NCBI GenBank assembly: GCA_017621075.1
Contig: JAGATV010000050.1
Coordinates: forward strand, 1-45,030
DNA length: 45,030 nt
Source: Lachnospiraceae bacterium
GTDB taxonomy: Bacteria; Bacillota; Clostridia; Lachnospirales; Lachnospiraceae
Reading direction: 5' to 3'
A program made the translations under genes and the position numbers. Within the stretch, counting starts at the first letter, position 1. Every line of letters begins with the position of its first letter. Under the pieces are notes generated by a model that had not been told where the DNA came from, did no database searches, and saw nothing but the letters and a program-made list of their open reading frames with translations. Below, one piece after another: positions 1 through 45,030 of this stretch.

Positions 1-262
1 ACAGAGCGTAGTTCTGGAATACCATTGCGATATCTCTGTCCTTAGGCTCAACATCGTTTACAACTCTGTCGCCAATCTTCAGTTCACCGGAAGAAATATC
101 TTCCAGACCTGCGATCATACGAAGGGTGGTAGACTTACCGCATCCGGAAGGTCCTACGAAAATGATAAATTCCTGGTCTGCGATCTCAAGGTTGAAATCC
201 TTAACAGCTTCGAAACCGTTAGGATATACTTTGCAGACATTCTTTAAAGATAAACTTGCCAT
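1..262 (-). CDS. ugpC: Sugar ABC transporter ATP-binding protein, MsmK/UgpC type (5' part only)
   Basis: The first 87 codons of an ABC transporter ATPase; the rest lies beyond the left edge of the window. It would energise import of sugars or glycerol-3-phosphate from the cytoplasmic side of a MalFGK-type importer. Seen: start MASLSLKNV, Walker [10 protein letters not shown], then the Q-loop stretch MVFQNYAL at the edge. The spacing and the phrase [12 protein letters not shown] are typical of the shared MsmK/UgpC/MalK ATPases that serve several sugar importers in Firmicutes. The ATG at 262 is preceded by an AAAGGAG ribosome site. No permease gene is in view, so the substrate cannot be told. 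An 8-bp perfect palindrome sits just upstream (separate entry). Confidence 0.92.
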
Positions 263-305
263 TAGAGTAAACTCCTTTCACGTTCTGAATTGTGATACTG
301 AAATT

Positions 306-332
306 AGTATAGCGGAAATATAAAATTTCCGC
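306..332 (-). promoter_or_regulatory. Putative -10 box with adjoining palindromic operator upstream of the ABC ATPase
   Basis: On the minus strand a TATACT -10 box (306-311) is directly preceded by a perfect 8-bp inverted repeat, GCGGAAAT / ATTTCCGC, with a 5-nt loop (312-332). The palindrome fills the -10 to -35 spacer, and the -35 position (329-334) reads TGGCGG, a poor match to consensus. A weak -35 with a palindrome in the spacer suggests a regulator binding site, but the hairpin could also be fortuitous. The site lies about 45 nt upstream of the start codon. Confidence 0.45.
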
Positions 333-457
333 CATGCTACTATTTCACAAATATTTTAATTCAAATTGTAAGAATTGCTTACAAAGTTGGTTTTTTTTGA
401 AATCGTTTGTCAAGTTGTACAAAACCCCGGGGTTCTCTTGGGCAAATTATACAAACC

Positions 458-1966
458 TCATTCCCCTGCTTTTTCACCGGAGGTTCCTTTATCTTCCCCA
501 TAAAAGGCCAGCCGGTTCTTTCCATTGCGCTTTGCTGTATACAATGCACTGTCAGCCGCTTTGTACAAGCTTTCAAAATCCTCCGCATCCTTGGGATAGA
601 CCGCAGCCCCGAGACTTGCGGTAACGGAATACTTTACATATTCCCCCACCTCGAAATGACGGAAGAAGTATTCCAGCTTCTCTCCCTCACGTCGGATGAC
701 GGCCTCATCCTTGATATTTTTCAAGAAGATCATCATCTCATCGCCACCGGTCCTCCCTATGATGTCCGTCACTCGGAACATGGACTGAAGACGCATCCCC
801 AGTTCACTGAGCACCTCATCTCCAAAGGAATGTCCCATGCTGTCATTGATCTTCTTGAAATTGTCCACATCCACAATGAACAGGACACCGGGGCCGTTTT
901 CTTTGTTCGCCAGATACTCTTTGATCTTGCGCTCTGTGGCCAGTTTATTGTTCAGTCCCGTCAGTTGGTCGGTATCCGCCTTATCTTCCAGTTCCCTGCT
1001 CTGCTCTCTGGCATGGTATCTGCTGGAAAAGAGGTAATACAAAAACACTACAAAGATCAGTACCAGTGCAACGACGATCCAGACTTGGAAGTCACCGTTC
1101 TCTCTCCACAAAGCATTTTCTTCTTCCGAGAGATAATCTTCCTCCACACCCATGACCAGCATCCGGTCCGTGCCCTTCATAGGGCTTACGCACACGAACA
1201 TTCCTTCCGGTCCCACCATGGTATGGATGCTTCCGGATTCCTGCTTTTCAATCTTTCTCTCCAGGATCACCTTCTGGCTCTTGGACTTAGGGTCGGCCAG
1301 AATCTGTTCCCACACATTACCGGATGCCAATGCTTTCTGCTCATCGTTTCCCAGCAGATATTCCGTTTCCCCGTCCTTGTTCACGATGGCAAAAAAAGCC
1401 CTGTTCTTATATTGAAATCCTCTGATCTGCTCCAGGGTATCTCCGTTCTTTAGAAAGACAAGTACATACCCCTTCAGCATTTCATCTTCTTTTACGGGAG
1501 AAACATACATTACTCCGCCCTCTCCGGTGACGCCGTCATCCAAAACCGGGAGAAAAAACGAAGTCTCCCCTTCAAGTTCCCCAAAATACGCCGTCTGCTC
1601 CATATCTATCTGACTGCCTTCGCTGGTCACCCCGCTCTTGCCGATCTCATAATAGATCGCCAGATAAACACCGCCCGTCTGTGCCAGGACTTTCATTGCA
1701 TCCCGGGATTCATAGGTCCTGTTGACCAGACCCTCGCCCAGCAGCGCTGCCGATACATCTGCCGCAGACACCATCCAATTCCATTGGCCGTCAACATCGG
1801 CACTGATCGCCTCAAGCTCCTTCTCCGTTCTGGTCTCTATCATCCTTGTGAGCATACGTCTGCTGTCATAGCTGAATGCCGTCAACATGGCGATGACTGC
1901 TAAGATCAGAACCACCAGGTAGACTGTCCCCTGTACCATTATGTTCTTTGTATCTTTTTTCTGCAT
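458..1966 (-). CDS. Membrane-bound diguanylate cyclase with extracytoplasmic sensor domain (GGDEF)
   Basis: Predicted to make cyclic di-GMP from two GTP. Domain order: N-terminal membrane span (about residues 11-30), a roughly 260-residue extracytoplasmic region of Cache-like character, a second span (about 294-312), then a GGDEF domain starting at DTDQLTGL. The active-site signature reads GGDEM (407-411) instead of GGDEF; the metal and substrate residues GGDE are kept. The inhibitory I-site RVTD stands five residues before it, so product feedback is likely. I chose the ATG at 1966, which follows GAGGTG closely, over an upstream TTG in the same frame that has no ribosome site. Length is 502 aa. 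It is the last gene of an operon with the YesL-like protein, a GNAT and an alpha/beta hydrolase; the gap to the preceding gene is 30 nt. Confidence 0.9.
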   Translation of the reverse strand: MQKKDTKNIMVQGTVYLVVLILAVIAMLTAFSYDSRRMLTRMIETRTEKELEAISADVDGQWNWMVSAADVSAALLGEGLVNRTYESRDAMKVLAQTGGVYLAIYYEIGKSGVTSEGSQIDMEQTAYFGELEGETSFFLPVLDDGVTGEGGVMYVSPVKEDEMLKGYVLVFLKNGDTLEQIRGFQYKNRAFFAIVNKDGETEYLLGNDEQKALASGNVWEQILADPKSKSQKVILERKIEKQESGSIHTMVGPEGMFVCVSPMKGTDRMLVMGVEEDYLSEEENALWRENGDFQVWIVVALVLIFVVFLYYLFSSRYHAREQSRELEDKADTDQLTGLNNKLATERKIKEYLANKENGPGVLFIVDVDNFKKINDSMGHSFGDEVLSELGMRLQSMFRVTDIIGRTGGDEMMIFLKNIKDEAVIRREGEKLEYFFRHFEVGEYVKYSVTASLGAAVYPKDAEDFESLYKAADSALYTAKRNGKNRLAFYGEDKGTSGEKAGE

Positions 1967-1996
1967 ATCACACCTCAAAGGTTGTCACACACCCTG

Positions 1997-2719
1997 TTAC
2001 TGCATCTTGTCATCTGTTACAAGACTCTCGTCCAGCTCATCCTTGAAGATCCTCTCGTCTTCTCCGGCCTCTTCTGCCTCTGCCGATTCCGGCGCGTGTG
2101 CTTCTTCAAACTGTTTTTCCATTTTTAAAAAGGTCTTATTATATAACTGTGCAGACAGATATGCCGGCAACGAGAATCCAAACATAAAAGCAACCGGAAA
2201 CAGCTTGATGGTAACCATGCAGAGTGCCACCGGGAAAAACAGCAGAATGATCATGGCAAAGGTCTTGGGAAACTGCAGAATGCTCACCGCAAAGGCGTTC
2301 TTCAGGGTATTCTTGATAGGATTCCCAAATTTTGCCTGAATGGGGAACACCATCACCGCCGTAAAGGCAGCCATCACCGCAAACATGGTAATGATCGTCT
2401 GAAATACCTTGCTAAATTCAATACCGGACTTTTCAATGATATAAAAATCCATCCCTAAAATGACAGCTACCAGAAGGAGTAAAAGCCAGATAATGGTAGA
2501 CTGTCTGAAATTCTCACGAAAAGACTTAAAATAGCCTCTGGTAATATAGCACTCTTCATCCCTGACGATCTTCAATGCCATGTAATGCATCGCCGTAAAT
2601 GCCGCACCGGCAGTAATAATGGGGATACAGCATACCATAGTCAGGATATTTATCAGCATCAGATCCGCCATCTTATTCAGAAATTGTATCACCGGTCCGT
2701 CTATATCAAAAATCTTCAT
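1997..2719 (-). CDS. YesL family (DUF624) integral membrane protein
   Basis: A 240-aa membrane protein beginning MKIFDIDGPV with a run of hydrophobic segments that could form five or six spans and an acidic, charged C-terminal tail. This is the pattern of the YesL/DUF624 family, whose members in Firmicutes often stand beside carbohydrate transport or sensing genes but have no established biochemical role. A GAAGGA ribosome site precedes the ATG. It lies between the acetyltransferase (35 nt) and the diguanylate cyclase (30 nt) and is probably co-transcribed with both. The family assignment rests on the N-terminus and topology; the function is unknown. Confidence 0.75.
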   Translation of the reverse strand: MKIFDIDGPVIQFLNKMADLMLINILTMVCCIPIITAGAAFTAMHYMALKIVRDEECYITRGYFKSFRENFRQSTIIWLLLLLVAVILGMDFYIIEKSGIEFSKVFQTIITMFAVMAAFTAVMVFPIQAKFGNPIKNTLKNAFAVSILQFPKTFAMIILLFFPVALCMVTIKLFPVAFMFGFSLPAYLSAQLYNKTFLKMEKQFEEAHAPESAEAEEAGEDERIFKDELDESLVTDDKMQ

Positions 2720-2754
2720 GTTCCTTCATTTCCTTTCCCGATCACGTTCTCCCC

Positions 2755-3234
2755 CTAAAAGAATTTCTCCATGGGTGTCACCCGTATGCCTGAATATTCC
2801 TCTTCCGGTTTGACCACACAGAATCCCAGCTTTTTGTAAAAACCCACAGCATAAGGAGCCGCTTTTAAGGACATATACTTTTCCCCGGCTTCCTTTTCCA
2901 GATATCGGCACAGACGGTTCATGAGTGCACTGCCTACGCCTTTGTAATGATATTCTTCATCCACAAAGAGCAGGGAAAGATGATTCCGATTGCGGACGGA
3001 AGCCGCACCTATGATCCGCTGCCCGTCCAATGCCACCATCATCTGATAGGCCCCTGCCAAAAATGCCTGATACAGGTCATCATCCGTGATAAAATCAAAG
3101 AAATTGCGGATGCCTTCATCCGTATAATCCTTGCTGTCATACTTCATGAAGGTCTTCCAGATCATGGTCATGGCAGGACTCCATTCCTCCCGTCTGGCCC
3201 ATCTGACTTCATAAGAAAGCTGCTTCTCATCCAT
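2755..3234 (-). CDS. GNAT family N-acetyltransferase
   Basis: A 159-aa single-domain protein with the GNAT fold signature. A central strand contains LSLLFVDEEYHYKGVGSALM, where the V-x(n)-GVGSAL segment is the acetyl-CoA pyrophosphate-binding motif A, and the C-terminal segment AVGFYKKLGF is motif B. The acceptor substrate cannot be inferred. Its ATG overlaps the last 8 nt of the upstream alpha/beta hydrolase gene, which implies translational coupling. It is followed by the YesL-like gene in the same operon. Confidence 0.88.
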   Translation of the reverse strand: MDEKQLSYEVRWARREEWSPAMTMIWKTFMKYDSKDYTDEGIRNFFDFITDDDLYQAFLAGAYQMMVALDGQRIIGAASVRNRNHLSLLFVDEEYHYKGVGSALMNRLCRYLEKEAGEKYMSLKAAPYAVGFYKKLGFCVVKPEEEYSGIRVTPMEKFF

Positions 3235-4192
3235 GTTCTTTTCCGTCCTCTGCCTCCGTCCCCTGCAATACAGTCATAAGCCAGCGGCAAATATCCTCCA
3301 TGACAGTCTCCTTCTGCGGGTCGTTCAAAAGTTCGTGCCTGCCCTCATCATACAGCTTCAGGCAGATATTCCGGACTCCCGCATCCTTCAAAGATTCATA
3401 AGCCCTCTGCACCCCTGCACCGTAATCCCCTACGGGGTCCTCCTTGCCGGACATCATAAGGATGGGCAGATCCTCAGGCACCTGCTCCAGATTTTCTTTT
3501 TTGTGAAGTCTTGCGATCAGTTCAAACGCAGTTTGAAAACCGTTCACCGTAAAGGTAAAACCGCAGAGCGGGTCCGCCAGATAACGGTCCACCACTTCCC
3601 TGTCACTGCTGATCCAGTCAGCGCCAGTGCGGGGATTGGCAATCTTCTTGTTATAGGAACCAAAAGCTGCTTTGTCGATAAATCTGCTTACATGACCGGA
3701 GCCGCAGAAGACCTTCTGTACGGCTGCCACAGCCTTCCCCATGCGCAGGGTCCCCAGGGAGGGCATACCCGTTCCCAAAAGGATTGCCGCAGAAATACCT
3801 GTTCCGTAGCGGCACAGATAATTCCGCAGGATATAAGATCCCATGCTGTGTCCCAGGATCACATAAGGGACCCCGGGATAGCGCTCCTGGGTCAGCTTTT
3901 TTAACCGGTGCACATCCCGCACCACTACCGTGGCAGGATCCTGTTCGCAGAAATAGCCGTAGCGACCGCCTTCTTCCACGGACTTTCCGTGGCCTAAGTG
4001 ATCCTCACCGGTGACCACTATACCCCTGTCCGTCAAAAACTTTGCAAACTCCTCATAGCGCTCCACATATTCCGCCATGCCGTGTACGATCTGAAGCACA
4101 CAGGTAACCTCTTCCCGGTCCGGCAGATACCGTACTGCATGGATCTTGCTGTGTCCGTCACGGGAGTCGAAATAGAATTCCTCTTTTTTCAT
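3227..4192 (-). CDS. Alpha/beta hydrolase, monoacylglycerol lipase / lysophospholipase-like
   Basis: A 321-aa cytosolic serine hydrolase of the Hydrolase_4 type. Seen: the oxyanion-loop region IVHGMAEY, the nucleophile elbow GHSMGS (Ser116), a likely acidic residue in SGKEDPVG and a likely catalytic His in DEGRHELL near the C-terminus. The family cleaves acylglycerols, lysophospholipids or related esters; the true substrate is unknown. I take the ATG at 4192, which follows AGGAAA with 7-nt spacing, rather than a GTG 15 nt upstream lacking a ribosome site. It is the first gene of the operon that runs to the diguanylate cyclase, with a sigma-A promoter just upstream. Confidence 0.87.
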   Translation of the reverse strand: MKKEEFYFDSRDGHSKIHAVRYLPDREEVTCVLQIVHGMAEYVERYEEFAKFLTDRGIVVTGEDHLGHGKSVEEGGRYGYFCEQDPATVVVRDVHRLKKLTQERYPGVPYVILGHSMGSYILRNYLCRYGTGISAAILLGTGMPSLGTLRMGKAVAAVQKVFCGSGHVSRFIDKAAFGSYNKKIANPRTGADWISSDREVVDRYLADPLCGFTFTVNGFQTAFELIARLHKKENLEQVPEDLPILMMSGKEDPVGDYGAGVQRAYESLKDAGVRNICLKLYDEGRHELLNDPQKETVMEDICRWLMTVLQGTEAEDGKEHG

Positions 4193-4239
4193 AGACTGTT
4201 TCCTCACATCCGGCTGTCATATCTCACGAATATGGTTTC

Positions 4240-4268
4240 ATTATACCTTATCTGTCTATAAATTTTAA
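4240..4268 (-). promoter_or_regulatory. Sigma-A type promoter of the hydrolase-GNAT-yesL-GGDEF operon
   Basis: On the minus strand, TTAAAA (4263-4268) and a perfect TATAAT (4240-4245) are separated by 17 nt. The start codon of the alpha/beta hydrolase is about 48 nt downstream. Gaps between the following genes are at most 35 nt or overlapping, so this promoter may drive all four. Confidence 0.65.
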
Positions 4269-4307
4269 CCCTTTTCCATAAAAAATTTTGAAATTCCTGT
4301 GTCCTTC

Positions 4308-6308
4308 CTAGCAGATCTCAGCGCCTGCAGGCATGTCCTTCTCAGGCTTCATCAGGGCAAGATTGCCTTCTGCATCCTCTGCACACAGGAGCATTCCCTC
4401 AGAGAGGACACCGGCCAGAGTGGCAGGCTTCAGATTCACCAGCACCATCACCTTTTTGCCCACCATCTCCTCAGGGCTGTAATGTGCCTTGATGCCGGAG
4501 ACGATCTGTTTTACCTGGCTGCCGATCTTCACCTGGCTGCACAGAAGCTTTTTGGACTTGGGAACCGCCTCACAGGCAATGATCTCACCCACCTGGAACT
4601 GCAGCTTTGCAAAATCATCATAAGAGATCTCCGGCTTTGCCTCGATATCGATCACAGCCTCCTTCGTCTCTTCTTCTGCTTCCTTCTCTGCAGCCGATAT
4701 CATAGCCTGTGCCAGTTCTTCCTCCTTTGCAGCCACTTCCTTCATATCCAGACGGGCAAAGAGGATTTCGGGCTGATCCGTTACCTTTGTGCCGCTCTCA
4801 TAGAGACCGAACTGCTCCAAGGTATCAAAATCACGCAGAGATGTGTTTAACTGTGCTGCGATCTTCTCTGCCGTATCGGGCATATAGGGCTGCAACAGAG
4901 AAGCACCGATCACAATGCCTTCCACCAGATTGTAGAGCACGGTGGAAAGACGGTCCGCCTTGGCAGGGTCCGCATCCTTTTCCTTTGCCAGCACCCAGGG
5001 TTCTGTCTCGTCAATATATTTATTGCACCTCTTAAAGATGCCGAAAATCTCTGTCAGCGCATCCGCCACCCGCAGAGTGCTCATCTTGTCCACTACCCTG
5101 CTGTAAGTTCCGGTCACGGTACTCTTTAGATCCGCATCGATGGCCGCATCCCCTTCCGTCAACTGTGCGCCCTTGTCTGCCACCACACCGTCAAAGTATT
5201 TGTTGCTCATGGAAATGGTACGGTTCACCAGATTGCCCAGGGTGTTCGCAAGGTCGGAGTTCAAACGCTCTGCCACCAGCTCCCAGGTAAGGTTTCCGTC
5301 ATTTTCATAAGGCATCTCATGAAGCACATAGTAGCGCACCGCATCCACGCCGAAAAAATCCACCAGATCGTCTGCATAGACTACATTTCCCTTGGACTTG
5401 CTCATCTTGCCGCCGCCCATAAGGAGCCAGGGATGTCCGAATACCTGCTTGGGCAGAGGCTCTCCCAGCGCCATCAGAAAGATGGGCCAATAAATGGTGT
5501 GGAAACGAATGATATCCTTTCCGATCAGATGCAGATCTGCAGGCCAGAGCTTTTTGTACTGCTCACTGCTGCCTCCCTCCGCATCATAGCCGATGCCGGT
5601 AATGTAATTGGTCAGCGCATCCAGCCACACATAAACCACATGCTTGTCATCAAAATCCACGGGGATGCCCCATTTAAAGGAGGTACGGGACACACACAGA
5701 TCCTGCAGCCCGGGCAGCAGGAAATTGTTCATCATCTCATTTTTTCTGGAGACGGGCTGGATAAATTCCGGATGCTCGTTGATATGCTTGATGAGCTTAT
5801 CCGCATATTTGCTCATGCGGAAGAAATAAGCCTCCTCCTTGGCCGGCTTTACCTCCCTGCCACAGTCGGGACACTTGCCGTCCTTAAGCTGGGATTCGGT
5901 CCAGAAGGACTCACAGGGGGTACAGTACAGGCCCTCGTAAGCGCCCTTGTAGATATCTCCCTGATCATACAGACGTTTGAAGATCTTCTGCACCTGCTTT
6001 TCATGTTCTTCGTCCGTGGTACGAATAAATTTGTCATAAGAAATATTGAGAAGATCGCAGAGACTCCTGATGGTGCCTGCCACCTTGTCCACAAACTCCT
6101 TGGGCGTAACCCCTGCCTCCTCGGCCTTCAGCTCGATCTTTTGGCCGTGTTCATCGGTTCCGGTCTGGAAGAATACCTCATAGCCTTCCTTTCTCTTGAA
6201 TCTGGCAATGCTGTCTGCCAGCACGATCTCATAATTGTTTCCGATGTGGGGCTTGCCTGAGGTATAGGCAATCGCTGTTGTAAGATAATACTTTCCTTTA
6301 CTTTCCAT
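4308..6308 (-). CDS. metG: Methionyl-tRNA synthetase with C-terminal tRNA-binding domain
   Basis: Charges tRNA-Met with methionine in the cytoplasm. Class I signatures are present: HIGN (21-24) for HIGH and KMSKS (301-305). A zinc-binding insert has the pairs CTPC (129-132) and CPDC (146-149). The C-terminal part, from about residue 560, is an EMAP-II/Arc1p-like tRNA-binding domain (start ISYDDFAKLQFQVGEI), which gives the 666-aa length typical of long bacterial MetG. The ATG follows AAGGAG. Transcription is most likely controlled by the methionine T-box leader at 6369-6685. I saw no clear terminator after the stop codon. Confidence 0.97.
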   Translation of the reverse strand: MESKGKYYLTTAIAYTSGKPHIGNNYEIVLADSIARFKRKEGYEVFFQTGTDEHGQKIELKAEEAGVTPKEFVDKVAGTIRSLCDLLNISYDKFIRTTDEEHEKQVQKIFKRLYDQGDIYKGAYEGLYCTPCESFWTESQLKDGKCPDCGREVKPAKEEAYFFRMSKYADKLIKHINEHPEFIQPVSRKNEMMNNFLLPGLQDLCVSRTSFKWGIPVDFDDKHVVYVWLDALTNYITGIGYDAEGGSSEQYKKLWPADLHLIGKDIIRFHTIYWPIFLMALGEPLPKQVFGHPWLLMGGGKMSKSKGNVVYADDLVDFFGVDAVRYYVLHEMPYENDGNLTWELVAERLNSDLANTLGNLVNRTISMSNKYFDGVVADKGAQLTEGDAAIDADLKSTVTGTYSRVVDKMSTLRVADALTEIFGIFKRCNKYIDETEPWVLAKEKDADPAKADRLSTVLYNLVEGIVIGASLLQPYMPDTAEKIAAQLNTSLRDFDTLEQFGLYESGTKVTDQPEILFARLDMKEVAAKEEELAQAMISAAEKEAEEETKEAVIDIEAKPEISYDDFAKLQFQVGEIIACEAVPKSKKLLCSQVKIGSQVKQIVSGIKAHYSPEEMVGKKVMVLVNLKPATLAGVLSEGMLLCAEDAEGNLALMKPEKDMPAGAEIC

Positions 6309-6368
6309 ATTCTGTTCTCCTTCTTGTTTTTATTGCTTTCAGTGGGGCCCTTTTGGTGTTCACACATC

Positions 6369-6409
6369 AAAAAAGCCCGTCTTCTATGATATCCAATAGA
6401 AGACGAGCT
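6369..6409 (-). terminator. T-box regulated terminator hairpin
   Basis: On the minus strand AGCTCGTCTTCTAT pairs with ATAGAAGACGGGCT across a short loop and is followed by TTTTTT. It is the terminator alternative of the metG T-box and lies about 60 nt before the metG start codon. Confidence 0.85.
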
Positions 6410-6685
6410 ATATGCCCGTGTTACCACTTCTGTTCATCCGTATCTCGCAATACAGACCTCTTCGGGTCAGAAACCCTATCCGCTGTAACAGGCGGAACCT
6501 GTCGCAGCCTTACCGCATCCCGCTGCAGCCTCTGTCAGGAGATCGGTTCGGTGCGCTGCTCGGAAGCCATGTTCCACTCTCTCCGCCTCATTCCTCTCAG
6601 CCGCCGACACATAGAAAGACTCGCCTCCTGTGTCCGGAATGTTCTCTGTAAAGCTTTGGAAAAGTGTACTCTCTTCGTCACTGCC
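6369..6685 (-). promoter_or_regulatory. T-box riboswitch, methionine-specific, upstream of metG
   Basis: The 5' leader of metG has the parts of a T-box. Stem I begins with the conserved GACGAAGAGAGTA stretch near 6684-6670. The specifier region reads GGAACATGGC with the Met codon ATG at 6568-6570. The antiterminator bulge reads AAGTGGTAACACGG (about 6418-6431), a variant of the canonical AGGGTGGNACCGCG. UGGU can pair with an ACCA tRNA 3' end, which fits a tRNA with discriminator A. A terminator hairpin ends the leader. Uncharged tRNA-Met should favour antitermination and metG expression. Boundaries are approximate, set by eye. Confidence 0.9.
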
Positions 6686-6702
6686 TTTTTCTTCTATTTG
6701 TT

Positions 6703-6732
6703 AGAGTAGCACAAAAGCCCGGTCCCTGTCAA
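6703..6732 (-). promoter_or_regulatory. Promoter of the metG T-box transcript
   Basis: A perfect TTGACA (6727-6732) and a TACTCT (6703-6708) with 18-nt spacing stand just before Stem I of the T-box. The -35 box forms the loop of a GGTTCC/GGGACC hairpin that could act as a weak terminator for the gene upstream (stop codon at 6765). Confidence 0.6.
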
Positions 6733-6764
6733 GGAACCGTCACGATTTTTGTGGACGCCCTCCT

Positions 6765-7439
6765 CTACTTTTTCGTAGAAAGCTGCCGATACTCTCCCTT
6801 TCTGTTATAGGAATCCATAAGATAGCTTTCATCTGTAAGGACACAATCCATTTCCAGATCCTCCCCCTTGTAATGGCTCTTTTTGCGCAGATCCTCCTTT
6901 GACTGTTCCTGTCTGGCCTGAAAGGAATCCCCACCGGAAAAAGAAAATCTCTTTGTAAGATGCCCCATCACACCCTGGAACTTTACTTTTATCTTCCGCC
7001 AGAAAGCCTCGCTCTGCCTGCCCGTGTCCTCCACAGCCGAAAAATACGGATTGTCCCTGACGAAATCCCTAGGCGTTCCCGCAACAGCCGCAGCAGCCAC
7101 CTGTGGCCCGTGCAGAACCCCGGGATTGAAGGCAGACTTAAATCCCTCCTGACCACCTGTGTCGCCGGACACATTTCCCGAAACGCCGCTGTTCCCGTCA
7201 CCGCCATGCCAGATTCTGCCCAGAAGCTTTTTGGCATTGCCAAGAGGGTCTGCCAGCCATGCCGACAGGGAAAACCCTGTATCGTTTTGGGGCTCATTGG
7301 TGGTCACCAAATCCGCCTGTGGCGCCCCCAAAGCCGCCGCAGCCCCGGTCTTTTTGTGCGTGGTGCCATGGTCATGGACACAGTTTGTTATATGATGCAT
7401 ACTGCTGTTATGTTCATTGCCGATACCGCCGACCTGCAT
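6765..7439 (-). CDS. Hypothetical protein, histidine-rich N-terminus, unrecognised
   Basis: A 224-aa protein I do not recognise. The first 40 residues are rich in His, Asn and Thr (NEHNSSMHH, HDHGTTHKK). The middle is rich in Gly, Ala and Ser and looks disordered; the C-terminal 70 residues are charged (FWRKIKVKFQGVMGHLTKRF, then many Lys/Glu). No signal peptide or membrane span is visible. The ATG at 7439 follows GGGAGGGG; an in-frame ATG six codons upstream has a poorer site. It lies 83 nt after the HAD phosphatase gene on the same strand and is probably co-transcribed with it. His clusters suggest metal binding, but this is a guess. Confidence 0.6.
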   Translation of the reverse strand: MQVGGIGNEHNSSMHHITNCVHDHGTTHKKTGAAAALGAPQADLVTTNEPQNDTGFSLSAWLADPLGNAKKLLGRIWHGGDGNSGVSGNVSGDTGGQEGFKSAFNPGVLHGPQVAAAAVAGTPRDFVRDNPYFSAVEDTGRQSEAFWRKIKVKFQGVMGHLTKRFSFSGGDSFQARQEQSKEDLRKKSHYKGEDLEMDCVLTDESYLMDSYNRKGEYRQLSTKK

Positions 7440-7522
7440 AAGCCCCTCCCTTCCCATGCCGTCTCTGCTGCCTCCTTGGATACCACCTGCGATGGGATCA
7501 CGTTTTATATGCCTGGGATATC

Positions 7523-8170
7523 TTATATTATGATGTCCCGGATCTCCTCCGGCGTATTCACCAGTATCTCAGCCCCCTGCTGCCGCAGGAACGCTTCCTC
7601 CCGAAACCCCCACTTCACCGCAATACAATCCAGTCCGGCATTGCGGGCTGTGGCAATATCTACCTCGGAATCGCCAATGTAGACAGCCTGATCCTTTGCC
7701 ACGGACAGCCGTTCCAGCACATATTCCACCGAATCGGGAGCCGGCTTCCTGCGGATGCCCGGCTTCTCTCCCACTGCCACATCAAACAAGCCGTCAAAAT
7801 ATTGTACGCACAGTTCCTGAACTGCCGTATCTTCCTTGTTGGATACCACAGCAGTGAGACAGCCCGCCGCTCTAAGTTCACGGATCAGCTGTGGCACTCC
7901 TCGGTAGGGTCTTGTCTTGTCCGCACAATGTTCTTTGTAATAGGGCAAAAATTCCTGAAAGATCCTTTGGATCTCCTCGTCCCCGGTGCTCGCCGGAAGA
8001 GCCCGCTCGATCAACTTCCGGATGCCGTTCCCCACAAAGGTCCGAACTTCCTCCAACGTGCGCTGTCCATATCCATTTTCGGCCAGGATATGGTTCAGAC
8101 TGTCTGCCAGATCCTCCAGGGTATTTAAGATCGTCCCATCCATATCAAAAACTGCCAGTTTATATTTCAT
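7523..8170 (-). CDS. HAD family phosphatase, phosphoglycolate-phosphatase-like
   Basis: A 215-aa haloacid dehalogenase superfamily hydrolase with a C1-type cap. Motif I is DMDGTILNT, where the first Asp is the nucleophile; motif II is in AVVSNKED; Lys of motif III is in RRKPAPD; motif IV is IGDSEVDIATARNAG. The arrangement matches Gph/PpaX/YjjG-type phosphatases, and substrates in this group are hard to predict. The ATG at 8170 follows AGAGAGGAC. A promoter with TATAAT lies upstream and is back-to-back with that of the DegV gene. Confidence 0.9.
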   Translation of the reverse strand: MKYKLAVFDMDGTILNTLEDLADSLNHILAENGYGQRTLEEVRTFVGNGIRKLIERALPASTGDEEIQRIFQEFLPYYKEHCADKTRPYRGVPQLIRELRAAGCLTAVVSNKEDTAVQELCVQYFDGLFDVAVGEKPGIRRKPAPDSVEYVLERLSVAKDQAVYIGDSEVDIATARNAGLDCIAVKWGFREEAFLRQQGAEILVNTPEEIRDIII

Positions 8171-8205
8171 GACGCTGTCCTCTCTCTGATAATCCTATTA
8201 TCGTC

Positions 8206-8234
8206 ATTATACCTTATTCTCCCAATACCTACAA
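8206..8234 (-). promoter_or_regulatory. Promoter for the HAD phosphatase gene
   Basis: TTGTAG (8229-8234) and a perfect TATAAT (8206-8211) with 17-nt spacing on the minus strand, about 35 nt before the start codon. Confidence 0.6.
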
Positions 8235-8240
8235 TTGATT

Positions 8241-8269
8241 TTGCATTTTTACAGGTTGTATGATACAAT
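8241..8269 (+). promoter_or_regulatory. Promoter for the DegV gene
   Basis: TTGCAT (8241-8246) and TACAAT (8264-8269) with 17-nt spacing on the plus strand. The two -35 regions of this divergent pair are 6 nt apart, so the promoters may interfere with each other. Confidence 0.5.
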
Positions 8270-8325
8270 AGTTAGGAATATCTTACTGAAGAATCAAAGA
8301 TGTTTTCTTTGGCAAGGAGGACACT

Positions 8326-9210
8326 ATGGCTTTTCGTATTATTACCGATTCCGCCTCGGATATTTCCGAAGCAGTCAAAAAGGAATATGATCTATATGTT
8401 ATGCCCACTCCCGTCACCATCGAGGGTGTGGACTATTTTGACGGAGAGACCATCTTCCCTGATCAGTTCTATGACATTCAGGCCCAGGGAAAGGATATCA
8501 AGACTTACCACATCAGCCAATATATGTTTGAAGAGCATTTCAAGCCCTTTGCCCAAAGAGGGGACGAAGTGCTGTATATCTGCTTCTCCACAGGCATCGC
8601 CGGAACCTTTCAGGCCGCCAATCTGGCTTATGATGAGGTCCGGGAAGAATTCCCCGATTTCCATATGACCATCATCGACTCCAAATGTGCTTCCGTTGGC
8701 TATGGCCTGGTGGTAGAACGGCTTCTGCGGATGCAGAAAAACAACGCTCCGAAAGAGATGCTCATCGAAGCCGCCCGGTTTTTCTGCGACCATATGGTAC
8801 ACGCCGTTACGGTAATGGAGCTGGATTATCTGTTCAAAGGGGGACGCCTGAGCCGCACTTCTTTCCTGGCCGGCACCGTGTTGGACATCAAGCCCATCAT
8901 CATTGTGGATGAAAACGGCTCCCTGAAAGCCATCGAAAAGGTCCGTGGTTGGAAGAAAGCACAGAAACGCATCCTGGACATGGTAGGGGAAAAGGGGAAA
9001 GATCTGGAAAAGCAGGTAGTCGGTGTGTGCTACGGAACCGACCTTGCCTCATATCAGAATCTGAAGGAACAACTCCGGGAAAGATATCATGTAAAGGGAA
9101 TCCTGGACGGACGCGTAGGATGTGCCATCGGTGCCCACACCGGTCCCGGCATTCTCGGCATCGTATTCCTGGATGAATACAATGATGCTTATGAGCCTTA
9201 CCTGGCATAA
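8326..9210 (+). CDS. DegV family fatty-acid-binding protein
   Basis: A 294-aa DegV/FakB-like protein. Members bind a fatty acid and, with FakA kinase, allow its phosphorylation; DegV proteins without a known FakA partner are common in Clostridia. Seen: N-terminal ITDSASDI, the ligand-contact segment ICFSTGIAGT, the FKGGRLSRT stretch typical of the family, and GAHTGPG near the C-terminus. A GGAGG site precedes the ATG. It is a single-gene unit with its own promoter and a shared bidirectional terminator. No fakA is in the window. Confidence 0.93.
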   Translation: MAFRIITDSASDISEAVKKEYDLYVMPTPVTIEGVDYFDGETIFPDQFYDIQAQGKDIKTYHISQYMFEEHFKPFAQRGDEVLYICFSTGIAGTFQAANLAYDEVREEFPDFHMTIIDSKCASVGYGLVVERLLRMQKNNAPKEMLIEAARFFCDHMVHAVTVMELDYLFKGGRLSRTSFLAGTVLDIKPIIIVDENGSLKAIEKVRGWKKAQKRILDMVGEKGKDLEKQVVGVCYGTDLASYQNLKEQLRERYHVKGILDGRVGCAIGAHTGPGILGIVFLDEYNDAYEPYLA

Positions 9211-9230
9211 AACGTTCTGCACCATAAAGT

Positions 9231-9260
9231 AAAATCCCCGGAAGATCTTCCGGGGATTTT
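9231..9260. terminator. Bidirectional rho-independent terminator between degV and rpe
   Basis: A perfect 30-nt palindrome. The stem contains ATCCCCGGAAG / CTTCCGGGGAT, flanked by AAAA on one side and TTTT on the other, so it can terminate both converging genes. It ends directly before the rpe stop codon. Confidence 0.9.
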
Positions 9261-9908
9261 TTATAGTTTTTTTAAGAAGGCCTTCACATTTTCTGTCACG
9301 TTATCCCTGAATATTGCAGACCCTGCCACGATTACGTTGGCGCCCGCCAAAACCGCACTCTCCACGTTATCTGTATTGATTCCGCCATCCACTTCAATAT
9401 CCAGATCAAGGCCTTTCTCATCCGCCATCTTTCGGATCAAAGTCACCTTTTCCAAACACTCCGGGATCAGTTTTTGTCCCCCGAAGCCCGGCTCCACAGT
9501 CATGACCAACACCATATCCACCAGTTCCAGATACGGCTCTGCCGCCGAAGCGGGAGTCCCCGGCTTGATGGTGATGCCTGCTTTTTTACCGGCTCTATGG
9601 ATCTGCGCAATGGTCTCCTCTATATGTTTTGTGGCTTCTATATGGAAATTGATCAGATCCGCACCGCTCTTTGCAAAGTCTGCAATATACCGTTCCGGCT
9701 TTTCGATCATCAGGTGCACGTCAAAAAACAGGTCCGTTCCTTTGCGGATAGACGCGATCACAGGCATTCCATAGGAAATGGAAGGCACGAAAAGTCCATC
9801 CATGACATCCACATGCAGATACGTCACACCAGCCTGCTCCAGTTCCCTGATCTGTTCCCCAAGCTTCCAAAAATCTGCTGACAGAATGGAAGGTGATAAA
9901 ATATTCAT
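9261..9908 (-). CDS. rpe: Ribulose-phosphate 3-epimerase
   Basis: Interconverts ribulose 5-phosphate and xylulose 5-phosphate in the pentose phosphate pathway. The TIM-barrel signatures are seen: SPSILSAD, HVDVMDG, HLMIEKP, MTVEPGFGGQ and VDGGI, which include the metal-binding His and Asp residues. I place the start at the ATG at 9908 (MNILSPSIL) after AAAGGA, giving 215 aa, normal for the family; the longer frame extends into a non-coding inverted repeat. The split transketolase at 21.0-22.8 kb uses the same pathway intermediates. Confidence 0.95.
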   Translation of the reverse strand: MNILSPSILSADFWKLGEQIRELEQAGVTYLHVDVMDGLFVPSISYGMPVIASIRKGTDLFFDVHLMIEKPERYIADFAKSGADLINFHIEATKHIEETIAQIHRAGKKAGITIKPGTPASAAEPYLELVDMVLVMTVEPGFGGQKLIPECLEKVTLIRKMADEKGLDLDIEVDGGINTDNVESAVLAGANVIVAGSAIFRDNVTENVKAFLKKL

Positions 9909-9938
9909 AGCAAAGTCCTTTCCTGATCCCCCCAAAAT

Positions 9939-9974
9939 CATACCCACTCATTTTATCAAAAAAGAGTGGGTATG
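9939..9974. repeat. 11-bp perfect inverted repeat between the zinc-ribbon operon and rpe
   Basis: CATACCCACTC (9939-9949) and GAGTGGGTATG (9964-9974) are perfect inverted repeats around a 14-nt A/T-rich loop. On the minus strand only ATTTT follows, so it is a poor classical terminator. It could be a weak terminator for the operon ending at 9988, an attenuator for rpe, or an operator. Confidence 0.6.
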
Positions 9975-9987
9975 GCAATTCTTTTCT

Positions 9988-10443
9988 CTATGACATTTTG
10001 TTTCCACATTTGCGGCAGAATTTAACAGGGATGTCATATCCTTCGCCACATTGGGAACAGAATACTCTGGCGGGTGCTTCTGCATTTGCTTCGGCACCTG
10101 CGACAGCCTCTGTGCCCGACTGGCCTGCATCGGTCCTGCCCAGGATCTCATTGCTCTTGTCTTCTATGGAATTGAGCTCTTCTGTAAGTTCTTCGATATC
10201 CTTTTTTCTCTTTTTGATCAGCTCGAACTTGTCAACCAGCCGGCTAAAATCCTCAGCGCCGCTTTCCCACAGTTCATAAGCTTCCTCCCCCAAAAGAGCA
10301 TATGCTCTCTTGTTGTCTTTTTCCAGAGAATCGATATGGGTCAGGATCTTAGACCTCTCCAGAGATGCCGAGGTCTTGACGCCTATGGTGGTAATACCAC
10401 GATTGACTGACATTTTGAACTTTTCCAATGCATCACCAGCCAT
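9988..10443 (-). CDS. Small coiled-coil protein with C-terminal zinc ribbon
   Basis: A 151-aa protein without a signal peptide or membrane span, presumably cytosolic. Residues about 25-103 are charged heptad-like sequence likely to form a coiled coil. A linker rich in Ala, Gly and Glu leads to a C-terminal zinc ribbon with CSQC (129-132) and CRKC (143-146). It is the last gene of the six-gene zinc-ribbon operon, and its ATG overlaps the end of the preceding gene by 11 nt. Its ribbon sits at the C-terminus, the reverse of its three partners. Function unknown; an adaptor on the cytosolic face is one possibility. Confidence 0.8.
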   Translation of the reverse strand: MAGDALEKFKMSVNRGITTIGVKTSASLERSKILTHIDSLEKDNKRAYALLGEEAYELWESGAEDFSRLVDKFELIKKRKKDIEELTEELNSIEDKSNEILGRTDAGQSGTEAVAGAEANAEAPARVFCSQCGEGYDIPVKFCRKCGNKMS

Positions 10444-12631
10444 ACCGGAATGCTCCTCCCTGGGTTGATCTGCCGGTCACGGCAGCCATTATGCCTACCA
10501 CATCATCGTCTACCTTCTTGGCTTTCTTTCCGCTGTAGCAATATAATTCACCCTTGTAGCTCTTCTGGCTGTACTCGCTCAGATAATATACATTGCCGTC
10601 TACCAGCTCATATTTGGTTACATCATCTGCGATCTTTTCGGATTTTCCGTTCTTGTAGACCTTCAGGGTTCCCTCCTGCTTAGAGGTATCATAATCTGTA
10701 TAATAGTAGAACTTGTCATTATCTTTATCATACCGCAGGTTATATCTGTATACATCATAGTCTGCCTGCTTTTTGTCCACATACAGATCACCGTTTTCTT
10801 CGTCATAATCCTTGAAATAACGGATATGCTCACTTCCGGTAAAGTACACTCCGGTGCCGGTATATACATCACTGTCGTACAGTTCCGGGGCGGATACTTT
10901 TCCGTTATTGATCTTTACAACATACAGATCTCCCCTCTGTTTTTCCGAATCCACATCGCTCACAAACAGAACTCTATCTCCCTTGGCATTCAGCACAAAA
11001 TTCTGGCCTTCTTCCACATCGATGACGCTTGCCTTTGCCCCCGCTGCCACATAATGGTTTGCACTCTGTAACAATTCGGTGGTAATGGTGCTCTCCAAAT
11101 CATATATATTTTCAAATTTGGACAATTTAACCTTTTCAAAGGATTCTGTATCCAACGCAGTATATACGATCACTTCTGCATCCGATGCTGTGTTATATAA
11201 ATATCTTCCCATGAAGCCTTCTGTGATCTTTTCTTCATCCTTGCCGTCAAAATAGAACAGTTCATATTGCTCTAAGTTAAAGCTTACATCGTCCTCCAGG
11301 GCGTTACGCATTCTATCTCTGGAAAGCTTCTCCTGATACTGCTGATACTTTTCATCATATTCTTCCTTGGCCTTGTTATACTCTGCAACTGCCGCATTAT
11401 AAGCAGATTCTGAGTAATAGCTGTAGCGGGAAGGATAAGCAGGCCACTCCGGCTCCTTGGTATTCAGATCTTCCTCTGCCATGTCATCAACAATGAAATC
11501 AGAGATGGACTGGCTGCCGGAATTGTCCTTGATGTAATAAGCTGCCCCTGAGTCATAAACCTGAAGTACCGCACTGACATTGGAAGCGATCTTTTCCTTA
11601 TCTTTTCCCTCTGTCTTTTTGTAGAAGGAATCCTCTTTCATGTAGTAGATGGTTTTCAAGTCATCGGTGTTGTAACAAACCTTCGTTACATCACTATCGA
11701 TCTTTTCTTTATCTTTCCCCAGTTTCCAGACATAAAGTTCATCTTCATCATTCAGATAATAAACTTTTTTGCCGTCATCGGACACCTCAAAATTGCTTAC
11801 ATCCCCTGATATCTTGGACTTATCCGACTTCTTAAGGTTATAGGAGTATAAGTCGCCATCGTCCTTGATATAGGTAACCAGGGTTGCGGCGTCATTCACG
11901 GAATAAGCCACAATGTCAGAGTCAATCTTCTGTCCCTCTTTATCAGCCTTTGACAGCTTCTTGTAATAGAGATTGCAGCCATCATCGTCATCACTGATCT
12001 TGTCAGGGTAGAAGATCAAACTGCCGTCATCGCTCTTTGCAAAGTAATAGCGCAATTCAGATGACGCATAAGCAAGTTCGGAATTGCCGATACCATCCAC
12101 ATCTATCAACTGCTCTGTGATCTGTACCGGTTTTTTGCTGCCGGGCTCTGTATAAAATACCTCTTTGTCCTTTATGTAAAAAGTGTAATCCGCCTTTGAA
12201 GACTTATTGCCGCCCACAAAGATCAATCCTACAACCGCTACCAGTACCACTGCACATGCTGCGATGATGCCGATCAGCAAGCCCTTGGACTTCTTTTTCT
12301 CCTTCGGCTGTTCGGCTTCCTCTGCTACAGCGCCGGTAACCGCATTGGCTCCGCAATTAGGGCAAAAAGCACTCCCTGCGGGAATTGCAGTTCCGCAGTT
12401 GGGGCAAAAGGCACCTGCCGCCTCTTGTGTCTGCTCCGGCTGTACCTCCTTGGCAGCTTCTTCTGCTTTAGGAGCTTCCTCTGCTGCAGTCTGGTCTTCT
12501 GTTGCGTTCTGCTCTGATACTGCCTCCACAGTTTCAGGTGCCTCCTCTTTAGCAGCCACCTGCATACCGCAGTTGTCGCAGAACAGGGAACCGTCTTCCA
12601 GTTCTTTTCCACAACCCCTACATTTGATCAT
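10433..12631 (-). CDS. Double zinc-ribbon membrane protein with extracytoplasmic propeller-like domain
   Basis: A 732-aa protein. Two N-terminal zinc ribbons (Cys 4/7/18/21 and 75/78/90/93) are joined by an acidic Ala/Glu linker. A Lys-rich stop (EKKKSK) and one span (about 117-139) follow, then a 590-residue outside region. That region holds many short repeats of the type LYxxxL or VYYLND, evenly spaced as in DUF5050 or WD40-like beta-propeller repeats; a charged helical insert is at about 395-450. The topology is that of TcaA/YvbJ-type zinc-ribbon proteins: ribbons inside, large domain outside. The gap to the upstream vWA gene is 33 nt and it overlaps the next gene by 11 nt. Function unknown. 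Confidence 0.82.
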   Translation of the reverse strand: MIKCRGCGKELEDGSLFCDNCGMQVAAKEEAPETVEAVSEQNATEDQTAAEEAPKAEEAAKEVQPEQTQEAAGAFCPNCGTAIPAGSAFCPNCGANAVTGAVAEEAEQPKEKKKSKGLLIGIIAACAVVLVAVVGLIFVGGNKSSKADYTFYIKDKEVFYTEPGSKKPVQITEQLIDVDGIGNSELAYASSELRYYFAKSDDGSLIFYPDKISDDDDGCNLYYKKLSKADKEGQKIDSDIVAYSVNDAATLVTYIKDDGDLYSYNLKKSDKSKISGDVSNFEVSDDGKKVYYLNDEDELYVWKLGKDKEKIDSDVTKVCYNTDDLKTIYYMKEDSFYKKTEGKDKEKIASNVSAVLQVYDSGAAYYIKDNSGSQSISDFIVDDMAEEDLNTKEPEWPAYPSRYSYYSESAYNAAVAEYNKAKEEYDEKYQQYQEKLSRDRMRNALEDDVSFNLEQYELFYFDGKDEEKITEGFMGRYLYNTASDAEVIVYTALDTESFEKVKLSKFENIYDLESTITTELLQSANHYVAAGAKASVIDVEEGQNFVLNAKGDRVLFVSDVDSEKQRGDLYVVKINNGKVSAPELYDSDVYTGTGVYFTGSEHIRYFKDYDEENGDLYVDKKQADYDVYRYNLRYDKDNDKFYYYTDYDTSKQEGTLKVYKNGKSEKIADDVTKYELVDGNVYYLSEYSQKSYKGELYCYSGKKAKKVDDDVVGIMAAVTGRSTQGGAFRYGW

Positions 12632-12664
12632 CTTTCTTAACCTCCATATCTTATAGTATGTATT

Positions 12665-14797
12665 TTATTGACTTGCCAGGATATTTTTCCAGGCAGTCGA
12701 TATTACACCTTGGAAACGTGTTTCATTTTCTTCTCCATAGTGCTGGTTTATCAGGCTTCGCAGTTCATTATAGGATATATTCGGGTTGTTCCTGTATATC
12801 TCCAATGCCGTAGTATATACGATCTCATACCGATAGTTGTACAGTGCACTGAAATTCTGCCATAAAACCGGATCTGCCCGCAGCACTTCGGTCACCGTGT
12901 CACCATCCAGTGTGCCATTCTCTGTGATCACACCCAGATCGATCATCTTGGCCAGCTGTTTCTGCCCGTTCTCACTGTCTCCGAAGGAATAATCATTCTT
13001 TGCATAATAGATATTGATCACTGTCTGTACCGCCGTAAGGTCATCTCCCAGTTTGGCCAGATCATCCGAAGACAAATATTTGGAACCGGTGTAGTATGCG
13101 CCCAGATTGGATGCATCCAATCCGGAAGATGCGTATGCCGTCTGCAGCGCCTCCGCATTTAACTCCGATTCAATGCGGATCCCCAGGTTCTGTGTGGGAT
13201 CTGCATACAGTACATAGACATCTCTGTTCTTATCATTCGGCACCTGTGTCTTATAGGACAGTTCATACATTCTTCCCTGTGCCTCATAGATATCCATATA
13301 CACATCCTTTAGGTCATACACCGTCTTGTTGGCATAATAGGCACCGCCTGTGGCTTCTGCTATATTCCGAAGCTCTGCTGAATCCACATAGCTGCCGATC
13401 CCTATGATATATACCGGCACCTGGTAATACAGTGACACGTCGATCACATCCTGCGCATCATAGTCATAGCCTGCGCCGTACGGCTCATTATGTCCATCTG
13501 TAAATGCCACTACGCATCTGGCGCCCTCTGCCGATGCAGTGTATACTACCGATGAGTACAGCGACTGGTACAGGCTGGTGAGTCCGTAGCATTCCAGTCC
13601 CCACACGGTATTGATCAGTTCGTCCTTGTCCGTGGTAAATTCCTGATGTCTCTCATAAATACTGCCGATCGTAGAAAGTCCAAGCACCGTATCTGAATAG
13701 GTCCCGTCAATGAATCCTTCTATGGCGAGCTGCATATCGTAGAATTCATAACGCATACTGCCCGAGATGTCTGCCACGATATCCATGGAAAGCATACCCT
13801 CAATCTGGGTGATATCCTCAGCCAGGCACTCATTCCACTTCTCATTGTACTTCTCATAGATGATAAAATCTTCCAGCTTAAAGTCATACTTCTGATAATC
13901 ATAAGAATTGATGTAAAGCTTTACTTCGTCCTGCCCGGAAACATCTGCCTGAACATACTTTTCTATCTGCTCCCGGCTGTATGTCACGGAACTGAACTTT
14001 TCCGCCCAGTCACTCAATGCCGTATAATCATCCTGAAGCTTCACATAATCCAGGGCACTTCTGTCCGCCTCGATATCTGCGGTCAGCCCTTCTATCATAT
14101 ACTCTTCAAAAGGATGCATATGATATCCGGCAAACAGATTTTTGATGTCCTGTGCTTTCTCGATATATTCCGATGCCTTTTCCACATTTCCCGCTACGAT
14201 TTTGTCACGTATCTCCTTCAGATCCGCGGTATTGCTCTTGCAGGCCTGCTCGTCAAACTCCTGAAGGGATTCTTCCAGCGCCTTCTTGGCACTCTGATAA
14301 TCCTCATCATAATCGTCCATTACATACTTGCCATCGGTTTCAATCTCTTTTACGATATTGTCATATTGGTCCCGATAAGTTGCGACCGCTGCATTCATGC
14401 TGTCTATCTCAGCAGTGAGACTGTCCATGGAAGCAGCCGCCTCTTCATATTTCCAGAATTGGAAATGGGATGCCGCATCCTGAGAATCTTCCAACAGTGC
14501 CTCGTAATCCTTCTGATATTTGCCAAGAGAGCCAAAACCTTCCGGCATCTTCTCAAACTCGGCAATCACTCCCCGAAATTCATTGGTCTTGACTGCGCCG
14601 TAAACTGCTGCTCCTGCCGCACCCACAACCAGCAGCGAAACCAGGGTAAGGATAATGGGTCCTGCAATCGATCTCTTCTTTTTCGGTTCCACGCTTTCAC
14701 TTGCGGTTTCCGGTGGTGTATATGCAGCCATAGTACCGCACTTGGGGCAGAATTTTACTGTATCCGGTATATCGCTTCCGCAATTTCTGCAAACCAT
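12665..14797 (-). CDS. Zinc-ribbon membrane protein with extracytoplasmic von Willebrand A domain
   Basis: A 710-aa protein. The N-terminal zinc ribbon has CRNC (3-6) and CPKC (17-20). A basic stretch (KKKR) and one membrane span (about 43-70) follow, then a long helical, probably coiled-coil region to about 335. The von Willebrand A domain has a complete metal-ion-dependent adhesion site: DISGS (343-347), Thr407 in GLTSLY and Asp434 in FTDGHN. About 200 further residues with no recognised domain follow. vWA domains with intact MIDAS usually bind a protein ligand through a divalent cation. The gene lies centrally in the six-gene operon, suggesting a scaffold or receptor outside the membrane. 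The link to its neighbours is inferred from gene order only. Confidence 0.87.
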   Translation of the reverse strand: MVCRNCGSDIPDTVKFCPKCGTMAAYTPPETASESVEPKKKRSIAGPIILTLVSLLVVGAAGAAVYGAVKTNEFRGVIAEFEKMPEGFGSLGKYQKDYEALLEDSQDAASHFQFWKYEEAAASMDSLTAEIDSMNAAVATYRDQYDNIVKEIETDGKYVMDDYDEDYQSAKKALEESLQEFDEQACKSNTADLKEIRDKIVAGNVEKASEYIEKAQDIKNLFAGYHMHPFEEYMIEGLTADIEADRSALDYVKLQDDYTALSDWAEKFSSVTYSREQIEKYVQADVSGQDEVKLYINSYDYQKYDFKLEDFIIYEKYNEKWNECLAEDITQIEGMLSMDIVADISGSMRYEFYDMQLAIEGFIDGTYSDTVLGLSTIGSIYERHQEFTTDKDELINTVWGLECYGLTSLYQSLYSSVVYTASAEGARCVVAFTDGHNEPYGAGYDYDAQDVIDVSLYYQVPVYIIGIGSYVDSAELRNIAEATGGAYYANKTVYDLKDVYMDIYEAQGRMYELSYKTQVPNDKNRDVYVLYADPTQNLGIRIESELNAEALQTAYASSGLDASNLGAYYTGSKYLSSDDLAKLGDDLTAVQTVINIYYAKNDYSFGDSENGQKQLAKMIDLGVITENGTLDGDTVTEVLRADPVLWQNFSALYNYRYEIVYTTALEIYRNNPNISYNELRSLINQHYGEENETRFQGVISTAWKNILASQ

Positions 14798-14833
14798 TCC
14801 GACTTCCTCCTGTGTAACATCCTATCATGTATT

Positions 14834-15853
14834 CTAATACTTTAAATGATTTACATTCTTGATGACATCCTTCTCAATATCAAAACTACATATATAGGAA
14901 TGACAGGTTCCTTCGATCACCGGTGTGTAAAAATGACCGTCTTCTCCCTGTGTGATATAATAGGGAATTCCGTCCAATTCGCCAAACATATCTCTTATGT
15001 TCTCATATTGTCCGTTTCCAAAACCCGCCAGGGTCTTAGATCTTACGATCATCGGTTCCTTTTCTTTTGCCGCATCGGCAGACGTTACAAGATAATAATA
15101 GTTTTGTATATGAAGCAACTGAACCATTTCTCCCAGCTCAGGCGCCACCGGATACACGGCCTTTACCTTAAAATTGCTCTTGTTTACAGCATATATCGCA
15201 CTTTTTCCTACGCTCGGGAAATAAATGGTATTCTTATCCATGGTAAAGGACCGGGTGTAAGCGCCATTCAGATCCTTTATGGTCCTGGTACTTTTCAGTT
15301 TCAGGGTAAGACCGTTTTTGGCACGCTTATAGATATACATGGTCCCGGTCATGGAACTCCATACATAAAACTGTCCCGTAGCCTTATCATAAACCGTATA
15401 ATGGGGGCGTATCCCTACATTTTCAATACTTTCCACCAGTTGATAGCCCACCTCTGTCTTGGTATAGGTAACCACCCGGTTGTTGTCCGTGTCTATGACA
15501 AGATATATCGTTCCGTCACTTGCTATCGCATGGGGACGGTTCAGTCCCATTCCCACAGGATTCCATCCGCCGGGTGCATTGTTTACATCATTTGTATGCA
15601 GGATCTGATGATTATAAGCATCTGCGATAAAAAACTCACCGCCAAACTGATACACCTGTGTGGGCACAAAAAATCCTTCTTTATAGATGTTCTCGGCGTC
15701 ATATGCATATACCTCTCCGGGCTGTGACTTGGCCGGCTCCGTCTCCTCTTCCTCATCATCTGCCAGGACGATGAATCCACTCTGCAGCAAAAGTACCGCT
15801 GACAGCACCAGGCAAAGTATTTGCCTTGCAGACCACATTTTTCTCTTCCTCAT
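14834..15853 (-). CDS. Secreted NHL/propeller-like protein
   Basis: A 339-aa protein with a clear signal peptide: basic start MRKRKMW, hydrophobic core, likely cleavage after VLA (residue 31), then an acidic stretch. The mature part has repeats resembling NHL or six-bladed propeller blades, such as FFIADAYNHQIL, IYLVIDTDNNRVV and FYVWSSMTGTMYI. It starts 3 nt after the stop codon of the metallophosphoesterase gene, so translation is probably coupled. No anchor is visible; it may be released or held by operon partners. No enzymatic motif was seen. Confidence 0.8.
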   Translation of the reverse strand: MRKRKMWSARQILCLVLSAVLLLQSGFIVLADDEEEETEPAKSQPGEVYAYDAENIYKEGFFVPTQVYQFGGEFFIADAYNHQILHTNDVNNAPGGWNPVGMGLNRPHAIASDGTIYLVIDTDNNRVVTYTKTEVGYQLVESIENVGIRPHYTVYDKATGQFYVWSSMTGTMYIYKRAKNGLTLKLKSTRTIKDLNGAYTRSFTMDKNTIYFPSVGKSAIYAVNKSNFKVKAVYPVAPELGEMVQLLHIQNYYYLVTSADAAKEKEPMIVRSKTLAGFGNGQYENIRDMFGELDGIPYYITQGEDGHFYTPVIEGTCHSYICSFDIEKDVIKNVNHLKY

Positions 15854-15856
15854 TCA

Positions 15857-16963
15857 CTATTTCTCCTCTCCGTCATTGGCCTTGATCACATGTACGATCC
15901 CGATTCTTCCCTCAAAAGCCGGAGCAAAAATATGCTCTTTCAGATCATTTGCTGCAATGCCATCCCACGACGCATGTAAATGTGCCGCCAAAAGCTGTAT
16001 GACATTGGAATCTTTATCATACATACCGTCTATGAATGCCTGAGTGTTCTTATCAGGCATATAAACAGAATCTGTCTTATTCCAGTAATAGATCCTGTTG
16101 CGGGTTGCCATAGATACCTGCTCAAGTGTGGGGTCCTCTTCCGAATAAAAAGGAACATGCGTCACTACGATCACCGGTTTATCCGCTCTCAGTTTATCCT
16201 TTAAAAAGCGGAGTCTTCCGTCTGAAAGATTCTGATAGGACTTGTTTACCCCCACTATCAGAAATTCATCAAATTCAATACATGCCGAACCGTCATCGCC
16301 GTCCCAGAGCTTTGCCTGCTCCATAAAACCATCCTGGTCCGTGAACACACTGCCACCGTACCAGCCACCATAATCGTGGTCTGACCGGATGTACAGGATC
16401 TGTTCTTCCGGATATTTCAAATCATCGAATCCCGACTTCAATGCACGCATATTGGAGTGGCTGCAATAATCCACCATATCTCCGCCAAACACGACAGCAT
16501 CAAAATTGTAATAATTGAGGAATTTGACGATTTCCGGCCAAAGTTCCTCGGCATGCACCCCTTCCGGCGTCACTGAAAAAGTCTCATACCGCTCTCTGAC
16601 TTCCGGCAGATTCTCTTCCAACACATCGCCCGGCTCAGTGTCAGTAATCATATGCAGATCATTGACAAAAGCAATATCGTATCCTCTGGTCAGCCCCTCT
16701 ATTTCCACCGTAATTTCATCCACCTTAAAATCATACTCCGGCGGCTCATATTGTATTACGGCATCTCCCAAAGAAACATCCCCCGAAGAGACATCCTCCG
16801 TGGACTTTGCGCTGTCCCCGGCTGTCTGCCCTCCGGGTACGTCGGGCTGTGCTTCCTGTATTGCCCTGCTGCAGGCGATACACAGCACAACCGCAAACAC
16901 CACTAACAGTATACCTGCCGGAAAAAGAAGGACTCTCTTTCCTTTTCTTTGCTTATTCACCAA
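15857..16963 (-). CDS. Membrane-anchored extracytoplasmic metallophosphoesterase
   Basis: A 368-aa calcineurin-like phosphoesterase. The N-terminus is basic, followed by one span (about 11-31) ending near a Cys; the lipobox is poor, so a signal anchor is more likely. A Ser/Gly/Asp-rich linker leads to the catalytic domain at about residue 90. Motifs: DLH (102-104), GGDMVD (160-165), TH (268-269) and AHLH (327-330). The usual GNHD motif is replaced by SDHD (194-197), so the metal-bridging Asn is an Asp. Substrate unknown; cell-envelope phosphodiesters or nucleotides are possible. The start overlaps the preceding zinc-ribbon gene by 11 nt and the next gene begins 3 nt after the stop. Confidence 0.86.
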   Translation of the reverse strand: MVNKQRKGKRVLLFPAGILLVVFAVVLCIACSRAIQEAQPDVPGGQTAGDSAKSTEDVSSGDVSLGDAVIQYEPPEYDFKVDEITVEIEGLTRGYDIAFVNDLHMITDTEPGDVLEENLPEVRERYETFSVTPEGVHAEELWPEIVKFLNYYNFDAVVFGGDMVDYCSHSNMRALKSGFDDLKYPEEQILYIRSDHDYGGWYGGSVFTDQDGFMEQAKLWDGDDGSACIEFDEFLIVGVNKSYQNLSDGRLRFLKDKLRADKPVIVVTHVPFYSEEDPTLEQVSMATRNRIYYWNKTDSVYMPDKNTQAFIDGMYDKDSNVIQLLAAHLHASWDGIAANDLKEHIFAPAFEGRIGIVHVIKANDGEEK

Positions 16964-18482
16964 GGATCACCGGTACGTTCGTGCGGATCCACTCTCTGGT
17001 GGCTGCTGTGGTTCCGTTGTGTGTATCTACTTTGTACTTATCCTCTCCATCCAAATCATTAAAGTACCAGAAATGCCTCAGATCCACACTGCTGACTGAG
17101 TTGACCCCGATGTCATTCCCAATTGTGAAATTCTGCTCCCGCTTGATCTCATCCACAATGGCATTATAAGCATTGCGGTACTTTTCCACATCCATTCCCG
17201 CTTCACTTCCGTATGTAATGATATTCTGGATCAGAAGCAGATTGTAATCTGTCTCCTCCAAGATTGCCTCCATGCTCTGTACTGCAGCTTCATAGCTCAG
17301 AGAGCCGTCTGCCAGTCCCGTCTCACAACGCTTCGTTGTGATCCACGCAAGGGAATACACATAGCGCAGGCGCAACGGGTCCTCCAGATCTTCGTCATCA
17401 AACAGGATGGGCTTGCCGTTTTCCTTTATGGAATATGCCTGTTCTGCATAATTCCACGCTTCATCCCTGGACCAGTTCTCATACTCGGTGATGCTGTTTA
17501 TGCTGTCGATGTACATATCCCTGAAAGTCTGAATGGTCTCTTCTTTATAAGCATAAAGCTCCGTACTGTCTACCGTATAGCCTTTCTCGGTAAGGGTCTC
17601 GGTGATCGCTGTTGCATTCGTCAAAATATCACTGATCTGTTCAAAACCTGCTGCATATGCACCCTGGCTTATGATATTGTCACAATATCTGATGATAGAA
17701 TCAACATACATCCAGTAGACACTGTCAATACCTTCCTGCGCCTCTTCCTGGAGATTATTTTCTTCTGCCACGGTCATATACTGTTGGATCGCCTCCACAC
17801 TGTGGGGAATCGATCCGTCTGTATAATTGCCGGCCTCATACTCTGACTTGACCTGTTCAACCAGCTCACCTGCAGGCTCAAGGAGCGCCACATCTCCTTT
17901 TTCCTCTTTCTGTCCGCTGCCGTCTTCAGGGTCACCGTCTTCTTTTTCATTTCCGTCTTTCTCTTCGTTTTCGATCACAGTTCCAAACAATCCGGAAACT
18001 GCCTCAAGGGGATTCTCACTGCGCACACCTATGAAATAGAAGAGCATTCCCGCAACCATCACGATCAGCAAAAGAACAATGACAATGATGATCACCGGCA
18101 GTTTTGAAGACTTAGACTTCTGGTGTGTCGCCTGGGGTGCCGGCTGAGGCTTGGGTGCCGGCTGAGACTGAGGTGCCGGCTGAGACTGAGGTGCCGGCTG
18201 AGGCTTAGGTGCCGGCTGAGACTGAGGTGCCGGCTGGGGCTTAGGCGCCGCCTGCTGTGCGGGCCCCCGCTCCTGCTTCCTGCCACATTTGGTACAGAAT
18301 TTTGCCGCCGGATCGAGTACCGCCCCACATCCGGGACAATGTACCTCTTTGGGAGGGTTCTGTTCTTTCCCTTCGGATTCATTTGTATTCTTTGCTGTTA
18401 TATTGTTTTCTATCTTATTCCCGCAGCGTACACAAAACTTACTGTCATCAGGAATATTAGCACCACACTTAGAACAAACCAT
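16953..18482 (-). CDS. Double zinc-ribbon membrane protein with Pro/Gln/Ala linker (first gene of operon)
   Basis: A 509-aa protein. Two zinc ribbons (Cys 3/6/17/20 and 49/52/63/66) are followed by a repetitive linker of PAPQ/PKPQ units (about 73-119), a basic patch, a membrane span (about 128-151), an acidic low-complexity stretch (about 165-205) and a mostly helical outside region of about 300 residues with regularly spaced Tyr and Glu. A GAGGAGG site precedes the ATG. It is the first gene after the operon promoter. The outside domain is not recognised by eye. The linker is encoded by an 18-bp tandem repeat (separate entry), so its length may vary between strains. Confidence 0.83.
   Translation of the reverse strand: MVCSKCGANIPDDSKFCVRCGNKIENNITAKNTNESEGKEQNPPKEVHCPGCGAVLDPAAKFCTKCGRKQERGPAQQAAPKPQPAPQSQPAPKPQPAPQSQPAPQSQPAPKPQPAPQATHQKSKSSKLPVIIIVIVLLLIVMVAGMLFYFIGVRSENPLEAVSGLFGTVIENEEKDGNEKEDGDPEDGSGQKEEKGDVALLEPAGELVEQVKSEYEAGNYTDGSIPHSVEAIQQYMTVAEENNLQEEAQEGIDSVYWMYVDSIIRYCDNIISQGAYAAGFEQISDILTNATAITETLTEKGYTVDSTELYAYKEETIQTFRDMYIDSINSITEYENWSRDEAWNYAEQAYSIKENGKPILFDDEDLEDPLRLRYVYSLAWITTKRCETGLADGSLSYEAAVQSMEAILEETDYNLLLIQNIITYGSEAGMDVEKYRNAYNAIVDEIKREQNFTIGNDIGVNSVSSVDLRHFWYFNDLDGEDKYKVDTHNGTTAATREWIRTNVPVILGE
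18136..18252 (-). repeat. 18-bp tandem repeat (in-frame minisatellite) in the zinc-ribbon gene
   Basis: Six copies of GTGCCGGCTG recur every 18 nt (plus-strand reading), plus one degenerate seventh. Each unit encodes six residues of the Pro/Gln/Ala linker, so gain or loss of units keeps the frame. It lies wholly within a coding region and has no CRISPR spacers. Confidence 0.85.
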
Positions 18483-18503
18483 GTTCTTTACCTCCTCATA
18501 CTA

Positions 18504-18576
18504 AATATCGTAATATTGATTATAGCACCTCCTAAAATGTCCGTCAATGTTTTACACTATCTGACATTACGATATT
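18504..18576. promoter_or_regulatory. Pair of inverted 11-bp elements bracketing the zinc-ribbon operon promoter
   Basis: AATATCGTAAT (18504-18514) and its exact reverse complement ATTACGATATT (18566-18576) lie on either side of the promoter, with 51 nt between them. The downstream copy extends to AATATCGTAATATT, itself a half-symmetric AATAT-N4-ATATT element; the upstream copy is followed by another CGTAAT in direct repeat. The arrangement suggests paired operators and possibly DNA looping. It sits in the 218-bp divergent region shared with the McrB-like gene. Confidence 0.5.
18519..18547 (-). promoter_or_regulatory. Strong sigma-A promoter of the six-gene zinc-ribbon operon
   Basis: TTGACG (18542-18547) and a perfect TATAAT (18519-18524) with 17-nt spacing on the minus strand, about 37 nt before the ATG of the first gene. 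No other comparable promoter was seen within the operon, where gaps are 36 nt or less. Confidence 0.85.
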
Positions 18577-18700
18577 ACGCTTCCTGCCACCGCTTCTCTA
18601 TTCTCCACTTGCAAATTGTCGCAACATCCGCCATACTGTTCTTAAGACTTGTGAGTGTCATGATCTGACAAACGATTGTAAAAAGGCAGGGATACACCTC

Positions 18701-20131
18701 ATGAAAAGCGTAATCGTTACAAAAGAACAGGAATTTCGTGACTGGCTGCGCAGCCAGATGACCCCTGACGGCATCCGCCGCTTTACGGACAACACCATCA
18801 TCGCCTACTGCCATGCACTGCGTACCCTATGCCCGGAAATCGCCGCACATACCAAGGAATCTGTCTACAGCAGCAATCTCTTCCTGCTTTCCAGCGCATT
18901 GGAATATGATGCCGCCTATGAGGAATTGATTGCCAGTCCTGCCTTCCTTGCAGTAAACGAAGCTTCCGGAAATAACGTCCTGCTCACCGGCATGGATCTG
19001 TACCGCTTTTTCCTGCACAACGGCAAAGGTTCCCAGGCGCCGGAGGTCTATACCCCCATTTATCGGAGCAAGCCCTTCTCACGGACGGCAGAAGAAGACA
19101 GCGAAGAAAAGAAAGAATCGGAATTCTTTTATGTGGAGATCCCCATGACTCCCATCCAAAAGATCTACTATGGAGTGCCCGGAACCGGCAAATCCTTCCG
19201 TGTCCGGAATTTCCTGAATACCCAATATCCGGACCCCCACAGGCGGGATGCCCATTGCCGCCGTGTGATCTTTCACCCCACATACACTTACGAAGATTTC
19301 GTAGGCGGTGTCAGAGCCAGACTTTCCCCGGACAAAGAACTGTATTATGTTTATGCCGCAGGCCCTTTCACCTTGCTGTTAAAGGAAGCTTTCCTGCACT
19401 CTGACGAAACCTTCTATCTGGTCATTGAAGAGATCAACCGCGGGAACGCCCCTGCTATCTTTGGCGACCTGTTTCAGCTTTTGGACAGACAGGAAAGCGG
19501 CAGATCCATGTACGCCGTCCAAAACAATGACCTGATCGCCTATTTTTCCAGGGACCCCGCCTTAAAGGGACTCTTTAGCGGCGGAAAGGTATGGCTGCCG
19601 CCCAACTTTAACATCATTGCCACCATGAACACCGCCGACGAAAATATCTTCGTGCTGGACAATGCGTTCAAGCGCCGTTTCGCCATGGAATATATCGGGA
19701 TTTCCTTTGAAGGGCTTCCTGAAAGATGGACCCGAAACTATCCGGTCTTTGCAGGGGCCACACCGCTGACTACACTTTTTGAGGGCACGGATCTGGAAGA
19801 CTATGTATCCTTGTTGGACAGGCAGGGGGTACTGTCACGAAACTGGCCTACCTTTGCACTTCTGGTAAACCGCCTCATCGACTGTGTCAACGCACAAAAA
19901 AGAGCCTCCGGCCTGACGGCGGACGCTCTGATCGCAGAGAACAAAAAGTTGGGCCCCTTTTTCCTGTCGGAATCGGAAGTGTCCGACAGGCATGCACTGA
20001 TCAATAAGGTAATCTTCTATTTAAAACAGGATGTCTTCTTTGCATCCCAATATATGACTCCCTCCTTTGAAGAAATCTGTGCCTGCTATGACAGGAAAGA
20101 GGGCGACCTGTTCAGGCTGCTGCTGCACTGA
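18701..20131 (+). CDS. McrB-like AAA+ NTPase without McrC partner
   Basis: A 476-aa protein. The AAA domain is of the McrB type: Walker A GVPGTGKS (158-165), the segment FHPTYTYEDFVGGVR, Walker B region VIEEINRGN (241-249) and the McrB signature region MNTADENIFVLD (309-320), where McrB of E. coli has MNTADRS. The first 110 residues resemble the SAM-like core-binding domain of tyrosine recombinases (EFRDWL, then NTIIAYCHALRTL); this is a tentative reading. McrB normally works with the McrC nuclease in cutting modified DNA. No McrC-like gene is adjacent: the next gene is an amidase on the other strand. The ATG has a modest AGGGA site. It may be an orphan defence ATPase or have another role. 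Confidence 0.85.
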   Translation: MKSVIVTKEQEFRDWLRSQMTPDGIRRFTDNTIIAYCHALRTLCPEIAAHTKESVYSSNLFLLSSALEYDAAYEELIASPAFLAVNEASGNNVLLTGMDLYRFFLHNGKGSQAPEVYTPIYRSKPFSRTAEEDSEEKKESEFFYVEIPMTPIQKIYYGVPGTGKSFRVRNFLNTQYPDPHRRDAHCRRVIFHPTYTYEDFVGGVRARLSPDKELYYVYAAGPFTLLLKEAFLHSDETFYLVIEEINRGNAPAIFGDLFQLLDRQESGRSMYAVQNNDLIAYFSRDPALKGLFSGGKVWLPPNFNIIATMNTADENIFVLDNAFKRRFAMEYIGISFEGLPERWTRNYPVFAGATPLTTLFEGTDLEDYVSLLDRQGVLSRNWPTFALLVNRLIDCVNAQKRASGLTADALIAENKKLGPFFLSESEVSDRHALINKVIFYLKQDVFFASQYMTPSFEEICACYDRKEGDLFRLLLH

Positions 20132-20887
20132 TCAGGATACATCTTGCAGTTCCTCCTTCAGATGTTCCCACTCTTCCGGATGTTCGGTATAATACAGCGG
20201 ACACTTTTTCCCTCCGCAGTCATAATGCCTCAGGACGTCCTCTGCATCCAGATCATACACTTCCATGAGCCATTGCAGCAAGCCGATCAGGGAGTCATAA
20301 GTTTCCTGCGTAAAGGAACCGTCTTTCGATCTGTAGCAGCATTCTATGGAAACAGAATCATAATTCCTGGTCTGGACTGCATAAGCAATCTCATCAAGGG
20401 GCACACACTGGATGATCTCCCCGTCATAGCCAATGATAAAATGGGCACTTGCACTGGTCTCATGGGTATCCTTCAGCGACTCAAAATAGCTGCGGTTCTG
20501 GGCCGCACTGGTGTTTATGTTGGCCGTATAATGTACAAAGATATTCTTTACCTTTGGCAAAGCTTCTCCCGGCCTGGAATATTCATTCACAGTGAGAAAA
20601 TCTTCCGTCCAATCCGGGTGCTTCGCATAATCCGAAGCGGACAGTCCCTGTATGGTGCCTCTGTCCGGGGCAGTATTTCCCTCTGAACCCAATTCCGTTA
20701 CCGGACGGACGCTGCCGTCCACCGAAGGCTCTTGCAGCATCCCTTTGATCAGCAGGCACAGCGCCGCCAATACGCCCGCCATGACTCCGGTAAAAATGAT
20801 CCTGCGTCTGCGTATCTTTCTTCGTCTTGCCAGTGCTCTGCGCCTTACTGCTTCCCGCCTTCTTACTGTTTCTCTTTGGTTTTCCAT
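20132..20887 (-). CDS. Membrane-anchored N-acetylmuramoyl-L-alanine amidase (Amidase_2/PGRP fold)
   Basis: Predicted to cut the bond between muramic acid and the stem peptide of peptidoglycan, outside the membrane. From the ATG at 20887 it has 251 aa: a very basic N-terminus rich in Arg, a single span (about 30-50), a linker, then the amidase domain. Zinc ligands are visible: His in VHYTAN (about 119), His in LRHYDCGG (about 221) and Cys in KKCPLYY (about 229). An in-frame ATG 33 nt upstream (20920) lacks a ribosome site; the choice of start is not certain. The stop codon directly abuts the McrB-like stop in convergent orientation, with no room for a terminator. Confidence 0.87.
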   Translation of the reverse strand: MENQRETVRRREAVRRRALARRRKIRRRRIIFTGVMAGVLAALCLLIKGMLQEPSVDGSVRPVTELGSEGNTAPDRGTIQGLSASDYAKHPDWTEDFLTVNEYSRPGEALPKVKNIFVHYTANINTSAAQNRSYFESLKDTHETSASAHFIIGYDGEIIQCVPLDEIAYAVQTRNYDSVSIECCYRSKDGSFTQETYDSLIGLLQWLMEVYDLDAEDVLRHYDCGGKKCPLYYTEHPEEWEHLKEELQDVS

Positions 20888-21012
20888 GATCCTTTTTCCT
20901 GTAGCAGCCCTTTCCAACATTTTTCAAGACTAGGATACAGGGAAAATGTGTCTGATTCCGTCACTTTTTCTTAACATTCTCTTAAGATTGCCCTACTCAC
21001 CTTTTCCGGACT

Positions 21013-21960
21013 TTATGCCAGGTATTCCTTGACAGAGTGATACACGCCCTTGGCATCCAGGCCATACTTCTCTACCAATGCCGCTGCGGAGCCGGACTCG
21101 CCAAAGACATCCTGCATGCCCAGCTTCTTCACAGGAGTGGGAAGTTTTGCACACAGGCAGTCACATACAGCGCTGCCCAAACCGCCGATGACAGAATGTT
21201 CTTCCACGGTGACTACCTTTTTGGTCTTCTTAGCGCTGTTTATGATGATCTCCTCATCCAAAGGCTTGATGGTACAGATATTCACCACCTCTGCGCTGAT
21301 GCCGTCTGCTTCCAGCATCTTTGCGGCACCCAGTGCGGAATCCACACAGATACCGGTTGCCACGATGGTCACATCACTGCCCTCACGGACAACCGTGCCT
21401 TTACCGATTTCAAATTTATAATCAGGAGTGTCATTGATGACAGGAACAGGCGCACGTCCAAAACGGATGTATACCGGCCCTTCATATTCCAGTGCTGCAC
21501 GCACTGCCGCTCTTGCCTCCACGTCATCGGAGGGGCACATCACCACCATACCGGGGATGGTCCGCATCAAAGCGATATCCTCATTGCACTGATGGGTAGC
21601 TCCGTCCTCTCCCACAGTGATTCCCGCATGGGTGGCTCCGATCTTTACATTCAAGTGAGGATAACCGATGGAGTTGCGGACCTGCTCAAAGGCACGCCCT
21701 GCTGCAAACATGGCGAAAGAGCTTACAAAAGGGATCTTGCCCACCAGTGACAGACCTGCTGCCACGCCCATCATATTTGCCTCTGCGATTCCGCAGTCAA
21801 TGTGACGGTCCGGATAGGCCTTTCTAAAAATACCGGTCTTGGTAGCCGCTGCCAGATCTGCATCCAACACCACCAGGTTGGGGAATTCCTCTGCCAGGTC
21901 CTTCAGGGCATTACCGTAGCTTTCTCTGGTTGCTATTTTTTTCACTGTATTCTCTGCCAT
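21013..21960 (-). CDS. Transketolase, C-terminal subunit
   Basis: A 315-aa protein covering the pyrimidine-binding and C-terminal domains of transketolase. Seen: N-terminal ATRESYGNAL, the EANMMGVAAGL segment with the catalytic Glu of the thiamine-binding site, GATHAGITVGEDGATHQ, and the C-terminal VEEHSVIGGLG. It forms an enzyme with the N-terminal subunit encoded just upstream. Its ATG overlaps the stop codon of that gene by one base (TAATG), coupling their translation. Transketolase moves two-carbon units between sugar phosphates in the non-oxidative pentose phosphate pathway. Two-gene transketolases are normal in Clostridia. Confidence 0.95.
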   Translation of the reverse strand: MAENTVKKIATRESYGNALKDLAEEFPNLVVLDADLAAATKTGIFRKAYPDRHIDCGIAEANMMGVAAGLSLVGKIPFVSSFAMFAAGRAFEQVRNSIGYPHLNVKIGATHAGITVGEDGATHQCNEDIALMRTIPGMVVMCPSDDVEARAAVRAALEYEGPVYIRFGRAPVPVINDTPDYKFEIGKGTVVREGSDVTIVATGICVDSALGAAKMLEADGISAEVVNICTIKPLDEEIIINSAKKTKKVVTVEEHSVIGGLGSAVCDCLCAKLPTPVKKLGMQDVFGESGSAAALVEKYGLDAKGVYHSVKEYLA

Positions 21961-22802
21961 TATGCCTCACCTGCTTTCTCTAATTCTTTCTCAATCTTGT
22001 TAAGATCAGCCATAGCCACCGCAAACTCCTCATCATTGGGAGCCTTGCCGTGCCAGTCAAGGGCGTTCTCCATAAAGGATACTCCTTTGCCCTTTAAGCT
22101 GTGTACTACGATACAGGTAGGCATTCCCTTGGTCTGCCTTGCCTCGTTGAAAGCAACACGGAGAGCATCGAAATCATGGGCATCCGCATTGATCACATGG
22201 AAGTTGAATGCCTCGAATTTTTTGTCAATGGGATAAGGGGAACATACTTCATCAATGGCCCCATCGATCTGCAGGTTGTTATTATCCACGATGACGCACA
22301 GATTGTCCAGCTTGCGGAAGCCTGCAAACATGGATGCCTCCCAGACCTGGCCCTCCTCCAGTTCGCCATCGCCCAACAGGGTATATACTCGAAAATCTTT
22401 CTGATCCATCTTTGCCCCCAATGCCATTCCCACTGCTGCGGAAATGCCTTGTCCCAGAGAACCGGAAGACATATCCACACCGGGAATATGGATGCAGGGA
22501 TGCCCCTGTAAATAGGAGCCAAGCTTTCTTAAGGTGGTCAGATCCTCCACCGGAAAATATCCCCTGTTTGCCAGAGCGGAATACAGACCGGGAGCGGTAT
22601 GCCCCTTGGAAAGTACAAATCTGTCCCTGTTCTCCATATCAGGATTCTTGGGATCGATGTTCATTTCCTCAAAATACAAAAAGGTAAACACATCTGCTGC
22701 GGAAAGAGAACCGCCGGGATGTCCTGCTTTTGCGCTGTGGACTCCGGTAATGATACCCTTGCGGACATCATTCGCATGTTTTTGCAGCTCTAGATTGTTC
22801 AT
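21960..22802 (-). CDS. Transketolase, N-terminal subunit
   Basis: A 280-aa protein carrying the thiamine-diphosphate-binding domain: HSAKAGHPGGSLS, the GDGELEEGQVWEA motif for Mg-ThDP and the IVDNNNLQIDG segment. I take the ATG at 22802 (MNNLELQKHA), which follows GGAGG. A longer frame reaching 22922 would run through a probable promoter, since a TATAAT lies at 22855-22860 on the minus strand. It works as a heteromer with the C-terminal subunit encoded immediately downstream. Confidence 0.95.
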   Translation of the reverse strand: MNNLELQKHANDVRKGIITGVHSAKAGHPGGSLSAADVFTFLYFEEMNIDPKNPDMENRDRFVLSKGHTAPGLYSALANRGYFPVEDLTTLRKLGSYLQGHPCIHIPGVDMSSGSLGQGISAAVGMALGAKMDQKDFRVYTLLGDGELEEGQVWEASMFAGFRKLDNLCVIVDNNNLQIDGAIDEVCSPYPIDKKFEAFNFHVINADAHDFDALRVAFNEARQTKGMPTCIVVHSLKGKGVSFMENALDWHGKAPNDEEFAVAMADLNKIEKELEKAGEA

Positions 22803-23020
22803 GATTGCCTCCATTCTGCCGTAATTGTTACAGCCCTCACATTCATCGCCAGGTATTATACTAGCATAATTCCTGTCTTTCGTCCATACATTCTTCGCAA
22901 GATTCCCCATAAGATCAGACACCGGATCTCTGTAATATCCTCCGCCCGATCCCTGACATCATATCCGGCATGACCGCTGCATATCTTATCATAATGAAAC
23001 AGGATACGGCGGTACCTTAA

Positions 23021-24865
23021 TTGATACACAAAAAGTCCCTTTCCCGCAGGCAGCTTGCTCTGACCTGCTGCCTGTTATTTATTTTTACGGGTCTGATCAT
23101 CCTCCTGTTCGGATACAGGAGAGATGAAAAGCTCTTCTTAAACATTACTTCCCGGCTGTTTCGGGCACAGATGGCAGAAAACACCTTGAATATGCACTAT
23201 ACCCTGGCTTATCCGGAGGATTTCGGCATCTATGATTATGCGCCGGTCCTGCCTTGCTACGATGCCCAAAATACCCTGTCCGGGCAGGCGGCTTCAGAAA
23301 ATCTGCTTTCCGCACTGGACCGCCTGAATGCCGAAAATCTTCCGGACGAACAGCACTATTCCTATACCCTGCTGCACCGTTACCTGGAAAATTCCCTGGC
23401 CTTGAGCTGTTATCCCTACTATGAGGAACCCCTGTCCCCTTCTTCCGGTATGCAGTCCCAGCTTCCCATCCTTTTGGCAGAATACACCTTCCGGAAAAAG
23501 CAGGATGTGGAAGATTACCTGGCTCTGCTGGACCAGACGGACGAATATTTTGCTTCCCTGTTGCTTTTTGAACAGGAGAAATCCCGTGCGGGACTGTTCA
23601 TGCCGGCCTCCTCCCTGGAAGCCGTCATAGAGCAATGTGACACGATTGTCACAAAAAATGAATTGGAGGATGGTTCCCACTTTCTCCAGACCACCTTTGA
23701 GGAGCGCTTACAGATACTTTTGGAAAAAGACGTGATTTCCCCCGCAGAAGCACAGAGCTATCTTGCAGACAATAACCGCCTCTTAAGTACGGTATTGGCC
23801 CCTGCTTACGAAGACTTGGCAGATGGGCTGTTCCTTTTGACAGACGACACCATTCCCCTGGAGGGTCTTGCCGCCAAACCGGAGGGCAGAGAATATTATG
23901 CGCTTCTTGTGATCTCCCGGACCGGCTCCTACCGGGATATCCCACAGATAAAGGAGCTTCTTCTGGACCGCTTTTCCCAGGAGTATGATGCCATCCGGGA
24001 TATCCTTAAAAAGCACCCGGAACTGATCTCTGCCATGTCCAAAGAGGATTCCCAGGCATTTCCGTTCCGGACATCCGAGGATATGCTGGCACATCTGAAA
24101 CTGCGCATGGAAGAAGATTTCCCACCGCTTCCAAAGGACAGTTTTGGCACATCCCTGGCCGTAAAAGCCGTCTCGCCCAATCTGGAAGAATATTGCGCTC
24201 CGGCCTTTTACCTCACGCCTCCCATTGACGATACTGACAACAATGTCATATATATCAATGAAAAGGATTCTCCACAAGGGCTCAGGCTGTACACCACCCT
24301 CGCCCATGAAGGGTATCCCGGCCACTTATATCAAACCGTATACAGCAACCGCCATATCGCCTCCACAAAGGACAATTATGTCCGACAGCTTCTCTGGTAT
24401 GGCGGCTATCTGGAAGGCTGGGCTCTGTATGTGGAATTCCTCTCTTATGATTACGCCTCCGTGGCCTTAAGCGATGCAGGTTTTGAGGAGGAAGCCCTTC
24501 TGGCACAACTGGAAAAGCATAACCGCAGCATGCAGCTATGCCTTTATTCCCTGTTGGACATCATGATCCATTATGAAAATGCCTCCTACAGTCAGGTGGA
24601 AAAAGTCCTGTCCCATTTCGGCATTGAAAATCCTGCTTCCATAGAAGCTGTTTATTCCTATATTGTGGAAGAGCCCTGCAACTATTTAAAATACTATGTC
24701 GGATATCTGGAAATCCTGGAACTGCAAAAGGATGCCCGGTCTCTCTGGGGAGATGCTTACAGCGATTATGCCTTTCACACCTTTTATCTGGAATGCGGCC
24801 CTTCGGACTTCACTTCTCTGAAGGAGCGCCTTAAGTCTTCTTCCTCCAGCATGCTTTCCAGATAG
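23021..24865 (+). CDS. DUF885 family protein, putative membrane-anchored zinc metallopeptidase
   Basis: A 614-aa protein with a hydrophobic signal-anchor at about residues 12-32, placing the main domain outside the membrane. The key motif HEGYPGH (429-435) is the HExxxxH-like zinc site of DUF885 proteins, which are thought to be carboxypeptidase-like but are poorly characterised. The start at 23021 is a TTG, since no ATG is available before the membrane segment; the ribosome site is weak. The last 82 nt overlap the converging Mrr-like gene. The upstream neighbour on the other strand is the transketolase pair; there is no evident functional link. Confidence 0.85.
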   Translation: MIHKKSLSRRQLALTCCLLFIFTGLIILLFGYRRDEKLFLNITSRLFRAQMAENTLNMHYTLAYPEDFGIYDYAPVLPCYDAQNTLSGQAASENLLSALDRLNAENLPDEQHYSYTLLHRYLENSLALSCYPYYEEPLSPSSGMQSQLPILLAEYTFRKKQDVEDYLALLDQTDEYFASLLLFEQEKSRAGLFMPASSLEAVIEQCDTIVTKNELEDGSHFLQTTFEERLQILLEKDVISPAEAQSYLADNNRLLSTVLAPAYEDLADGLFLLTDDTIPLEGLAAKPEGREYYALLVISRTGSYRDIPQIKELLLDRFSQEYDAIRDILKKHPELISAMSKEDSQAFPFRTSEDMLAHLKLRMEEDFPPLPKDSFGTSLAVKAVSPNLEEYCAPAFYLTPPIDDTDNNVIYINEKDSPQGLRLYTTLAHEGYPGHLYQTVYSNRHIASTKDNYVRQLLWYGGYLEGWALYVEFLSYDYASVALSDAGFEEEALLAQLEKHNRSMQLCLYSLLDIMIHYENASYSQVEKVLSHFGIENPASIEAVYSYIVEEPCNYLKYYVGYLEILELQKDARSLWGDAYSDYAFHTFYLECGPSDFTSLKERLKSSSSSMLSR

Positions 24866-25344
24866 CCCCTGTCCCAAAGGAGGATCTTTAGCTTTCTTGC
24901 TGCATCCACGGCCGGAGCGGTGAAATACTGATTGGTCAGCACCGCTCCTACCATGCGGTCATAGTAGTCCCTGCCCGCATAAGCCTCCTGAACGGCCTTC
25001 ACCCCTACCGGAGTTCCATAGCATTTGCATTGGATGGCATAAGTGACCCCTTCCTTTTCCGCCAGGATATCGATGCCGTAATCTCCGCTCCCTTTGGTGA
25101 CCTCCACTTCCTTGAAGCCGCGCCGTTTCAACAATTCTGCGCAAAAATATTCAAAATCATGCCCCTCCATGAGGTCGAAATCACTGGGACGTTTTCGCTT
25201 CGCCCGCAGCAAAAGCCACACGCCCCAAAAGCACAACGCCAATACGGCTATCATGAAGCAGATTCCCAGAATCGGCAGTCCTTTCGATAAATTGCCAAAT
25301 ACTTCCGCTACATCTGACGGCATCTTTCCCTGTACGCTTTCCAT
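24784..25344 (-). CDS. Membrane-anchored Mrr-like restriction endonuclease domain protein
   Basis: A 186-aa protein with one N-terminal membrane span (about 22-46), a basic patch (RAKRKR), then an Mrr-type catalytic domain. The PD-(D/E)XK core is visible: GDYGID (Asp92) followed by QCK (105-107), the D-x12-QxK pattern of the Mrr family. Such nucleases cut DNA, often methylated DNA; tethered forms are widespread and little studied. I take the ATG at 25344 after GGGAGAA; an upstream ATG at 25401 has a ribosome site that is too close. Its 3' end overlaps the 3' end of the DUF885 gene by 82 nt in convergent orientation. No methylase is nearby. Confidence 0.85.
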   Translation of the reverse strand: MESVQGKMPSDVAEVFGNLSKGLPILGICFMIAVLALCFWGVWLLLRAKRKRPSDFDLMEGHDFEYFCAELLKRRGFKEVEVTKGSGDYGIDILAEKEGVTYAIQCKCYGTPVGVKAVQEAYAGRDYYDRMVGAVLTNQYFTAPAVDAARKLKILLWDRGYLESMLEEEDLRRSFREVKSEGPHSR

Positions 25345-25407
25345 ACACTTCTCCCATCCTTTTCCTGAGAGTATCTTATCACAGAACCGATGCAGATTCA
25401 TCCTTTA

Positions 25408-25436
25408 TTGACAAAATTTTTTCTCGGTCCTATACT
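25408..25436 (+). promoter_or_regulatory. Promoter of the AEC transporter gene
   Basis: A perfect TTGACA (25408-25413) and TATACT (25431-25436) with 17-nt spacing. The AEC start codon is 24 nt further downstream. The following GNAT gene, 27 nt after the AEC stop, is probably on the same transcript. Confidence 0.8.
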
Positions 25437-25460
25437 ATCTAAAGAAAAGAGGCTCATATC

Positions 25461-26408
25461 ATGGAACAATTATTATTCAGTTTGAACGCTACCATCCCTG
25501 TCTTTCTGGTCATGGTCATCGGCTATGTGCTGAGACAGACACACATTTTGGACGATTCCTTCGTAAAAACCCTGAACTCCTTCAACTATAAAGTGACCCT
25601 TCCCGTGCTTTTGTTCCGGGACATTGCCTGCTCCGATTTCTACAGTGTGTGGGATACCAAATATGTACTATACTGTTTCCTGGTAACCCTGACTACCATC
25701 GTAGTGATATGGATCATTGCAGGTCTGGCTTACCGCAATAAAGCACAGTTGGGAGAATTCATCCAGGCATCCTACCGGAGCAGCGCCGCCGTACTGGGCA
25801 TCGCCTTTATTCAGAATATCTACGGCACCTCCGGCATGGCTCCCTTGATGATCATCGGCACTGTCCCTTTATATAATGTGGCCGCCGTGCTGATCCTCTC
25901 TTTTACCGGTCCCTCCGCCCACGGTCTGGACAAGGCATCCTTGAAAAAATCCGTCAAAGGCATCCTGACCAATCCCATTATCATCGGTATTCTTTTGGGA
26001 ATGGCAGTCTCTGCCTTTCGTATCTCCTTTCCGGTTATGATCGACAAAACCCTGGGCAATATGGCTTCCCTTGCCACTCCCCTGGCCTTGATCGGCTTAG
26101 GAGCAGGATTTGAGGGCAGAAAAGCCCTGAAACAGATCCCTCCTACCATTGCCGCCACTCTGCTCAAGCTGGTGATACTGCCGGCAGTCTTTCTTCCCGT
26201 AGCGATCGCCCTGGGCTTTACGGGAGAAAAGCTGGTGGCGATCCTCATCATGTTAGGATCTCCTTCCACGGTAAGCTGCTATATCATGGCCAAGAATATG
26301 GGACATGAAGGAACCCTGACTTCCAGCGTAGTGGTGGCTACCACCTTCCTAAGCTCCATTACGCTGACAACATTCCTGTTCCTGCTTCGGAGCATGAACC
26401 TGATTTAA
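25461..26408 (+). CDS. AEC family (auxin efflux carrier-like) transporter
   Basis: A 315-aa integral membrane protein with about ten hydrophobic segments in two halves, starting MEQLLFSLNATIPVFLVM. The halves are separated by a charged loop near residue 155. This is the size and layout of bacterial AEC permeases, which move small organic acids such as malate or malonate. The segment SPSTVSCYIMAKNMG near the C-terminus is typical of the family. The substrate cannot be inferred. An AGAGG site precedes the ATG. Confidence 0.92.
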   Translation: MEQLLFSLNATIPVFLVMVIGYVLRQTHILDDSFVKTLNSFNYKVTLPVLLFRDIACSDFYSVWDTKYVLYCFLVTLTTIVVIWIIAGLAYRNKAQLGEFIQASYRSSAAVLGIAFIQNIYGTSGMAPLMIIGTVPLYNVAAVLILSFTGPSAHGLDKASLKKSVKGILTNPIIIGILLGMAVSAFRISFPVMIDKTLGNMASLATPLALIGLGAGFEGRKALKQIPPTIAATLLKLVILPAVFLPVAIALGFTGEKLVAILIMLGSPSTVSCYIMAKNMGHEGTLTSSVVVATTFLSSITLTTFLFLLRSMNLI

Positions 26409-26435
26409 CATCTATCATTACATTCGGAGGTAATT

Positions 26436-26906
26436 ATGAACATCAGAAGAGCCCGTTCCAAAGACATGGACGGAATCAACAAACTGCTTTTTCAGGTCCT
26501 GACCGTACATCACAACGGCAGACCGGATTTATTTAAGGGAAATGCAAAGAAATATACCGATAAAGAATTGCTGGAGATCATTGCCGATGACAGCCGGCCC
26601 ATTTTTGTGGCAACAGACGATGCCGACAATGTGCTGGGCTACGCTTTCTGCGTATTCCAACAGCATACAGACGACAATATCCTGACAGATATCAAGACCC
26701 TGTACATTGATGATCTGTGCGTGGATCAAAAGCTGCGGGGCAGACATATCGGCAGACAGCTTTACGAATATGTATTGCAGTTTGCCAGAGAGAGCGGCTG
26801 CTACAATGTTACCCTGAATGTCTGGGCCTTAAATGAAAGTGCCCGGAAATTCTATGAGGCCTGCGGCCTGGTGCCCCAGAAATTCGGCATGGAATGCATC
26901 TTATAG
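26436..26906 (+). CDS. GNAT family N-acetyltransferase
   Basis: A 156-aa protein beginning MNIRRARSKDMDGINKL, the usual GNAT start. The acetyl-CoA motif is in LYIDDLCVDQKLRGRHIGRQLY, with the Q/R-x-x-G-x-G/A pattern as RGRHIG. The segment LNESARKFYEACGL is motif B. The acceptor is unknown. A strong GGAGG site lies before the ATG. It follows the AEC transporter by 27 nt and is likely co-transcribed. Its end converges on spmB with a 13-nt gap. Confidence 0.92.
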   Translation: MNIRRARSKDMDGINKLLFQVLTVHHNGRPDLFKGNAKKYTDKELLEIIADDSRPIFVATDDADNVLGYAFCVFQQHTDDNILTDIKTLYIDDLCVDQKLRGRHIGRQLYEYVLQFARESGCYNVTLNVWALNESARKFYEACGLVPQKFGMECIL

Positions 26907-26919
26907 TACTGCCCTTTGC

Positions 26920-27447
26920 TCACACCATCATCCCTGCCAGGAGGATGCTGGCCACCGTTCCCACCAGGGTAGCAAGCAGCGCCCCTGTCAGGGTATATCT
27001 TGTTCTGGTGACTCTGGCTGCCAGAAAATAGACACTCATGGTGTAAAAAATGGTCTCAGTACAGCTCATGAGAATGGATGTGACCATTCCCGCATAAGAG
27101 TCCGGTCCGCTGTTCTTGAAAATATCCAGTACAAGGCCCGTGGCCGCAGAAGAAGAGAACATCTTTACCACCAACAAAGGGACCAACTGTACAGGGAGCC
27201 CCACTGCCTCCGTAAGAGGCGACAGCAGGACTCCCAGCAATTCAAAAAATCCGGAGGTTCTAAGAACCCCCACTGCCACCATCAATCCCACAAGAGTTGG
27301 CAGGATATCCACCACGATTCTTAAACCTTCCTTGGCGCCTCTCAAAAAAGTCTCATACACTTTCACTCGGGAAGCCATCCCATATCCCACCACAAAAAAG
27401 ATAATAATGGGTATGATAACATCTGACATTTGTGTCATTATATTCAT
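26920..27447 (-). CDS. spmB: Spore maturation protein B
   Basis: A 175-aa membrane protein of the nucleoside-recognition (Gate) family. It is known to act with SpmA in dehydrating the spore core in Bacillus. Seen: MSDVIIPIIIFFVVGYG, ILPTLVGLMVAVGVLRTSG and SCTETIFYTMSVYF, all characteristic. I start at the ATG at 27447, since the longer frame runs into the HD-GYP gene. The gap to that gene is 52 nt. Its usual partner spmA lies 4.6 kb away at 32067-32684 on the same strand. Confidence 0.92.
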   Translation of the reverse strand: MNIMTQMSDVIIPIIIFFVVGYGMASRVKVYETFLRGAKEGLRIVVDILPTLVGLMVAVGVLRTSGFFELLGVLLSPLTEAVGLPVQLVPLLVVKMFSSSAATGLVLDIFKNSGPDSYAGMVTSILMSCTETIFYTMSVYFLAARVTRTRYTLTGALLATLVGTVASILLAGMMV

Positions 27448-27499
27448 TTTCTGCCCGCCGCGGTATCTTTCCTTATACCCTATTCGGCAGTCCCTTGAT

Positions 27500-28618
27500 T
27501 TATTCGTCCGGCGTATCTTCTTCCATGACTTCCAGGTCATCCGGCACCAATTCTTCCAGTTTCTCCCTGACATTGCGGAAACAGTTCATCAATCTGGGGG
27601 CAAACACGCCGCACTCGCCGGAAACGATCATCTGATAAGCACGTTCTTTCGAATATGCCTTTTTATAAACACGTTCACTCACAAGCGCATCATATACGTC
27701 TGCCAGCGACACCAACTGCGCCGACAAAGGAATATCTTCTCCTGTCAGTCCGTCCGGATATCCCTGCCCATCATAGCGCTCATGATGATACCTGCAGATA
27801 TCATAACAGGTATCTGCGTAGTCTTTATCCCAGGTATCCCGGATGCTCTCCAGGATCTCACATCCCTTAGTGGTATGAGATTTCAGATATTCATATTCCT
27901 ATTCACTGACCTTGGTAGGCTTTTGCAGGATTTCATCCGGTATCGCAATTTTGCCGATATCATGCAGTGCACTGGCAGATGCGATCATCTGCACTTTCAG
28001 ATCTGTGAGACCGCAATCCGGAAACATATGCTTCATTTCCTCTGCCAATATCTCAGTAAATGCCTTGACTCTTTTGATATGGTCATTGTTGCCGACATTG
28101 CTGAACTCTACTACCGTACCCAGAATGTCTATGATCTCCGTCCTGCTCCGATTCAGCTCCTCCGTTTGCTTCTGCAGAAGCTGATACTGACGCTTCATGG
28201 TTTTGGCCTGCTGCTCCAGCTTCTGCTCCAGCAGCGCATGGCGCTGAAAGACCCTGATGGCATTCTTCACCTGCCGGGTCACTGCCTTCTGTTCCAACGG
28301 GAGGCCCAAAAATCCCATGGTCCCCAGATCCAGGCATTTATCTTCCATTCCCGATGCTCCCGCACCGTCAATCACTAACACGGGGACCTTGCCTGACCAT
28401 TTCTTCTCATTTAAGATCTCCAGCACCCGAATGCCGTTGAGCTTTGGTATCATCAGTTTTAACAGGATCACCGACAACTCGTTGATATGTTCTTCTATCA
28501 GCTTCACTGCGGACTCCCCGTTATCGGCCTCCAGTATCCCGTAAGTCTCCTGCAGCATCTGACTCAAAGCAGTTCTTTCCGACTGGACACCATCCACAAT
28601 CAGTATCTTATCGCCCAT
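27500..28618 (-). pseudogene. Receiver-like/HD-GYP protein interrupted by an in-frame amber codon
   Basis: Read through one stop, this 372-aa frame encodes a receiver-like domain (1-120), a coiled-coil linker (about 130-175) and an HD-GYP domain that would degrade cyclic di-GMP. HDIGK is seen before the stop and [11 protein letters not shown] after it. The stop is a single TAG (27899-27901, codon 240) between KVSE and EYEYLKSHT; both sides stay in one frame, and GAG, CAG or AAG would restore it. The receiver is also degenerate: the phosphate-accepting Asp is Lys in LLKLMIP and the acidic pair is reduced. The true start is the ATG at 28618 after AGGGAG. As read, only a truncated protein without the GYP half would be made. 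A sequencing error or a strain-specific mutation are both possible. Confidence 0.85.
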
Positions 28619-28650
28619 AATCTCCCTTTCCAAACCACACCGCCCTGCGG

Positions 28651-30867
28651 TCAGTTTTTATAAGCAGCGATCGCCTCATCCAAGGTCTTTCGTATCGTGA
28701 CATTTACTAAATTCCGGGAAATCCAGCGTTTCCCGTTGATCTCTACAACAACGCCCTCATGGAGCCTGCCCTTTACCACCACTTTGGCAGCACTGATGAC
28801 CTTGAGTTCCTGCTCCATCCGGTCCCACTCTTCTTCAACGTGCTCGATCTCCACATTTTTTGTGTAGACAGCATTCTGAAGCTTTCCATAAATCTCCATT
28901 TGGCTGCACACCTCAGGAGGATACTTTTTCTCCAGTTCTGCCAATGCATTCTCAAAAATACGCAATTCCTCTTTATTGGCTTTGTGCCTGTCCTTGATAT
29001 CCTGGAATCTTGCCAGGATCTCCTCCCTGATGCCTACTCTGAACAGCGTCCTGACTCCCACATGATTACCCGCATTCTGCACGACAATACCCTTGGAAGC
29101 GATGGCGCTTCCTCCTATGAGAGAACCGTTGGCCTTGGAGATCTCAATGGTTTCTTCTGCTACCAGCTCACAGTTCAGGCAATAATTGGCCTGTATACTC
29201 TTTCCTGCAGTTACCTTGACTCCCTCCAGGAACTTTCCCATCACATTGCCTGCTGCACGGATGCATCCCTGCCCTGCGGCATTCATTCCCTGGCGCAACA
29301 CCACATTGCCGCCGCTTTCAATGACGGCCGATTCCACAAATCCATCCACCATCACATCACCGGCCGCACGGATCTCCGTCTGGCTTCCTACATTCCCCTT
29401 CACATACACATTGCCTTCAAAGACGATATTTCCGGTAGCCAGATTGGTTTCCTCCACTACCAGCATATTGGATATCTCCAACCGATTTCCCTGCAGTTCT
29501 GCCCAGCCGTCTGTGGTAGCCACATAAGTCCGTCTGTCATGTTCCAGTTTAAAACCGTTCCCCATGAGAACGCCGGTTTCCTTCCCTTTGATTGCCGGCA
29601 GGATATCCCCTCTGACATTATATCCGTTGATGCCATCCTCCGCTGGGTGATAATAAGCCAGCTTATCTCCCCTTTTGACCGTTTCAAACCATTCTATATT
29701 CTGATAGTCCACAGAGCCGTCTTCCAGTATTTTAGGTTTACGGTTCACATCTGTCCTGAAAAAGAATTCATACCAGCCGTTTTTGCCTGCCTGGGGTGCT
29801 CTGCCGCAAGCCACCAGCACGCTGTGTTCTTTATAGGTGCCGTCAACGATCTTGGTGATCTCTTTCCTGAGGATTCCCTTTCTGACCTTATTCAGCCATA
29901 AAGCGCTCAGCACATCCTCTTCCGTAAAGAATCTTTCCCTATCCATGATGACCAGGTGGACTTCCATTTCATCCGGGCTCAATACGATCTGGAAAGGGTC
30001 CTGCGCCTTTTCAATATCCGCCAGTATCTTGCGGACTTGAATATCTGCCGCCTGCATATTTTGTTCCAGCGAGAGCATTTCTGTCTGAAGCTTCAGGCGC
30101 ATACTGCGCATGTCCGTGGCAGAATACCGCATCTGGCTGTAATCATCTACCGGCAGACCATACTCCAGTCCCAGACGGATCTCCCGCATCTGCCTGTAGG
30201 AATACAAGGGATCTACATACTTGGACACATCCACCCGATGTTCCAATCCCAGACGGATCTCCTGCATCTGCCGCCAGCCATAACAGATTTTAGCATAAAC
30301 GGAAACATCCAGACCCTTTTCCAACCCCAGACGGATCTGCGCCAAAGACACGCCTCTATACTCCAGCCTCAAAAAAGGATTGATATCTACATCATGCTGA
30401 TGCGCCAGCCGGATCTGCATCAGCTGCTCGTCATCATAACCTTCTTCAATGTATGGCATGATCTCAAATCTGATAGCTTTTGCCTTCCGGATTTCCTTTA
30501 AAGTTCCCGCATCCAGTTCCAGATAAGGAGCAAGTTCAATACCCTGCCGCAATCCCTTGCGGACCTGACGCATCTTCTCATAAGGAATCCCGGGTGAGGC
30601 ATAACCTTCTACATTCAGCTTCTGCTCCAGGCCCAAACGGATCTCTTCCATCTGAAACCAATCATAGGCCGGATCTGCATAAACAGACACCTCCACCCCT
30701 GCCATCAGGCCCAGACGGATCTGACGCATCTGGATCGCCAAAAACTGAGGGACAGCGTATTGTGCAACATCGATACCTGCTGCCACTCCCTCCCGGATCT
30801 CCTTGATCTGATCGGGGGTAAAATCTTGTATTGTTACTTCCTTATAGGCCTGCTCCTGTCCATTCAT
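28651..30867 (-). CDS. FapA-like DUF342 protein with N-terminal 26-residue repeats
   Basis: A 738-aa protein. The first 265 residues are nine to ten repeats of about 26 aa with the consensus M-x-EIRLGLE-x-GxDVSxYAxPxY. A helical linker follows, then the FapA/DUF342 domain (about 290-560) with the stacked Gly- and Val-rich strands of a right-handed beta helix (GNIVFEGNVYVKGNV, AAGDVMVDGFV), a coiled coil (about 600-690) and a short tail. FapA proteins are tied to flagellar or envelope assembly and to polar targeting in Vibrio. No flagellar gene is in this window. It stands first in an operon with the HD-GYP gene (32 nt) and spmB, so a link to surface or cyclic di-GMP output is possible. Confidence 0.88.
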   Translation of the reverse strand: MNGQEQAYKEVTIQDFTPDQIKEIREGVAAGIDVAQYAVPQFLAIQMRQIRLGLMAGVEVSVYADPAYDWFQMEEIRLGLEQKLNVEGYASPGIPYEKMRQVRKGLRQGIELAPYLELDAGTLKEIRKAKAIRFEIMPYIEEGYDDEQLMQIRLAHQHDVDINPFLRLEYRGVSLAQIRLGLEKGLDVSVYAKICYGWRQMQEIRLGLEHRVDVSKYVDPLYSYRQMREIRLGLEYGLPVDDYSQMRYSATDMRSMRLKLQTEMLSLEQNMQAADIQVRKILADIEKAQDPFQIVLSPDEMEVHLVIMDRERFFTEEDVLSALWLNKVRKGILRKEITKIVDGTYKEHSVLVACGRAPQAGKNGWYEFFFRTDVNRKPKILEDGSVDYQNIEWFETVKRGDKLAYYHPAEDGINGYNVRGDILPAIKGKETGVLMGNGFKLEHDRRTYVATTDGWAELQGNRLEISNMLVVEETNLATGNIVFEGNVYVKGNVGSQTEIRAAGDVMVDGFVESAVIESGGNVVLRQGMNAAGQGCIRAAGNVMGKFLEGVKVTAGKSIQANYCLNCELVAEETIEISKANGSLIGGSAIASKGIVVQNAGNHVGVRTLFRVGIREEILARFQDIKDRHKANKEELRIFENALAELEKKYPPEVCSQMEIYGKLQNAVYTKNVEIEHVEEEWDRMEQELKVISAAKVVVKGRLHEGVVVEINGKRWISRNLVNVTIRKTLDEAIAAYKN

Positions 30868-30904
30868 AAACCCCTAATCCTCATAAATAATTGTATATTT
30901 GATA

Positions 30905-30933
30905 ATTATATCACTCTTTTTAATCCTTTACAA
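30905..30933 (-). promoter_or_regulatory. Promoter of the fapA-like / HD-GYP / spmB operon
   Basis: TTGTAA (30928-30933) and a perfect TATAAT (30905-30910) with 17-nt spacing and a TG extended -10 on the minus strand. It lies between the cysK terminator and the FapA-like start codon. Confidence 0.75.
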
Positions 30934-30960
30934 GGAAATTTGCCTCATAGAAAAGGCATA

Positions 30961-30994
30961 GAAAAGGCAGGATGTTCTCAAAGAACATCCTGCC
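30961..30994 (-). terminator. Rho-independent terminator after cysK
   Basis: GGCAGGATGTTCT pairs perfectly with AGAACATCCTGCC (30966-30994) around a 3-nt loop, followed on the minus strand by TTTTC. It begins 25 nt downstream of the cysK stop codon. Confidence 0.88.
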
Positions 30995-31019
30995 CGTATC
31001 GTTCCTGTTTCTGCCCTTC

Positions 31020-31958
31020 CTAATTCTTTGCGAACAGGGGAGTGGACAGATATCTGTCACCGGAATCCGGCAGTAACACCACAATGGTCTTGCCCGCATT
31101 TTCTTCCCTCGCCGCCAGGATAGATGCTGCCTTCAGTGCAGCTCCGGAGGAGATACCTACCAGGACGCCTTCACTAACCGCAAAAGCTCTTCCCTCTGCA
31201 AAAGCGTCCTCATTTTCAATGGTTATGATCTCGTCATAGATCTTGGTATTCAATACGTCAGGCACAAAACCTGCTCCGATCCCCTGGATCTTGTGAGGTC
31301 CGGAAACGCCCTGGGACAATACCGGACTGGTTGCCGGCTCCACAGCCACGATCTTTATGTTGGGGTTCTTCTCCTTCAGGTACTCGCCTGCACCGGTAAT
31401 GGTTCCGCCTGTGCCGATACCTGCCACAAAAATATCCACCTTTCCGTCGGTCTGCTCCCAGATCTCAGGACCGGTAGTAGCCCTGTGAATGGCAGGATTG
31501 GCAGGATTTACGAACTGTCCCAGGATCACGGCGCCCGGGATTTCCTTCTTCAGTTCCTCTGCTTTGGCAATGGCGCCTTTCATGCCCTTGGCGCCTTCCG
31601 TCAGCACCAGCTCAGCACCGTAGGCAGCCAGCAGATTCCTGCGCTCCACACTCATGGTCTCCGGCAGAGTCAGGATCGCACGGTAACCCTTGGCTGCCGC
31701 CACCATCGCCAGACCGATACCGGTATTGCCGGAAGTGGGCTCAATGATGGTAGCACCGGGCTTTAAGATTCCCTTCTCCTCTGCATCCCGGATCATGCTC
31801 AGTGCCACACGATCCTTTACACTTCCGGCAGGATTTAAGTACTCCAGCTTTGCCAGGATATTGGCGCCTTCCACTCCCGCCTTCTTGGTATAACGGTTCA
31901 GTTTCAATAATGGGGTATTCCCGATCAGTTCCAATGCACTTTCTTTGATATCGCTCAT
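31020..31958 (-). CDS. cysK: Cysteine synthase A (O-acetylserine sulfhydrylase)
   Basis: Makes cysteine from O-acetylserine and sulfide with pyridoxal phosphate. Seen: [11 protein letters not shown], the PLP lysine in PAGSVKDR (Lys48), the substrate loop [11 protein letters not shown], the phosphate-binding GTGGTITG and the C-terminal region [14 protein letters not shown] choose the ATG at 31958 after GGGAGG; an upstream ATG at 31985 lies close to the promoter. The length of 312 aa is normal. A consensus promoter and a strong terminator make it a single-gene unit. No riboswitch was seen in the short leader. Confidence 0.96.
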
Positions 31959-32013
31959 GATGAATCCTCCCTTTTTGTAATTCATATTTATTCAGTAGGA
32001 ATTGTATGAATTG

Positions 32014-32042
32014 ATTATATAGCGCCTGTCCCTATTTGTCAA
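32014..32042 (-). promoter_or_regulatory. Consensus sigma-A promoter of cysK
   Basis: A perfect TTGACA (32037-32042) and a perfect TATAAT (32014-32019) with 17-nt spacing on the minus strand. It is the best consensus match in the window and lies between the spmA stop and the cysK start. Confidence 0.9.
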
Positions 32043-32066
32043 TACCGGATTTAAAAAATATTTTTA

Positions 32067-32684
32067 CTACCGTTTCATCTTGCAATAGACCACAGCCACA
32101 AGGGTGCTGATACACGTTGCTATGATAGCCGGAGCAATGATCACGGCCGGATCGGCGCTGCCGTACTGGCTCCGATAAGCGATCATGTTTACGGGGATGA
32201 GCTGCAAGGAGGAGATATTCAAAATCAGAAAATTGCACATTTCACTGCTGGCTGCCCGGTCTCTTCCCAACCGTCCTTTCCCCTCCTGGGTCAGATAGGC
32301 CGGATTGCCCCTTTCCTCCTCCAGCTTTGCCAGTTCCTCCATGGCTTTCAGTCCCGCCGGAGTGCAGGCCCATCCAAGCCCCAAAATATTGGCAATGATG
32401 TTGGTTGCAATATACTCTCTGGCAGGATGATCTTTGGGGATTTTGGGGAACATGAATTTCAAGAAAGGATCGATTCCCTTTGTCATCTTCTGCATGATCC
32501 CCGCCTCCCGGGCAATCTCCATCAGTCCCATCCACAGAGCCATGACTCCCGCCATGGTAATGCAGAGGGATACCGCCTCTCCGGCACTGTCTAACGCCCC
32601 GTTGGTCACTTGGCTCATATGCCCGGTACAGGCCCCGTAGATCACTCCCAACAGTATCATAAATGCCCAGATATTATTCAGCAT
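32067..32684 (-). CDS. spmA: Spore maturation protein A
   Basis: A 205-aa membrane protein of the nucleoside-recognition family, partner of SpmB in spore core dehydration. Seen: MLNNIWAFMILLGVIYG, the central MAGVMALWMGLMEIAREAG, NIIANILGLGWACTPAGLKAM and FLILNISSLQLIPVN, all typical of SpmA. The ATG at 32684 follows GGAGGA; the upstream in-frame ATG is less well placed. In most spore-formers spmA and spmB are adjacent; here cysK, the FapA-like gene and the HD-GYP gene lie between them. A possible -10 TACAAT is at 32732-32737 on the minus strand. Confidence 0.93.
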   Translation of the reverse strand: MLNNIWAFMILLGVIYGACTGHMSQVTNGALDSAGEAVSLCITMAGVMALWMGLMEIAREAGIMQKMTKGIDPFLKFMFPKIPKDHPAREYIATNIIANILGLGWACTPAGLKAMEELAKLEEERGNPAYLTQEGKGRLGRDRAASSEMCNFLILNISSLQLIPVNMIAYRSQYGSADPAVIIAPAIIATCISTLVAVVYCKMKR

Positions 32685-32738
32685 GGCTTCCTCCGCCGGC
32701 AACTGCCGGTTCTTTTTTGTGCTTCTGTTTCATTGTAT

Positions 32739-32801
32739 CAAAAAAGAGCCTGTCTCATGTCATAACCGGCGCGCAAACCTCCGTCTGACTGCTACAAGCT
32801 C
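32739..32801 (-). terminator. Probable terminator after the coat protein genes
   Basis: On the minus strand GAGCTTGT (32794-32801) can pair with ACAGGCTC (32746-32753), one G-U pair included, followed by TTTTTT. The 40-nt loop contains further GC-rich pairing. It lies 24 nt after the stop of the 88-aa coat-like gene and just before the spmA promoter region. Confidence 0.5.
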
Positions 32802-32824
32802 TCTTTTGCCATCATATCATCCGC

Positions 32825-33091
32825 CTACAGAGTTCCCTGGGTGAACAGGCTCCTTACATGAGCCACTTCCTCCTCGGTTGCCTTTTGGGCGGGTACATAA
32901 TAAGATTTTTCCCTGGCGATCTGATACAGCTCTTCCTGAGACTGCTCGCATGCGTTCCGAAACTGTTTCAGGGTCTGTTTCAGCTCCTTATTCTCGGACT
33001 GTGCGATCATTTCCGCATAGCGGGTCAACTCTCCGTTGATGCCTGCCAGTGTGTCTGCTACCATTGTCTTTTCCTGTATATGCATCTTCAT
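32825..33091 (-). CDS. Spore coat-like protein (CotF family)
   Basis: An 88-aa all-helical protein beginning MKMHIQEKTMVADTLAGINGE, followed by charged helices and the segment REKSYYVPAQKATEEEV. These are features of small CotF-like, ferritin-fold spore coat proteins of Clostridia. A GGAGGTAA site precedes the ATG. It lies 18 nt after the other small coat-like gene and close to spmA, consistent with a sporulation locus. The promoter was not identified; a sporulation sigma factor is likely but not shown. Confidence 0.75.
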   Translation of the reverse strand: MKMHIQEKTMVADTLAGINGELTRYAEMIAQSENKELKQTLKQFRNACEQSQEELYQIAREKSYYVPAQKATEEEVAHVRSLFTQGTL

Positions 33092-33109
33092 TTACCTCCA
33101 CTGTCAAAA

Positions 33110-33295
33110 TTAGTTCAGGAATTTCATAAGCTGTTGCTTATTTTCCATTGCAGACTTGGCGCCCTTTTCAAAAAACTGTTTGATCTGAGGGTCCTGTGCC
33201 TCTTTTGCATACTCCTGCATCTTGCAGTGTGTGGTGTCAAATCCGCCCATGAGATGACGCAGATTCTGTAAATCCAGTTCTGAAATGTTGCTCAT
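33110..33295 (-). CDS. Small spore coat-like protein (CotF-related)
   Basis: A 61-aa helical protein with the core LRHLMGGFDTTHCKMQEYA and KQFFEKGAKSAMENK. It resembles the N-terminal helices of CotF-like coat proteins and forms a pair with the 88-aa gene that follows. A clear AGGAGG site precedes the ATG. Together the two genes may encode the two halves of a four-helix bundle, an inference from their sizes and adjacency. Confidence 0.72.
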   Translation of the reverse strand: MSNISELDLQNLRHLMGGFDTTHCKMQEYAKEAQDPQIKQFFEKGAKSAMENKQQLMKFLN

Positions 33296-33375
33296 GCTGA
33301 AAACCTCCTAATATTTTTTTACAGAGGTTATTATTGACTGGCAGCAAAAAATCTATACAGAAGTCAATTACAAAC

Positions 33376-33404
33376 ATCATTTTGATAATGCAATATCATT
33401 TTGA
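33376..33404 (+). repeat. Direct repeat ATCATTTTGA upstream of the XRE regulator
   Basis: ATCATTTTGA occurs at 33376-33385 and again at 33395-33404, 19 nt apart, nearly two helical turns. The first copy is also a small palindrome (ATCA-TTT-TGAT). The repeats lie 34 nt or more upstream of the XRE start codon and may be its autoregulatory operators. Confidence 0.5.
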
Positions 33405-33437
33405 ATAAGCTATTTTAAATAAAATGGGAGGCTGACC

Positions 33438-33767
33438 ATGATTGCAGACAGGATACGTACACTCAGAGAATCAAACGGCATGACGCAGGCTGCGCTGGCC
33501 AAGAAGCTTGGCATCACCAGAAGCAGTGTAAACGCTTGGGAAATGGGGATTTCTGCGCCTTCCACCACTTATCTGGTAGAGCTTGCCAGCCTTTTTAATG
33601 TTTCCACGGATTATCTGCTGGGGCGCTCCTCCAACAATACCATCGACGTCTCCGACTTAAATGAAACGGAAATCATGCTGGTCCACAACTTTATCCAGTA
33701 TTTCCAATCCCAAAAAACTTTTTCTTCCGTAACAAAGTCAGCAGGATCGCAAGCAGGGAAACCATAA
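33438..33767 (+). CDS. XRE family helix-turn-helix transcriptional regulator
   Basis: A 109-aa protein with an N-terminal HTH_3 domain (residues about 5-60): LRESNGMTQAALAKKLGITRSSVNAWEMG is a textbook DNA-binding helix pair, followed by LVELASLFNVSTDYLLGRS. The C-terminal 45 residues are a probable short helix without a sensor domain. A GGGAGG site precedes the ATG. It converges on lrgB with a 45-nt gap. Target genes are unknown; the direct repeats upstream suggest self-regulation. Confidence 0.92.
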   Translation: MIADRIRTLRESNGMTQAALAKKLGITRSSVNAWEMGISAPSTTYLVELASLFNVSTDYLLGRSSNNTIDVSDLNETEIMLVHNFIQYFQSQKTFSSVTKSAGSQAGKP

Positions 33768-33812
33768 TGTGTGCGTATGAACTTTTTATCAACTTTTAGA
33801 TCTGGCACCTTC

Positions 33813-34508
33813 TCAGGGAATAAACTGCGCGAACAAAGATACCGACACAACTGTCATAATTGCCGCCACCACAATGGACAGACTGCTCATAGCCCCTTCA
33901 ATCTCACCTATCTCCATGGCCTTTGCCGTTCCCAGGGCATGCGCACTGGTGCCGATGGCAAGTCCTCTTGCAATGGGTTCCTCAATGTGAAACAATCTAC
34001 AGATACTCTCTGCAACAATATTTCCCAAAATACCGGTAATGGAAATAGCCACCACGGTGATCGTTGCCACACCGCCCATCTTCTCGGAAACGCCGATGCC
34101 GATAGCGGTGGTAATGGATTTGGGCAGCAATGTCACATACTGTTCGTGGTTCAGCCCAAATGCCAGGCTCATAAGAAAGATGCTCACCATGGCAGTGAGC
34201 ACTCCGGCGGCAATCCCGCCGACAATCGCTTTGGGGTATCGTTTCAACAGATCAAGCTGCCGATACAGCGGAATGGCCAGACTCACCGTGGCCGGCGTCA
34301 GGAAAAAGCTGATATACTTTGCCCCGTTCTGATAGGTCTCATATTCCACATCAAAAAGGACCAGAAAGGATACGATGATCATAACAGCGATCAACAGGGG
34401 ATTGGCCAGCGCCCATCCCGTCTTCTTTTTTACCCAGAGCCCTATCCGGTAGCACAAAAGGCTGATGACCACGCCAAAAAAGACGGACTGCGTCAGAAGT
34501 TCTTTCAT
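33813..34508 (-). CDS. lrgB: LrgB family protein
   Basis: A 231-aa membrane protein with about six spans; the segments LLPKSITTAIGIGVSEKMGG and AHALGTAKAMEIGEIEGAMSSL are signatures of LrgB/CidB. In Staphylococcus, LrgAB counters CidAB holin-like activity and affects murein hydrolases; related proteins export pyruvate or glycolate. The ATG overlaps the end of lrgA by 4 nt. It is the last gene of the long co-directional run that starts with the L,D-transpeptidase. The usual LytSR regulators are not in the window. Confidence 0.92.
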   Translation of the reverse strand: MKELLTQSVFFGVVISLLCYRIGLWVKKKTGWALANPLLIAVMIIVSFLVLFDVEYETYQNGAKYISFFLTPATVSLAIPLYRQLDLLKRYPKAIVGGIAAGVLTAMVSIFLMSLAFGLNHEQYVTLLPKSITTAIGIGVSEKMGGVATITVVAISITGILGNIVAESICRLFHIEEPIARGLAIGTSAHALGTAKAMEIGEIEGAMSSLSIVVAAIMTVVSVSLFAQFIP

Positions 34509-34879
34509 GTTTCTGCGCCTCCCTCAGCTTTGGCCCTGCCTTTGCGGATGATAGCCTGCGCTACCCTTCCCGTGACCACCATGATCAGAATGGTAGACAC
34601 CACGGAAATCACGCACAACGGAAGCAGCATCTCCTTCAACGCCTCCACACTGGCCATGATCCCCACTGTGGGGGGAATGAACAGAATGGGCATGATCTCC
34701 ACCAGAAAATCCGCCGCTCCCTCTACCTTTTCCAAGGGAATGAGCTTTGTCACCAGCCCCACAAGCATCAGCACCAGCCCATAAATGCTGGCGGCCACCG
34801 GAATGGGGATCAGATACTCCATCAGTTCCGCAACAAAGGAAATTGCCAGAATGACGGACAACTGTCTAATGTATTTCAT
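34505..34879 (-). CDS. lrgA: CidA/LrgA family holin-like protein
   Basis: A 124-aa protein with four predicted spans. It contains ELMEYLIPIPVAASIYGLVLML, the conserved segment with the PIPxxIxG motif of LrgA/CidA, and later LFIPPTVGIM. An AAGGAG site precedes the ATG. It works with LrgB (4-nt overlap), probably as a membrane transport or murein-hydrolase control pair. The gap to the DUF6472 gene upstream is 20 nt, so it may be transcribed from the ribosome-modification genes rather than from its own stress promoter. Confidence 0.92.
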   Translation of the reverse strand: MKYIRQLSVILAISFVAELMEYLIPIPVAASIYGLVLMLVGLVTKLIPLEKVEGAADFLVEIMPILFIPPTVGIMASVEALKEMLLPLCVISVVSTILIMVVTGRVAQAIIRKGRAKAEGGAET

Positions 34880-34899
34880 AATTTATCTCCTTAAGTAGA

Positions 34900-35079
34900 T
34901 CACATTTGATGGCGCACTACTCCATACTCATCATCCAGTCTGAAATAAGGGCACTCCCTTTGGGTGTCTGTCAGAAAACGGTACATCTCATCCTCATCCA
35001 GATTCACCATACAGATATAGCACTCGTCATCTTCATCATATACATAATTGACACATGCGTCACAATTACTCACTGCCAT
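34900..35079 (-). CDS. DUF6472-like cysteine-rich mini-protein
   Basis: A 59-aa protein, MAVSNCDACVNY at the N-terminus and CPYFRLDDEYGVVRHQM at the C-terminus. It has two pairs of Cys (CDAC at 6-9, CYIC at 20-23) and a fifth Cys at 43, and is strongly acidic. It matches my recollection of the small DUF6472 proteins of Lachnospiraceae that end in a K/RxQM tail, which usually stand beside rsmI. The spacing of the Cys pairs suggests metal binding. A strong AGGAGG site lies before the ATG, supporting real translation. Function unknown. The gap to rsmI is 9 nt. Confidence 0.85.
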   Translation of the reverse strand: MAVSNCDACVNYVYDEDDECYICMVNLDEDEMYRFLTDTQRECPYFRLDDEYGVVRHQM

Positions 35080-35088
35080 GGAATCCTC

Positions 35089-35943
35089 CTATCTGTTGCC
35101 GTGGAGATGCTGATAGATCTCCCGCTTGCCAACACCTCTGTCCTTTGCCGCCTGTTTCATGGCGCTCTTCTGATCCATACCCTGCCCTTCGTAATATGCC
35201 ACATGTTCCTCTATGGTCATAGCCTCCCAGGAAGCGATCTCCTCCCGGCGCATGGTCTCTCGGCTCTTGCCCTCCACCACCAGCACATACTCTCCCTTGG
35301 GTTCCCGGGTCTCATAATATTGCAGAGCATCTTCCAAGGTTGTGGGCATCACTGTCTCAAATTTTTTGGTAAGCTCCCTGCAAAGAGTGATCTTTCTTTG
35401 GCCAAGCACTTCATAAAGCTCCTGCAATGTCCTGACCAGATGATGGGGCGCCTCGTAAAGGATCATGGTGCGGCTTTCCCCGGCAAGTTCCTTTAAGACA
35501 TATTCCTTTTCTTTTTTGTCCGAGGGCAGGAAACCCTCAAAACAGAACCTTCTGGTGCTGAGTCCCGACAAAGTCAAGGCCGTGATGCAGGCCGCCGGTC
35601 CCGGCAGGGAGGTTACGGTAATGCCGTTTTCCTGGCACATATGTACCAGCACCTCCCCCGGATCGGAAATAGCGGGAGTTCCCGCATCAGTGATCAGGGC
35701 AACCTTTTTCCCGGACAGCATCTGTTCTACCAACTGTCTGGCTTTTTCCACCTTGTTATACTCATGATAGCTGGTCATGGGAGTATGGATCTGAAAATGA
35801 TTCAAAAGTTTGATACTGTTGCGCGTGTCTTCCGCTGCGATCACATCCACACTCTGCAGAGTCTCCACCACTCTGGGGGTCATATCGCCCAGATTACCGA
35901 TGGGAGTAGCGCACAAATATAACATTCCTGTCTGCTCTGACAT
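35089..35943 (-). CDS. rsmI: 16S rRNA (cytidine-1402-2'-O)-methyltransferase
   Basis: A 284-aa SAM-dependent methylase of the tetrapyrrole-methylase fold. It methylates the ribose of C1402 in the decoding centre of 16S rRNA. Seen: LYLCATPIGNLGDMTPR, AAEDTRN, ITDAGTPAISDPG, SLPGPAA and the C-terminal region with GVGKREIYQ. Length and motifs are normal. The ATG follows GGAAACAGG. Its place next to the tRNA1(Val) methylase and ricT is the conserved Firmicutes order (yabB, rsmI in Bacillus). Confidence 0.96.
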   Translation of the reverse strand: MSEQTGMLYLCATPIGNLGDMTPRVVETLQSVDVIAAEDTRNSIKLLNHFQIHTPMTSYHEYNKVEKARQLVEQMLSGKKVALITDAGTPAISDPGEVLVHMCQENGITVTSLPGPAACITALTLSGLSTRRFCFEGFLPSDKKEKEYVLKELAGESRTMILYEAPHHLVRTLQELYEVLGQRKITLCRELTKKFETVMPTTLEDALQYYETREPKGEYVLVVEGKSRETMRREEIASWEAMTIEEHVAYYEGQGMDQKSAMKQAAKDRGVGKREIYQHLHGNR

Positions 35944-35963
35944 GCCTGTTTCCTTTCTGAATC

Positions 35964-36701
35964 TTAGTAGCCGTAAACATCATAGATCTCCCGGGTATAT
36001 CGGCCCGGCGCCTCATATACGATCAACGGTTTTTCCACCGTCAGCCGGGGTCTTCCCCCCCGGACTGCCTCTATCAGCACCATATTGGGTTCTTTGTCCA
36101 CATAAGGGTACACCAGACGCATCCTCTTGGGCTCCAGACTGTATTGTGACATAGTTGTCATAATTTCTGCCAGCCTAAAGGGTCTGTGTACCAGGAAGAA
36201 ATGTCCTCCTGTTTTTAAAAGCTTTGCACCCTCTCTGATCACATCCTCCAAAGTACAGAGGATCTCATGCCTCGCAATGGCCTTTGCGTCCTCCGGATTG
36301 GTAAGACCATGCTGCCCGATCATATAGGGCGGATTGCAGGTAATGCAATCAAAAGAGGCAGCCTTAAAAAGACTGCCCGCTTCCTTAATATCTCCTGTTA
36401 TGATATCGATCTTATCCGACAGTCCATTTAATGCCACACTTCTTCTGGCCATATCCGCACTTTCCGCTTGGATCTCCAGTCCGGTAAGATGGGCGCATTG
36501 CGTCTTTGCCGCCATCAGGATGGGGATGATGCCGGTGCCGGTGCCCAGATCCAGCAAATGGTCTCCCTCTTTTGCCCGGGCAAACCCGGATAAGAGCACT
36601 GCGTCCATTCCGAAACAGAACTTTTCCGGATTCTGTATGATGCGGTAGCCGTTTCTCTGCAGTTCGTCCAAACGTTCTTTTTCTTTGAGATTAATTGTCA
36701 T
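35964..36701 (-). CDS. tRNA1(Val) (adenine-37-N6)-methyltransferase, TrmN6/YabB family
   Basis: A 245-aa SAM-dependent methylase. The SAM-binding motif is LDLGTGTGIIPILMA and the catalytic N6-adenine motif is NPPYM, with the family start ERLDELQRNGYRIIQ and the FCFGMDAVLLSGF segment. E. coli YfiC/TrmN6 modifies A37 of tRNA1(Val); assignment of the Firmicutes version to the same tRNA is by family. The start overlaps the ricT end by 11 nt. The yabA and yazA genes, which flank it in Bacillus, are not present here. Confidence 0.9.
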   Translation of the reverse strand: MTINLKEKERLDELQRNGYRIIQNPEKFCFGMDAVLLSGFARAKEGDHLLDLGTGTGIIPILMAAKTQCAHLTGLEIQAESADMARRSVALNGLSDKIDIITGDIKEAGSLFKAASFDCITCNPPYMIGQHGLTNPEDAKAIARHEILCTLEDVIREGAKLLKTGGHFFLVHRPFRLAEIMTTMSQYSLEPKRMRLVYPYVDKEPNMVLIEAVRGGRPRLTVEKPLIVYEAPGRYTREIYDVYGY

Positions 36702-37611
36702 CCAGCTTAGACTTTCCTTCCTGCTTTTCGTCCTTTTCCAGACGCTCCAGTTCCTTCATCTCCTCCTTGGAGATATCCACCTTTTCTTTCTTATTGTGCT
36801 TTCTCTTGAAACGGAGTTTTCCTACCTCGTATTCCCTAAGCTCCTTTTCATCATTGACATCGACCAACACCTTTACCATCTGGCGCAGAACATTGACACT
36901 GTGGACTTCCCCCTTATAACCGTCATCGGTAGTCACATAATCGCCGATATTGGGAAGTCTCCTGTTCAGTTCTTCATAGGTCTCTTCCTCGTTTTTCAGA
37001 CAGCACATGAGCCTGCCGCACACACCGGATATCTTGGTGGGGTTTAAGGACAGATTCTGCTCCTTTGCCATTTTGATGGAAACAGGGATAAAATCAGACA
37101 GATAACTGTGGCAGCAAAGAGGGCGCCCACAGATACCGATCCCTCCCATGATCTTGGTCTCATCCCTGACACCGATCTGGCGTAGCTCGATCCTGGTCTT
37201 GAATACACTTGCCAGATCCTTTACCAGCTCTCTGAAATCAATGCGGCCGTCCGCAGTAAAATAAAACAATACCTTGTTATTGTCAAACGTATATTCCGCA
37301 TCGATCAGCTTCATCTCCAGACCGTGCTTACGAATCTTTTCCTGGCAGATCCTAAAGGCTTCCTTTTCCTTGAGTTTGTTATTGGCAGCCTGCTCACGGT
37401 CTCTTTCCCCTGCAATCCTGATGACGGGCTTTAAGGGCTGGATGACTTTGTCATCCTCCACCTCCCGGACACCGGATACTACCGTACCGTATTCGATTCC
37501 CCGGGCAGTCTCCACGATCACATGATCGCCCTTTTTGATGGAAAATTTCTTGGGATCAAAAAAATATATCTTTCCTGCTGTACGGAATCTCACACCTATT
37601 ACTTTTATCAT
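36691..37611 (-). CDS. ricT: RicT (YaaT/PSP1 family) protein
   Basis: A 306-aa PSP1-domain protein. In Bacillus subtilis RicT forms the RicAFT complex, which binds [4Fe-4S] clusters, controls RNase Y and affects sporulation. Conserved Cys are seen in GICGRPLCCHSYL and VCGRLMCCL. The C-terminal tail is highly charged. A GAGG-type site precedes the ATG. The gap to holB is 126 nt, the largest in this part of the run, and includes a TACAAT that could be a weak internal promoter. Partner genes ricA and ricF are not in the window. Confidence 0.93.
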   Translation of the reverse strand: MIKVIGVRFRTAGKIYFFDPKKFSIKKGDHVIVETARGIEYGTVVSGVREVEDDKVIQPLKPVIRIAGERDREQAANNKLKEKEAFRICQEKIRKHGLEMKLIDAEYTFDNNKVLFYFTADGRIDFRELVKDLASVFKTRIELRQIGVRDETKIMGGIGICGRPLCCHSYLSDFIPVSIKMAKEQNLSLNPTKISGVCGRLMCCLKNEEETYEELNRRLPNIGDYVTTDDGYKGEVHSVNVLRQMVKVLVDVNDEKELREYEVGKLRFKRKHNKKEKVDISKEEMKELERLEKDEKQEGKSKLDDN

Positions 37612-37737
37612 CTATCTACCTCACCGGCGCTTGTGCGCACTCTTTCTTAAAACTAACTGTTATTGTATCATATATCCGGTAATATGCATAGAACACTTTT
37701 TACGTCTGTCCGGGAAATATATGCCACCTGTATGCAT

Positions 37738-38730
37738 CTACCCGTTTTCCCGTATCGTCATCATCAAAAGCTCCATGGTCAACTCGAAATTTACATTGGC
37801 ATCCAGACGGCGCTTGGCCTTTTCCAGCGCCTCAATGACCTCTTCAATCCCTTCATAGCTGCTTCGCTGTGCTACCTTGCGGATATTCGATATCTCTTCC
37901 TTGAAGATCAGGTGGTTCACATCACTGGTAGCCTTGAACAGCAACACATCCCGATACCATATGGCAATGATGTCCAGATAATCACTGACCTCCAGCTTGT
38001 AATCCCCGATCTTCTTGATGGCCGCCACGATTTCATGCAGCTCCATGTCCTGGACATACCGTAACAGGGAAAGTGCCTCTGCCTTGACATTCTCAAAATC
38101 CTCACTGGAAGCCAAAAGTTTTGCCTTGCCGATATTCCCCCTGGCAAAAGCCACACACACGTCTGCCTTATAATCCGGCACCTTCTCCTGTTCCATCAGG
38201 AATTTTCGCACCTGCTCATCTGCCACGGGCTTCATATTCAGCAGAACGCAGCGGCTTAAGATGGTGGGAAGCAGGGCGTTTACGTTAGTGGTCAGAAGCA
38301 GGATGACCACATACTCCGGCGGTTCCTCCAACGTTTTTAAAATGGCATTCTGCGCCTGTGGAGTCATCTTCTCAGCCTCATTGATGATATAGATTTTGTA
38401 AGGACTGCTGTAAGGCTTGATCTCCACATCATTGTTCACCTGGGCGCGGATATCATCCACGCTGATGGTGCCCGGCTTTTCATGCATGACCCGGATAATG
38501 TCAGGCTGATTGCCCGACAAGGCCTGTTTGCAGGAATGGCATTCCTGACAGGGATTGATGCCTCCCTTCTCACACTGCAGCGTCATTGCAAAGATCTTTG
38601 CAATGAATTCCTTGCCGGAAGACTTCTCCCCGTTTATGATGTAAGCATGGGAAATCTTTTTTGCCGCAACAGCATTCTGCAAATGCTCCTTGATCTGCTC
38701 CTGTCCTATGATATCTTGAAAATCTGCCAT
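37738..38730 (-). CDS. holB: DNA polymerase III subunit delta'
   Basis: A 330-aa clamp-loader subunit that helps place the sliding clamp on DNA. Seen: start MADFQDIIGQEQIKEHLQNAV, the P-loop-like NGEKSSGKEF, a Cys zinc motif (CQECHSC), the sensor segment YIINEAEKMTPQAQNAILKTLEEPP and LLTTNVNALLPTILSRC. These are typical of delta' and related tau/gamma. The context (yaaR upstream, ricT downstream) is the conserved Firmicutes neighbourhood. Confidence 0.95.
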   Translation of the reverse strand: MADFQDIIGQEQIKEHLQNAVAAKKISHAYIINGEKSSGKEFIAKIFAMTLQCEKGGINPCQECHSCKQALSGNQPDIIRVMHEKPGTISVDDIRAQVNNDVEIKPYSSPYKIYIINEAEKMTPQAQNAILKTLEEPPEYVVILLLTTNVNALLPTILSRCVLLNMKPVADEQVRKFLMEQEKVPDYKADVCVAFARGNIGKAKLLASSEDFENVKAEALSLLRYVQDMELHEIVAAIKKIGDYKLEVSDYLDIIAIWYRDVLLFKATSDVNHLIFKEEISNIRKVAQRSSYEGIEEVIEALEKAKRRLDANVNFELTMELLMMTIRENG

Positions 38731-38762
38731 GCCATACCCTCCTTTGTGTCCGCCCCAAAGTC

Positions 38763-39203
38763 TTAAGTGAAAATATCCAGAAGCAATCCTCTGATCTCTC
38801 CGATCTTGTTTAAGATCGCCAGATTATCCTTCTCATCCTTCATCAACTCCTGTGCCAACTGATCCAGGTTCTCATCCACCAGGCGTATGATTCCGTATAC
38901 CCTGTGACGACCCCGCCTGTCCAAAAAATTTTCCCTGGAAAAAGCATGGGAATGGGTCACCACTTCATTGAGGAAGCTCTTGATCAGCCCCCTGTAGTGC
39001 TTCATATCTTTTACGTCCCGACGCTTGGCCAGCTTCTCTCCCTCCCTGGTGATCTCTTCCATCAGGGTGTTCAATCTGGTCTGCAGCTCCGCTTCCTCGA
39101 TATTGCTTGCGAGCATGAATTTAAAAGTACCGTCCGTAGGCTGTACCTGTTTGGCCTGCTCTGCCGGTGCAGGCTGATTTACCTGATTGACTTTTATCTC
39201 CAT
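38763..39203 (-). CDS. yaaR: YaaR family (DUF327) protein
   Basis: A 146-aa helical protein with the family features [31 protein letters not shown] and [20 protein letters not shown]. The role of YaaR is unknown; the gene is strictly linked to holB in Firmicutes. A 32-nt gap separates it from holB, and 48 nt lie between it and the guanylate-kinase-like gene upstream. The first 25 residues (Gln/Pro-rich) are probably disordered. Confidence 0.9.
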
Positions 39204-39251
39204 ACCCTCACCTGCCTTAACTTCACATACCCGGAGGTTCTTCGTCTTTTT

Positions 39252-39839
39252 CTACACATTCTGCTCTATGTAGTCAAGGATCTCCTCCTTGCACCTTTTC
39301 AGGTCGTCATTGCAGAAGGTTCTTTCAATGCCTGCCGCCTTGAGTTTCTCCTTTGCAAAGTCTTCGCTGTCTGCCAAAAATCTGCGGCAAAGCTCTTCAT
39401 ATTTAGGCTGCTCCTGCGCCTTTTCCCGGTCTAACGCCCGTTGAAGGCGGATACCGTCATCTAATTCTATCATAACCGGCAGCAATTTGTCTGCACCAAA
39501 ATATTCCTTCATTCGGCTGTAAGCTTCCAATGTACCGATCATGACATAATTATCGCGTTCCAAGGCCACCTGCCCGTCATCTACCGTAAAATACCGCCAC
39601 AGACCATGAAAGGTATGGTATTCCCGTTCTTCCACGATCTTGCCCCTGGCTGCCAATGCCTGATAGCCTGCCTCATCCGTGAAAAAATATTCCACGCCGT
39701 TCCTTTCACCGTCCCGGATGGGCCGGGTGGTGTAAGGGACAATGGTATTCAGTTTTATCCTGCTGTCCTTCAGAATCTCCTTATAAAGGGTATCCTTCCC
39801 GGACGAGCTTTTTCCCATCAGGTAGACGATCTTGCCCAT
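39252..39839 (-). CDS. Guanylate kinase family protein in the tmk position
   Basis: A 195-aa P-loop nucleotide kinase. The P-loop is GKSSSGKDT (9-17), different from the usual GPSGxGKxT of Gmk. The GMP-binding signature is clear: PYTTRPIRDGERNGVEYFF. A LID Arg is likely in LQRALDREKAQEQPKY. In Bacillus this position is held by thymidylate kinase (tmk) rather than gmk, so it may be a paralogue with a different substrate or a second guanylate kinase. It starts 4 nt after the pyk stop, so translation may be coupled. Confidence 0.85.
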   Translation of the reverse strand: MGKIVYLMGKSSSGKDTLYKEILKDSRIKLNTIVPYTTRPIRDGERNGVEYFFTDEAGYQALAARGKIVEEREYHTFHGLWRYFTVDDGQVALERDNYVMIGTLEAYSRMKEYFGADKLLPVMIELDDGIRLQRALDREKAQEQPKYEELCRRFLADSEDFAKEKLKAAGIERTFCNDDLKRCKEEILDYIEQNV

Positions 39840-39843
39840 GAAC

Positions 39844-41259
39844 TTATTGTACCTCGACGACTCTTATCATATTGGTCTTACCGGCAATGCCCAGAGGAAC
39901 ACCTGCAGTAATGACTACCACATCCCCTGTTTTTACATATCCTGCTTTCTTGGCTTCCTGCACCGCATCGGCAAAAAGGGCCTCCGTGGTATCCTCTTTC
40001 TTGATATTCAAAGGGTTGACACCCCACAAAAGGTTCAGTTGCCTTGCCACCTTTTCATCCATACTGCAGCCTATGATGGGACAGCTTGGCTTAAAACGGG
40101 AGATGGATTCTGCCGTATAACCGGACAAGGTTACGGTAATGATAGCGGCTGCCCCCAGATCCATTGCGGTAGAGCAGGTTGCAAAAGCAATGGCCGTAGT
40201 AATACTGCTCTTATCAGACACGGTAAGTCTTGCCATCCTTCCGTGATAATCAATATCATTCTCTGCACAGTCGGCAATCTTTGCCATGGTCTTTACCGCT
40301 TCCACGGGATAAAGCCCCGCTGCACTTTCACCGGAGAGCATGATCGCTGTTGTTCCGTCATAAATAGCATTGGCGATATCGGTGGTCTCTGCTCTGGTAG
40401 GACGGGGATTCTTGATCATGGACTCCAGCATCTGTGTGGCTGTGATCACATGCTTGCCCTTGGCATTGGCCAGCTTGATCATCTTTTTCTGCAAAATAGG
40501 TACTTCCTCCAGAGGGATCTCCACACCCATGTCGCCTCTTGCCACCATAATACCGTCAGAGACACTGATGATCTCCTCCAGGTTCTGGATGCCCTGCATA
40601 TTCTCGATCTTTGCGATGATCTTCATGTTACTGTTGTGTTCATCCAGGATCTTCCTTACCTCCAGCACATCCTCCTTGGTCCTGGCAAAGGAGATTGCCA
40701 GGAAATCAAATCCCATTTCGATACCGAACAGGATGTCGCTGCGGTCCACTTCACTGATATAAGGCATGGACAGGTTTGCGCCGGGCACGTTGACGCCCTT
40801 ATGATTGGAAACAGGACCGCCATTGATGACATTGCAGGTGATCTCTCCGCCCTGGATATCCGTAACCTGCATCTCGATCAGACCATCATCGATCAGGATC
40901 GTCGTGCCTATGGAAATATCATTGACCAGATTCTTGTAGGTAATGGAAGCTCTCTTTGCAGTTCCCATAACCTCTTGTGTCGTCAGTACAAAAGTCTGCC
41001 CTGCTGTCAATTCCACTCTGCCGCCCTCGAAATCACGGAGCCGGATCTCCGGTCCCTTGGTATCCAAAAGCGCTGCCACCGGAAGTCCCAGTTCCTCTCT
41101 GGCTTCCACCATACGCATATATTTTGCCTTCTGCTCCTCATGAGTACCGTGGGAAAAGTTGAATCTGGCTACATTCATGCCTGCCAGCATCAGTTCTTTC
41201 AGCTTCTCCTTGCTTTCACTTGCGGGGCCAATGGTGCAAATAATCTTTGTCTTTCTCAT
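39844..41259 (-). CDS. pyk: Pyruvate kinase
   Basis: Converts phosphoenolpyruvate and ADP to pyruvate and ATP, the last step of glycolysis. Seen: KIICTIGPAS at the N-terminus, NFSHGTHEE, LDTKGPEIR, IIAKIENMQG with the catalytic Lys, and MVARGDMGVEIP. The 471-aa length corresponds to the form without the extra C-terminal PEP-utilising domain found in Bacillus pyk. An AAAGGA site precedes the ATG with rather long spacing. It lies inside the conserved yaaO-tmk-holB neighbourhood, where pyk is not found in Bacillus. Confidence 0.97.
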   Translation of the reverse strand: MRKTKIICTIGPASESKEKLKELMLAGMNVARFNFSHGTHEEQKAKYMRMVEAREELGLPVAALLDTKGPEIRLRDFEGGRVELTAGQTFVLTTQEVMGTAKRASITYKNLVNDISIGTTILIDDGLIEMQVTDIQGGEITCNVINGGPVSNHKGVNVPGANLSMPYISEVDRSDILFGIEMGFDFLAISFARTKEDVLEVRKILDEHNSNMKIIAKIENMQGIQNLEEIISVSDGIMVARGDMGVEIPLEEVPILQKKMIKLANAKGKHVITATQMLESMIKNPRPTRAETTDIANAIYDGTTAIMLSGESAAGLYPVEAVKTMAKIADCAENDIDYHGRMARLTVSDKSSITTAIAFATCSTAMDLGAAAIITVTLSGYTAESISRFKPSCPIIGCSMDEKVARQLNLLWGVNPLNIKKEDTTEALFADAVQEAKKAGYVKTGDVVVITAGVPLGIAGKTNMIRVVEVQ

Positions 41260-41286
41260 CTGACAATATCCTTTCTGATTTCTATG

Positions 41287-42756
41287 TTATTGCGGATCTA
41301 TGACCCGGACCATACAACGTGTCCCGTTGTCCTGTGTCACCTCTGGGAAAATTCCCTGTACATGCAATCCCTGCTCCCAGAAAGCTTTCAGTTTCCGGCA
41401 CAGTTCTTCCGCAAAGATCTCCCCCGGCACCAAAATGGGAACCCCCGGCGGATATAGATTCACAAATTCTGCGGTGGGATATCCTGCAGCCTGTTCCAGA
41501 GGGATCTGCCTTGCAGGGCAGTCCCAGGCTTGTGAAAGGGAAACCTTGCCGTCCCGGCTGTCTTCTTTCCCACTGCATAGTACCGAAAAATCTGTCGGGA
41601 AAGTCTTCCCTTCCGGACGTTCTTCTGTCAATGCTCCGGCTCCGATCCGTGCATCTACCGCAAGCAGGGCTTCTGTCATTCGGGTATAGCCTTCCTGCCC
41701 ATCCCCGATTGTAAACATCGCCAGGCAAAAACTCTCAGACGCCATTTCCAACTGTAGCTGATACTCTTTTAGGAGGATGTCATAAAGCTTCTGCCCGGAA
41801 AGTCCTGCCTGTCTTGTCAGGATCACCAGCTTCCCGATATCCTGCCTTCCTGCTTCCGGGAGCAGGAACTTCAAATACCGGCACCTGGCTGTCAACTGCT
41901 TAAGCATCCCACAATAACTTGCAAGAAACCTTCCAAAAAGCTCCTCCCCATTCCGAGCTGCCACTCGGAGAGCATTGTCAATACTTGCCATCAAAATATA
42001 GGATGGACTGCTGGTCTGGTAAATATGCAAAAATCTCTGTAACAATTCCCGATCCACCAGCCTCCCATTCACATGGAGCAGCGCTGTCTGAGTCATGGCA
42101 GGCAGCGTCTTGTGCACACTGTGGATCACAATGTCGGCTCCCGCCTGACAGCTATTCCTGGCAAAACCTTCAGCCAATCCCAGATGGGCCCCGTGGGCTT
42201 CATCCACGATCAAGGGAATCCCTCTCCTGTGAACAATCCGGGCAATCTCTTCTATCGGGGCAATCCGCCCTTCGTAGGTGGGGGAAACCAAAAAGACCGC
42301 TCCTATATCCGGTTCCCGCTGCAGAGCTTCCTCCACCTGCCCGGCAGTGATCGCATCAAAGATATCATAACCCGGTATCAGCTCAGGGTATAGATAAGAA
42401 ACTGTTAAATTTCTTAAATAGACTGCATGATATGCGGATTTGTGGCTGCCCCTGCTCATCAGGATATGCCCGCCCTTTGGCAGGACTGCACTGATCGCAC
42501 TCAAAATACCGCAAGTACTCCCGTTCACCAGGTAGAAACTCTTCTCTGCCCCATAGAGTGCGGCAGCTTCCTGTTGCAGCCGCACAAAAAGATCCCGGGG
42601 ATCGTGCAGGTTATCAAACCCTTCTATTTCTGTAATGTCCCTTCCGGCAATCTCCTCCGGAAGATCTCCCAAGGCGTTCCGTTTATGTCCCGGCATGTGG
42701 TACGGATAACATTGCCCTTCTCCGTATCTTCGTAATTGTTCAAATAAAGATTCCAC
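41287..42756 (-). CDS. Orn/Lys/Arg decarboxylase family (YaaO/SpeA-type) PLP enzyme
   Basis: A 489-aa fold-type I pyridoxal-phosphate decarboxylase. Seen: YHMPGHKRN near the N-terminus, LVNGSTCGILSAI, VDEAHGAHLG (Asp185) and the PLP Lys in HSVHKTLPAMTQ (Lys216). Products of the family are cadaverine, putrescine or agmatine; the substrate cannot be told from sequence by eye. The start is a GTG at 42756, directly after the stop codon of the HD gene, with AGAGG upstream. B. subtilis yaaO lies next to tmk-yaaR-holB in the same way, supporting YaaO orthology. Confidence 0.92.
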   Translation of the reverse strand: MESLFEQLRRYGEGQCYPYHMPGHKRNALGDLPEEIAGRDITEIEGFDNLHDPRDLFVRLQQEAAALYGAEKSFYLVNGSTCGILSAISAVLPKGGHILMSRGSHKSAYHAVYLRNLTVSYLYPELIPGYDIFDAITAGQVEEALQREPDIGAVFLVSPTYEGRIAPIEEIARIVHRRGIPLIVDEAHGAHLGLAEGFARNSCQAGADIVIHSVHKTLPAMTQTALLHVNGRLVDRELLQRFLHIYQTSSPSYILMASIDNALRVAARNGEELFGRFLASYCGMLKQLTARCRYLKFLLPEAGRQDIGKLVILTRQAGLSGQKLYDILLKEYQLQLEMASESFCLAMFTIGDGQEGYTRMTEALLAVDARIGAGALTEERPEGKTFPTDFSVLCSGKEDSRDGKVSLSQAWDCPARQIPLEQAAGYPTAEFVNLYPPGVPILVPGEIFAEELCRKLKAFWEQGLHVQGIFPEVTQDNGTRCMVRVIDPQ

Positions 42757-43314
42757 CTATTCCTCTCTTCCTTCCTCCGTGGAGGCTGAAAGCTTTTGCA
42801 GAAGCTTTCCATGTCCCCTGTGCAGGTGAAAGGTCTCCATCAGGGAACACCACTTGTCAGCCGTCGTCACGATCCAGGCTTCCCTGCAGGTGGGTGGGAC
42901 TACCGTCAACGGCCACATGTGCTTTTTGATGATATCCTTTTCCCGAAGAGTCAGCTCGTACTCTTTGGAAGCATTGTCCAACGCCCTCCCCGGATGATAA
43001 AATCCATGCAGATTCTGAATGCCGGCATGCTCTTTGTCATGCCAGTCATATAAAAAATAATCATGCAGAAGCGCCCCTCTGATCAGTTCCCGCTGACTAC
43101 AGGAAATGTGAAGCTTTCTGCTGATGGCGATACTGTATTTGGCCACCTTCACACAATGACTGTGAACGGTCATATTTCCATGCTGTATATACCTTTTCGT
43201 GGACCGGAAATTGGCAGACTGCAGGATATCTCTGGCTTCTCTCCGGATCAGCCTGTGCAGTTCCCGCTGTTTCTCAAAATTTTTCCTCCATTTTTCAGAA
43301 CGTCTTCTGTCCAT
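42757..43314 (-). CDS. HD domain protein, putative phosphohydrolase
   Basis: A 185-aa protein with a basic start and a metal-binding HD domain: His in MTVHSHCVKVAKYS, HD in GALLHDYFLYDW and a further His in HDKEHAG. The C-terminal part carries VTTADKWCSLMETF, where the Asp would complete the metal site. Substrates in this superfamily vary (nucleotides, nucleic acids). A GGGGAG site precedes the ATG. Its stop codon is immediately followed by the GTG start of the decarboxylase, so the two are translationally coupled. It lies 12 nt after the L,D-transpeptidase gene. Confidence 0.87.
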   Translation of the reverse strand: MDRRRSEKWRKNFEKQRELHRLIRREARDILQSANFRSTKRYIQHGNMTVHSHCVKVAKYSIAISRKLHISCSQRELIRGALLHDYFLYDWHDKEHAGIQNLHGFYHPGRALDNASKEYELTLREKDIIKKHMWPLTVVPPTCREAWIVTTADKWCSLMETFHLHRGHGKLLQKLSASTEEGREE

Positions 43315-43326
43315 GTTCTTCTCCCC

Positions 43327-44751
43327 TCAATAGTAGCAGACAACCGGGAATCCTGTATATACCTGTTCATAAATACCGGCAGCCATTTCCAGCGGGAGAT
43401 TGATACAGCCGTGAGAACCATTTGTTAGATAAATATCGCCGCCAAATTCTGTTCTCCAGGTGGCATCATGCATGCCATAATTGCCATGAAACGGCATCCA
43501 GTAAACCACAGGAGTCTCATAATCCCTGCCTCTGAGGATCGCATTGGTCGTCTTGTAAGTGATCCCGAACACGCCCTGGGGCGTCACACAATCACTGGTG
43601 CCATCCATATCACCGGAAACGAAATCGGTCTCCAGGACAATATTACCGTTCTTATATAAATATAAATGCTGGTTCGTGAGATCTGCTTCCACATAGGAAG
43701 AACCAATGTCGTTCGTGCCTTTTCTGGGGGCTTTGCTCAGATATAGAGGTTCCTTTTCTTCTTTTTTGCCATCCCGAATCTGTCGGATCAACGCTTCCGT
43801 CTCACCCTCACAATCTGTTTTCCAGCCAAAAGCACCGCTGGGCAGGGTCAGTTCTGTCCCGGCCGTAGTGCGGAATTTTCTGTTCTTTCCGTAGGTATCG
43901 TACTTTTCGGCATTTTCCTTTACAAATGCCGCAACCGCTTCCTCATCCAAAGACGGACCATTGTTGTCTAACGTGATCCAGTCCTTTAACTGCACTGCGT
44001 CCACTACTACTTTATTTCCGTTCCAGTCATAAGTGATCTCTGTGCCTATCCATTGGTTCAATGTGGCCAGTTCTTCCTTAAGCTGCTCATCCTCCGCAGC
44101 AACCTTCACCTGTTGGTAACAATCCTGTTCCTCCAGATCCACCTCACTGCTATTACTGTAAATTGCACTCTCTATGACCGTTGTCACTGCTTTCATATCC
44201 AACCGGGTCCCAATAACTTCCGGCACGATCTCATATCCTTTGGTTTCCTCCCGATAACCGGTGATATAGGCATCCTGAGGTTCCACCATGTTTTTATCCT
44301 GAAAAGCAGCTATACCGCTTAGTGCATCCTTAAGTTTGTCCTGATCGAAACTCACACTCTGCACCATACTGTAACTCACCCTGTCTTTGATAAGGTAAGA
44401 CTTGGCCCACAACCATGAATTCTGACGATCCAGCAACTGCTCCACATCTCTCAGAGCACCCAGACGGACCAATCCCACATCAGAAGCCTGAACACTTCCC
44501 AATATTTCTTTTTCTCCGGTATTGCTTCGCCCACGGATTTCCAGGGAATAATCCGTGATCTCTCCCTCCAACAGGGCCACAGCCTCCGAAGCCTCCATCC
44601 CACTGCAATCTATATCATTGATCCATGTATTGGGCAAAAAATGTTTCTGATAGTAAAAAGCCACACTGATATATACTGCAATTGCCGCAGCTAACAATAT
44701 CCCTCCCGCTATCAAGAGTACATTTCTCACTTTATGTTTTCTTACGTCCAT
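43327..44751 (-). CDS. L,D-transpeptidase (YkuD) with PG_binding_4-type repeats
   Basis: A 474-aa cell-wall enzyme anchored by one N-terminal span (about 10-32), facing outward. The middle (about 40-320) has two PG_binding_4-like lobes. The catalytic YkuD domain (about 350-474) has His422 and His428 in FHGNYGMHD and the Cys nucleophile in SHGC (446-449). It would make 3-3 crosslinks in peptidoglycan or attach proteins. The ATG follows GGAGAG. A promoter with an extended -10 and a tRNA terminator lie just upstream, so this is the start of the long co-directional run. Confidence 0.94.
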   Translation of the reverse strand: MDVRKHKVRNVLLIAGGILLAAAIAVYISVAFYYQKHFLPNTWINDIDCSGMEASEAVALLEGEITDYSLEIRGRSNTGEKEILGSVQASDVGLVRLGALRDVEQLLDRQNSWLWAKSYLIKDRVSYSMVQSVSFDQDKLKDALSGIAAFQDKNMVEPQDAYITGYREETKGYEIVPEVIGTRLDMKAVTTVIESAIYSNSSEVDLEEQDCYQQVKVAAEDEQLKEELATLNQWIGTEITYDWNGNKVVVDAVQLKDWITLDNNGPSLDEEAVAAFVKENAEKYDTYGKNRKFRTTAGTELTLPSGAFGWKTDCEGETEALIRQIRDGKKEEKEPLYLSKAPRKGTNDIGSSYVEADLTNQHLYLYKNGNIVLETDFVSGDMDGTSDCVTPQGVFGITYKTTNAILRGRDYETPVVYWMPFHGNYGMHDATWRTEFGGDIYLTNGSHGCINLPLEMAAGIYEQVYTGFPVVCYY

Positions 44752-44789
44752 TCTGCTCTCCGTTTTATCCTCTGCTGATCCACTTTCTT

Positions 44790-44818
44790 ATTATATCATC
44801 ATCCGTAACAAAAAAATA
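44790..44818 (-). promoter_or_regulatory. Promoter of the L,D-transpeptidase gene
   Basis: A perfect TATAAT (44790-44795) with a TG extended -10 and a weak TATTTT at -35 (44813-44818), 17 nt apart, on the minus strand. The -35 overlaps the T-tract of the tRNA terminator, so the promoter starts right where the upstream transcript ends. Confidence 0.6.
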
Positions 44819-44853
44819 GCACAAAAAGGCTGAAAATCAGACCTTTTGCACTA
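44809..44853 (-). terminator. Rho-independent terminator of the tRNA cluster
   Basis: On the minus strand TAGTGCAAAAGG (44842-44853) pairs, with two G-U pairs and one bulge, to CCTTTTTGTGCTA (44817-44829), followed by a run of seven T. It lies 45 nt downstream of tRNA-Lys. Confidence 0.8.
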
Positions 44854-44898
44854 CCTCATCGCACATTTTCCACAGGCAAGTCTACTCTTATTTCCTAA

Positions 44899-44971
44899 TG
44901 AAGCACGGGGGATTCGAACCCCCGACAACTTGATTAAAAGTCAAGTGCTCTACCGACTGAGCTAGTGCTCC
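44899..44971 (-). tRNA. tRNA-Lys (anticodon TTT)
   Basis: A 73-nt cloverleaf on the minus strand. The acceptor stem GGAGCAC / GTGCTTC has one G-T pair; the anticodon stem-loop is CTTGACTTTTAATCAAG with anticodon TTT; the T-arm is CGGGGGTTCGAATCCCCCG. The discriminator is A and the 3' CCA is not encoded. It is the last tRNA of a cluster that continues past the right edge. Confidence 0.96.
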
Positions 44972-45002
44972 GCACATAATACCTATTTCTAAGTATTACA
45001 AA

Positions 45003-45030
45003 TGCCCAGAGCCGGAATCGAACCAGCGAC
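45003..45030 (-). tRNA. Partial tRNA (3' part only), isoacceptor not determinable
   Basis: The T-arm GCTGGTTCGATTCCGGC and the 3' acceptor strand TCTGGGC with discriminator A are visible on the minus strand; the 5' part and anticodon lie outside the window. The matching 5' strand should read GCCCAGA. It is 31 nt upstream of tRNA-Lys and in the same transcription unit. Confidence 0.85.

What the first reader, a model, noticed from the sequence alone, without database searches (positions are those of the whole stretch)
9988..18482. Six-gene zinc-ribbon / vWA / metallophosphoesterase / propeller operon, a candidate undescribed envelope system
Six minus-strand genes are packed with overlaps of 11 nt or gaps of at most 36 nt under one strong promoter. 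Four carry CxxC zinc ribbons (three N-terminal before a single membrane span, one at the C-terminus of a cytosolic coiled coil). The outside parts are a vWA domain with complete MIDAS, propeller-like domains and a metallophosphoesterase. The layout suggests an envelope complex assembled on the inside through the zinc ribbons and acting outside on a phosphorylated ligand. I know of no named system with this combination; TcaA/YvbJ are the nearest by topology only.
Basis: partly seen in the sequence, partly recalled or inferred. Interest (0 to 1): 0.78.

Follow-up and report, generated by a model that had tools for sequence, protein, structure and literature searches.

The report
Zinc-ribbon receptor, phosphoesterase, propeller module
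Six neighbouring genes in a gut bacterium hold a small conserved set (a membrane receptor with a zinc-binding tail, an outward-facing phosphate-cutting enzyme and a propeller protein) that recurs in related bacteria, in some beside cell-wall or stress-signalling genes, which suggests an undescribed sensor of the cell surface.

Summary
In detail: six minus-strand genes (9988-18482), 11-nt overlaps or gaps of at most 36 nt, a strong promoter-like site, six CX2CX10CX2C zinc ribbons in four proteins. The six are not a fixed system: I found the full set only here; the nearest relative has another order and no g6. Inside it is a conserved core: g1 (ribbon-TM-helical ectodomain), g2 (outward metallophosphoesterase), g3 (NHL-type propeller). 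Close g2 occurs in 8 of 397 Lachnospiraceae genomes, with g1 or g3 in the same locus in all 8; these g2 (with a ninth) form one tree group (92/94). In single other loci the core meets envelope-stress and Ser/Thr-signalling genes: PspA after g3, an SPFH protein upstream, g1's ectodomain fused to a kinase beside PP2C, FHA/PP2C genes after a module-type g3; other loci show none. vWA relatives often sit beside peptidoglycan amidases. Best reading: an envelope-surveillance module with accessory ribbon proteins (g4-g6). All 18 aligned g2 carry Asp for the Asn of GNHD, so 'acts on a phosphorylated ligand' is unproven. My searches of the held papers found no description; TcaA, Llmg_0524/0526 and ribbon-YARHG proteins are the nearest kinds.

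The parts
16953..18482 (-). g1: two CX2CX10CX2C zinc ribbons, Pro/Gln linker, one TM (about 122-156), helical ectodomain; putative receptor/scaffold
   Evidence: (low confidence)
15857..16963 (-). g2: N-terminally anchored, outward-facing metallophosphoesterase with RSDHDYG in place of GNHD
14834..15853 (-). g3: signal-peptide-like N-terminus plus NHL-type beta-propeller, module-type subfamily
12665..14797 (-). g4: zinc ribbon, TM, coiled stretch, vWA domain with complete MIDAS (accessory)
10433..12631 (-). g5: two zinc ribbons, TM, propeller-like ectodomain (accessory; in the same locus as g1/g2 in 4 of 9 module loci)
9988..10443 (-). g6: cytosolic coiled coil with C-terminal zinc ribbon (accessory)
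18519..18547 (-). promoter-like site of g1 (TTGACG-17-TATAAT, TG before the second hexamer)
18504..18576 (.). 11-bp perfect inverted repeat AATATCGTAAT (18504-18514 / 18566-18576) around the promoter, candidate operator; not found upstream of g1 in 7 other loci

Best explanation
g1-g2-g3 is the extracytoplasmic part of an envelope-surveillance (cell-wall stress) module; g4-g6 are add-on ribbon proteins. Proposed working: g1 is a single-pass receptor whose helical ectodomain sits in the wall space with the anchored metallohydrolase g2 and the exported propeller g3. g2 and g3 bind or process an envelope polymer or lipid-linked intermediate, and g1's state is passed inside through its zinc-ribbon tail to a Ser/Thr kinase, PP2C/FHA or PspA-type response, which adjusts wall hydrolases. 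Shown: gene order, domains, MIDAS, ligand conservation, conserved linkage, and a kinase fusion and neighbours in other species. Inferred: topology from sequence, the ligand, the direction of signalling, and that the window's copy uses the same outputs.
For: Close g2 (E 1e-70 or better, a cut set after seeing the loci) in 8 of 397 family genomes, each with g1 or g3 in the same locus; the 9 linked g2, L071 included, form one group, 92/94, 0 of 500 shuffles as low. A g1-ectodomain profile built from these loci finds only 8 of 319 genomes, 7 with adjacent g2, so g1 hardly occurs apart from g2. One branch (98/98) sets 9 g3 apart: the 7 linked, one with g1 in its locus and one cut by a contig end. 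PspA directly after g1-g2-g3 in L143, SPFH/Band_7 upstream in L140, Pkinase with PP2C next to it in L142; that kinase's ectodomain matches a g1 profile made without it (E 2.6e-17 among 693 proteins). FHA, FHA, PP2C, FHA and PP2C genes after module-type g3 in L119. In G080 an MBL-fold hydrolase follows g1 directly, where g2 would be. vWA relatives: Amidase_3 beside them in 5 and GH3 nearby in 2 of 13 loci. Precedents: Llmg_0524 ribbon and wall integrity (PMC4628341, abstract and passages), TcaA and wall teichoic acid (PMC10328498, passages).
Against: Among the 29 window proteins scanned with Pfam no PspA, kinase, PP2C or FHA protein appeared. Each signalling neighbour comes from one other locus and was picked out after looking; L071, L118 and L141 show none that I recognised, and L139 sits among aspS/hisS-like genes (by eye) with a Peptidase_S11 gene three genes upstream. 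Four of the five loci's amidases are homologues of one another, so that linkage may be one event. g2's Asp for Asn may lower or change catalysis. No PDB relative by sequence beyond E 0.0036 for g2 and, for g1, only ribbon or linker/TM matches or weak chance-level ones.
Confidence: 0.48

Rival explanations
1. A wall-polymer processing complex without signalling: g2 cuts phosphodiesters of a teichoic-acid-like or capsular polymer (or a lipid-linked precursor), g3 binds or cleaves the glycan, and the ribbon proteins only hold the enzymes together at the membrane.
For: Outward MPE with its metal-ligand positions kept; exported propeller with invariant His, Arg and Asp, the two His lying in 'PH' motifs like those of the Pizza designs matched (a Cu-bound Pizza also tops the fold search); MPE apparently replaced by an MBL hydrolase in G080; amidases and GH3 beside vWA relatives.
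Against: Kinase fusion of the g1 ectodomain and PspA/FHA/PP2C neighbours point to signalling. I noticed no recurring glycosyltransferase or polymer-assembly gene beside the module, but the neighbours were not all scanned.
Confidence: 0.22
2. An accessory of type VII secretion: ribbon-vWA, ribbon-propeller and kinase/PP2C/FHA proteins regulate or dock a T7SS-like exporter.
For: g5 and g4 relatives stand together with a ribbon-kinase, PP2C, FHA-vWA and WXG100 proteins in L065; a vWA relative lies before FtsK/SpoIIIE+FHA and WXG100 genes in L064. T7SSc-j often carry kinases, phosphatases and FHA proteins, and T7SSg a DUF5050 propeller (PMC11217815, passages).
Against: I recognised no WXG100 or FtsK/SpoIIIE-type gene in the ORF lists of the 11 loci that hold module-type genes (mostly by eye), nor by Pfam among 29 window proteins. 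g5 matched no DUF5050 model at E 0.1. Whether the own genome has a T7SS was not tested.
Confidence: 0.12
3. Only g1-g2-g3 is a unit; g4, g5 and g6 are unrelated ribbon genes gathered in one operon because Lachnospiraceae carry many ribbon-TM proteins.
For: g4/g5 not found or unlinked in most module genomes; order swapped in L071; g6 seen in one other locus only.
Against: g5 lies in the same locus in 4 of the 5 genomes that hold both a full-length g5 and the module (about 2e-8 by chance if independent); g4 and g6 relatives share an operon in G076.
Confidence: 0.18

Closest known systems
TcaA (Staphylococcus aureus)
   Same: Intracellular zinc finger, one TM, large ectodomain (predicted); acts on the cell wall (PMC10328498, passages).
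   Different: Only a weak match of g1 in the ribbon (NF053815 E 0.022, 13.6 of 550 bits); no Pfam hit with a TcaA name at E 0.1; I saw no report of an MPE or propeller partner.
Llmg_0524-0525-0526 operon (Lactococcus lactis)
   Same: Two CX2CX10CX2C zinc membrane proteins in one operon; the motif binds zinc, and its loss from Llmg_0524 alters growth and lysozyme resistance (PMC4628341, abstract and passages).
   Different: Three genes; the abstract names no other recognisable motif; no hydrolase, vWA or propeller mentioned in what I read.
Zinc-ribbon-TM-YARHG proteins
   Same: 73 instances with paired ribbons, predicted inside, and a wall-binding candidate outside; YARHG also fused to Ser/Thr kinases (PMC3355149, parts 1-2 of 4).
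   Different: No YARHG match for g1, g4 or g5 at E 0.1; a resemblance of g1's C-terminus is my reading only.
Psp / pspA-ydjGHI (Bacillus subtilis)
   Same: Ribbon membrane protein YdjG, band-7 YdjI, PspA (PMC9239133, passages); PspA and SPFH genes flank the module in L143 and L140.
   Different: No PspA found beside the window operon; different ectodomains.
Rv0805 / SpdA-type phosphodiesterases
   Same: Weak sequence kinship to g2 (E 0.0036; NF050112 E 1.3e-4).
   Different: g2 is membrane-anchored by sequence, has Asp for the Asn of GNHD and is far under the NCBIfam cut-off (21.7 of 400 bits).
T7SSc-j loci
   Same: Kinase, PPM, FHA and vWA components near some g4/g5 relatives.
   Different: No WXG100/EssC recognised beside the module.

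Membership tests
TcaA family | N-terminal zinc ribbon, TM, ectodomain | tested here: met
   g1, g4, g5 by motif and hydropathy
TcaA family | TcaA equivalog score or TcaA-type ectodomain domains | tested here: not met
   13.6 bits against a cut-off of 550; no such Pfam hit at E 0.1
Metallophosphoesterase superfamily (PF00149) | Pfam score over cut-off | tested here: met
   31.4 against 21.5 bits
Metallophosphoesterase superfamily (PF00149) | Canonical GNH[DE] motif (recalled) | tested here: not met
   [ASG]DHD in 18 of 18 aligned; an own-genome paralogue has GNHD
vWA with MIDAS | DxSxS, T, D metal site | tested here: met
   D343, S345, S347, T407, D434 invariant in 11 aligned; Pfam VWA_2 itself just under cut-off
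NHL-type beta-propeller | NHL repeat / propeller fold | tested here: met
   PF01436 25.8 against 20 bits, no single repeat significant; low-confidence model (pLDDT 54.8) matches NHL and Pizza propellers
Psp response | PspA homologue in the operon | tested here: not met
   None among 29 window proteins scanned; present after the module in L143
YARHG proteins (PF13308) | YARHG domain | tested here: not met
   No match in g1, g4, g5 at E 0.1
T7SS | WXG100 and EssC/FtsK-type ATPase | tested here: not met
   None among 29 window proteins scanned; own genome not searched for it
PADLOC defence systems | Model match of operon proteins | tested here: inconclusive
   One 17-bit match in g1's linker/TM (PD-T4-6); none in g2-g6 at E 0.001
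Envelope signalling module | Physical complex and signal transfer | not testable with these tools
   Needs experiment

The most novel reading that the evidence does not exclude
A new class of trans-envelope receptor in which a zinc-ribbon tail is an exchangeable socket: the same ectodomain, with its near-obligate outward metallohydrolase and propeller, is wired through the ribbon to different outputs (kinase/PP2C/FHA in some species, PspA or SPFH proteins in others), and the hydrolase with Asp in the GNHD motif acts as a ligand sensor rather than a housekeeping enzyme.
Probability: 0.27. Interest if true: 0.82.

Novelty: new variant of a known kind. Interest (0 to 1): 0.56.

Why it matters
Ribbon-TM-ectodomain proteins are common in Firmicutes, touch wall integrity or antibiotic response in the cases I read about (TcaA, Llmg_0524), and I know of no established signalling route for them. 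A conserved module that ties one to a metallohydrolase, a propeller and, elsewhere, to a kinase fusion and PspA makes that route testable: it names the partners, the ligand-side enzyme and candidate outputs. If right, it would add a receptor type to the envelope-stress repertoire of gut bacteria.

Tried and rejected
Fixed six-gene operon: rejected. Raw counts of vWA hits (40 of 150; 23 of 61) or g5 hits (75 of 150): not used, since most are short ribbon-only matches; I kept matches over the ectodomains. Solved-structure search for g1: ribbon, linker/TM or chance-level matches only. Structure of the g1 ectodomain: all-helical, mean pLDDT 62.4, no match at E 0.001, not used as evidence of family. 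The g3 model is reliable only in its first half. Order- and class-wide g2 profile searches at E 1e-50: 7 of 344 and 3 of 291 genomes, own included; the hits not seen before (G349, G120, G655; G1011) score 174-179 bits, like the own-genome paralogue, against 440-463 for the members of the profile, and were not followed up; the rows listed were all of this family. Operator repeat: not found upstream of g1 in 7 other loci. Plasmid search with g2: no match. Defence reading: no support. The second g1-like copy of G080 (L195) has a lipoprotein-like N-terminus and no g2 or g3 in its 19 kb. g6 was searched for only in fetched loci, not genome-wide. Neighbours of vWA loci L063, L067, L068 and L070 and of the later one in G295 (L196) were not scanned with Pfam; neighbours of the non-module g3 loci were read by eye at most. 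Of the nine distant g2 loci one (L149) ends at g2's stop, so its downstream side is unknown. Several module genomes are incomplete (68-83% for G390, G246, G181, G336, G295), so absences there are weak.

Full report
OBSERVATION. Ribbons are all of the CX2CX10CX2C type: two each in g1 and g5, one each in g4 and g6. Pfam supports the ribbons, MPE, NHL and, just under its cut-off, vWA. In the own genome (2.36 Mb, 87% complete) Zn_Ribbon_1 is found at 11 places, 6 of them in four genes of this operon (g6's just under the cut-off) and 5 elsewhere. Counting proteins, and the two places on C8 as one, 4 of 8 lie in one six-gene run, about 2e-6 by chance with an assumed 2200 genes. The promoter-like site before g1 is the strongest of the region and framed by a perfect 11-bp inverted repeat. 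rpe follows g6 after 40 nt, and the clear terminator lies behind rpe.

WHERE IT LIVES. The window is a whole contig (C9) of its assembly. The one named relative, L071 (CANPWJ010000090.1), is an uncultured Acetatifactor (Lachnospiraceae). The same contig appears as G181:C90 (8627 bases), which the genome search calls the same genus as the window. There the order is [contig edge]-g2 (56%)-g3 (63%)-g5 (37%)-g4 (60%), and no g6 follows.

THE CORE. g2 is the cleanest marker. At E 1e-25 it occurs in 17 of 397 family genomes, own included. I fetched the loci of all 16 others. Eight of the 17 are close: own, and seven at 37-49% identity with E 1.4e-71 or better. I set that cut after seeing the loci, but the tree draws the same line. 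All eight have g1 or g3 in the locus; the nine distant ones (best E 6e-59) have neither, one of them cut at g2 by the contig end. With L071 this makes nine module loci: g1-g2-g3 in that order in the window, L139, L140 and L143; g1-g2 with g3 facing them in L106; g1-g2 then contig end (185 nt) in L118; g1-g2 without g3 in L141; g3-g2-PP2C-[kinase fused to g1 ectodomain] in L142; g2-g3 in L071. g1-g2 junctions are -34 to 73 nt in the seven loci where they touch. The nine linked g2 form one side of one branch (92/94; 0 of 500 label shuffles as low). A profile of the g1 ectodomain without ribbons, built from these loci and L108, hits 8 of 319 genomes: seven have the adjacent g2, and the eighth, G080, has two copies and no g2 beside either. 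Since the profile holds these very loci, what it adds is that no further genome of the 319 carries g1. In G080 the gene directly after the first g1 is a membrane-anchored MBL-fold hydrolase (L108_12, Lactamase_B 5.7e-15), perhaps standing in for g2. g3 is wider (13 of 150 genomes). One branch (98/98) splits 19 g3 into ten, none linked to g2, and nine: the seven linked ones, G080's and one of G006's (whose contig begins inside g3); the label 'linked' alone needs two changes.

ACCESSORY GENES. Full-length g5 relatives stand in the same locus as g1/g2 in the window, L071, L106 and L118, in G013 beside a vWA relative, and apart from the module in G295. Of nine other genomes with module genes (G080 included) tested for g5 at E 1e-15, three have it linked, G295 unlinked, G390 a partial match, four none. 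For g4 in the same nine: linked in G181, full but elsewhere in G295, partial vWA matches in G390 and G037, only the ribbons of g1 in G116, none in four. Several of these genomes are incomplete. g6 was found in one fetched locus only (G076, E 1.4e-20), in one run of genes with a ribbon-vWA, an Amidase_3, a GH3 and two other ribbon proteins.

CONTEXT IN RELATIVES. L143: PspA_IM30 (1.4e-36) directly after g3. L140: SPFH/Band_7+SHOCT (1.2e-36) and two ribbon proteins upstream (ribbons by pattern). L142: Pkinase (1.2e-29) in the g1 fusion and PP2C next to it (all). Left out of the profile, the L142 ectodomain still matches g1 at E 2.6e-17 among 693 proteins, and at 1.3e-12 with a profile of the six closest g1, so the fusion is real but divergent. 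L119 (G006): after module-type g3 come FHA, a ribbon-DUF4870 protein (both matches just under cut-off), FHA, PP2C, FHA, PP2C and the start of an exported protein with a MIDAS-like motif. L106: an ABC-2 transporter between g1 and g5. Against this, I recognised no such gene in L071, L118 or L141, and L139 lies beside aspS/hisS-like genes (by eye) with a Peptidase_S11 gene three genes upstream. For the vWA family, 13 loci besides the window were recognised: Amidase_3 beside it in 5, GH3 within three genes in 2 (one locus has both), T7SS genes in 2; four loci were not scanned, and the amidases of four loci are homologues of one another.

ACTIVE SITES. In 18 aligned g2 (L071 a fragment) D102, H104, D162, D195, H196, H269, H328 and H330 are invariant or at least 90% conserved, but the Asn of GNHD is Asp in all 18, whereas a paralogue elsewhere in the own genome keeps GNHD. 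From general knowledge (recalled), this Asn touches metal and phosphate, so activity may be changed. Several distant g2 have lipobox-like or, in one, twin-arginine-like N-termini, which fits an outside location. In g3, H108, D113, R149, H151, R201 and D260 are invariant in 18 aligned. Sequence and model searches put it among NHL propellers and the Pizza designs (best E 3.7e-4 and 5.9e-7); the model is poor in its second half. g4's MIDAS is complete in 11 of 11.

HOW IT MOST LIKELY WORKS. See best explanation. The strongest clue is the fusion of the g1 ectodomain to a kinase in a genome that keeps g2 and g3: the part outside the membrane has been wired to a known kind of signalling output. The PspA, SPFH, PP2C and FHA neighbours agree. 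None of this is shown for the window's own species.

COMPARISON. Papers: PMC3355149 (parts 1-2 of 4 read), PMC4628341 (abstract and passages), PMC10328498, PMC9239133 and PMC11217815 (passages). They describe ribbon-TM proteins, some linked to wall integrity or kinases, or related signalling and secretion loci, but in what I read there was no module with an MPE and a propeller. Searches for such a description: (listings only except for the papers named); the library holds open-licence papers only.

VERDICT. I rate it a new variant of a known kind (ribbon-TM envelope proteins), with a fair chance that the module is a new receptor type.

Noticed in passing
18701-20131: Divergent McrB-like AAA protein (AAA_5 1.9e-10; PADLOC REase_II 6.7e-42); I recognised no McrC-like partner next to it.
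   Followed up: partly
20132-20920: Amidase_2 (N-acetylmuramoyl-L-alanine amidase), same strand as the operon, one gene beyond the divergent AAA gene.
   Followed up: no
18504-18576: Perfect 11-bp inverted repeat framing the g1 promoter; one single-mismatch copy lies inside g4 at 14349.
   Followed up: partly
L106 8487-10280; L197 6286-7797; L199 4196-5767: Membrane proteins that begin with an 'FDPMTG'-like motif instead of a zinc ribbon: two stand in loci with g5-type propellers, one (L199_4) is itself propeller-like, and two of the three loci hold ABC-2 transporter genes; perhaps an alternative N-terminal tag.
   Followed up: no
L065 6677-17580: Locus with ribbon-kinase, PP2C, FHA-vWA, ribbon-vWA, a g5 relative and WXG100 proteins: a T7SS-like signalling island.
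   Followed up: partly
L119 1-6136: Module-type g3 followed by FHA, ribbon-DUF4870-like, FHA, PP2C, FHA, PP2C and the start of an exported protein with a DVSGS motif; the contig begins inside g3.
   Followed up: partly
L201 7160-8113: Own-genome paralogue of g2 with canonical GNHD and no g1/g3 in the 15 kb fetched.
   Followed up: partly
43327-44751: YkuD L,D-transpeptidase with PG_binding_4 at the other end of the contig.
   Followed up: no
18129-18263: g1's Pro/Gln-rich linker between ribbons and TM is a near-repeat (PAPQSQPAPKPQ), likely variable in length.
   Followed up: no
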